From contig CALMAN010000110.1 in assembly GCA_937859835.1 (NCBI GenBank), forward strand, positions 36,899 through 81,582: 44,684 nt of DNA, in the 5' to 3' direction. The DNA is from an uncultured Acidipila sp. Its GTDB lineage: Bacteria > Acidobacteriota > Terriglobia > Terriglobales > Acidobacteriaceae. The translations under genes and the position numbers were made by a program. Position 1 is the first letter of the stretch, and the number at the start of each line of letters is the position of its first letter. Below the pieces are notes generated by a model. The model was given only the letters and a program-made list of their open reading frames with translations. It did not search any database and had not been told where the DNA came from. Shown here piece by piece: positions 1-44,684 of this stretch.

Positions 1-902
1 AGCTTTATGACTACATCAAGCTGCTGCCGGACGGCGATCTTTCGATCAAGCTCATGGACAACAACTGGGTGCAGATTCGCGCAGGCCGGTCGAACACCAA
101 GATGGTGGGCATGGCGCGGGCAAACTTTCCCCAGGTACCCGAGTTTCCCTTGGGCCAGGGGACGAGGATCCCGGCGGTCTCGCTGCGGAGCATGATCGCG
201 AAGACGATCTTTGCCATTTCCAACGAGGAATCGCGCTACACGCTCAATGGCGCCCTGCTGATTCTCAAGTCCGAGTCGCTCGCCATGGTCGCCACCGACG
301 GCCACCGGCTGGCGCACATTGAGAAAACCGGCGAAAACCTGCCCAACATTACCGGCGAGCGCAAGATCCTGATTCCGCGCAAGGCGCTGCAGGAGCTTCA
401 AGGGCTGCTCAGCAACACCGATGCCACCGAGATTGATTTCGCGGACGACGAGCACCAGCTGTACTTCCGCGTGGGCGCTCGGGTGCTGACCAGCCGCAAG
501 CTTTCCGGGAACTTCCCGAACTACGAAGCTGTTCTGCCGCGGGACAACTCGAGATTTCTTGTTGTCCGCTCCGAGGAGCTCCAGCAATCCATCCAGCGCG
601 TCGCCCAGTTCGCCGATGAGCGCTCCGGGGCCATCAAGATCCGGCTCGAACAGAACGAGCTGCGCATCTCCTCGTCTTCGAACGAAGCCGGGGAAAGCGA
701 AGACGTGATTGAAACGCCGTACAACTTCGATCCCATCGTAGTCGGCTTTAACTCGCAGTACCTGCTCGACTTCCTGAAGGCGATCGGGGGCGCGGGCGAG
801 GTCCGGCTGGAGTTTAAGGACGCGCAATCGGCCGGGCAGATGCGTCCTGAAGATGCGGACGAGGCACGCTACCGGTATATCATCATGCCAATGCGCATTT
901 GA
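1..902 (+). CDS. dnaN: DNA polymerase III subunit beta (sliding clamp), 5'-truncated by window edge
   Basis: Frame opens at nt 3 (LYDYIKLLPDGDLSIKLMDNNWVQIRAGRS...) and ends ...YRYIIMPMRI*, the classic DnaN C-terminus (MPMRI/MPMRL). Confidence 0.97.
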   Translation, partial: LYDYIKLLPDGDLSIKLMDNNWVQIRAGRSNTKMVGMARANFPQVPEFPLGQGTRIPAVSLRSMIAKTIFAISNEESRYTLNGALLILKSESLAMVATDGHRLAHIEKTGENLPNITGERKILIPRKALQELQGLLSNTDATEIDFADDEHQLYFRVGARVLTSRKLSGNFPNYEAVLPRDNSRFLVVRSEELQQSIQRVAQFADERSGAIKIRLEQNELRISSSSNEAGESEDVIETPYNFDPIVVGFNSQYLLDFLKAIGGAGEVRLEFKDAQSAGQMRPEDADEARYRYIIMPMRI

Positions 903-928
903 AAGCGCATGCTTCGAGAGGTACGGGC

Positions 929-1195
929 GTGACACCCAGGTTTTTCCTGATCTTTGCTGCTCTGCTTGTGGCGATGCTTCTTGGCGAGTGGCTGCAGTTT
1001 TTTCGCGGATTCGATACGCACCTTTGGACATTTCTGCATTGGCTCGCCTTTGCGGGAATTGTTTTGGCGGAAGCGATCGCGGTGGCCATCATCACCGTAA
1101 CTGTGGACAGAGCCCTCCCCACGGCAGGCAATCGCGCCCTGACCAGGAGCGTCAAGCAATCCCGCCGCGGTTCACAGAAGTATCCAGCGCGCTAG
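929..1195 (+). CDS. small hypothetical membrane protein
   Basis: ORF 899..1195 directly after dnaN with two hydrophobic segments (FFLIFAALLVAMLLGEWLQFF; LHWLAFAGIVLAEAIAVAIITV). GTG at 929 has a GAGAGG-like SD upstream; a TTG at 899 overlaps the dnaN stop. Confidence 0.4.
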   Translation: MTPRFFLIFAALLVAMLLGEWLQFFRGFDTHLWTFLHWLAFAGIVLAEAIAVAIITVTVDRALPTAGNRALTRSVKQSRRGSQKYPAR

Positions 1196-1303
1196 GGCGC
1201 GCGCAGCCTCTGCCCGGCGCACAACCCCGTTCTGGAGATTGGCCGGCACGCAAGAAGGGCGAGCTGCCCGAGCGGCTCGCCTTCCTGACTCGGCGCGCCC
1301 GGG

Positions 1304-3448
1304 CTACTGCTTCGGCTTGGCGCCCGCTTCCAGCAGCGCCGTACCGACGCTGGGCGTGCCGTAGCCAGTAACAGAGTCCCAGCCCTCGGTGAGAACCAGC
1401 GACAAGTCCGTCCCAAAGGTGAGCAGCGAATAGTTCTCGCCAAAGATACCGGTATTGGTCGGCACCAACGCGCTGATGAACTGCGTCGCGCCGAACAAGG
1501 GCGGCACCAGGCCGGCGGCTGAAAAGACGTTGGTTCCGCTTCCATACGAGTAGTTGTAGGTAGTGGTTGCCGTCACATTGTCGGGCCCTTCAATCGGCAG
1601 CACGTCGGCGACAAGAGAGCCCTGTGTTGCTGCCAGGTAGGGCGCAGCCTGGCCTAGCGGGGCCCCGGCGTAGTCGTTGATCACCGCCCAGATGCCCGAA
1701 AAGATCGCGGACGCCAGACCGGTACCGCCCGAAACGCTCAGGCTTTGGTAGCTGGGCGTCCCTGTTGTGGCCGGGACGGTGAGGACGTACTCGGCTCCTG
1801 TGTTCGGGTCGGCGAGCGCCGCGATGTCGGGCAGCAGGCGAGCTGTACCGGGGAGGTTCGCCTGGTAGCCGGGCTTGGGGAAGAAGGCGCTTGGACCCCC
1901 GCCGGAGCCCGCCATAAACGTTGCGAGCGGCTGGATCGTGTACCCCGCGCGAGCATTGCCGACCGGCCCGGATGCAGTGCCCCAGCCGGTGGTAAAGGCA
2001 GCATCGCTGGTTGGAGAAATCGCGATGGTGGTTCCCCCGACGGCCGTGGCGAAGGGCGAATCCGCCGGCGCGCTTACCTCTGTCGGGCTGAAGCTGTAGG
2101 TGTAGTTGCTGCCCGTGTTGGGAAAGAAAACATCCGGGTCTGAGTAGTCGCCCTGGTCGCCGCTGGCGAAGTTCAGGGCGATTCCCTCGGCAGCGCCCAT
2201 CTCGATGATCTCGTTCCAGACTGCCAGCGAGGGTGCGCCCTCCATCGATTCAGGCTCCGCGAACCCGCCGGAGATGATGTTGCCCAGGTGGTTGGTGATG
2301 GCATACAGGGTTGCGGCCTGCAACTCCTCGGTATCCGCAGAGAACGCGTTGAGCAGCACGAGATCTGCCCCGGGAGCCGTGGCGTGGGCCCACTGGAGGG
2401 CAGCGCCGGTTTCGGCCGCCCAGGGGTCCGCCAGGGGGACGGAGTCCGCGCCGAGCTGCGCAGGCGCCGTGGCACTGGGCGCCTCGGTGCCGTAGGGCGC
2501 GACCTCCTGGAAGTTGCCGGAGGTGATTGCCGGCAGAGCAAACAGGCTGCTGAAGGTGCTGAGTTCAGCCTGCGCAGAAGGGTACGCGCCCGCGTTGATA
2601 AAGACGATTGTCTGCCCCGCGCCGGTGTATCCCAGGCCAAAAGCCACATCCAGGCCGTATACCTTTTGCAGCTGGGCAGGGGTGTAGGCACAGGCCGGCT
2701 GCCCATCCGTGGCCGCGGTACCGCCGCTCGCGCTGTAGACCAGGCCGTTGTAGGTCGCCGTGGAGAAGGAATCGCTGAAGAAAAGTGTTTGCGGGTAGGA
2801 GAAGCACTCGCTGGTGAACGCGGCCGTGTCGAAGGCACTGGCAGGCAGGAAGCCGGCTGCGTGGCCGGGCGCGGCGTTCCGTGGGCGCGTCCCCGCGGGC
2901 CGGGGCTGCATGCTGTTGAGCCCGGCCAGGTGCTGCACCAGCCCGGCGGCGGCGCCACCCAGTTGTGGTTGGCGGGTGCTGGTCCGCACCAGCTTGCCCC
3001 CCACCGTGTACAGGTTGATCTGTGTCCCAAACGCGCTTTCCACGTCCGAAGTTTTGCCGGTGAACCGGACGGAAAGGTTGAGCGGATCCGCCGACACCAC
3101 CGAAAGATTGTGTGCCTTCAGCTCCGCCTGTACCGCGGCCATTTCGGCGGCGGTGGGCGCGTACTGCCCGAGGTCCGCGGCGGTGAGCCAGTGATGAAAG
3201 CTGGGCGAACCGGGTGTGTACAGCGCCTGCACGCGCGCGTCGAGCGCCCCACGGGTGTGCAGGGAAAGCCATGCCGTCAGCGTCAAGGGGGCAGACGGGT
3301 TTTCCTGCCCTGCCCCTGTGCCCTTGCGCAGAATGCCCGGCGCGATGTGCGCGTCCACGGACTGCGCAAGGGTCGCGCCGGCGGAGCACAGGGCAAGGGA
3401 AGCGGCGAGTACGCGATGTTTGGAACCAAGGTGGAGTGCGTGTTTCAT
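1304..3448 (-). CDS. secreted S53 family (sedolisin/pro-kumamolisin) protein, probably catalytically inactive
   Basis: Signal peptide MKHALHLGSKHRVLAASLALCSAGATLAQS, pro-kumamolisin activation domain (SPSFHHWLTAADLGQYAPTAAEM...), S53 core (AETGAALQWAHATAPGADL, FASGDQGD, SGGTGLASAIFSGIWAVIND, GWDSVTGYGTP). ORF track start 3481; ATG at 3448 preferred. Confidence 0.9.
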   Translation of the reverse strand: MKHALHLGSKHRVLAASLALCSAGATLAQSVDAHIAPGILRKGTGAGQENPSAPLTLTAWLSLHTRGALDARVQALYTPGSPSFHHWLTAADLGQYAPTAAEMAAVQAELKAHNLSVVSADPLNLSVRFTGKTSDVESAFGTQINLYTVGGKLVRTSTRQPQLGGAAAGLVQHLAGLNSMQPRPAGTRPRNAAPGHAAGFLPASAFDTAAFTSECFSYPQTLFFSDSFSTATYNGLVYSASGGTAATDGQPACAYTPAQLQKVYGLDVAFGLGYTGAGQTIVFINAGAYPSAQAELSTFSSLFALPAITSGNFQEVAPYGTEAPSATAPAQLGADSVPLADPWAAETGAALQWAHATAPGADLVLLNAFSADTEELQAATLYAITNHLGNIISGGFAEPESMEGAPSLAVWNEIIEMGAAEGIALNFASGDQGDYSDPDVFFPNTGSNYTYSFSPTEVSAPADSPFATAVGGTTIAISPTSDAAFTTGWGTASGPVGNARAGYTIQPLATFMAGSGGGPSAFFPKPGYQANLPGTARLLPDIAALADPNTGAEYVLTVPATTGTPSYQSLSVSGGTGLASAIFSGIWAVINDYAGAPLGQAAPYLAATQGSLVADVLPIEGPDNVTATTTYNYSYGSGTNVFSAAGLVPPLFGATQFISALVPTNTGIFGENYSLLTFGTDLSLVLTEGWDSVTGYGTPSVGTALLEAGAKPKQ

Positions 3449-3550
3449 GATCTTCCTTTCATGGCATGCGACGAGGGACAAAGACGTGCAGACCGCGACG
3501 GAGCAAAGGAGCGAAGTGCGGCAGGCCGCGTGCGGGCAAGCGGCAGCACC

Positions 3551-3601
3551 ATGCAGGCGTCGTGCAGGTGTTGTGCAGGCTTCGAGCAGACGTTGAGCAC
3601 G
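3551..3601 (-). promoter_or_regulatory. five phased 11-nt direct repeats upstream of the S53 gene (response-regulator-type operator candidate)
   Basis: Minus-strand reading CGTGCTC-AACG / TCTGCTC-GAAG / CCTGCAC-AACA / CCTGCAC-GACG / CCTGCAT; exact 11-nt register, ~105 nt upstream of the S53 ATG. Confidence 0.55.
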
Positions 3602-3736
3602 TGGGCGCTCTTTGGGCGCGTTTTTCGAATCGTGGAAAGCTTACACCTCCCGCTCCACGCTGCACATCCGGCCACACCGGCTCCGATGGCCGGCGGCACG
3701 CTCCCCAGCACGGCGGCCCGCTAGAATGGGGCGAGG

Positions 3737-4363
3737 ATGATCGCCCACCTGCGCGGCGCACTTGTGTTCAAAACACCCGGCAGCTGCATCGTTGCATGCG
3801 CCGGCGTGGGCTACGAGGTTGCCATCTCGATCCCGACCTATTCGGGCCTGCCCGAGCCTGCTCCGGGGCGGAGCGTGGGCAGGGAAGGGCCCGAGGTGAG
3901 CCTCCACATCTACACGCAAGTGCGCGAAGACACGCTGGCCTTGTACGGGTTTCTGGAGCATGCGGAGAAACGGCTTTTTGAGCGCCTGATCACGGTGTCC
4001 GGGGTGGGGCCGCGGCTCGCGCTTACCATCCTGTCCGGGCTCTCGCCCGCGGAAACCATTCACGCCATCCGCGCGCAGGATCACGCGATGCTGACCCGCA
4101 TCCCCGGGGTGGGCAAGCGGCTGGCCGAGCGCCTGGCTGTGGAGCTGAAGGAGAAGCTCGACGACCTGGCGGCCCCGGTTGCCTCCTCGTCCAGCCCGGC
4201 CCGGACCGTGCCCGCGCAGGACGACGTTCTGTCCGCGCTCGTCAACCTTGGCTACGGGCGGCCCGCGGCGCAAAAGGCGCTCGAAACTGCTGTTACCCGC
4301 GACCCCGAGGCAGGCGCGCAGTTTGATACGCTGTTTCGCGCCGCGCTGCAGCTGATCCGCTAG
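3737..4363 (+). CDS. ruvA: Holliday junction branch migration protein RuvA
   Basis: MIAHLRGALVFKTPGSCIVACAGVGYEV... TLALYGFLEHAEKRLFERLITVSGVGPRLALTILSG... ITRIPGVGKRLAERLAVELKEKL: RuvA OB fold and HhH motifs. Confidence 0.97.
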   Translation: MIAHLRGALVFKTPGSCIVACAGVGYEVAISIPTYSGLPEPAPGRSVGREGPEVSLHIYTQVREDTLALYGFLEHAEKRLFERLITVSGVGPRLALTILSGLSPAETIHAIRAQDHAMLTRIPGVGKRLAERLAVELKEKLDDLAAPVASSSSPARTVPAQDDVLSALVNLGYGRPAAQKALETAVTRDPEAGAQFDTLFRAALQLIR

Positions 4364-5475
4364 GGGGCCGGCGCAGAACGCGCCAGCAGCTGCGCCAGAT
4401 CGCCTCCCCAGATGGCCGGCAGCGTATGGGTCCCGTGGCCACGCGTCTGCTCGGTGATGGGCAGCAGGATGAACTGGCCATGCGGAACCTGGTGGATGGC
4501 CTGGTCGGAGATGTGGAGCTCGGGCGGGTTGATAAAGTCGTCGGCCGAGTTGATCTGGGTCAGCGGCGCGGTGATGCTGCCGAGCCTCGGATAGGGGTTG
4601 TAGTTGCGCGACGCGTTGAACTGGTACACCATGTCGTTCGCATCCAGGCCAGCGAGGTTGCCCACCACGCTGTGCAGGTAGGCGGTGGCCTCCTCGCGGG
4701 TCGGCTCGTGCTCCTGCATCTGCAAGGGGCTTGAGCCCATGAGCAGGATGATCTCCTCGGCAGCCCGCAGCCCCGCTGCCGGCTCCGCCCTGTATTCGCC
4801 GCCGTGGAAGGCCGGATCGCTGGTGATCGCGTCCATGATCATCTGCCGGGTCATCCAGTTGCGGCCGGCGATGGCGACCGGCTGGCAGGCAAGCGGCATC
4901 AGCGCATCCATGTAGCCGGGAAACATCTCGCCCCACACAAACGCGTGCATGCAGCCCATGGAGGTACCAAGGATCAGCCGCGCATGATCCACGTGGAGCC
5001 CGTCGGTCAGCAGCAGGTGCTGCGCGCGCACCATGTCGTCGTAGTCATACTTGGGGAAGTGCTGGTGCAGGCCGTCGCTTGGCTTGGAGGAGCCCCCGTG
5101 GCCGATCGAGTCGGGCAGGATGAGGTAGTAGCGACTGCTATCGAGCAGTTGCCCTGGGCCGAAAAGCACCCCGGCGAACCCGGGCTGGAGAAACTGCGCG
5201 GCCGAGCCGCCGGTGCCGTGCAGAATCAGCACCGCATTGTCGACTCGCCCGGCCCGGTTCCGGTGCGGTACCCCGAAGGTGACGTAGTGGAGGCGCATCG
5301 CTGGAAGCTTTTCGCCGTCGCCAAAGTGGAACTCGGGAGTGGTGAACGTCGCGGACACCCCGTGCGAATACTTGCCGAGCACGTCGTTTGCGGGCGCCTG
5401 CGCAGTCGCCGCAGGGGAAAGGCTCGGGAGGAGAAGCGGCGCAAGACAAAGCAAACGCTGGAGAAAGCGAACCAT
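4360..5475 (-). CDS. secreted alpha/beta-fold hydrolase, homoserine O-acetyltransferase (MetX)-like
   Basis: LILPDSIGHGGSSKPSDGLHQHFPKYDYDDMVRAQHLLLTDGL...LILGTSMGCMHAFVWGEMFP (nucleophile elbow GTSMGC), hydrophobic signal at N-terminus. Track start 5493 is GTG; ATG at 5475 preferred. Confidence 0.85.
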   Translation of the reverse strand: MVRFLQRLLCLAPLLLPSLSPAATAQAPANDVLGKYSHGVSATFTTPEFHFGDGEKLPAMRLHYVTFGVPHRNRAGRVDNAVLILHGTGGSAAQFLQPGFAGVLFGPGQLLDSSRYYLILPDSIGHGGSSKPSDGLHQHFPKYDYDDMVRAQHLLLTDGLHVDHARLILGTSMGCMHAFVWGEMFPGYMDALMPLACQPVAIAGRNWMTRQMIMDAITSDPAFHGGEYRAEPAAGLRAAEEIILLMGSSPLQMQEHEPTREEATAYLHSVVGNLAGLDANDMVYQFNASRNYNPYPRLGSITAPLTQINSADDFINPPELHISDQAIHQVPHGQFILLPITEQTRGHGTHTLPAIWGGDLAQLLARSAPAP

Positions 5476-5536
5476 GGTGAAACCATACTGCACGGCGGGC
5501 TACCGCTGCTGCTCGCGATGGTGCCGCGGCCTGGGC

Positions 5537-7270
5537 CTAGGGGCTGAGAAAAGGCGACGCGCCGCCGGGCCCGTTCCAATCGTACTGCTGTGCGGAGCCC
5601 TCGGCGCCGCGCCACCGCGCAGGCGCGCTTGTTTCCATCCAGTCGAGCGGCCGCGCGCCCTGGCCACCGGCAGCCGCGATGGCAAAGGCTGCGCGCAGGG
5701 CTGCTGTTTGCTCCGGACCGCGCTGCGATGGCGCAGCCGAAACCATGGTGACCGCGCCGGAGCGGGCCAGGGCGTCGAGCCACTGCCGGTTGAAGCTCCA
5801 GGGCACTGCGTCGGTGATGCCGACCAGGTCGGGGTCGAGCGTGAAAAAGGTCCCATGCTGGGGCAGGCGGAAGGCGAGGGTGTTGACCCCCATGCGCCGC
5901 GTGCGCTCCCAGTGTCGGCCGCTGGTGTCGTCGCCCGAGCGCTGCAGGTCGAAGATGCCCTGGCCCAGGTGGCCGACCGTGTTGCAGCCGTCCAGCAGCA
6001 CCTGCTCGCCGGCTGCCTCGCGAAGCAGCGCGTACAGGGATGCGATGACCTCCGCATTGGTCAGGCCGCGGTCGGCGAGCGACCAGCCGGGCAGGGTAGG
6101 CTGCGGGCCCATCTCGAAGCCCCACTGGCCAAGCAGGTCATAGGTCGAGAAGTCGTGCTTGATCATCTCGTAGCCCCACGCAGCAGCCTCCCGCACTTTG
6201 GCGGCGATCCGGGCGCGGGCTTCCGGCACGGTGGGGTCGTAGGCGCGCGCGCGGGCTCGATCCTTGCGATCGCCAAAGCGCGCGTCCGGGAGCAGCAAGC
6301 GCGCAGGCGTTCCCTCCTCCGCTTCGAGCGGACGGATCCAAAGGCCGGGGCGCGCGGATTGCTCCCGGATCCTGCTCGCCAGCCTGCCCATGTCGGGCCA
6401 GGCCGGGGTGCCGTCGCTCCAGCCGCCATCGATGACCGAGAACGGCCGCGGAGTGCCCGCGGGCGACACGCCGACGAGGAACCCGGTATCGCGGAGAATG
6501 CTTTCGGCCGTGCTGCGGCCGTAGCTGTAGCACCAGTCGTTTGCGCCGTAGATGGGCGCGGCCGGGCGCGAAGGCCGGGCGCAGAGCATCCGGCAAAGAG
6601 CTGTGACGGCCTCGCTCGCGTTCTCGCCCGCCACCCCGGGCCGCGCCACGACGCTTGCCATGCGCAGCTGCCGCGTCCCCAGCTCGACCCCGCTGCCGCC
6701 GTTCGCCACGTTCAGCCAAAGTGATGCGCCTTCCCCGTCCACCTGCCAGAAGCACAGGGCGCCCGCGTCCGTCCGGACGCCGTAGCCGTGGCAAAGCGTG
6801 CCGTCATAGGTCGCGAGATACCAGGGCAGGACGCGCTCCGGGATCAGGGTGCGCCAGCCCAGTTCGCCATAGCTGCGTTCCCACGCGTCGCCCAGCACCA
6901 GCAGCCCGGGCTCAACCGCGGCGTGCCACCGGAGATGCACGGCTGCCACTGCGGTTCCAGGCGAGTGCAGGGTGAGCAGAAGCGCGTCCGCGCTCCGCTG
7001 CGTCGCCACCGTGACGGCGCCGCCGTGCCAAAGGTCCGCAGTGCGCACCAGAGCGACCGGCGCGGCGGGCAGCGTTTCCGCAAAGCTCCCGTACACGGTC
7101 ACCGCGTCCGGAGCCCGCAGGAGGTCGAGCAACGAGGAGCGCCGCGCGGCTTGCGAGGCGGGGTACGGCGCCCCGGCCAGCCCGCCTGCCGCGACGGCTC
7201 CCTGGCGCAGAAACGACCGCCGCGTGACAGCGCCGTGCTTTCGGATGGTTTCCGGATCGACCAAGTCCAC
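5537..7270 (-). CDS. alpha-galactosidase-like glycoside hydrolase (clan GH-D / GH36-like), Tat-like N-terminus
   Basis: VTRRSFLRQGAVAAGGLAG N-terminal twin-Arg, FSVIDGGW..., WGYEMIKHDFSTYDL, LLDGCNTVGHLGQGIFDLQRSGDDTSGRHWERTRRMGVNTLAFR. Track ORF starts 7426 but would overlap glpF; GTG at 7270 (or TTG 7264) fits between genes. Confidence 0.8.
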   Translation of the reverse strand: MDLVDPETIRKHGAVTRRSFLRQGAVAAGGLAGAPYPASQAARRSSLLDLLRAPDAVTVYGSFAETLPAAPVALVRTADLWHGGAVTVATQRSADALLLTLHSPGTAVAAVHLRWHAAVEPGLLVLGDAWERSYGELGWRTLIPERVLPWYLATYDGTLCHGYGVRTDAGALCFWQVDGEGASLWLNVANGGSGVELGTRQLRMASVVARPGVAGENASEAVTALCRMLCARPSRPAAPIYGANDWCYSYGRSTAESILRDTGFLVGVSPAGTPRPFSVIDGGWSDGTPAWPDMGRLASRIREQSARPGLWIRPLEAEEGTPARLLLPDARFGDRKDRARARAYDPTVPEARARIAAKVREAAAWGYEMIKHDFSTYDLLGQWGFEMGPQPTLPGWSLADRGLTNAEVIASLYALLREAAGEQVLLDGCNTVGHLGQGIFDLQRSGDDTSGRHWERTRRMGVNTLAFRLPQHGTFFTLDPDLVGITDAVPWSFNRQWLDALARSGAVTMVSAAPSQRGPEQTAALRAAFAIAAAGGQGARPLDWMETSAPARWRGAEGSAQQYDWNGPGGASPFLSP

Positions 7271-7286
7271 CCTTCCCGGCCTGCGG

Positions 7287-8015
7287 CTAAGCGCCGAGCG
7301 CGCGCAACAGGAGCCCTGCCGCGCCTGCCCCGAGCAGGGGGCCGAGCACCGGCACCCAGGCGTAGGCCCAATCGGAGCCGGCCTTGCCCGGAATGGGCAG
7401 CAAGGCATGGGCGATCCGGGGACCAAGATCCCGCGCCGGGTTGATGGCGTAGCCGGTGGTACCGCCCAGCGACAGACCGATGCCCCAGATCACGCAGCTG
7501 ACCAGAAAAGGGCTGAGGCCCGCGGCCGCACCCTGGGTAAGCACCAGCCGGGAGCTTATGGCGCCGGCCACCAGCACCAGCACGAAGGTAGCGAGAAACT
7601 CGGAAAACAGGTTGGCCCCATAGCTGCGCACCGCGGGAGACGTGCAGAAGATGCCCAGTTTGGCTTCCGCGTCCTCGCTCAAGCGCCAGTGGGGGAGGTA
7701 GAAAAGCCACACCAACACCGCACCCGCGAAAGCCCCGGCAAGCTGCGCCGCCGCGAAAGGCAGCAGCCTGGAGTAGTCGCCGTGCTCAATGGCGAAGGCC
7801 AGGGTGAAGCCGGGGTTTAGGTGGCCATCCTTGCTGCCGAACAACCCGGCTGTGAAGATGCCGGACAGAACGGCAAACGCCCAGCCCGTGGTAATGACGA
7901 ACCAGCCCGCGCCCTCGACCTTGCTGCGCTTGAGGAGCACGCCCGCGACCACGCCGTTGCCCAGCAGCATGAGGATGAGCGTGCCCATGAACTCGCCCAG
8001 CACCGGGGAGCGCAT
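7287..8015 (-). CDS. glpF: MIP family aquaglyceroporin / glycerol uptake facilitator
   Basis: Six-TM MIP protein, GHLNPGFTLAF (first NPA box variant) and NPARDLGPRIAHALLP (second NPA box); adjacent to glpD and glpK. Confidence 0.93.
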   Translation of the reverse strand: MRSPVLGEFMGTLILMLLGNGVVAGVLLKRSKVEGAGWFVITTGWAFAVLSGIFTAGLFGSKDGHLNPGFTLAFAIEHGDYSRLLPFAAAQLAGAFAGAVLVWLFYLPHWRLSEDAEAKLGIFCTSPAVRSYGANLFSEFLATFVLVLVAGAISSRLVLTQGAAAGLSPFLVSCVIWGIGLSLGGTTGYAINPARDLGPRIAHALLPIPGKAGSDWAYAWVPVLGPLLGAGAAGLLLRALGA

Positions 8016-8032
8016 CTAGCTGTTTCCTTGCG

Positions 8033-9643
8033 CTAGGTCGAGGCCGGCGCTTCCACGGGTGTCGCCGCCGGGATGCTTTGCAGCGCGTACTGCCCGGCCA
8101 GCACGCTGAAGATTCTCGTTTGTTCCTCGATCCACGGCTCGTCCTTCCCCAGTTCCGCGGCCAGCAAAGACGCCACCACCGGCGCCATCGCGACCGCGGC
8201 GTGCGCATGGAGAAACAGCGCGCGCGTCCGGCGCGCCAGCACGTCTTCCACGGTCCGGGCCATCTCTTCGCGCGCCGCCCATACCACCTCGGCTGCGATG
8301 TAGGGTAGGTCTGGATGCAGCCGTTGCGCAAGTTCGGGCGATTGGTCCGCGAGCGCACGCACCCCTTCGGCATCGGCGCCGTACACGAACAGAGAGCCCA
8401 GCTGCCCGGCGTTTTCGCTGTAGCCGTGGATGCGCAGCTCTTCGGTCACACAGCGGCTGTCTGGCAGTTTGCCGAGCAGGATGGCATGGTTTACCGCGTC
8501 CTCGGCCATGTGACGGTAGGTGGTCCACTTGCCGCCCACAATGGTAAGCAGGCCGGAAGGGTCGATGTGGATGGTGTGATCGCGCGACAGGGCTGAGGTT
8601 TTGCTTGCATCCGAGCCGGCTGCCTTGACCAGGGGACGAATGCCCACGTAGACGCTGAGCACGTCGTCGCGCCCTGGCTTGTGGCTCAGGTACTCGCCCG
8701 CGGTTTCGAGCACGAACTCGATCTCCTTTTCCAGCGGCAGCGGCTCATAGGAGGGCGCGTCGATGGGGGTGTCGGTGGTGCCGACCACGGTGTGGCCGTG
8801 CCAGGGAATGGCAAACAGAACGCGTCCATCGCTGGTGTGGGGCACCATGATGGCCGCCTCGCCCCGTAAAAACGAGCGGTCCAGCACCAGGTGGATGCCC
8901 TGGCTTGGGGCGACCATGCCCTGGGCCGTGGCGTCTGCCATGCGCCGCACTTCATCGGTAAAGATGCCGGTTGCATTGACCACCACGCGCGCCCGCAGCT
9001 CGAAGCGTTCGCCGGTTTCGCTGTCGCACGCAAGCACGCCGTCTACAAAGCCGTCGGCACCCTTGCGCAGCGCGAGCACGGGAGTGTAGTTCAACACCAC
9101 CGCCCCATGATCCGCGCCGGTTTCTATCAGCTGGATGAGCAGGCGGGCATCGTCAAACTGCCCGTCGTGGTACACGACGCCGCCGCGCAGGCCGTCCTGC
9201 CGCAGAGTCGGTATGCGCTCCAGTGTCTGCTCGCGCGACAGGATGCTGGAACGGCCAAAGCCGTACTTGCCCGCGAGCAGGTCGTATACCTTCATGCCGA
9301 TGCCGTAGAAGGGCGCTTCCCACCAGGAGTAGTTCGGCACCACGAACTCGACGTCGTGCACCAGGTGCGGGGCGTTCCGGCGGAGGATGCCGCGTTCCTT
9401 GAGCGCTTCCATGACCAGCGAAATATTGCCCTGCTCCAGGTAGCGCACGCCGCCGTGGACCAGCTTGGTGGAGCGGCTGGAGGTACCCTTGGCAAAGTCT
9501 TCGCGCTCCAGCAGCAACACGGCAAGCCCGCGGGTTGCCGCATCGACTGCGACCCCGGCGCCGGTCGCGCCCCCGCCGACGACGATCAGGTCCCAGGGTT
9601 CACTGCGTTCCCGCACGCGGGCCAGCATTGTTTCACGCTTCAT
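8033..9643 (-). CDS. glpD: glycerol-3-phosphate dehydrogenase (FAD)
   Basis: [56 protein letters not shown]: canonical GlpD N-terminus. Confidence 0.97.
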
Positions 9644-11160
9644 GGCTTCTCCTCACCTGCATGGACCGGCCGGCTCCATCCGCCTGCGCGTCGCACCGCG
9701 TCGCGCCACTTCGCCTGGCGCGCCTGCATCTGCTTCGGGTCGGCTCCCGGCTTGAACCGGGTATCCGGCGCCCGCAGGCTGCGGATCTCGTCGGTGCTGC
9801 CCCAAAAACCCACCGCCAGCCCGGCCAGGTAGGCTGCACCCAGTGCTGTTGTTTCCAGCACGGCCGGCCGCCGCACCGGAAGCTGGAGCAGGTCGGCCTG
9901 AAACTGCATCAGGAGGTCGTTTGCGGCCGCCCCGCCGTCGACGCGCAACTCCCGCAAGGGCTGCCGGCTTTCGCTGTTCATCGCTTCGAGCACGTCGGCA
10001 ACCTGGAAGGCGATGCTTTCCAGGGCTGCGCGCGCGATGTGGCCAATCTCCGTGCTGCGCTCGATGCCGATGATCATGCCGCTTGCGTACGGGTCCCAGT
10101 GCGGCGCGCCCAGGCCGGTAAAGGCCGGCACAAACACGACGCCCGCGGCCGAGCTGACTTCGGCGGCGATCGATTCCACGTCGGGCGAGCGCGAAAAGAA
10201 GCGCATGTTGTCCCGCAGCCACTGCACCACCGCGCCGCCCGCGAAGATGCTGCCTTCGAACGCATATTCGAGCCGCCGGCGCGGGCTGGCAGCCAGCGTT
10301 GTGATCAGGCGCTGCCCGGAAAGCATAAAGCGCTCCCCGATATGTTCGAGCAGAAAGCAGCCGGTGCCGTAGGTGTTTTTGGCGTCGCCGGCATCGATGC
10401 AGAGCTGCCCAAACAACGCCGCCTGCTGGTCGCCCGCCATGCCCGCGATCTCGATCTCGCCCAGGCCGAGCGTGGTGGTCACCCTGCCGACCGGCTCACT
10501 CGACCACACCACCTCGGGCAGCATGCTTTCCGGAATGCCGAAGAGCCGTAGCAGCTCGGCATCCCAGCGATCCTCGACGATGTTGTAAAGCAGAGTACGG
10601 CTCGCGTTGGTGCGATCGGTACGATGACGGCCGCCGCTGGTCAGGTTCCACACCAGCCAGCTGTCGACCGTGCCGAAGGCGAGCTTGCCCGCCTCCGCCG
10701 CTGCGCGCGCGCCGGGAACATTGTCAAGGATCCACCGAATTTTGGTAGCCGAAAAGTACGGGTCGAGGAGCAGGCCGGTTCTGGCGCGAATCGTAGGTTC
10801 GGCACCTTCTTCGGCCAGCTGCCTGCACAGCGGCGCACCCCGGCGATCCTGCCAGACGATGGCGTTGTACACGGGCTTGCCGGTTTCGCGATCCCAGACC
10901 ACCGTGGTTTCGCGCTGGTTGGTGATGCCCAGGGCGGCGACGTCCCGCGGCCGTATGGCGGCTTTCGCGAGCACTTCAACGGCCGCCGTTAGCTGCGAGG
11001 TCAGGATGTCGTAGGGGTCATGCTCGACCCAGCCGGTTTCCCCGGCTGGGTACAACTGCCTGAACTCATGCTGCGCGGTACCGGCGATGCGGCCGTCATG
11101 GCCGAACAGGATGGCGCGGGAGCTGGTGGTGCCTTGGTCGAGCGCTAGCACATAGGGCAT
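9640..11160 (-). CDS. glpK: glycerol kinase
   Basis: [20 protein letters not shown]..., [52 protein letters not shown]. Stop overlaps glpD start (ATGA at 9640-9643). Confidence 0.98.
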
Positions 11161-11199
11161 ATCGTTCCGGTGGGGAGATCCATGCTGCAGACCTCCGCC

Positions 11200-11874
11200 T
11201 TAATCGTTGCCGCGATTGCCGAAGATGTTCAGGGCCGCCAGAAAGAGGTTGAGTCCATCCAGAAAGATCGACAGTGCCAGCTCGACGGCAGTGGCGCCGC
11301 CGCCCCCCGCCCGCACCCGCGCGAAATCACCGACGGTCAACACGGAAAAGACCGCAAGCACCAGCCAATCGACCGTAGTGGGACGCACGAAGTGGAAGAA
11401 CAGAGTTGCCAGCATAAGAACGATCAAGCCGATGAGCAAAAAGCTGCCGATCGCCTGGACCTTGCGGTAGTCAACTGAAGTGGCGTAAGCAACGGTGCCG
11501 AGCATGGCCATGCCGATGGCCGTTGTGAGCGCCGCGCTTTCGACCAGCTGCGAGCCATTGTGGTGCAGGTAGCGGGCGATCGTCGGGCCCAAGCCGACGC
11601 CCTCGAAAAATGCAAAGGCGTAGAGCAGCGTGACCTGGCGCGCCGGGTTGGCACGAACGGCACGGATCGCAAACAGTGTGCCGAAGTTTAGGAGCATGAC
11701 GAGCAGCGCAATGCCGGGCGGGATAGCAAGCGAGGCGTAGCTGCCGGCTGCAGTCAGCAGGAAGGCGACGCTCACCAGGCCCAGTACCTTGCCCAGCAGG
11801 GAGGACGTTGCTTCTGTCCGGCCGCCGTTTAGGACGCCGTACTGGCCGAAAGAGGTGTTGTTGAATTGAGCCAT
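11200..11874 (-). CDS. Bax inhibitor-1 / YccA family membrane protein
   Basis: Seven hydrophobic segments with FFEGVGLGPTIARY and C-terminal ALSIFLDGLNLFLAALNIFG typical of BI-1/YccA. Confidence 0.92.
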   Translation of the reverse strand: MAQFNNTSFGQYGVLNGGRTEATSSLLGKVLGLVSVAFLLTAAGSYASLAIPPGIALLVMLLNFGTLFAIRAVRANPARQVTLLYAFAFFEGVGLGPTIARYLHHNGSQLVESAALTTAIGMAMLGTVAYATSVDYRKVQAIGSFLLIGLIVLMLATLFFHFVRPTTVDWLVLAVFSVLTVGDFARVRAGGGGATAVELALSIFLDGLNLFLAALNIFGNRGND

Positions 11875-12399
11875 ACTTTCTCTATTCTACGGGCAGGGAG
11901 CGGGGCAGGGAACGTCGAGGTCGCAGCCAGTTGGTCCCTGCGCCGGCGAGTGCATGGTGCTGGCCCGCACCGGCGGGGGCGCCCAGGCTGGTTCCCTGCT
12001 GCCGCGTTTCGTGGTGAAGAAGTTGGGACGGGGTTGCGCCTCGCGCGGGGAACTCACGCGGGATAAGCGACGGATCGCCGAGGCCCCTCGTACCGGAGCC
12101 GCCGGGTGGCCTGCTCTGCATCGCGGGTCCGGAGCCACGGCGGCAGGGTGCCTACGAAGTATCTCGTTCGGTATACACAAATGTGTTGCAATCCCGATGG
12201 TCCTGCGATAGCGTCTGCCACATACCGGAACACAAACAACCTGGTTGTCATGAGGGATGAGTGCGGCGACAGCACTCCGGACCATTGCCGAGTCCACCTC
12301 ACGCGTGTTGCTTCCTTTCTGCCGCTTCTTCTGTTGCACTGCACTTCCGACATCGCCGTGCCGGCGCTCCTCCATGCACGGCACATCAGGAGCTCCTGT

Positions 12400-15300
12400 A
12401 TGTTCTGCAGCCCCAAGCGACTCACGAGCTTGTCCGCCCTCTCCCTCCTTCTCGCCTTCGGCATTGCGGTTGGCACGGCCCAGAACTTCCGCGGAGGCAT
12501 CAACGGCACGGTCACTGACGTTTCCGGAGCTGTGGTGGCGGGAGCGCAGGGGACGGCGACCGACAACGCGACCAGCAGCACGCATAGCACGGTGTCCTCG
12601 AACGCGGGAGATTTTTCCTTCCCCGATCTGCCGCTTGGGCAGTACACCATCAGCGTTGTCGCGACGGGGTTTGCTCCGGAGAAGATAGAGCAGGTCCCGG
12701 TGTCGGCGGGCAGCGTGTATACGGCCCCTGTGCACCTGGGCGTTGCCGGCTCGTCCGTCAACATTGACGTTTCAGCGTCAGCGCTCACGTTGGACACGAC
12801 GACTTCCACGCAGACCACTGTTCTCGGCAGCAAGGCCGTTGAAGATGTTCCGCTCAATGGGCGCGACTTTACGCAACTAATCGCCCTGACTCCCGGCTTT
12901 GCTGGATACTCGGCGGGCGGGACCGGTTCGCTCGACGGCACCCGCTATGACCAGATCAACTGGCAGATCGACGGCATTGACAACAACGATCTGTGGGCAA
13001 ATGTACCGGCGGTGAACCAGGGAGGCGTGAATGGCATCGCCGGCGTGGTTTTACCCATCGATGCCGTCGAGCAGTTCTCGGTGCAAACCGAGTCCGCGCC
13101 GGAAGCGGGCCGCAACCCGGGAGGTACGGTTAACCTGGCGCTGCGAGCCGGCACCAATCAGTTACATGGAACTGCGTATTACTTCAACCGCAACGAAGCC
13201 TATGCGAAAGCTACTCCCTTTCTGGCCTATGGCGAACCCAAGCAAAGAAACCGTAACTACAATGCGGGCTTCTCGCTTGGCGGCCCGGTGCTGCGAGACA
13301 GGTTTTTCTACTTCATCACCTTTGAAACGCAGAACTTCACGATAGGGCAGCCAGGCGAGGCCACCGAGCCTTCTGCTGCCTACCAGGCGCTCTCGAAGCA
13401 GCTGCTTACCCAGTACAACATCCCCGTGAACCCGGTATCGCAGAATCTGCTGAATACCTTGTGGCCCAGCTACTCACTCAACGGGCCTGCGACCGGGGAA
13501 AACTACAACAGCCCCGATCCGCAGTTCGGGCACAGTTACAACGGGCTCATCAAGCTTGATTACGCGATCAACGCAAAGAACAACCTGTCGGCCCACTGGT
13601 TTGCTGGCCAAGGCCCACAAACCGCGCCCGAGGGCTCCGAGCTGATCTACTACTACGAAGTAGCGCCCGTCCACGTGCAGAATTATGCAATCGTGCTCAA
13701 TTCGACGTTCTCGAACACTGTCGCGAACCAATTGCTGCTGGGCGTGAACTCGTTCAGGCAGCTGTTTAACGATAACGACAGGAACTTCAACCTGGCGGGC
13801 ACCGGCCTGCTTACTGGCAGCAGTTACCCCACGGTTGCGCCTCACCTGCGCATCGCAGGCTTTGATGCCGTTGGGATTGTCGCTCCTTCGGGCCGGAACG
13901 ACATCACGGGTCACCTTACTGACGACCTGTCCTGGTCCCGCGGAAAGCACGAGTTCCGTTTCGGCGGCGAGTACCGGCGGGCGCAGATCGACGCCTTCAA
14001 CACCGGGAACTCGACTGGCCTCTTCAACTTCACGGGGACCCAGGGTCCATGGTCCGGCGCCCCTGTCGCCGACAACAACATCCTTTCCCTGGCTGACTTC
14101 CTGGCCGGATACGTCGATACCTCGACGCTTGCCACTGGGAATCCGGATCGGTTGGTGTATCTCGACACGTTTGACTTATTTGCACAGGACGCATGGAAGT
14201 TGTCGCCGCAACTTACCTTGAACTATGGAGTCCGCTACGACTATGAGGGCTCCCCGCACGACGGTCTCAAGGACTTGTCCGTCTTTCTGCCGTCGCAAGG
14301 CATCGAGTTTCTTGGGCAAGGTCTTGGGTCTATCTACCCTTCTGACTGGAAGAATGTAAGCCCTCGTGTCGGGTTTGCGTACCAGCCAGCGGCAAACGGC
14401 AGCCTCGTGGTACGAGGAGGAGCCGGCGTTTACTTCGATCAGCCGGTAACCAGCGCGTTCCTGAACAACCGGACCAGCAACAGCTCCCCCATAGGGATCC
14501 AGGCGAATCCGGCCGGGCCAAATCCCTACTTCACGGTGAGTAAGTCGTCTTACACGATCCAGGCAGGGCAGCAGATTTTTCCAACCTCCGGAGCCGCCAG
14601 CTGCGTCGTTACGCCCACTGACGTAAGTCCCTGCGGCGCCTACTCTGTCAGTCCGAACTTTCGGACGCCGTATGTGGTGAGCTACAACCTGAACGTACAG
14701 CAAAGTCTTGGATCAAAGGTCATTGCGCAGGCGGGGTACGTGGGCAACGAATCCCGAAAGCTGCTGGGAACCATCGACATCAACCAGGCGGCGCTGCAGC
14801 CTACCGGTTCGCCCAGCAGTACGGCCGAGGCGTATGCGCAGCAGGCAAGCCGGCCGTACTTTAACCAGTTCCCGCAGTACGGCAACATCAATCAGCTGGG
14901 TACCATCGCGACCGGCAACTATAACTCCTTCCAGGCAACACTGCGCTTCGCAAACTACCACGGGTTTACCTCGCAGGCCAATTACACCTGGAGTCATAGC
15001 CTGGATGAGGTGTCCCAGTCCCGTATTCTTCTTCCCCAGGACAGCACCAACTTCAAGGGGGATTACGGCAACAGCGCACTGGACACTCGCAACACTTTTA
15101 CTACCTACATCACCTATGCGGTTCCAGCAGCGGCCCACGGGCCCAAGCGCCTTGTCAATGGCTGGGAGGTAAACAGCCTGATCAACCTCCATGGCGGCCA
15201 ACCGTTTACCGTCTTCAACTCTTCTGACACGAGCGGCACCGACGAAAACGCGCAGCGGGTCAACCTGGTCGGCAATCCTTATGCCGGGGTCAGCCACACC

Positions 15301-15657
15301 TTTTCCCGCGCAACCGCAATGAGCGGAGCAACAGAACAGTGGGTGAACCCGGCTGCTTTCGCCTCACCGCCGGACGGGACCTTCGGGACGATGCGCCGCA
15401 ATCAACTCTTCGGCCCTGGATTTAGCGACGTCGACTTGTCTGTGTTTAAGACGACCGCGGTTACAGAGCGGGTAAACCTGCAGCTTCGGGTCGAGATGTT
15501 CAATGTGTTCAACCGCATCAACTTCGCTGCACCAAACAGTACTCTCGGCGCCGGCTTCGGTTCCCTGTATGACACGATCGGCGATTCGTACGGGGCCCCG
15601 GGAATCGGTCCAGGGGAGCCCTTCAATATGGAGCTTGCAGGCAAGATCATCTTCTAA
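12400..15657 (+). CDS. TonB-dependent receptor, Oar-like, with N-terminal carboxypeptidase-regulatory domain
   Basis: FRGGINGTVTDVSGAVVAGAQGTATDNATS... DVPLNGRDFTQLIALTPGF ... C-terminal FNVFNRINFAAPNS. ATG at 12400 preceded by AGGAG; track start 12106 is upstream extension. Confidence 0.93.
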   Translation: MFCSPKRLTSLSALSLLLAFGIAVGTAQNFRGGINGTVTDVSGAVVAGAQGTATDNATSSTHSTVSSNAGDFSFPDLPLGQYTISVVATGFAPEKIEQVPVSAGSVYTAPVHLGVAGSSVNIDVSASALTLDTTTSTQTTVLGSKAVEDVPLNGRDFTQLIALTPGFAGYSAGGTGSLDGTRYDQINWQIDGIDNNDLWANVPAVNQGGVNGIAGVVLPIDAVEQFSVQTESAPEAGRNPGGTVNLALRAGTNQLHGTAYYFNRNEAYAKATPFLAYGEPKQRNRNYNAGFSLGGPVLRDRFFYFITFETQNFTIGQPGEATEPSAAYQALSKQLLTQYNIPVNPVSQNLLNTLWPSYSLNGPATGENYNSPDPQFGHSYNGLIKLDYAINAKNNLSAHWFAGQGPQTAPEGSELIYYYEVAPVHVQNYAIVLNSTFSNTVANQLLLGVNSFRQLFNDNDRNFNLAGTGLLTGSSYPTVAPHLRIAGFDAVGIVAPSGRNDITGHLTDDLSWSRGKHEFRFGGEYRRAQIDAFNTGNSTGLFNFTGTQGPWSGAPVADNNILSLADFLAGYVDTSTLATGNPDRLVYLDTFDLFAQDAWKLSPQLTLNYGVRYDYEGSPHDGLKDLSVFLPSQGIEFLGQGLGSIYPSDWKNVSPRVGFAYQPAANGSLVVRGGAGVYFDQPVTSAFLNNRTSNSSPIGIQANPAGPNPYFTVSKSSYTIQAGQQIFPTSGAASCVVTPTDVSPCGAYSVSPNFRTPYVVSYNLNVQQSLGSKVIAQAGYVGNESRKLLGTIDINQAALQPTGSPSSTAEAYAQQASRPYFNQFPQYGNINQLGTIATGNYNSFQATLRFANYHGFTSQANYTWSHSLDEVSQSRILLPQDSTNFKGDYGNSALDTRNTFTTYITYAVPAAAHGPKRLVNGWEVNSLINLHGGQPFTVFNSSDTSGTDENAQRVNLVGNPYAGVSHTFSRATAMSGATEQWVNPAAFASPPDGTFGTMRRNQLFGPGFSDVDLSVFKTTAVTERVNLQLRVEMFNVFNRINFAAPNSTLGAGFGSLYDTIGDSYGAPGIGPGEPFNMELAGKIIF

Positions 15658-15674
15658 AGAGTGGGGAAAACGCA

Positions 15675-16589
15675 ATGCAAACAACGAGAGGCCGCAGGAG
15701 ACAAAGGGTCTGGGATGTGGTTCTCCTCGGCACTGCGTTCTTAGTGCTTGGGCAAAGTTCTTTCCGCGCGCAAGAGCGGCTCAGTGCAGGCCACGGTGCG
15801 CTGGAAGCAACGTCGGCACTCGGCCGTCCGCTCTATGCGCTTCCTGACGACGCAACCATCTTTGCTGCGAAGAAGGCGCTGGCGGCGGACGCAACGAACG
15901 TCGCACTCGTGCTCAAGCTGTCTCAGGCCGAAGCCGGCCGGCGTCAGTACAGGGAAGCCGTCGCCCTCTGCACCAAGGCGATACAGCATGCCCCGGCAAG
16001 CGCTGATCTGTACATAGAACGCGGTCACCGGGAGCTTGGATTGCGCGAGTTCAAGCTTGCAATGGCCGATCTACGAAAGGCGACAGAGCTCGATCCGGCA
16101 AAGCTCGATGCGCATTACCACCTGGGGTTATCTCATTACTTCCTGGGCGAGTTCCCGGAAGCTGCTGCTTCCTTTAACAAGGCTCGCGCGTTGGCAAAGA
16201 GTGACGACAGTCTGATCGACTGCTCAAACTGGCTGTATGTATCTCTGCGTCGTGCCGGAAAACAAGATGAAGCAGCGGCGGTGCTGGCGCGCATCACGCC
16301 ACAGGTCCACAACACCGAGCCCCATCTGCTGTTCTACCTGCGCTTGCTCCGCTTCTACCAGGGACAGATCACCCAGCAGGCAGTGCTGCCTCCACGCCCT
16401 ACCAAGCCGGACGACGTGGAAAGTGAGTTATCGTTCAACACGGTCAGCTATGGTGTAGGAAACTGGGACCTGTACAACCATCACGTGCCGCCCGCCCGTA
16501 CCTTGTTCGAGAGCGTAGTCCAAGGCCAGGCATGGAACTCCTGGGGCTTTATCGGCTCAGAAACCGAATTGGCGCGCATGAAGAGATAG
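15675..16589 (+). CDS. TPR-repeat protein, probably exported
   Basis: N-terminal hydrophobic segment (VVLLGTAFLVLGQSSFRAQ), repeats such as YREAVALCTKAIQHAPASADLYIERGHRELGLREFKLAMADLRKATELDPAKLDAHYHLGLSHYFLGEFPEAAASF; 17 nt after the TonB receptor. Confidence 0.85.
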   Translation: MQTTRGRRRQRVWDVVLLGTAFLVLGQSSFRAQERLSAGHGALEATSALGRPLYALPDDATIFAAKKALAADATNVALVLKLSQAEAGRRQYREAVALCTKAIQHAPASADLYIERGHRELGLREFKLAMADLRKATELDPAKLDAHYHLGLSHYFLGEFPEAAASFNKARALAKSDDSLIDCSNWLYVSLRRAGKQDEAAAVLARITPQVHNTEPHLLFYLRLLRFYQGQITQQAVLPPRPTKPDDVESELSFNTVSYGVGNWDLYNHHVPPARTLFESVVQGQAWNSWGFIGSETELARMKR

Positions 16590-16622
16590 GTATTCAGCGG
16601 GCTGTCCGACACAGAGTGCGAG

Positions 16623-18758
16623 TCAACGAAAGGTGATAACTCCTGCTTCCTGACAGGCCTTCAGGTAATCCGACACAGCAGCGAGCGGGATGGGGCCGAA
16701 CTCGGCGGCGACAGCATCGCGTATCTGTCCCAGACTTCGCTGGCCGTTCACGAAGTTCACGATCTCGTACGCGTACAGTGCTCCCTTATCTTGAACGCGG
16801 ACCAGCCGGCTTGACCTTCCGCCCAGCAGCGTGATGTTTCGCATGCGTTCCGGCCCGAGCCGGTCAAGCAGCACATCGTCGTTCTGGTAGGTAAGTGGGC
16901 CAAAGGCGCCAACGCGGGCCGGAACCAAGGCGGCGTCGCTCTCGGCCCGCCATGGTGCAAGCGGCACGGCCCCTGTTGCGCCGCGCGCGGCGGCTAAGGT
17001 AGCCAGCATGCCTTCCAGCGTTTCCGCCTGCGCCTGTAGCGCGCGATGGAACGAAGCCAACCCGGAAGGCCGGCTTTGCGTGTAGGTGGCGAAGGCTTCT
17101 AACTCGGCCTGCTCTCGAGCCAGCGCGTGCACCATGACATTGCGCGCCTCGTACCAGGCATCGCCGGCTTGCAGGCTGCGATCGTCGGCCAGCTTCTGTG
17201 CGCGTTCAAAGCCTGCTGCAAGCCGCGCTTCGGATCGTGCCGCAAAGAACGATAACAGCGGCTCGGCTCGCTGCTGGCCAAGCGAAGCATAGGTGTAGCC
17301 CGCCGCAGCACCCAGCAGCACTGCCCGGCGCAGCTTGGTCGGGTCAATCTGCTCGAGCGTGTCATGGTCGGTGTGGATATAGATATCTGGCCAGTCGCGC
17401 AGGTAGAGCGAGGGTACGGCGATCGTTGAAGAATCGTAATCGTCATGATCGCTGCCTTCCGCATAGGAGGTTTCATCGACCAGGAACTCGTTGCGCGTTC
17501 CGCTGCCGCCGTTACGGGTCTCGAGAACCGCGGCGTCTGCCCCGCTGCCGTCCTCGGCATACGTGGCTGCTGCGGCGCGAATGGTTTCGGCGAAAAGATC
17601 GCCAACATCTGTCACAAAAGTCGGAAGCGACCAAGGTGTTTCTGTGACGTGGAGTATGGACTTATCCTTGAACGGATCGCCGCCGACCATGTCCATGTGC
17701 ACGTCCGCACGCAGCTCCTGGCGGATGTCGGGATGTTGACTGAGGAAGGCCATCGTACCTTCGACTTCCGGACCCCAGATGAAGCGGATGGTGCGAGCGG
17801 GCCTTGCCAGCTTGCCGCTGTGGATAAGCGTGCTGAGCACGCGCGCAGATTCAAGCGTGGACACGCAGCCGCTCGCGTTGTCATTTGCGCCCGGCCGCTG
17901 GTGGTCAAGGTGGCAGCTGTAGACGACTTCGCCGGCGTGCGGATCGGTTCCGGGAATCGTGCCTGTAATCACAGTCCAGTGGCCTGGCTGCATGCTCGCC
18001 TTTACGTGCGCTTTCAGCAGAACTGTGTGCCCGGCCGCTAGTTGCGCACGCAGGGCCGTCGCGGTACCACGCGACACCATAAAAGCGAAGCCGGTTGTCA
18101 GCCTGGGATCGAGATGACCCCAGCGTACGATGGTCGTGTCAAGCCCCGACCAGGCCGTTGTCTGGTTCGGCATGGCACTTACAACGCCAGAAGCACCATG
18201 CTCGACCACGGCAAGGCGCTGCACCGTCGAGAGCACGCCATCAGCGAGTACGATCTTGCCGCGCACATCCTTACCAAGATAATCCGTTTGTTCCGTTCCC
18301 GCTCCTACATCGACAAGCGGCGCACGCACGTCGGCGCTGTGACTATAGTCGGCAAGCCGTATCGGGTTTGTCGCCCAGTCGCCGAGCGGCATAGCGTCTG
18401 GCGCTAATTCCCAAAGACTTGCTTCCTCCACCTGCCATGCCAGGTGCGAGAGCATGAGGCCGTAACGCACCTTGCCGTCGATCGCATACTGTTCTGCGTG
18501 CGCGTCTTCGAGGCCATACGCACGCGCACGCCCCAGGACGAACTCTGCCGCCTGATCAAACTCCGGCATCGAGGGCACGCGATGAAGCGTTGCGAGCACG
18601 CGCAGGTTCTCGTATGCCGCAGCGCCACTGGCTTCATCGCGCAGGGCTTGCCACTGCGGTTGCGTGAGGAAGGGTTCCTGCGCGCGAGCGATGCAGCAGG
18701 GCAGGACAACCATCAAGCCCGCGAGAAAGGAAAGAAACGCATGCATCGTCGATACCAT
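16623..18758 (-). CDS. M28-like metallopeptidase with PA domain and a C-terminal wHTH/PqqD-like segment
   Basis: VVYSCHLDHQRPGANDNASGCVSTLESARVL, IRFIWGPEVEGTMAFL, VHMDMVGGD, SDHDDYDS. Signal peptide MHAFLSFLAGLMVVLPCCIARAQ; start at 18758 or 18746 rather than track start 18977. Confidence 0.87.
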   Translation of the reverse strand: MVSTMHAFLSFLAGLMVVLPCCIARAQEPFLTQPQWQALRDEASGAAAYENLRVLATLHRVPSMPEFDQAAEFVLGRARAYGLEDAHAEQYAIDGKVRYGLMLSHLAWQVEEASLWELAPDAMPLGDWATNPIRLADYSHSADVRAPLVDVGAGTEQTDYLGKDVRGKIVLADGVLSTVQRLAVVEHGASGVVSAMPNQTTAWSGLDTTIVRWGHLDPRLTTGFAFMVSRGTATALRAQLAAGHTVLLKAHVKASMQPGHWTVITGTIPGTDPHAGEVVYSCHLDHQRPGANDNASGCVSTLESARVLSTLIHSGKLARPARTIRFIWGPEVEGTMAFLSQHPDIRQELRADVHMDMVGGDPFKDKSILHVTETPWSLPTFVTDVGDLFAETIRAAAATYAEDGSGADAAVLETRNGGSGTRNEFLVDETSYAEGSDHDDYDSSTIAVPSLYLRDWPDIYIHTDHDTLEQIDPTKLRRAVLLGAAAGYTYASLGQQRAEPLLSFFAARSEARLAAGFERAQKLADDRSLQAGDAWYEARNVMVHALAREQAELEAFATYTQSRPSGLASFHRALQAQAETLEGMLATLAAARGATGAVPLAPWRAESDAALVPARVGAFGPLTYQNDDVLLDRLGPERMRNITLLGGRSSRLVRVQDKGALYAYEIVNFVNGQRSLGQIRDAVAAEFGPIPLAAVSDYLKACQEAGVITFR

Positions 18759-18900
18759 CCTGGATCTGCTGGGACTGTTCGTAACTTTCGGCGCCGTACC
18801 ATGTGGAGCGACTTGTTTACCGGCCCCGCACGGAGCCGTACAGGCGAGCATGGCACAAGGGGCGCTCAAGTACTCACTGGGCAGCGCGTCATGCACCTGT

Positions 18901-20061
18901 TTAGAGCGGCACCGCTGGTGCAAGGGATTCGAAGCGCTCCAACGAGAACAGATCCAAGGTAGAAGCGGCACCTCCACTTGAAACCATGTCCGCGATCACC
19001 TCGCCGATCACGGGAGCGAACTTAAAGCCATGGCCGGAGAATCCGGCCCCGATGGTGACCGCGGGGTAGTGTGGGTGAGTGCCCAAAAAGAAGTGTTCGT
19101 CGGGAGTCATGGTGTAAAGGCACGTTTCAGCACGCAGCAAGCGACCTGCGAGTCCGGGGATTGTGTCTGCGAGCCGGTCACGAATCGAGCGCTCGTCTGC
19201 AGGGCGTATCTCGCGGCAGACCGAATCGGGGGTACACACTTCTTCGCTGCCGTGCAAAGCAACCTTGACTCCTTCCGAGATGGGTCCGGTAAGTGGAAAT
19301 CCGTAGATACAACGGCTCTCTCCTTCTTCCTCAATTAGGTAAACGGGAAAGTGCTCTTCACGGAAGTGTTCTATGCTCTCCTTCGGTTCAAACCAATAGA
19401 GCACCTGCCGGGTAACCCGCATGGGCAGGCCGAGACTGGCAAGCACCTGCGGCGTCCACGGACCCGCCGTCAAGACAAGCCGATCCGCCGAGTACATACC
19501 CTTGTCGGTGTGCACCGTAACACCCGCACCTCCCGGCCCGGCTTGCCAGCCGAGAACAGCCTCCTCTGTGTGCAGCTGCGCGCCCGCGCGCACTGCCTGT
19601 CGCAGCTGCTGCTCCACACAGGCTTCTGGGCGGAGATAGCCGGCACTTGCTTCAAGCAGTGCGCACGTATCTGGACGGACGCTGAAGACCGGGTAGCGCC
19701 GCTTGAGTTCTGCGGCATCGAGCAGTTGATAGGGGAGGTTAAACTGCCCCGCACTCGCAGAGCTACGTTGCACGAGTTGCCCATCGCGAGAACCGACCAC
19801 CAGGGCGCCGGTTAAGTGGAGCAAGTTGGTTCCTGTGTCCCGCTCTAACTTTTTCCATAAGTCAAAGGAGCGAAGAAGCAGCGGGACATAGCGATGATCT
19901 TCGAAGTAGGCCTGGCGATAGATGCGCGTGAGCCCATGCGAGGACCCGTGAGAGTGAGGGGGAGTGTACTGGTCGAAGCCGCGAACGTGGCAGCCCCGTT
20001 CCGCGATGTGCTGTGCGGCTGCGCTGCCCATGGCGCCGAGGCCGATAACTAGAACTTCCAA
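18901..20061 (-). CDS. solA: SolA/MSOX-like FAD amine oxidase (N-methyl-L-tryptophan oxidase / monomeric sarcosine oxidase family)
   Basis: MEVLVIGLGAMGSAAAQHIAERGCHVRGFDQYTPPHSHGSSHGLTRIYRQAYFEDHRYVPLLLRS; CLYTMTPDEHFFLGTHP (flavin-linking Cys region); GAGFSGHGFKFAPVIGEVIADM. Confidence 0.88.
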   Translation of the reverse strand: MEVLVIGLGAMGSAAAQHIAERGCHVRGFDQYTPPHSHGSSHGLTRIYRQAYFEDHRYVPLLLRSFDLWKKLERDTGTNLLHLTGALVVGSRDGQLVQRSSASAGQFNLPYQLLDAAELKRRYPVFSVRPDTCALLEASAGYLRPEACVEQQLRQAVRAGAQLHTEEAVLGWQAGPGGAGVTVHTDKGMYSADRLVLTAGPWTPQVLASLGLPMRVTRQVLYWFEPKESIEHFREEHFPVYLIEEEGESRCIYGFPLTGPISEGVKVALHGSEEVCTPDSVCREIRPADERSIRDRLADTIPGLAGRLLRAETCLYTMTPDEHFFLGTHPHYPAVTIGAGFSGHGFKFAPVIGEVIADMVSSGGAASTLDLFSLERFESLAPAVPL

Positions 20062-20123
20062 GCAGGTCTTCCTTCGCTATGCGTTGACTACGGGGTGCGT
20101 GGATCGGTTACATCGTGCGAGGC

Positions 20124-23100
20124 TCAGAAGGTCAGCCGCAGGCCAGCCTGCATCTGGCGCCGTGAGCCTTGCTCGAAGGTGCCGGAGCCGCGCTGGCGTA
20201 TGTTGGTGCGATTGGCAGCCGTGGTGCCGTTGATTGATTCCGGTGCACCTGACAGGTTGCCGTTGAGCAAGTTCTCAGGGGCGTCGTAGGAGCTGCGATT
20301 GAAGATGTTGAAAACGTCCCACGACGTCTGCACGGCCAGCCTGTCTCCGAGGATGTTATGGCTGTATTCTATGCGCACGTCGTTATGCAGCAGCAGATCA
20401 AGGCCAAGCTGATTGGGAGGTGCAAGCGGGAGAGTTGGTAAACCAGCCTTCAATTGCTGTAGCTGAGCAGAAGTCATGAGCCCCTGGCTGACCAGGAGAT
20501 TGCCGGCGGGCGTGAGTTGCCCTGCCATGGTCGAGTTGTAGTTCGCGATGGCTGTATTCAGATTTTTTCCGGCCTTCAGGCTGCGTCCAAAAGCACCCGG
20601 TTCATAGCCGGGCAGCAGATCGTTTACAGTCCCGTCGCCGGTCACGTCGGTGCAGAAGATCTCTTCCGGTCCTCCACCGCAGCCGCCTCCAAAGGCAACC
20701 GGCAGCAGAGCATTGTTCGATAAGGGTGAGAACCAGTGAGTGATCTGGCTAAAGGTAAAGCCGCGCTTGATGTCGGTGATGGTTCCAAGATTGAGAATGG
20801 AGGTGCGGTCCAAGCCATCGGGGCCGACGAAACGATTGGGGGCGACGTTGTCCCACGAAGTTGGGGAAGCGGACACGTCGGCAGCGCCCGTTCCCGAAGT
20901 ACGCAGATTGCCTACGTTGCGAGAGAGCGTGTAGGCAAAGGTGACAGTGTTTCCATTCATCCAGCGGAACATGCCGCTGTCTGGCGCGCCGAATCTCCCA
21001 TCCAGCCGCAGGTTCAAACCGTTGTAAGTATTCAAGCCGCGATGCTCGTAGAAGTTCATCGGGCCGAAGTTAGGATTGAGGCCCCGAAAGGCGTAGCCAT
21101 TCTGCGATGTGCCCGCACCTAATCCGGAAGCTCCGTAGGTAGCAATCGTGGCACCCTGATTGATCGCACAGGTGGTGCCCGCGAGAGATGCAGGGCAGCC
21201 CAGCGAGCTGTTGGTGGCCGCGATCGCGGCAGCCGCAAGAACCGGGTCGAAAGTGGCAGCGGTGGCTGAGCCTACGTGATTCTCATCGACGACCAGCGGA
21301 AACTCATACCCATGCACATACACGTACTCGCCGGTGAACACCAGACCCTTGCGAAGCTGGCGCTGGTAGGCCACGTTGGCTTGCGCGACACGCGGGTTCT
21401 TGGTTCCAGGCGCCCAGGCTGGGACGTAGAGCGCATTGTTCAAGGCAAAGGTGGAATCAGTGGAAGTATTGAGTGCGGCAGCAGCCACGTAGAGCTCATT
21501 CAGGTTGTTGATCCCCGTAGAAGCCTCCCCGATGGTTTCTCCGAACAAAGGCGCCAGGGCCGCACCGGAGGTCCCGTTGGGAAAGCCGTACTGCGTCGCG
21601 AGCGGGTCGCCGGCTTTAAAGGCCAAGCCGTTCCGGGGATCGATCAAGGCGCTTCCTGCCGTTACCGTTTGCATCTGCGAGGAGATACCGGCAGGGATAA
21701 AGTCGCTCGGATCGCCATAAAAGCCATCCAGCGTGAGCTCTTCATAGTAGAGCCCCGCGGCGGAACGGATCACTGTCTTACCGTCGCCGTGTACGTCCCA
21801 GGCCACTCCGACCTGCGGAGCGAAATCCGTCTTCGGGTTGTGCCGGTACCCGCCGTAGCCGGGTTTAAAGGCGTCGATCGCCGTGCCGTGATCTACCCCG
21901 GGATCAAACTGCCCGGAGAAAAACACATACCGCACGCCCGCGTTGATCGTTAGCTGGCGCGAAACCTTCCAGGCGTCGTGGATGTAGGCCGCCGGTCTCC
22001 ACTCTGGAAATGCGCCATGAGGAAAGCCCAAAGCACCTGGAACCGTGTAAAAACCAAGCCCGTTGCCCAGACTGATCGAGGTAAGAGGGAACTGCGTCGG
22101 ATCGGTAAGTCCCGGCCCGAGATAGCTATCTGTATCGAGTTCAGGACTGTTCTCACGCAGCGGGTAATCCGTACCGAGCAGCCAGTGCGTCAGGTCTGTG
22201 CCAAACGACAAAGTATGTCGACCGAGCTCGAGGACTCCGTCATACTTCCCATCGTGGGTGTGTTGCTTTTCATACTGACTGGACAGCCAGTTGACTCCGT
22301 AAGCAAGCGTGGAGCCGCCGTCAATCTGGATCAGGTATTTGCGGCCAAGTGTATCGGCCGGCGCGGGCGCCTGGGGATTGGGCAGAAGCCTTTCCGAGTA
22401 CGAGTTAAAGCCGTAGGCAAAGGAGTGGCTGCCCCGGCTGCCTGCATACGACGCGCCCCCGCCAAAAACAATGGCCTGCGTCTTGTTATCGAGCGAGTCA
22501 AGATAGGTGCTGCCAAGCTCGGGATAGCCGACGACGCCGTGATTTGGTGAGTAGCTATACCGGGCAAATGCCTTCCACCGATCAGAAAGGACTGCGTCAA
22601 GGCGGCCCAGGGCGTAGTTCTCCCGGAAAGGTTTGCCGTAAAAGCCATTCAAGCTCGGGAAGATGGTGTCGGCATAAAACGAGTCGCGCGAGTCGGTGAG
22701 CTCATAGTCAAGGAAATAGAAAAGCCGGTCGCGCACAAAGGCTCCTCCCAGGTGACCGCCGATCTGGTTGCGATCATAGGGGGAAAGCTCAGGGCCAATC
22801 TTTGCGCCCAGCCGCGAATCGCGAAAGAACTCAAAAGCCGAACCGTGGAGATCGTTGCTGCCTGACCTTGTCAGGATATTGACGGCACCCCCTGAAGCGA
22901 CACTTTGCGCCGGGTTCAGCGTTGACTGGGCTACCTGAAACTCCTGCACCGCATCAAGCCCTGTGTTCTGCACCGGGCCGCCTACGGTGTGGTCCTGCAG
23001 CGAAAGGCCATCCAGCTGCACCTGCGTTTCGCGTCCCGAGCGGCCCTGAAATGCCGCGATAGTGAAGTTGTTCTTGGTCGGGTCAATGTCATTGCCGTCG

Positions 23101-23633
23101 CGCAACTGAACGCCGGGCGAAAGCTGCGCAAGGTCCATCGCATTGCGGCCCACAATGGGCAGCTGCTCAATCTGCTTCTGCGTGATCACTTCGCCAGACT
23201 CGGTGGACACTGTGTCGAGGTCGGTTGCGGTTCCCGAGGATACGGTGACCTGCTCCGAAGTGCTCCCGGCGCTCAGGGTCACGTTCAAAGAATTGACACG
23301 CGAAATCAGCACCAGCAGATGAGGCACGGATGCCTGCTTGAAGCCCTGCGCCTCCACGGTGACCAGGTAGGAGTCCGGGTGCACTTCAAGCAGACGATAG
23401 AAGCCCTGCGCATCCGAAGTGGCTTCGATCTTTTCTCCGGTGGTTTCATCGGTCGCCAACACCCGGGCGTTCGGCACTACCGCCCCGGACGAATCCGTTA
23501 CCGTGCCCTCGATGCCGCCCGTTGTCTTTTGCGCGTGCAGAGGAGCAAGGGAGCTAAGAACTGTGGCCAGCACCCCAGCCGTTTGAAGTGACCGGCTTAG
23601 CCGCTGTTTCCTGCTGGACGTATGCTTCGTCAT
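20124..23633 (-). CDS. TonB-dependent receptor, Oar-like
   Basis: MTKHTSSRKQRLSRSLQTAGVLATVLSSLAPLHAQKTTGGIEGTVTDSSGAVVPNARVLATDETTG...; IEQLPIVGRNAMDLAQLSPGV; outer-membrane-type C-terminus QAGLRLTF. Internal ATG at 23633 chosen. Confidence 0.93.
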   Translation of the reverse strand: MTKHTSSRKQRLSRSLQTAGVLATVLSSLAPLHAQKTTGGIEGTVTDSSGAVVPNARVLATDETTGEKIEATSDAQGFYRLLEVHPDSYLVTVEAQGFKQASVPHLLVLISRVNSLNVTLSAGSTSEQVTVSSGTATDLDTVSTESGEVITQKQIEQLPIVGRNAMDLAQLSPGVQLRDGNDIDPTKNNFTIAAFQGRSGRETQVQLDGLSLQDHTVGGPVQNTGLDAVQEFQVAQSTLNPAQSVASGGAVNILTRSGSNDLHGSAFEFFRDSRLGAKIGPELSPYDRNQIGGHLGGAFVRDRLFYFLDYELTDSRDSFYADTIFPSLNGFYGKPFRENYALGRLDAVLSDRWKAFARYSYSPNHGVVGYPELGSTYLDSLDNKTQAIVFGGGASYAGSRGSHSFAYGFNSYSERLLPNPQAPAPADTLGRKYLIQIDGGSTLAYGVNWLSSQYEKQHTHDGKYDGVLELGRHTLSFGTDLTHWLLGTDYPLRENSPELDTDSYLGPGLTDPTQFPLTSISLGNGLGFYTVPGALGFPHGAFPEWRPAAYIHDAWKVSRQLTINAGVRYVFFSGQFDPGVDHGTAIDAFKPGYGGYRHNPKTDFAPQVGVAWDVHGDGKTVIRSAAGLYYEELTLDGFYGDPSDFIPAGISSQMQTVTAGSALIDPRNGLAFKAGDPLATQYGFPNGTSGAALAPLFGETIGEASTGINNLNELYVAAAALNTSTDSTFALNNALYVPAWAPGTKNPRVAQANVAYQRQLRKGLVFTGEYVYVHGYEFPLVVDENHVGSATAATFDPVLAAAAIAATNSSLGCPASLAGTTCAINQGATIATYGASGLGAGTSQNGYAFRGLNPNFGPMNFYEHRGLNTYNGLNLRLDGRFGAPDSGMFRWMNGNTVTFAYTLSRNVGNLRTSGTGAADVSASPTSWDNVAPNRFVGPDGLDRTSILNLGTITDIKRGFTFSQITHWFSPLSNNALLPVAFGGGCGGGPEEIFCTDVTGDGTVNDLLPGYEPGAFGRSLKAGKNLNTAIANYNSTMAGQLTPAGNLLVSQGLMTSAQLQQLKAGLPTLPLAPPNQLGLDLLLHNDVRIEYSHNILGDRLAVQTSWDVFNIFNRSSYDAPENLLNGNLSGAPESINGTTAANRTNIRQRGSGTFEQGSRRQMQAGLRLTF

Positions 23634-23884
23634 TTTTGTCCTTTTCAAGCGAGTAAAAGCAATGAGTGACACAGGGAACGGTGGAGAGCAGCTGTGTTTG
23701 ACGCCGACAGCGCAAGGTCTCAAGAGCCTGGTGTAAGTGCCGCCACAGTGCTTGCTACTTCAAAGGGGTGCGCAGGCAGACAGCAGAGCATGCGTGCGCC
23801 GTTTGTAACACTTCGTGTACGGAGGAGCAAGAAAAACCACAACCGTATCCTTTCAGCCTCACGCACGGTGTTCGTGAGAAGCAG

Positions 23885-25159
23885 TCAACGCGTGTAACTG
23901 CCTCCACACCAAGCCACGATCAGCATCGCCAAAACCTTTGCGCACGCAAACACTTCCTCGAGCTCCACATGCTCTTCTACCGTATGCGCGAACGCCACAT
24001 CGCCGGGCCCGTAAAGTACAGCGGGAAATCTGCCGTGCTCGGTAAAGAGCCGAAGATCGGACCCGTACGGTACCCCTCGCACCCGCGGCTGCGTACCGAA
24101 CACCTGCGCATGCGCTTCGCGCAAAGCAACAACAATCGGCTCTGCCAGCGATGTTTGCCCAGGTTCGAATTGCCCCTCGATCCAGGTGAGTGATGGAGGG
24201 TGGTCTTTGAGCCATGGGTCGTTTTCGCTGACCTGTGCAAGACACGTGGCAAGGGCGGCCCGCGCAGCCGCAGTCGTCTCGCCGGGAAACACGCCGAAGC
24301 GCCCTTCGGCGACCAGGGTTTCCGGCACGGTCGAGAGCCAGTCTCCGGCAGCCACTGTGCCTACCGAGATGGGCGCGATGTTGTCTTCGAACTCAAAGAT
24401 CTGGTTTTTGTAAGACAAGTGCCGGGCGCGATCAAGTGCTTGCACGGCCGCGAAGATCTGCTGGAACTTGTCAACCGCGCTCACGCCGAAGCGCTTCATG
24501 CTCGCGTGGATAGCACGGCCGACGATCTCGACGCGGAAGCTCAGCGCGCCCGCATGCACCGGGCAGGCGCGCAACTGGGTTGGCTCCATGAGCACCGCGG
24601 CATCGGCCCGTATACCCCGGACCAGCGTGGTCAGGGTACCGACGCCGCCGCTTTCTTCCCCGATTACGCTCTCCAGCAGCACCGTGCCAAGCGGCTTATA
24701 GTGCAGGTTGCGCAGCGCCTCCATTGCGCACACGGCTGCCGCCAGCCCTGCCTTCATGTCGCAGCTGCCGCGCCCGTGCAGCTTTCCATCCGCAACCGTA
24801 CCGCTCCACGGAGCGAAGCGCCACAGTTCCGGGTTTCCGATGGGGACGACATCCATGTGACCGTTCAAGATCAGCGAGCGCCCGGTCTTGTCCGTTCCCG
24901 TCCACTGGCCGATCACATTCAGCCGCTCCGCAAAGGAAACGCCGTCATCGGAAAAGGCAGGGTGGTGCTCTAACTCGGCGAACTGGGAAGTAAGTATCTG
25001 CACTTCACAGCCAATCGCCCGAAGTTTGTCCGCGAAGAAGCGCTGTGCTGCCTGCTCTTCGCCCGGAAGGCTTGGGATGCGGACAAGGTCTTGCAGAAAG
25101 CCGGTGATCGGCTCGCGGAGCCGGTCGATCTCCGCCGAGATAGGGCGAGAGTCCATCAC
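23885..25159 (-). CDS. M20 family metallopeptidase (ArgE/DapE/ACY1-like)
   Basis: LILNGHMDVVPIGNPELWRFAPWSGTVADGKLHGRGSCDMKAGLAAAVCAMEAL, ESVIGEESGGVG: M20 metal-site motifs. GTG start at 25159 overlaps MFS stop. Confidence 0.93.
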   Translation of the reverse strand: MMDSRPISAEIDRLREPITGFLQDLVRIPSLPGEEQAAQRFFADKLRAIGCEVQILTSQFAELEHHPAFSDDGVSFAERLNVIGQWTGTDKTGRSLILNGHMDVVPIGNPELWRFAPWSGTVADGKLHGRGSCDMKAGLAAAVCAMEALRNLHYKPLGTVLLESVIGEESGGVGTLTTLVRGIRADAAVLMEPTQLRACPVHAGALSFRVEIVGRAIHASMKRFGVSAVDKFQQIFAAVQALDRARHLSYKNQIFEFEDNIAPISVGTVAAGDWLSTVPETLVAEGRFGVFPGETTAAARAALATCLAQVSENDPWLKDHPPSLTWIEGQFEPGQTSLAEPIVVALREAHAQVFGTQPRVRGVPYGSDLRLFTEHGRFPAVLYGPGDVAFAHTVEEHVELEEVFACAKVLAMLIVAWCGGSYTR

Positions 25160-26490
25160 AGTGTCCCCTCGCGTGGATCAGGTAAGGGCGGTACGGGAGG
25201 AGCAAAACGTACGCGTCCCGGCTCCTTGGCGATCAGGAACCAAAGCGCTACGCAAGACAGGGCGACCACGGTAGCCGAGCCAAACGCTACCAGCCAGTTA
25301 AAGCGCGCAGCCAGCACCGGAATCAGTGAGGTGGAAAGGATGCCCCCTACAATGCCGGCTGTGTTCATCAAGCCTGATACTGCGCCCGCGCTGGGCCCGG
25401 CAAGATATGTTGCCGACACCCAGAACGAAGCTTCCGCTGCCATCAGAAAGCCCACGCTGAGGCAAAGCGCGGCGACACACAAAGCGCGAGCCGGTGCGTA
25501 CGCTGCTACAAACAGCAGCACACCCGCTGTCGTGTAGCCCACCAGGATGATGTACTTTGCCGCAACCAGGCGACCATGGGAAGCAGCCAGCCGGTCTGCG
25601 GCAAAGCCACCGAGCGGAGTAAGACAAAGGCCGGTAAGCCAGGGCAGCGCGGCGACGAGACCGCCGTTCATGATGCTGAAGCCGCGTACATCGACAAGAT
25701 AGATGTAAAGCCAGAAGACATAGATAAATAGCAGATAACCTTCAGCTACATAACTGGCACACAGCAGCAGGATCTTATGGTTTCTCAGCAAGCTGCCGAA
25801 GTCAGGCATGCTCGGGCTCGCGCTTTCTTCCTGGTTTGTAAGGGCAAGCTCAGCCGCGTTGATGCGTGGATGCTGCCGGGGTTTGTTTGTGCTGAAAACC
25901 CACCAGGCGAAAGCGATGGCAAATGCCGGGAGCGAGGTAAAGAAGAAAGCCCGGCGCCAGCCTACGCGCAGCATGAGCCATGAAACAAAGGACGTTGAAA
26001 AGGCTGCGGCAAAGGAGGTTCCGGCAAACATCAGTGAGTTTGCAAATCCCCGCTGTGGCGGCTGTATCCAGTTGTGCACCGTCAGGGCGCCTACCGGGTA
26101 GGTTGTGGCCTCGGCGCTGCCCAGGAGGAAACGCACCAGCCACAAGAGCAAGAAGCCGACACCTGCGGCCGCATACGCCGGGGCAGGAACCATGCCGGTG
26201 AACACAGTGCAAACACCCCACAGCGCAGCCGAACCTGCAAGCGCGATGCGCGATCCATACCGATCCGCAAACATGCCCCCTGGAATCTGGAAGATAGCGT
26301 AGCCAACCAGAAAGCTACTGAAGATCTGCCCCATCTGTATCTTCGAAAGGTGCAGCTCGGGCGCCATAAGCACGGCAGCGACGGAGATGTTGATTCGTTG
26401 CAAGTAACTCACAAAGGCGAACCCGGTAAGCATGGCCAGGATCCACCAGCGGACCGTGGTGGGCTTCGCTTCCTGCGCGCTCTGCCTCAC
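25156..26490 (-). CDS. MFS transporter, anion:cation symporter (ACS)-like
   Basis: 12 hydrophobic segments; WWILAMLTGFAFVSYLQRINISVAAVLMAPELHLSKIQMGQIFSSFLVGYAIFQIPGGMFADRYGSR is the MFS motif A region. GTG at 26490 overlaps the S9 stop (GTGA); track start 26538. Confidence 0.92.
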   Translation of the reverse strand: MRQSAQEAKPTTVRWWILAMLTGFAFVSYLQRINISVAAVLMAPELHLSKIQMGQIFSSFLVGYAIFQIPGGMFADRYGSRIALAGSAALWGVCTVFTGMVPAPAYAAAGVGFLLLWLVRFLLGSAEATTYPVGALTVHNWIQPPQRGFANSLMFAGTSFAAAFSTSFVSWLMLRVGWRRAFFFTSLPAFAIAFAWWVFSTNKPRQHPRINAAELALTNQEESASPSMPDFGSLLRNHKILLLCASYVAEGYLLFIYVFWLYIYLVDVRGFSIMNGGLVAALPWLTGLCLTPLGGFAADRLAASHGRLVAAKYIILVGYTTAGVLLFVAAYAPARALCVAALCLSVGFLMAAEASFWVSATYLAGPSAGAVSGLMNTAGIVGGILSTSLIPVLAARFNWLVAFGSATVVALSCVALWFLIAKEPGRVRFAPPVPPLPDPREGTL

Positions 26491-28619
26491 TTGCCGGCGC
26501 TCGCCGCCGGGGAAGCAGGCATGTACTTTGCGAACCACTCGGCCGCCCGTACAAGGATGTCAACCCGGTCATCATAGCTGTGGAAGGCGTGGCCTTCACC
26601 CGGGTACACCACCAGCTGCGTGGGCACACCGAGCTCCTTCAATGCATGCCAGAACTCAAAGGATTGTGGCGGGGGCGCCTCCTCATCGCGTTCGCCGACA
26701 AGCAGAAGAGTAGGCGTTTTGACCTGCTTCACATACGCGAGCGCCGAGCTGCGCATGTAGGCCGCCGGGTCGTCATACACGGAGGCGCCAAAATAGGGCA
26801 GCATCCACTTATCGATCTGATTCTGTCCGTAGTAACTCTGGAGATTGCTCGCCCCTGCCCCTGCCACCACTGCCCGGAAGCGGGCGGTGCGGCCGGCTGC
26901 CATCATGGCGGTCGAGCCGCCATAGCTCCAGCCCAGCATGCCGATGCGTGCTGTATCTACCGGGTACTGCCCTACCACTGCGTCGATCCCGGCAAGGGTG
27001 TCGCGCAGGTCGCCAAAGCCCCAGTCCCTCCGGTTTGCTTCCGTGAACTTCTCGCCTTCTCCAAAGCTGCCGCGCGGGTTCGGCAGAAAGATAAAGTAGC
27101 CAAGATCCACAAACGAGCTGGCATCGAAATCCACGCCTGTTACCGAGGGGGTTTGTATCCAGGCCGGGCCGCCGTGCACGGAAACCAGCATCGGGTACCG
27201 TTTGCTCCCGTCATAGTGACGAGGAAACAGGAGCCACCCTTGGACGTGGAAGCCGTCGCTCTGCCAGGTCACGCTTTCTACCCGGCTCGCTCCTACCTCC
27301 ACAGCCTCATTGAGGTGCGTGATCTGCACCCACTTGCCCGGTGACCCGGCCCACACCTCCGGCGCCAGGGTCCAGGACTGCCGGACCACCGCGCACGTCA
27401 GCTGCCCCGGCACCGCCGTGCCTGCCAACGACAGGCTCGACTCTTCCTCGGGGGCATGGATCGTTTCTCCTGCTTCCCATAGAGAAACAGTTTTCCCATC
27501 GTGCACATCCAGGGTGTTGATCACAGTCGAGCCACCCTTAAATTCTGTAAACAAGAGGCGTTCGGGCGAAAGCCAGCGCAGCCATGCCGGAGACGAAGGC
27601 CGTTCCGGGGTCAGGTCGCGCGGCTGCCCGCCCCCGCTCGGCACTAAGTAAATCTCGCCGCCGGTCGCCCCTTCGTCGCTCATCAACCCTGCAATCAGGG
27701 CAATCTGCCGGCCGTCCGGAGACCACCGGGGCAGCGCGATTTGCAGTGCCGGCTTAAAGATGGAGTGGCCTTCACTCTCCCCCAGACCTTGCGTATACAG
27801 CTGCGCGATGTACCAGTTGTCATCGCCTGGCGGCGGCGCTGCCGTGTAGGCGACGGTTCGGCTATCCGGCGACCAGTCGTACTCAAAGATGTTCAGACCA
27901 GCCGGCGAAAGCATGCGCATCTTGCCGGTAGCAGGCGCAATCAGAACCAGCCTTTGCGCCTCCTGCTGTTGCAGGTCGTCAATCACGCCGGTTTGTGCGT
28001 CCCCCGCGGCCATGGGCGTGGGAGCTCGCGTCGCGTGGTCCACAAACAGGAGGGCGATCTGCGTTCCATCGGGTGACCATTTCGGCGAGCCCAGGTGGCC
28101 GGTAAGGGTGCTTCGTTGCTGCGGCAGGGCGCCTCCCTGCGCTGTATCCAGCACAAACAGCTGCATCTGTTCCCCGGCCGCCGTGCTGTTCAGGCAGTTC
28201 GAAAGAAAGGCCAATCGTTTACCGTCAGGAGCCCAGGCCGGATCGCTGGTGCGGCAGCCCGCTGGATCGCCGGACTGCTCGCCGCGTACGGACACGCGGC
28301 GCGCCTCCTTTGCTCCGGAGGGCGACGCGCCCAGCGAACTAAGAAAGAGCTGCTCTGTGCCGCGTTCGTCATCCGCGACCGTATACGCTACACGGCTGCC
28401 GTCAGGACTGATCAGCGCTTCGGGCACTGCCTTGACGGCGGAAAGGTTGCGTACGATGTCGGCGAGCTGCTTTCTTAGCGGATGAGGGTCTGCTGCGGCC
28501 CCCGCATCCGCACCAGGCAGAGCGGCCTGGGCTGGAGCACGGAACGCGGTTGCGAGGACGAAGGCGATGATCAGAGCATTAGAAAAGCGATAGGCCGCCA
28601 TGCTAGGTTCCCTCTTCAT
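26487..28619 (-). CDS. S9 family serine peptidase (prolyl oligopeptidase/acylaminoacyl-peptidase-like) with N-terminal beta-propeller
   Basis: Catalytic GWSYGGSTAM, GERDEEAPPPQSFEF, GEGHAFHSYDD; PD40/TolB-like repeats (SPDGSRVAY, SPKWSPDGTQIALL). Signal peptide after MKREPSMAAYRFSNALIIAFVLATAFRAPAQA. Confidence 0.94.
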   Translation of the reverse strand: MKREPSMAAYRFSNALIIAFVLATAFRAPAQAALPGADAGAAADPHPLRKQLADIVRNLSAVKAVPEALISPDGSRVAYTVADDERGTEQLFLSSLGASPSGAKEARRVSVRGEQSGDPAGCRTSDPAWAPDGKRLAFLSNCLNSTAAGEQMQLFVLDTAQGGALPQQRSTLTGHLGSPKWSPDGTQIALLFVDHATRAPTPMAAGDAQTGVIDDLQQQEAQRLVLIAPATGKMRMLSPAGLNIFEYDWSPDSRTVAYTAAPPPGDDNWYIAQLYTQGLGESEGHSIFKPALQIALPRWSPDGRQIALIAGLMSDEGATGGEIYLVPSGGGQPRDLTPERPSSPAWLRWLSPERLLFTEFKGGSTVINTLDVHDGKTVSLWEAGETIHAPEEESSLSLAGTAVPGQLTCAVVRQSWTLAPEVWAGSPGKWVQITHLNEAVEVGASRVESVTWQSDGFHVQGWLLFPRHYDGSKRYPMLVSVHGGPAWIQTPSVTGVDFDASSFVDLGYFIFLPNPRGSFGEGEKFTEANRRDWGFGDLRDTLAGIDAVVGQYPVDTARIGMLGWSYGGSTAMMAAGRTARFRAVVAGAGASNLQSYYGQNQIDKWMLPYFGASVYDDPAAYMRSSALAYVKQVKTPTLLLVGERDEEAPPPQSFEFWHALKELGVPTQLVVYPGEGHAFHSYDDRVDILVRAAEWFAKYMPASPAASAGK

Positions 28620-29309
28620 GCACCGGATGGAGTCAAGAAGCAGTGTGCTGGCCGACATAGCAGGGTTAGGGAACACCTGTTACCTGGCTTAACTATCGTT
28701 ACTTACTCGCTGCATTGCCTTCTATCTACGCGCCTTGCTTTACGTTTTCCCATGCGGGTATGGGTTTCGGGTTTCCGTCGAGCCTCCGAGGCGCGGTCCC
28801 CCCTGGTGCTGAATCATGTATACAACACCCCCTTGGGTTGCGGCTACAGCCGCGAGTCCGGTCGCGTCGGGGCCAGAACAGCCGCTCCCCGGCTAGGCGC
28901 AGCGATGGCCGAGTCCGCGAAGCCCCAGCATCGAGAGCGCTGCTCCGCTGCCTCGACTTGCTCGAGAACGCCTCTGGCGCCAGGCTCTGAGGCAGGGGGA
29001 CGTTTGACTCAGCCTGAGCTCCCGTTTAGGCTACCTCCATGCCTTCTGCATACCAACGGTGTTGTTGCTCCTCACGGGTTTGTCCCCTTGGGTTGAGCGG
29101 CTCTACGCAGATGCCATCCTGTTGTTAGCTCTATAGAAAACTGCCGAACCTGTTGCCTTGACCGGGCTCCCTGTTGTGCAGACCGCGCATGCGGGCGCTT
29201 CTTGAAGCTAGGAACGAAGCTCCGAACGATGTACAAGCGCCGGGAAAAGGCATTCTGGCTTGCCCGTCGATAACTTCAGCCAGGCGTTGTTGTTCTCCAG
29301 GAGATTGCT

Positions 29310-32300
29310 TTGACCTTTCCCCGTTTGTGCTCGCAGACCTCTTTCTTTCGCGCGCTTGCGGTAGCGGGTGCCGTGCCGCTGCTGCTGGGTGCAAGCGTAC
29401 TCGTAGCCGGCGCACAAACCTATAACGGTGGTTTGCGCGGCACGGTGACCGACGCAGGCGGGGCAGCGCTTCCGGATGCATCGGTCACCCTTGTCGATGA
29501 AGCCAACCATCAAGCGCGCAACACGAAGACAGATAGCGTGGGAGCCTACGTATTTAATGCTCTCCGGCCTTCTACCTACACGCTGCACATCGACGCCCCG
29601 GGCTTCAGTACGGCCGAACGAACCCACATCGCCCTGGCGACGCAGGACTTTCTCACCCTGGATGTGCCGCTTGTGATCGGTGGAACCGAGAACGTGGTGC
29701 AGGTGAACGCCGACGCGCCTCTGGTGGATGCATCGACAGCGTCTGTGAGCACCGATCTCGATCAGCACCGGCTCGAAGATATCCCCATCCTGGGCCGCAA
29801 TCCATACATGACGGCAAGAGTCTCAGGCGTTTTTATCAACACCGGCAATCCGCAGTTTGTCCGCTTCGCGGACCAGAACGGGACCTCGACGACTTCCGTC
29901 GCGGGCGGTCCCGTGGCAGCCAACCTGTACCTCATTGATGGCGTGCCCATTACAGATACAAACAACCGACCCGTGGTGATCCCGACCATTGAATCCATAC
30001 AGGACGTCAAGGTGCAGGCGCTGACCTACGACGCGCAGGTGGGCCGCACGGGCGGCGGCGTGTTCAATACGCTGCTGCGGTCCGGCTCCAGCACTTTCCA
30101 CGGTTCCCTGCTGGGCGAAACACGGCAGACCGACTGGCTGGCGAACGATTTCTTTGCGAACCGGGAAGGCATCGCCCGGCCCGACAGCCCGTACTACAAC
30201 TGGGGCGCCTCGCTCGGCGGCTTTGTTTCTATCCCGCACGTTTACGACGGCCGGACCCGCAGCTTTTTCTTCATCGGGTCTGAAGGTTACATCCAAACGT
30301 CACCCTACACAGAAACCTTTGCCGTGCCTACAGCGCTGGAGCGCACGGGCGACTTTTCGCAGAGCCGCAACGCAGACGGCAGCCTCGACGTCATCTATGA
30401 CCCCACCAAGACGTTTACAGACGCGCAGGGCGTGATACACCGCACGCCATTTCCGAGTAACCGGATTCCTGCCGGCCAGCTCAGCACGGTCGGCAGAAAT
30501 ATCGCCTCGTACTACCCGCTGCCGCAGACCGCGGGCCCGACCGGCCAGAATAACTTCACAGGTACCGACGACGTGCGGGACCACGCGCAGGAAGTTACGG
30601 TAAAGCTCGACCAGCAGATCCGTCCATGGTGGACCGTCAGCGGCTCCTATATTTTCTATGAGGCGCTGCAACCGCTCGGCAATCCGCTCGGCACCCTGCC
30701 CGGCAGTTACTCATACACGTACCACCGCCAGGTCGATGCAACCCAGGTGAACAGCACCTGGATCCTCAATCCCAAGACCGTGCTGACGGCCCGCTATGGC
30801 AACAATCGCTTTCCGAACCTGATTGCCGAAGTAAGCAACGGCTTCAATCCTGCAACGCTCGGCTTCCCGGCCTCGTATACCAGCCAGTTACAGGCCCGGT
30901 TCTTTCCCACCATCTTTATGCGGAACTTTTCGCAACTTGGGCAGGACACCAGTTCGCTCGACAACTGGAAGTCGCAGATCCTGAATGGCACGCTGGCCCG
31001 GAGCGCCGGCAAGCACGATTACACCTTTGGTGCGGAGTACCGCCGCCTGCGCCTGAACTTCCAGGATCTCGGGGACGCGCCTGGCACGTACACCTTTAAC
31101 GGCTCCTTTACGCAAGCGAACCCAAACGTTTCGGGCGATGGTACCGGCTCAGATCTGGCCGACCTGCTGCTCGGCTACCCGGTAAGCGGCGAAGTGGAAA
31201 GCGCAACGCCGCTCCAAACCTATCTTGACTACTGGGCACTATTTGCTCAGGACGACTTTCGTGTCACGCGCCGGCTGACTCTCAACCTGGGCCTGCGCTA
31301 CGAAAACGAAACCGGGTTGAAAGAGGACCACAATCAACTCGCGGTTGGCTTTGACCGCAGCGCGCAGGCGCAGCTTGCGGGCGGCGCAGCAGTTACGGGC
31401 GGCATCCTGTTCGCGGGCGTGGGAGGCAACCAGCGCGATATCGGCAGCCTTACCCGGCTCAAATTTGCACCGCGCCTCGGCGCCGCGTTTGCATTGAATG
31501 AGCAGACCGTGGTGCGCGGCGGCTACGGCATCCTGTACGCCCCGATTCGCTACGACCCGATTGCCGCCCTGGCTCCCGGGTACACGCAGTACACAACCTA
31601 TGTCGGCAGCAACGATAACAACCAAACTCCGGCCGGCACGCTCGACAATCCGTTTCCAAACGGCCTCGAAAAGCCGGCAGGCAACTCAGCCGGCCTGCTC
31701 ACCGGCGTGGGCTCTTCGGTTACCAGTTTTGACCAGGCCTTCCAGGCGCCGCGCGTGCAACAGTTTTCAGTCGACGTGGAACGCGAGTTGCCGGGCTCGA
31801 TCGCGCTCCAAGCCGGCTACGTCGGTTCACGCTCCGCCCATCTTTCGCCCGGGCCCACCGGAGGCGGCGCGGTCAACGTCGATCAACTGAACCCGTCGAA
31901 CTTCGGCCTGGGTGCAGGGCTCAACCAGGCCGTTGCGAATCCGTACTACGGCAAGGGCGGGGTCGGCGTCATCGGCAATCCCACCGTGGCGCAGTCCCAG
32001 CTTCTGCGGCCCTTTCCGCAGTTCAGCTCTGTCAACCTGTACACAAGCACCAGCTATGCCGACTACAACGCCCTGCTCATCAAGGCGGAACGCCGCGCTG
32101 CCCACGGGCTCAACATCGTCGGCTCGTTTACATGGTCCCGCAACATGGATGACTCCTTCGCGACGGCAAACAGCATCCAGAGCTCGGGGATCACGGCTCC
32201 GCAGAACGCCTACGATCTCGGCGCCGAGTACGCGCACGCGGTCAACAACGTTCCGTTTCAGTTCACGGCCGGCATCATTTACGATCTCCCGCTCGGCCGC

Positions 32301-32807
32301 GGAGAGCGTTTCTCGACCGGATTCGGCTGGGCAGACGCGATCCTCGGCAACTGGCAGCTCAACATCATCCCCACTTTCCGGACCGGCTTTCCGGTTGCCA
32401 TTCTCCAAAGCAGCAATCCCAACAGCAGCATCGTCGGCAATGGCGTGCAGCGTCCAAACCTCAACCCTGGCGTACGGCTCGGCACCGGCGGCGCGCTTGA
32501 GGATCGGCTCAACGGCTACATCAACCCGGCCGCCTTTAGCACGTCTGCAGCGCTCACCTTTGGCGATGCACCCCGCACCCTTTCGCTGCGCGGGCCCGGC
32601 TACGAGAACTGGGACACGTCGCTGTACAAGAACATCCTTGTCCGCGAGCGGGTGAACGCGCAGTTCCGGGCAGAAACGTTCAACACCTTCAACACCCCCG
32701 AGTTCGCCGGTCCCAACACGGCCTTCGGCAGCGCAAGCTTCGGCCAAATTACCACCCAGGCGAACTTTCCCCGATACCTCCAACTTGGTTTGCGAATCTC
32801 CTTCTAA
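29310..32807 (+). CDS. TonB-dependent receptor, Oar-like
   Basis: TTG start with AGGAG upstream; signal peptide; YNGGLRGTVTDAGGAALPDASVTLVDEANHQ; C-terminal FPRYLQLGLRISF. Confidence 0.92.
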   Translation: MTFPRLCSQTSFFRALAVAGAVPLLLGASVLVAGAQTYNGGLRGTVTDAGGAALPDASVTLVDEANHQARNTKTDSVGAYVFNALRPSTYTLHIDAPGFSTAERTHIALATQDFLTLDVPLVIGGTENVVQVNADAPLVDASTASVSTDLDQHRLEDIPILGRNPYMTARVSGVFINTGNPQFVRFADQNGTSTTSVAGGPVAANLYLIDGVPITDTNNRPVVIPTIESIQDVKVQALTYDAQVGRTGGGVFNTLLRSGSSTFHGSLLGETRQTDWLANDFFANREGIARPDSPYYNWGASLGGFVSIPHVYDGRTRSFFFIGSEGYIQTSPYTETFAVPTALERTGDFSQSRNADGSLDVIYDPTKTFTDAQGVIHRTPFPSNRIPAGQLSTVGRNIASYYPLPQTAGPTGQNNFTGTDDVRDHAQEVTVKLDQQIRPWWTVSGSYIFYEALQPLGNPLGTLPGSYSYTYHRQVDATQVNSTWILNPKTVLTARYGNNRFPNLIAEVSNGFNPATLGFPASYTSQLQARFFPTIFMRNFSQLGQDTSSLDNWKSQILNGTLARSAGKHDYTFGAEYRRLRLNFQDLGDAPGTYTFNGSFTQANPNVSGDGTGSDLADLLLGYPVSGEVESATPLQTYLDYWALFAQDDFRVTRRLTLNLGLRYENETGLKEDHNQLAVGFDRSAQAQLAGGAAVTGGILFAGVGGNQRDIGSLTRLKFAPRLGAAFALNEQTVVRGGYGILYAPIRYDPIAALAPGYTQYTTYVGSNDNNQTPAGTLDNPFPNGLEKPAGNSAGLLTGVGSSVTSFDQAFQAPRVQQFSVDVERELPGSIALQAGYVGSRSAHLSPGPTGGGAVNVDQLNPSNFGLGAGLNQAVANPYYGKGGVGVIGNPTVAQSQLLRPFPQFSSVNLYTSTSYADYNALLIKAERRAAHGLNIVGSFTWSRNMDDSFATANSIQSSGITAPQNAYDLGAEYAHAVNNVPFQFTAGIIYDLPLGRGERFSTGFGWADAILGNWQLNIIPTFRTGFPVAILQSSNPNSSIVGNGVQRPNLNPGVRLGTGGALEDRLNGYINPAAFSTSAALTFGDAPRTLSLRGPGYENWDTSLYKNILVRERVNAQFRAETFNTFNTPEFAGPNTAFGSASFGQITTQANFPRYLQLGLRISF

Positions 32808-32849
32808 CGCGCCGCAGCCCGGGTCCAGGAGCCGGGTCAGGAGCCTTCC

Positions 32850-33980
32850 ATGGCACAAGACGCAACCCGCCGCATGCTGCTCAAGACCTCTGGCCTTGCG
32901 CTTGGCCTCCAGGCGCTGGGGCCGGCCTTTGCGCGGGCCCCGGCCAACCCGCAAGCCACACCGGTCCGCTTGTCGTTCAACGAAAACCCTTACGGCCCAT
33001 CGCCAACAGTTGCCCCGGCGATCGAGCGCGAGTGCAGCCGCTTGTGCCGCTACGCGGATGCCGCCATGGCGGACGCGCTTGCCGAGCAGATCGCTGCGCA
33101 CGAGCGGGTTCCGGTCGATCAGGTCATTCTGGGCGAGATCCTCGGTCTGCTGGGGCTTTACCTCGGCAGCCAGGGAGGCCCGGGAGGCGAGTTCATCTAC
33201 TCGGTTCCGGGTTACCTGGCGCTGGTCGATGCCGCAGCCCATGTTGGCGGCGTGGGTGTGGGTGTTCCGCTGGACGCACAAGGGCGAAACGACCTCTCGG
33301 CGATGGCGGCGAAGATCAATGGCAAGACCCGCGCCCTTTACCTCGTGAACCCGCACAATCCAACCGGCACCGTGAACGACGACGCGGCCTTCAAGCAATT
33401 TCTGCGCGACAGCGCGCAGCACGCCGTGGTTGTTGTCGATGAAGCGTACCTCGAGTACACCCCGGATTTCCGCGCGCGTTCCGCTGTTTCGCTCGTACGC
33501 GACGGCGCCAACGTGATGGTCTTTCGCACCTTCGATAAGATTCACGGCCTGGCTGGGCTTCCCATCGGCTATGTGCTGGCTCCGCGCACGCTGGCGGACG
33601 CTTTGCGGAAACAAGGCGCGGGCGATGCTGAGTCGCTGGGCCGGCTCAACATCGTCGCTGCCCAGGCAGCACTGCGTGATACGGCACAGGTGGAACACAC
33701 GCGGGACGAGGTCGCTCGCGAGCGCGAGCAGTGGCTCGCAGTCCTCAACGCTTTGCACCTGAAACATACGGACGCGGTCGCAAGCTTTGTCTTCTTCGAC
33801 GCCGGGCGGCCGCAACCGGAGGTGGCTGCGGCCCTCCGGGCCAAGAACATCGACATAGGGCGCGCGCATCCGCCCTATACAAACTGGGCACGCATCACGG
33901 TTGGGCTGCCCGGGGAGAACCGGGAAGTCCAGCAAGCGCTTCGGCAAGCACTGCTCGCCTCGGGGGCTGGAAGCGCTTAA
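32850..33980 (+). CDS. PLP-dependent aminotransferase, histidinol-phosphate aminotransferase (HisC)-like, with Tat signal peptide
   Basis: MAQDATRRMLLKTSGLALGLQALGPAFARA; SFNENPYGPSP; LVNPHNPTGTV; VVDEAYLEY; FRTFDKIHGLAGLPIGY (PLP lysine). Confidence 0.88.
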   Translation: MAQDATRRMLLKTSGLALGLQALGPAFARAPANPQATPVRLSFNENPYGPSPTVAPAIERECSRLCRYADAAMADALAEQIAAHERVPVDQVILGEILGLLGLYLGSQGGPGGEFIYSVPGYLALVDAAAHVGGVGVGVPLDAQGRNDLSAMAAKINGKTRALYLVNPHNPTGTVNDDAAFKQFLRDSAQHAVVVVDEAYLEYTPDFRARSAVSLVRDGANVMVFRTFDKIHGLAGLPIGYVLAPRTLADALRKQGAGDAESLGRLNIVAAQAALRDTAQVEHTRDEVAREREQWLAVLNALHLKHTDAVASFVFFDAGRPQPEVAAALRAKNIDIGRAHPPYTNWARITVGLPGENREVQQALRQALLASGAGSA

Positions 33981-34164
33981 CGCAGTCGCGCGCCACGCGG
34001 GCGGCTTGATTGCCTCGAGGTGGCCACACGATGCCCGTCCGTGAAAGGTGGCTGGACCCTTGGCCTTTTCCGTAACGCTTCTAGGGTATGCTCGGCTGCC
34101 GGTCGGACGCGAGAACGAGGCCCAAGCAGTGACAGGCGGCAACAGATCGCCCGGGAAAAAAGAA

Positions 34165-34191
34165 GCCCTCTCCCAGTGGTGGGGAGAGGGC
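34165..34191 (-). terminator. intrinsic terminator (possibly bidirectional) downstream of the YncE/phosphoesterase gene
   Basis: Perfect 10-bp stem GCCCTCTCCC-(7 nt)-GGGAGAGGGC; on the minus strand followed by TTCTTTTTT, on the plus strand by CGTTTTCTT. Confidence 0.85.
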
Positions 34192-34212
34192 CGTTTTCTT
34201 CGCGACGTTTTT

Positions 34213-37200
34213 CTAGTCGTCGTCGTCGGTGGTTGGGGCCTTCTTCTTGAAGTCGCTTGCGGGGCGAACCGTTTTCTCGCCAGGGTAGGGGCGCGTGAAG
34301 TTGGTGGATTCGTACCAGTTGAGGTGGTTCACGGTGTCAGGATCTTCAGAGTCGGGGACATGCTGCTTGCCGGCAAACACCTGCGCCTTCTTCTTCATCC
34401 AGCCAGCCCTTAGCGCTTTCACCGCAGGGGTTTCGGCCGCGATGGGCTGCGCCGTAGCGGAAGAACTCGCGACGGAGATTAGGTGAGCCGGAGCCGCAAC
34501 GGTCTGCGCTGTGGCCGCGCTACTTACCACCACCTGGCCCGGACCGGTTTTCAGGTTCGGAGCCGGGATGGGCTGGGCAGGTTTCTGCGTCACACCTTGA
34601 TTGAGCGGGATCTGGTTCGGCACGTGCGTCCAGGGAAGGAAGTTGCTCACGGGCGGATTGTTGACAAAGATCTCGGTCATCGGCGTGGCCGTCAGGTCGA
34701 ACTGGTTCATGGGCTGGAGTCCAAGAATCTGTTCGATCGTGCGGGTGAAGTTGACCTGCGTGTAGAAGGTGCTGTCTTCGGTGACGCCGGCGCCCGTGCC
34801 ATCCGTGTTTACCTGCTGGCGGACATACGGGCTGATGATGTAGCCGGGGCTGCGATGACCATCCACATGGTCGGCGCCGTCCTGTGAGTCATCTTCCTCG
34901 ACAAAAATCGCCGAAGTGGACCAGATGGGGCTGTGGCTGATGGCGTCGACATAGCGGCCAAGAGCAAGGTCGTTATCGGCTTCCATCGCCTGCGCGGTTG
35001 GTGGGCCGCCCGTATGGTCCGAGCTGATCCACATGAACTCGAGCTGCGGCACCGTGCCGCCTGCCACGTCCGTGTTGAAGGTCTGCTGCCAGATGTCAAA
35101 GCGGAACTGGTCAGGGATGCCCAGATCAAACTGCGGGTAGTTCTGGACGGTGTTGTTGATCAGGTTTGGCAGCGGTGAGTGCGAGGCAACGGTGTTGTAG
35201 TTGTAAAGCTGGTTCTCCGCGCCGGACTCGTACGCCAGTGTGTCGTTGTAGAAGTCAATCCACTGGGGCTCGGTGGTGGACCCGGTGGGGGTCTTAAAGG
35301 TGTTGTACTCGATGTACTCGCCGAAGTTCTTGAACGAGACACCCTGCTTCACGGCCACGTCCCACAGGTGACCGACCTTCTGGTAAGCAATCGTGTCGCC
35401 GCCGTTGGAAGGGTAGTCGCGGAGCCAGTCGGGCGACTGGATGTCGTCCGAGTAAGGCGCCATCGCCTGCACGATCCAGTTGTGTCCGTCGGCAGACTGC
35501 CGGCTTGGATCATAAAAGTTGTCGAACAGCGGGAAGCGCTGCACGATGGCGTGTGCGTTCGGTGTCACAGCGCCAAAGGTTGAGTTGTCGCCAAACACAG
35601 CCAGCGACGCTTCGCCGTTGCCCCCGGTCACATCACCGAGAATCTGATCATAGGTGCGGTTCTCACGAATGATGACAAAGATGTGCTTGATCAGGGACGG
35701 AGAGCCGATCTGCGCAGGGATCGCAACCGGTGCGGCGGTCGGGGCGCCTCCGGAAGCTGAGGCGATGTTCTGCTGGAGATCCCAATGGTTGTTGTAGGCC
35801 ACCTGGATGGATGCCGCGCCCAAAGCTCCGGCATCCGCGAGGGGCACGATGCTGACGGTTCCAAGATCCTGGTGCGTATTGAAGCTGCTTACGCCGTGAT
35901 TGTTTCCGTAGGAGTTTTCGGCGGTCTTTGTTGGAGGAGGCGCCACGGCAAAGCCTGTCGTGCCGAGCCCCTTGTCATTGGCGACCAGCAGCGCCGTGTC
36001 TGCCGAGTCCAGCGCGACCGAGCTGGGTGCGTAGCCGGTCGGGATCAGGCCCATGACCGAACCGCCGGTGTTGAGGTTGATCACCGCGACCGCATTGATG
36101 TTGTAGCAGGCGACGTAGGCACGGCTGTTGGCTTGATCAACCGTGATTGAGACCGGTGCCGCGCCGTACGCAGACCCGTTGCTTCCGGGTACAGCGATGG
36201 GCAGCCCGAGGTTGAATGTCTCCACTACCTGATTGGTGCCCGTGTCGATTGCCGAGATGGTGTCGTCGTATGTATTCGCAACCAGGAGGTACTTGCCCCA
36301 GAAGGCCATACCCGTGGGGTGCAAACCAACCGAGATGGTGTCGGTGACTGTGAATGAAGCCAGATCGACCACGGAGACTGTACCGGTGGCCGTAGAGCCG
36401 GTAGGATTGGCGGCCACAACCGGAGTGCCGTTCGAGTAACCCTGGAAGTCACTTGCCGTGGCGACGCGGCCGGCCTCGTTGGAAACGTAAGCCGTTTTGC
36501 CGTCCGCCGAAATCACAACGCTGTTCGGCACGTTGCCGACACGCACCTCCGCGCCCTGGACCGGCGTGGCCGTGGTCAGGTCAATCTTGGTCAGCGTGTC
36601 GTTGTTGTCGAGCACCGCATAGGCAGTCTTGCTGTCGGGTGAAACGGCAATGCCCAGGGGATACGAAGTGGAGGTGCCGTCGGAGGCGATCGAGTACGTC
36701 TGGCCGCATGGAATCTCAGCGCTGCCCGTGGTGCCCGGAGGGCTGTTGGGGAAGCAGGTGACGTTGGTCAGAACGCCTGCAGAGTTCGCATCAAGTGGCA
36801 CGCTGACGTGGGCGTAGTCAGACAACAAGCCCGCGGCGCTTACACTGGCGATCGAAACGAAGCCGCCGCCTGGGCCGTAGTTGCCATCCTGGCTGAACAG
36901 CAGGTACTTGCCATCCGGCGAGTAGGTGATGCCGGTGTTGCTGCCGTCCTTGTCTTTGCCTGCGGCTGGGGAGTACGTCTGCAGCACGGCGCCTGTTTGT
37001 GTGTTGAAGATTGTGACTGCTTGCGGCGCGCCCATCTGCAGCACGGCGGCCGTGTGGTTGCCGGTCGGGTTCAGCGCAAGGGCCTTGGCGCGGGTTGTGG
37101 TGCCGAGATAGACCTGGGTGCCCGCGGGCGTAAGAATCTGGCCATTGCTCGAAACCCAAGGTACGGGCAGATTGGCTGGATAGCCTGGCCCACTTGCTGC

Positions 37201-37356
37201 GTTCTTGTTCTCGCCTACCGTGTAGGTCGGGAACGGAACAGACTGCGCCAGCGCTGCAGAGCTGAGGCCTGCCGCCGTAAGCAGGCCGGCGAGCGGGAGC
37301 AGTCGGTGGACCGCCCACTGATTGCGAAAGAGCACGAGAGACACTTTGCTACACAT
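34213..37356 (-). CDS. secreted bifunctional YncE/YVTN beta-propeller + phosphoesterase (alkaline phosphatase / phospholipase C-like superfamily)
   Basis: Propeller repeats (GNVPNSVVISADGKTAYVSNEAGR; VGLHPTGMAFWGKYLLVANTYDDTISAIDTGTNQVVETF) followed by phosphoesterase motifs (IKHIFVIIRENRTYDQILGDVTGGNGEASL; NFYDPSRQSADGHNWIVQAMAPY). Confidence 0.93.
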   Translation of the reverse strand: MCSKVSLVLFRNQWAVHRLLPLAGLLTAAGLSSAALAQSVPFPTYTVGENKNAASGPGYPANLPVPWVSSNGQILTPAGTQVYLGTTTRAKALALNPTGNHTAAVLQMGAPQAVTIFNTQTGAVLQTYSPAAGKDKDGSNTGITYSPDGKYLLFSQDGNYGPGGGFVSIASVSAAGLLSDYAHVSVPLDANSAGVLTNVTCFPNSPPGTTGSAEIPCGQTYSIASDGTSTSYPLGIAVSPDSKTAYAVLDNNDTLTKIDLTTATPVQGAEVRVGNVPNSVVISADGKTAYVSNEAGRVATASDFQGYSNGTPVVAANPTGSTATGTVSVVDLASFTVTDTISVGLHPTGMAFWGKYLLVANTYDDTISAIDTGTNQVVETFNLGLPIAVPGSNGSAYGAAPVSITVDQANSRAYVACYNINAVAVINLNTGGSVMGLIPTGYAPSSVALDSADTALLVANDKGLGTTGFAVAPPPTKTAENSYGNNHGVSSFNTHQDLGTVSIVPLADAGALGAASIQVAYNNHWDLQQNIASASGGAPTAAPVAIPAQIGSPSLIKHIFVIIRENRTYDQILGDVTGGNGEASLAVFGDNSTFGAVTPNAHAIVQRFPLFDNFYDPSRQSADGHNWIVQAMAPYSDDIQSPDWLRDYPSNGGDTIAYQKVGHLWDVAVKQGVSFKNFGEYIEYNTFKTPTGSTTEPQWIDFYNDTLAYESGAENQLYNYNTVASHSPLPNLINNTVQNYPQFDLGIPDQFRFDIWQQTFNTDVAGGTVPQLEFMWISSDHTGGPPTAQAMEADNDLALGRYVDAISHSPIWSTSAIFVEEDDSQDGADHVDGHRSPGYIISPYVRQQVNTDGTGAGVTEDSTFYTQVNFTRTIEQILGLQPMNQFDLTATPMTEIFVNNPPVSNFLPWTHVPNQIPLNQGVTQKPAQPIPAPNLKTGPGQVVVSSAATAQTVAAPAHLISVASSSATAQPIAAETPAVKALRAGWMKKKAQVFAGKQHVPDSEDPDTVNHLNWYESTNFTRPYPGEKTVRPASDFKKKAPTTDDDD

Positions 37357-37614
37357 CGATCATCACCCCACGGTTTTTTGACACAACGTAAGCTACGTTT
37401 GCCGACCGGTTTCTACGGAAAAGAGAAGTTTGAACTTCGGCTTGCGCCAGAAGAAAGAAGCAGATAGAAGCGGCTGGCGCGGCTGGCTGCCGGCTACCGG
37501 GTTGCGGGCGGAGCGAGGGAAGCTCGCATCGCCACCTGTACTGCCGAGGCCCGGGTATGGGCGCACATCCTGGGGAACATGGAGGCCGGATGGACAGCAC
37601 ACCCCCACGAGCAA

Positions 37615-37660
37615 AGTATTGCAGGCGGTCGCTGACGGGCTTGTGACAGCTCCATGACAT
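37615..37660 (-). promoter_or_regulatory. PHO-box-like PhoB operator plus -10 element upstream of the phosphoesterase gene
   Basis: Minus strand: ATGTCAT-GGAG-CTGTCAC-AAGC-CCGTCAG (37660-37632; 11-nt repeats), then ~11 nt, then AATACT (37620-37615) as -10. Confidence 0.55.
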
Positions 37661-37826
37661 CTTTGTAATGTTCGCGAGGGACAGGGTTCTTGCTCGACGT
37701 GAAAGCTCGGCGGCGCTGCGTGCGGTGCGCACACTCCATCCGCGCCGGTTTCTTCCCGCTCTGCATCCATGGCGAGCAGAGGATGCAAGCCTGAACCAGC
37801 CAGGACCATGCTTTCGAACGACAGGT

Positions 37827-39290
37827 TCAGTAGCAGGCTGCCCTCGCATTTGTGGAAGGCACGCGCAGCGTAACCCGGGTTCCGGTTCCGGGCTCGCTCG
37901 TGATCTCGACGCTTCCGCCGTGCAGTTGCATGATGCCTTGAACGATCGCGAGTCCCAGACCAGTGCCCCCTGAGGCCTTGGACCGGGACGGATCGACACG
38001 GAAGAATCGATCGAAAACTCGCGGGAGCGCGTCGGGCGGTATCCCGACTCCTGTATCGGTCACTTCGATAAAAACATCCGCAGCTTCGGCATGGGTGGCC
38101 ATGGCCACCCTGCCACCCTCAAGGGTATGCACGACTGCGTTGGACACCAGGTTGCCGACTGCCCGCTGGATCAGTGTCCGGTCCAGTTCCGCAATCACTG
38201 GCTCACTTACCCCGGTGCTCGTGAGCACAACTCCAGCGTCTGCAGCAGACGCGTCGTAGTATTCCCGGACTCCTTCCAGTAACTGAGAAACATCGACCTG
38301 CTCCAACCGTAAGTGGGTGAGCGGGCTTTCCGTCCGGGCCAGAAACAGGAGGTTGCCGATGAGATCCGAAAGGCGCACAGCTTCCTCCAGGGAGGATTCG
38401 AGCGCGTCCCGGTATTCATCGATGGTTCGGGCGCGAGCCAGCGCTACTTCGGCTTCGCCACGGATGTTGTTGACCGGGGTTCGTAAGTCATGGGCGATGT
38501 CGGCAGAAAAGCGAGAGATCCTTTCGAAAGAATCTTCAAGACCGTCCAGCATCTTGTTGAAGGTCAGCGCCAGAGACGCTAACTCGTACGGGTATCCTGC
38601 GGTGACGATCCGTTCACTCAGGTGACTCGACGTAATGCGGCGTGCCGTTTCCGCGATCTCCTCCACGGGCCGGATACCTTGCCGGGCAATCTGGTAACCA
38701 ATGAGTGGAAAAAGCACGAGCATGCCCGCCGAGGCAACCCAGAACCACAGCCTGAAGCGTGCCAGCAACTCCTCTTTTCTTGATACGTCCACTGCAACCT
38801 GGAGCGTGAGAAAGCGGTTCTGGGACTCACCGATCTGCGCTTTTGCGGTCATCACGCGGAACGCCTGTCCACTTCTTCCTGTCATCGGGAAAGCAAGTCC
38901 ATGCTTCGCAGCCGAAAGAGGCGCGATCCGTGCGAGGTCCAGTTCCTTCGACATCCCGGGAGTCATGAGCACGGGTTTGCCTTGTTGATCGAGAAGGCAG
39001 ATGTAGAACTGCTCGTACCGCCTGGCAGCAGACTCGAGGACGACTTCTTCGTGAAGACCGTCCGCGTCCCCAGGGCGTTCGCCGAGCATGGTACGCAGGA
39101 CGTTGACTTTGTCCTTGAGAAACAGTTCCGTGCTCTTGTTGAGCTCCGAAACCAGCATCAGGTAGAGGCTGAGAGTGACCAGGAAGACCAAAAGAAGTCC
39201 GGCAGAAGCGTAGGCCGCCGTCAGCCGAAAAGCCAGCGTGCGCCACAGGCGAGAAAAGCTTCCTCCGAAGCTAGTCGGCTTCCAGAACAT
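37827..39290 (-). CDS. heavy-metal-type sensor histidine kinase (CusS-like)
   Basis: Two TM segments, HAMP-like region, H-box [27 protein letters not shown]-box [15 protein letters not shown]-boxes [37 protein letters not shown]. Confidence 0.93.
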
Positions 39291-39942
39291 AGCCGGAACC
39301 GCGAACCGTATGAATGAGCTTCACCGCGAATGGATCATCCATTTTGCTGCGCAGTCTCCTGACACTGACATCCACGACGTTCGTTTCACTGTCGAAGTTC
39401 ATGTCCCATACCGCTTCGGCAATGACCGTGCGCGAAAGCACTTCGCCCGCGCGCCGCACCAGCAGCGACAACAGGAGGAACTCTTTCGCCGTGAGATCCA
39501 GCCGCTGGCCGCTGCGAGTGGCACGGTGACGGAGAAGATCGATCTCAAGGTCAGCCATGCGAATCACGTCCTGCGGGCGAGTCGGGGTTCTGCGCAGTCT
39601 CGATCGCACGCGCGCCAGCAGCTCTGAAAAAGCAAACGGCTTCACAAGGTAGTCGTCCGCGCCGAGCTCGAAACCTCGAACCCGCTCGTGTATGGTGTCT
39701 CGCGCAGTCAGGAAAAGAACCTGGGTGTTTTTGCCGGCCTGCCGTAAGCCTGTCAGTACCTGCCAACCATCGAGGCTGGGCAGCATGATGTCGAGGATAA
39801 GAAGGTCGAAGTCCAGATTCTTGGCTAGCTCCAGCCCGTCCTGGCCGTCCGAAGCCACGTCGACGACGAACCCCGCTTCGCTGAGCCCTTTTTTGAGGAA
39901 CTTGGCTGTCTTCGCTTCGTCCTCAATGACCAGCAGTTTCAT
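39271..39942 (-). CDS. OmpR-family response regulator (CusR/CopR-like)
   Basis: [40 protein letters not shown]...[15 protein letters not shown]...FLTARD...[20 protein letters not shown] + winged-helix C-terminus. Internal ATG at 39942 is the conventional start; overlaps HK by 20 nt. Confidence 0.95.
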
Positions 39943-40231
39943 AGCGGTCCACCTGCTCCTGGCCCCGACCGGCGGGAACAATCCCGGGCGCCTTCTCCAC
40001 ATTTCCACGCGCGCAAGCTCATGGAATACCTGCTGTTTGTGAATGGAGCAACAGGCGAATGTCAACGAGAGATGAAAAGGAAGCTCCTCAAAAACAGGTG
40101 CTCTTTGCCCTGGACGCAAGCAAGGCGCGACCCATGCGCGGCGGCACGGCGCGGGGACTCAGGTTGAAATCCATCGTGCATTCACAGTCCCGTTGGGAAC
40201 CTGTAACAAACGCAGGCTAGAAGAGTGCGTA

Positions 40232-40249
40232 GATTACAAGTTTGTAATC
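40232..40249. promoter_or_regulatory. perfect inverted repeat GATTACAA-GT-TTGTAATC between divergent response regulator and TonB receptor
   Basis: 8-bp arms, 2-nt spacer, in the intergenic region between the RR start (39942, -) and the TonB receptor start (40369, +). Confidence 0.65.
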
Positions 40250-40368
40250 CTGCACAGCAGGCTCAAAAAGATCGCGGATGGCCGCAGACTCGTCCAAAGC
40301 TTCCTCCAGCGTTCCGGTTTCATCCCGCTTCACTCGTCACCGCCAGCAGTTTTGCTTTTGAGGCCAAC

Positions 40369-43300
40369 ATGCAAACGTTTCGCTCGACCTTCTCCCCATC
40401 TGTCCTCATCGTTGCCGCAGTTCTTCCAATCTCGTGTGCAAGCCGCGGCATCGCGCAGGTGGATCGCAGCGCCCTGACCGGCACGGTTACCGATCCATCG
40501 GGGAAGCTGCTGGGGCGAGCGCACGTCACTGCCATCGAGAACTCGACCCAGCTGCGCCGGCAGGGGATGTCCGACGCGGATGGGCGATATGAGATTGCCG
40601 AGCTTCCGGTAGGAAGCTACACCGTCACCTTTGATTCTGCAGGCTTTCAAACCTTGACGTTCGCCGATGTGGAACAGGTGGTGGGCAGGACGCGCACCCT
40701 GGATGCAAGGCTGCAAGTTGCAGGCGGCGAGGAGCACGTTGAAGTCTCGGCCAGCTCGGAGCTGCTGGACCGCGACACCAGCGCGATCACGGGACTGATT
40801 GAAAGAAAGCAGGCCGACGAACTGCCGCTCAATGGCCGCGACTGGTCGGAGCTGACGGCACAGATCCCCGGCGCCATCGACACCGGAGGCAGCAACCAGC
40901 GCTCGGTCCGCTTCGCAGGAAGAGGTTTGGACGACAGCAACTTCACCTATGACGGCGTCGACGAGACCAGTGTTGTGAATCAAACACAGCGCCCCTGGGT
41001 ACGGCTTTCCATTCCACTCGATGCCATAGCAGAGTTCCGCGTCGATACGCTGCTGGCAAGCGCGGAAGAAGGGTCTACTGGCGGCGCGCAGCTAGCGGTT
41101 GTTTCGCCTGCGGGGACAAACCAGTTCCACGGACGCCTTTTTGAATTTCTGCGCAACAACTACTTCGACGCGCCCGAGCCCAGCTGGGCTTCGGGCGGCG
41201 AAGCGCAGCAGCCCCTTCGCTTGAACCAGTTCGGCGGGTCGCTTGGTGGACCCATCGTGCGCGATAGGACCTTCTTTTTTCTCTCCTCTGAAGCCTACCG
41301 CCAGACCTGGGGCTATCCGGTGAGCGGCGACGTACCCAGCGCGGCGTTCCGGGCAACGATTTCGCCTTCAAACCCGGCGTACGCGATCGTCAATACGTAT
41401 CCGACAGCCGGTCCAAAAGCGATCGCCGCGCCAACCAGCAATCCAGACATCGACCTGCTGACCTGCGCCTGCACGCAGGTGGTCAACGAGAACGCGGCGA
41501 TGCTGCGGCTTGACCACCACTTTTCCTCGAGCACGACCGCCTTTCTGCGCTTCAACTACGATCGCTCCGTGGACACACAGCCGGCTTCGACGAGCGCGAC
41601 AAACGTGGAGCAGCGGGTGAGCACGCCGACCAACGGCGCAGTCGAGTTGCTCCACATCTTCAGTGCCAGCTTGACCAACGAGGCCGAGTTTGGCTTTAAC
41701 CGCTCCACCGACAATACGTACTATTCGAGCGGTACCGGGCTGCCCTACCAGATCGCCATCTCCCAGGGCGTGGGGCCGGGTTTTGGCGACCTGAATTACG
41801 ACTACAACACCATCTACGTCGGCAATACGTTTGCGGGAATCGACAACCTGACCTGGCTCCGCGGGCGGCACACCCTGAAGCTCGGAGGAGAAGTCCGTCA
41901 CATCCAGTTGAACCAGCACTACGGCGAGCATGGAACTATCACCTTTGCCTCTCTGGCAGCGCTTGCAGCCGGCAAGGTGGCCAAGGCAAACCTGACCGGG
42001 GCGTTGCCGGTCAATGACCTGCGCAAGAACTTGTACATGGAGTACGCGCAGGACGAGTACAAGGCGCTCCCCAACCTCACCCTGAACCTTGGCGTGCGGT
42101 ACACGATCTTTGGGCTCTTCAATGAGTCGCACGGAAAAGCGAATCCGTTTGACTTCGCCACCTGTGGACCGCAGGGCTTCTGCGGTGTAGGCGCCGGCTT
42201 TGGCCAGCAGAACTACGGCGACATTGATCCGCGTGTGGGGCTGTCCTGGTCACCTGCGCAGGACCCAAGGACGGTGGTGCGCGCCGGCTTCGGCATGTAC
42301 CACGAAGACGGTCAACTCGACGATCAAAACTTGCCCGCCAAGAACGAGGTTCCCTCCTACTCTGCGACGAACACGACCTACCCGGTCAGCTTTGCCGGCA
42401 CCGGCAAGCTTTCGCCAAACGCCGAGCAGCGAGACCGCAAGGACAGCTACACCGAGCAGTGGGACCTTTCTGTGCAGAAGGAGTTGCCTGGCAACTTCGT
42501 CGGTACGGTCTCCTACCTGGGGAGCCACGGCGTGCATCTGCTTGAAACCAACGTCGTCAATCTTCTCGACCCTGCTACCGGAGTCGCGCAGTTTCCAGCC
42601 TTTGCTCCTGCCATCGGCTGGCGCGGTTCAGTCGGCGCGAGTTCGTATAACGGTGTCGTGGTGTCGATGCGACGGCCGTTTGCGCATGGGCTCCTGGTCG
42701 CGGCAAATTACGCGTACACGCACGAGATTGACAATGGTTCCAACGGCAGCGGCGACGGCGACGAGACCTCGCCGCAGAACCCCCTGTGCCAATCCTGCGA
42801 GTGGGCCAGCGGCACCTGGGACGCCAGCCAGGTCGTCAACGGCAATGCAGTTTGGGAGCTCCCCTTCGGCCATGGCAGGCAGATGCTGAACCAGCCCGGC
42901 GTGGTCAGCGCCATCGCGGGCAACTGGCAGCTGACTACTTCGGCGCTGGCGCGCACCGGATTTCCCGTAAACGTCGTCCTGCCGAGCAGCGTTCTCTCGC
43001 CCTATGGAAACTCCGGCACGCTGCGGCCTAACCTGGTCCCGGGCGTTCCTTTGACCCCGCCCGGAGGAAGAACGATTGCACAGTGGATCAACCCTGCTGC
43101 CTTCGCGCTTCCCGCGGCGGGAACCTTCGGCAACGCGCCACGCGATCTTTTCGCCGGGCCAGGCACCTGGCAGGTCGATACCGGTGTCGCCAAGACCTTC
43201 CCCCTCGGAGAAAGCACGCGCGTCGAGGTTCGCTCCGAGTTTTACAACGTCTTCAATCACCCGCAGCTCGGGCCGCCAAATGCTACCTGTACTGTTTCTT

Positions 43301-43443
43301 CGGCGTCGCCAACAGGCTGCGCAAGCGGCTTCGGCAGCATCACCACGACGGTGAACTTGAACACAGCCATCGTGAACCCGATCACCCCCGTGGGTTCGGG
43401 AACTCCGCGGGAGATCCAGTTCGCCCTGCGCTTCGAGTTCTGA
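40369..43443 (+). CDS. TonB-dependent receptor, Oar-like
   Basis: MQTFRSTFSPSVLIVAAVLPISCASRGIAQVDRSALTGTVTDPSGKLLGRAHVTAIENSTQLRR; ELPLNGRDWSELTAQIPGA; C-terminal REIQFALRFEF. ATG at 40369 preferred over 40225. Confidence 0.93.
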   Translation: MQTFRSTFSPSVLIVAAVLPISCASRGIAQVDRSALTGTVTDPSGKLLGRAHVTAIENSTQLRRQGMSDADGRYEIAELPVGSYTVTFDSAGFQTLTFADVEQVVGRTRTLDARLQVAGGEEHVEVSASSELLDRDTSAITGLIERKQADELPLNGRDWSELTAQIPGAIDTGGSNQRSVRFAGRGLDDSNFTYDGVDETSVVNQTQRPWVRLSIPLDAIAEFRVDTLLASAEEGSTGGAQLAVVSPAGTNQFHGRLFEFLRNNYFDAPEPSWASGGEAQQPLRLNQFGGSLGGPIVRDRTFFFLSSEAYRQTWGYPVSGDVPSAAFRATISPSNPAYAIVNTYPTAGPKAIAAPTSNPDIDLLTCACTQVVNENAAMLRLDHHFSSSTTAFLRFNYDRSVDTQPASTSATNVEQRVSTPTNGAVELLHIFSASLTNEAEFGFNRSTDNTYYSSGTGLPYQIAISQGVGPGFGDLNYDYNTIYVGNTFAGIDNLTWLRGRHTLKLGGEVRHIQLNQHYGEHGTITFASLAALAAGKVAKANLTGALPVNDLRKNLYMEYAQDEYKALPNLTLNLGVRYTIFGLFNESHGKANPFDFATCGPQGFCGVGAGFGQQNYGDIDPRVGLSWSPAQDPRTVVRAGFGMYHEDGQLDDQNLPAKNEVPSYSATNTTYPVSFAGTGKLSPNAEQRDRKDSYTEQWDLSVQKELPGNFVGTVSYLGSHGVHLLETNVVNLLDPATGVAQFPAFAPAIGWRGSVGASSYNGVVVSMRRPFAHGLLVAANYAYTHEIDNGSNGSGDGDETSPQNPLCQSCEWASGTWDASQVVNGNAVWELPFGHGRQMLNQPGVVSAIAGNWQLTTSALARTGFPVNVVLPSSVLSPYGNSGTLRPNLVPGVPLTPPGGRTIAQWINPAAFALPAAGTFGNAPRDLFAGPGTWQVDTGVAKTFPLGESTRVEVRSEFYNVFNHPQLGPPNATCTVSSASPTGCASGFGSITTTVNLNTAIVNPITPVGSGTPREIQFALRFEF

Positions 43444-43525
43444 CCGGAGCCAGATGTGCTGCAGGGAAACGCTGTGGGCAGGCTTCTGGAGGGGGTAGCA
43501 GCTTAACAGGCAGGAAGGTAGCCAG

Positions 43526-44095
43526 CTAACTCGTGTAATCCAGAAACAGCACGAGTACGCCGAAGGCTGCAATCATTCCTGCTGAAAGGGTTGCCAGTGT
43601 TCCAGTTCTGCCCGCCTGGGCGGAGACTTCCACTGCGGCGCGCCAGTACAGGGCTGCGCCTGCCAGCACGAGAACGAGTTCCACACATGCGGCCGCTCTT
43701 GGAAAGTTCCAAAGACCCAGTCCGAGGCATGGGAGGTTGCCGAAGTTTCCCGGGAGTACCGGCATATCTGGGCGGTGGACCACAAGATCAAGCACCCAGT
43801 GAGACGCGCTGACCAGCGCGATGACCAGCGCGCCTCTTCTGCCTAGCCTAGGCAGAAAGATCGCACCCAGAGCCGCGGAGAGCGCCAACATCCCGACGAT
43901 CGAGTGCGTGTAGTCCGCATGGATGATCAAGCCGCCATATCCCTCGCGAACTGTCTGCACCGACTCGCGATGCGCAACAAACAGCGGCGTGAAGACGATG
44001 TCCAGCCACACGGTCGCCAGCATCAACGCCCAAAGGGGCGTGGACTTCTCACGAGACTTAACAAGTGCGGCGAAGCCAAAGTGGCCAGCGATCAC
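43526..44095 (-). CDS. DUF457/YdjM-like membrane-bound putative metal-dependent hydrolase
   Basis: GTG start MIAGHFGFAALVKSREK...; HADYTHSIVGMLALSAALGAIFLPRL...ASHWVLDLVVHRPDMPVLP; multiple TM segments. Confidence 0.75.
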   Translation of the reverse strand: MIAGHFGFAALVKSREKSTPLWALMLATVWLDIVFTPLFVAHRESVQTVREGYGGLIIHADYTHSIVGMLALSAALGAIFLPRLGRRGALVIALVSASHWVLDLVVHRPDMPVLPGNFGNLPCLGLGLWNFPRAAACVELVLVLAGAALYWRAAVEVSAQAGRTGTLATLSAGMIAAFGVLVLFLDYTS

Positions 44096-44193
44096 CTGGT
44101 GACTCTCCGGTGCTTCGCAACCGGCCAGGGAAGGCGACGGTCGACCAGCCCCACAACGCCAACGAAGAGAATGACTCCGGCGATAAAACCCAT
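44092..44193 (-). CDS. 33-aa small membrane peptide, translationally coupled to the DUF457-like gene (not in ORF track)
   Basis: ATG at 44193, MGFIAGVILFVGVVGLVDRRLPWPVAKHRRVTR*, preceded by AAGGAG ~8 nt upstream; its TGA overlaps the GTG start of the next gene (GTGA at 44092-44095). Confidence 0.55.
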   Translation of the reverse strand: MGFIAGVILFVGVVGLVDRRLPWPVAKHRRVTR

Positions 44194-44684
44194 CCTGGCT
44201 CCTTCGAATGGCTCTGGTGCAAAAGTGCGGCGGGTGCAGCAGCGTTTAGCTTTAAGATACAGCAAGGCTCACCGGCGAGGACGGAGTTTCAGGTGGCAAG
44301 CTTGGTCTATGAGCCCCAGCCTGCTGAGGAGGTTGTTCGGCATGGCCCAAAAGAAAAGGGCGCGGTCACCATCCGAAGCGGGACGCGACGTTGGTGTACA
44401 TCTTGGCGTATGCAGGGGCAACCGGAGGTGGAGTGAACTGTGATCGCCCGAAGTGAAGCGTGGCGAGACCAATCAACAGTCGCCGCAAAGAGCTGCGCGA
44501 CTTGCTGCACAGCCGGCAGAAGACGGTGGACGTTCTTTTGCAGCTCAAGAAGGGACCAAGAGTTGAAAAACCGGACGCCAGCGCAGCCAACAGTCCCCAG
44601 CCCTCAACCCGCATCAAGCGCTACCGAAACGAGTGAAACCGCCTTTGTTGAGACTTCCGAGCACCGCAGGTTCGTAGAGTTCTG

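Follow-up and report, generated by a model that had tools for sequence, protein, structure and literature searches.

In the window, that is, the whole stretch of 44,684 nucleotides analyzed here, we identified a gene that in all likelihood encodes a secreted, catalytically dead homologue of S53 zymogens, an inactive peptidase, and that is probably maintained by selection. The sequence-only reading of this DNA had proposed a pseudoprotease with a retained non-proteolytic role, and our results support this proposal: the losses are specific to the gene and one paralogue in its genome, they concern the active site and the substrate cleft, and the reading frame is under strong purifying selection. 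Pseudoproteases of the subtilase clan such as CspC and CspA regulate or sense, and an S53 example appears to be new as judged from the open-access literature searched, in which we found no description of an S53 or sedolisin pseudoprotease.

The gene and its predicted fold

The gene is read on the minus strand in a single uninterrupted frame, from the ATG at 3448 to the stop at 1304, and its product has 714 amino acids (Table 1). By eye, the predicted signal peptide reads MKHALHLGSKHR-VLAASLALCSAGATLA and ends before a Q. The long undisrupted frame, the signal peptide, and the zymogen layout described in the sequence-only reading were thereby recovered, the prodomain by its match to PF09286. 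The S53 catalytic domain of the window protein scored 17.5 bits against the general subtilase model, which is below the cut-off of 21.8, and a search of solved structures with the window protein alone gave no match. A profile built from eight members of the subfamily matches kumamolisin, sedolisin, and TPP1, with pro-kumamolisin (1t1e) at the top (E 6.6e-52). Both conserved cysteines (C215 and C253) are present. A single-sequence AlphaFold2 model of the window protein reached a pLDDT of 30.8; addition of 13 S53 rows from viral contigs gave a model with a pLDDT of 47.8 and a pTM of 0.57, suited for fold recognition only, whose best 15 fold matches in the PDB are all kumamolisin or sedolisin. 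This low-confidence model supports an S53 fold and is too weak for superposition of the active site. Antisense to the gene, a 478-codon open frame is found at window positions 2288-3724 on the plus strand, which is probably a by-product of high GC content.

Table 1 Features of the S53 homologue in the window and the basis on which each was assigned.
Feature	Position	Strand	State or remark	Basis
S53 (sedolisin/kumamolisin) family pseudoprotease gene, putative	1304..3448	-	714 codons plus stop	ORF, profile search, alignment
Ribosome-binding-like sequence, AAAGGAAG	3452..3459	-	3 nt upstream of the ATG at 3448	by eye
Sec-type signal peptide, residues 1-28, predicted	3365..3448	-		by eye
Pro-kumamolisin activation domain (PF09286), residues 47-179	2912..3310	-		61.6 bits, cut-off 23.5
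Glu346, catalytic Glu of E-x3-D	2411..2413	-	retained	alignment and profile
Ala350, in place of catalytic Asp	2399..2401	-	lost; Gly in paralogue C84	alignment and profile
Gly395, in place of invariant Ser of the S-x-S-x-G substrate-cleft motif	2264..2266	-	lost	alignment and profile
Asp431, oxyanion Asp	2156..2158	-	retained	alignment and profile
Longer segment past the oxyanion loop, residues 437-453	2090..2140	-	common to window protein and dead C84 only	
Gly577, in place of catalytic Ser nucleophile	1718..1720	-	lost; also Gly in C84	alignment
Ala581, in place of conserved Pro of GTSxxxP	1706..1708	-	lost; also Ala in C84	alignment
Asp615-Val616, first half of calcium site	1601..1606	-	retained	alignment and profile
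LLTFG, residues 675-679	1412..1426	-	not the calcium site	alignment and profile
Gly689-Trp690-Asp691, second half of calcium site	1376..1384	-	retained	alignment and profile

Catalytic and calcium-binding residues

Residue equivalences were derived from the subfamily profile aligned to the solved kumamolisin and from an alignment of 85 sequences of relatives, and both were consistent. In the profile alignment, the E-x3-D motif, the GGTS nucleophile loop, the D-I-T, and the GWDPCTG of kumamolisin fall opposite the corresponding positions of the window protein. What an active S53 enzyme requires is only partly there: E346 and D431 are present, while the catalytic Asp (A350) and the Ser nucleophile (G577, plus A581 for the Pro) are missing. 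The codons that the sequence-only reading had assigned to the retained Glu and oxyanion Asp and to the exchanges of Asp to Ala, Ser to Gly, and the following Pro to Ala are exact. The sequence alignment places no other Ser or Asp at the active site. That reading had missed the loss of the cleft Ser (S395 to G) as well as the other dead copy that this genome carries, described below. In the S-x-S-x-G cleft motif, the window protein has SGGFA where homologues read SNSYG, and Gly395 immediately precedes the residue that matches Trp129 of kumamolisin in the profile alignment.

These exchanges stand out against the rest of the protein subfamily. Every one of 77 intact relatives carries D in the Asp column and every one of 76 carries S in the Ser column, and the full Glu/Asp/Asp/Ser set was found in all subfamily relatives checked (76-77 per column), with the paralogue C84 as the sole exception. 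Among the intact members, 36 columns are invariant; the window protein keeps 32 of them and lacks D295 (which is E), D350, S395, and S577. Three of the four losses fall into five active-site columns (hypergeometric 0.005, with S395 added after its loss had been seen; 0.053 with the four catalytic residues alone). As expected of a pseudoprotease, catalytic residues, here D and S, are thus gone from a fold that is otherwise conserved in 32 of 36 columns.

The calcium site is preserved. In TPPI, the calcium ligands are D517, V518, G539, G541, and D543 (PMC2914745), and the D-(V/I) ... G-W-D pattern is found in the window protein with both Asp residues in place (alignment and profile). The sequence-only reading had taken LLTFG for an altered calcium site, which is incorrect: alignment and profile put the site at D615-V616 and G689-W690-D691, which rules LLTFG out, and the latter lies in a subfamily-specific segment in which aligned homologues read S/TFGTD.

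A second dead copy and a live sister in the same genome

The genome contains six loci with an S53 prodomain. One of these, on contig C84, encodes a paralogue with 54-55% identity to the window protein; in this paralogue, Asp is replaced by Gly, Ser by Gly, and Pro by Ala, and the same cleft Ser is lost. The insertion at residues 437-453 occurs in the window protein and in C84 and in none of 74 intact members. In the maximum-likelihood tree, the window gene and C84 group together (support 99) and are joined by the intact C104 as their sister (support 100); next comes C92 along with its counterpart in one other genome of the genus. C104 (L041:3030-5099) has the same architecture as the window protein, is 54% identical to it over the full length, and keeps Glu/Asp/Asp/Ser, so that it is catalytically intact by motif. 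Because the dead pair shares the losses, the insertion, and a clade with intact C104 as its sister, catalysis was most likely lost once, after duplication.

A search of overlapping draws, with 398 genomes from the family, 398 from the order, 396 from the phylum, and two from the genus, gave no close relatives of the dead pair, which across these draws is confined to a single genome. C104 is located on another contig, forms no operon with the window gene, and shares no upstream similarity with its paralogues; common upstream regulation of the paralogues was discarded on this basis. The DP.TG linker motif is absent in the dead pair and present in the nearest intact relatives; as a marker of the pair we give it little weight, since it occurs in 37 of 74 intact members overall. 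Shortly past its active-site motif, C84 carries a 10-N scaffold gap (L042:4512-4521, genome G000), and some 20 residues are missing immediately ahead of it, so that the assembly of C84 is doubtful there; the Asp-to-Gly exchange of C84 is distant from the gap. A match to the S53 prodomain with an internal TGA, located in a different genome of the family (G018, C1:3227787-3228254), may represent a decayed S53 gene. In G064 (L072:3555-7022, compared with window positions 1304-4363), an intact S53 gene adjoins ruvA as the window gene does, but it is found across ruvA from the position seen in the window and has other neighbors.

Prodomain conservation and a possible regulatory role

When set against the catalytic domain, the prodomain of the dead pair shows higher conservation than that of each of 74 intact relatives. 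The window protein and C104 are 71% identical in the prodomain and 50% in the catalytic domain, a ratio of 1.42 (0.71 vs. 0.50); the ratio is 1.29 between the window protein and C84 and 1.41 between C84 and C104. For 2354 intact pairs that have diverged to a similar degree, the median ratio is 0.83, the prodomain being the less conserved of the two domains, and the highest value is 1.27; the pairs are not independent, and the comparison is a ranking rather than a formal test. Averaged over the same 73 intact partners, the ratio is 0.996 for the window protein, 0.930 for C84, and 0.884 for C104, with an intact maximum of 0.925. At four-fold silent sites, matches are mildly raised in the prodomain (0.55 and 0.58) compared to the catalytic domain (0.41 and 0.43). 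Because silent sites of the prodomain match only slightly more than catalytic ones, recent gene conversion is not the main cause of the signal, with older conversion being possible; the signal could also partly reflect faster evolution of the catalytic domain or such an old conversion. The dead pair's prodomain conservation suggests a role exerted through this domain. As a separate observation, silent sites of the catalytic domain (L041, L042) match at 0.63 between C84 and C104 and at 0.41-0.43 with the window gene, which may likewise point to an old gene conversion; unlike these silent sites, which are closest between C84 and C104, the amino-acid sequences place C84 with the window gene.

As the best overall explanation, we tentatively propose a dead S53 zymogen that arose by duplication, was kept by selection, and regulates through its prodomain. 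The scenario would start with the duplication of an active, C104-type S53 ancestor, after which one of the copies would have lost its catalytic Asp and its nucleophilic Ser, together with the Pro behind that Ser and the Ser of the S-x-S-x-G cleft motif. This dead copy would have gained the short insertion beside the oxyanion loop and later given rise to the window gene and C84. Alignment, tree, and codon model indicate that selection has since kept the signal peptide, the prodomain, the calcium site, and the subtilase core. Because Ser and Asp are absent, no auto-processing is expected, and an uncleaved pro-form would persist unless another protease cuts it. The prodomain of the window protein might then bind the catalytic domain of C104, for which it could serve as an inhibitor, chaperone, or buffer while being carried by the dead domain.

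This last step, in which the dead protein would act through its prodomain on its active paralogue, as a partner or decoy inhibitor of C104, is doubtful when taken alone, and the choice among binding, inhibitory, and scaffolding roles is inferential. The position of C104 on another contig, outside any operon with the window gene, and the restriction of the dead pair to one genome speak against it. It ranks before the binding of an unrelated ligand, which in turn ranks before slow decay. The TPPI prosegment is both inhibitor and chaperone of its own enzyme (PMC6278154, PMC2914745). In CspC, a pseudoprotease of family S8, Gly likewise replaces the catalytic Ser, and the prodomain stays uncleaved (PMC6636752). 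A regulatory partner of C104 is favored on the grounds of this parallel and because S53 prosegments inhibit their cognate enzymes and help them to fold. The live sister and the second dead copy in one genome make prodomain regulation apart from catalysis directly testable. That the pair stands for a family of secreted S53 pseudo-zymogens, which arose by duplication in one bacterial lineage, regulates live acid proteases in trans via the conserved prodomain, and would be the S53 equivalent of the Csp pseudoproteases, is a rather unlikely generalization.

Alternatively, the protein might bind peptides or another ligand in a remodeled cleft, for example in scavenging, sensing, or adhesion, without any link to the active paralogue. 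We consider this unlikely. The subtilase core, the calcium site, C215, and C253 are kept, and both the cleft motif and the loop past the oxyanion Asp are remodeled in both dead copies, a pattern that would fit selection for a new surface. However, the substrate-binding motif is partly lost rather than kept, and the most conserved domain is the prodomain, which covers the catalytic domain in S53 zymogens.

Constraint on the reading frame

Synonymous sites were saturated for standard pairwise dN/dS estimators, and for this reason a codon model with three branches (window gene, C84, and C104; 529 codons) was used. The estimated omega was 0.09 for the window gene, 0.097 for C84, and 0.05 for C104, values that are rough with synonymous sites near saturation. 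Setting omega to 1 costs 19.2 log units on the window-gene branch (2dlnL 38.5, p 6e-10) and 17.8 log units on the C84 branch (p 2e-9), while one shared omega for the three branches was not rejected (p 0.28). Despite the rough omegas, neutrality after the loss of catalysis is clearly rejected under this codon model, and the dN/dS comparison that the sequence-only reading had suggested speaks for purifying selection after the loss, as would be expected of a selectively maintained pseudoprotease, and disfavors recent decay.

These data bear on the possibility that the gene is a decaying duplicate, which lost catalysis and then constraint, and whose intact frame merely reflects the short time since the loss. 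The catalytic domain has indeed evolved faster than that of C104, as seen from branch lengths and from mean identity to intact members (0.387 vs. 0.423). Nevertheless, we regard decay as improbable: omega on the branch after the loss is low and neutrality is rejected, 32 of the 36 invariant columns are kept, and drift sufficient for the amino-acid changes would be expected to produce about 6 stop-creating hits, of which none is seen.

Even less probable is a peptidase with an altered mechanism, for example with Ser573 or Thr576 as nucleophile and Glu346 as base. Glu346 and the oxyanion Asp431 are kept, and Ser573 (SGGTG) is found in both dead copies and is uncommon among intact members. Ser573 is, however, four residues away from the nucleophile position, Thr576 also occurs in intact members and hence is not new, and the catalytic Asp and Ser have disappeared jointly with the Pro behind the nucleophile and the Ser of the cleft. 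Finally, errors in sequencing or assembly could have given an ordinary S53 protease the look of a dead one, a view for which the gap speaks in that it leaves C84 as an imperfect copy; this can be practically dismissed for the window gene: it is gap-free, its four changes (D, S, Pro, and cleft Ser) span about 700 nt, and the same changes recur at a second locus that is only 54% identical in protein, so that, while the orthologous group carries the intact nucleophile, which the sequence-only reading had wanted checked, two independent copies on two contigs share the losses and thereby exclude such an error.

Comparison with other proteases and pseudoproteases

Peptidase databases recognize inactive homologues as a class, and pseudoproteases of clan SB are known in family S8. 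Like the S53 enzymes kumamolisin, kumamolisin-As, sedolisin, and TPP1, the window protein consists of a prodomain and a catalytic domain of the subtilase fold and can be aligned with them through E-x3-D, the oxyanion Asp, the nucleophile loop, and the calcium site. It differs from them in its longer loop past the oxyanion Asp and in four replacements, which affect the catalytic Asp and Ser, the Pro behind that Ser, and the Ser of the cleft.

The best parallel is CspC. CspC and CspA of Clostridioides difficile (clan SB, S8) are, like the window protein, bacterial pseudoproteases of the subtilase fold whose relatives include an active copy. Unlike the window protein, they derive from the Asp/His/Ser type of S8, have a jelly-roll domain, and act in spore germination, and no link by sequence or context connects them to it. 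Regulatory roles have been shown for iRhoms, which are protease homologues without catalytic residues (PMC3149277, PMC6426788). The iRhoms and pseudo-orthocaspases resemble the window protein in being protease homologues that lack catalytic residues, and differ from it in having unrelated folds, iRhoms being membrane proteins.

One survey recorded S53 enzymes in almost every acidobacterial genome that it covered (PMC5900883), and these enzymes go along with an acidophilic lifestyle (PMC6411800). The host of the window gene is probably an acidobacterium. Surveys of secreted peptidases would count the window protein as an acid peptidase, although, judging from its residues, it very probably cuts nothing.

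S53 genes with the catalytic motifs kept also occur on IMG/VR viral contigs (L127-L137, L147, L148, L152, and L155). Several of the encoded proteins have lipoprotein-like N-termini, and L137 encodes a protein of 1570 amino acids in which an N-terminal S53 domain precedes long non-peptidase stretches, resembling a phage structural protein.
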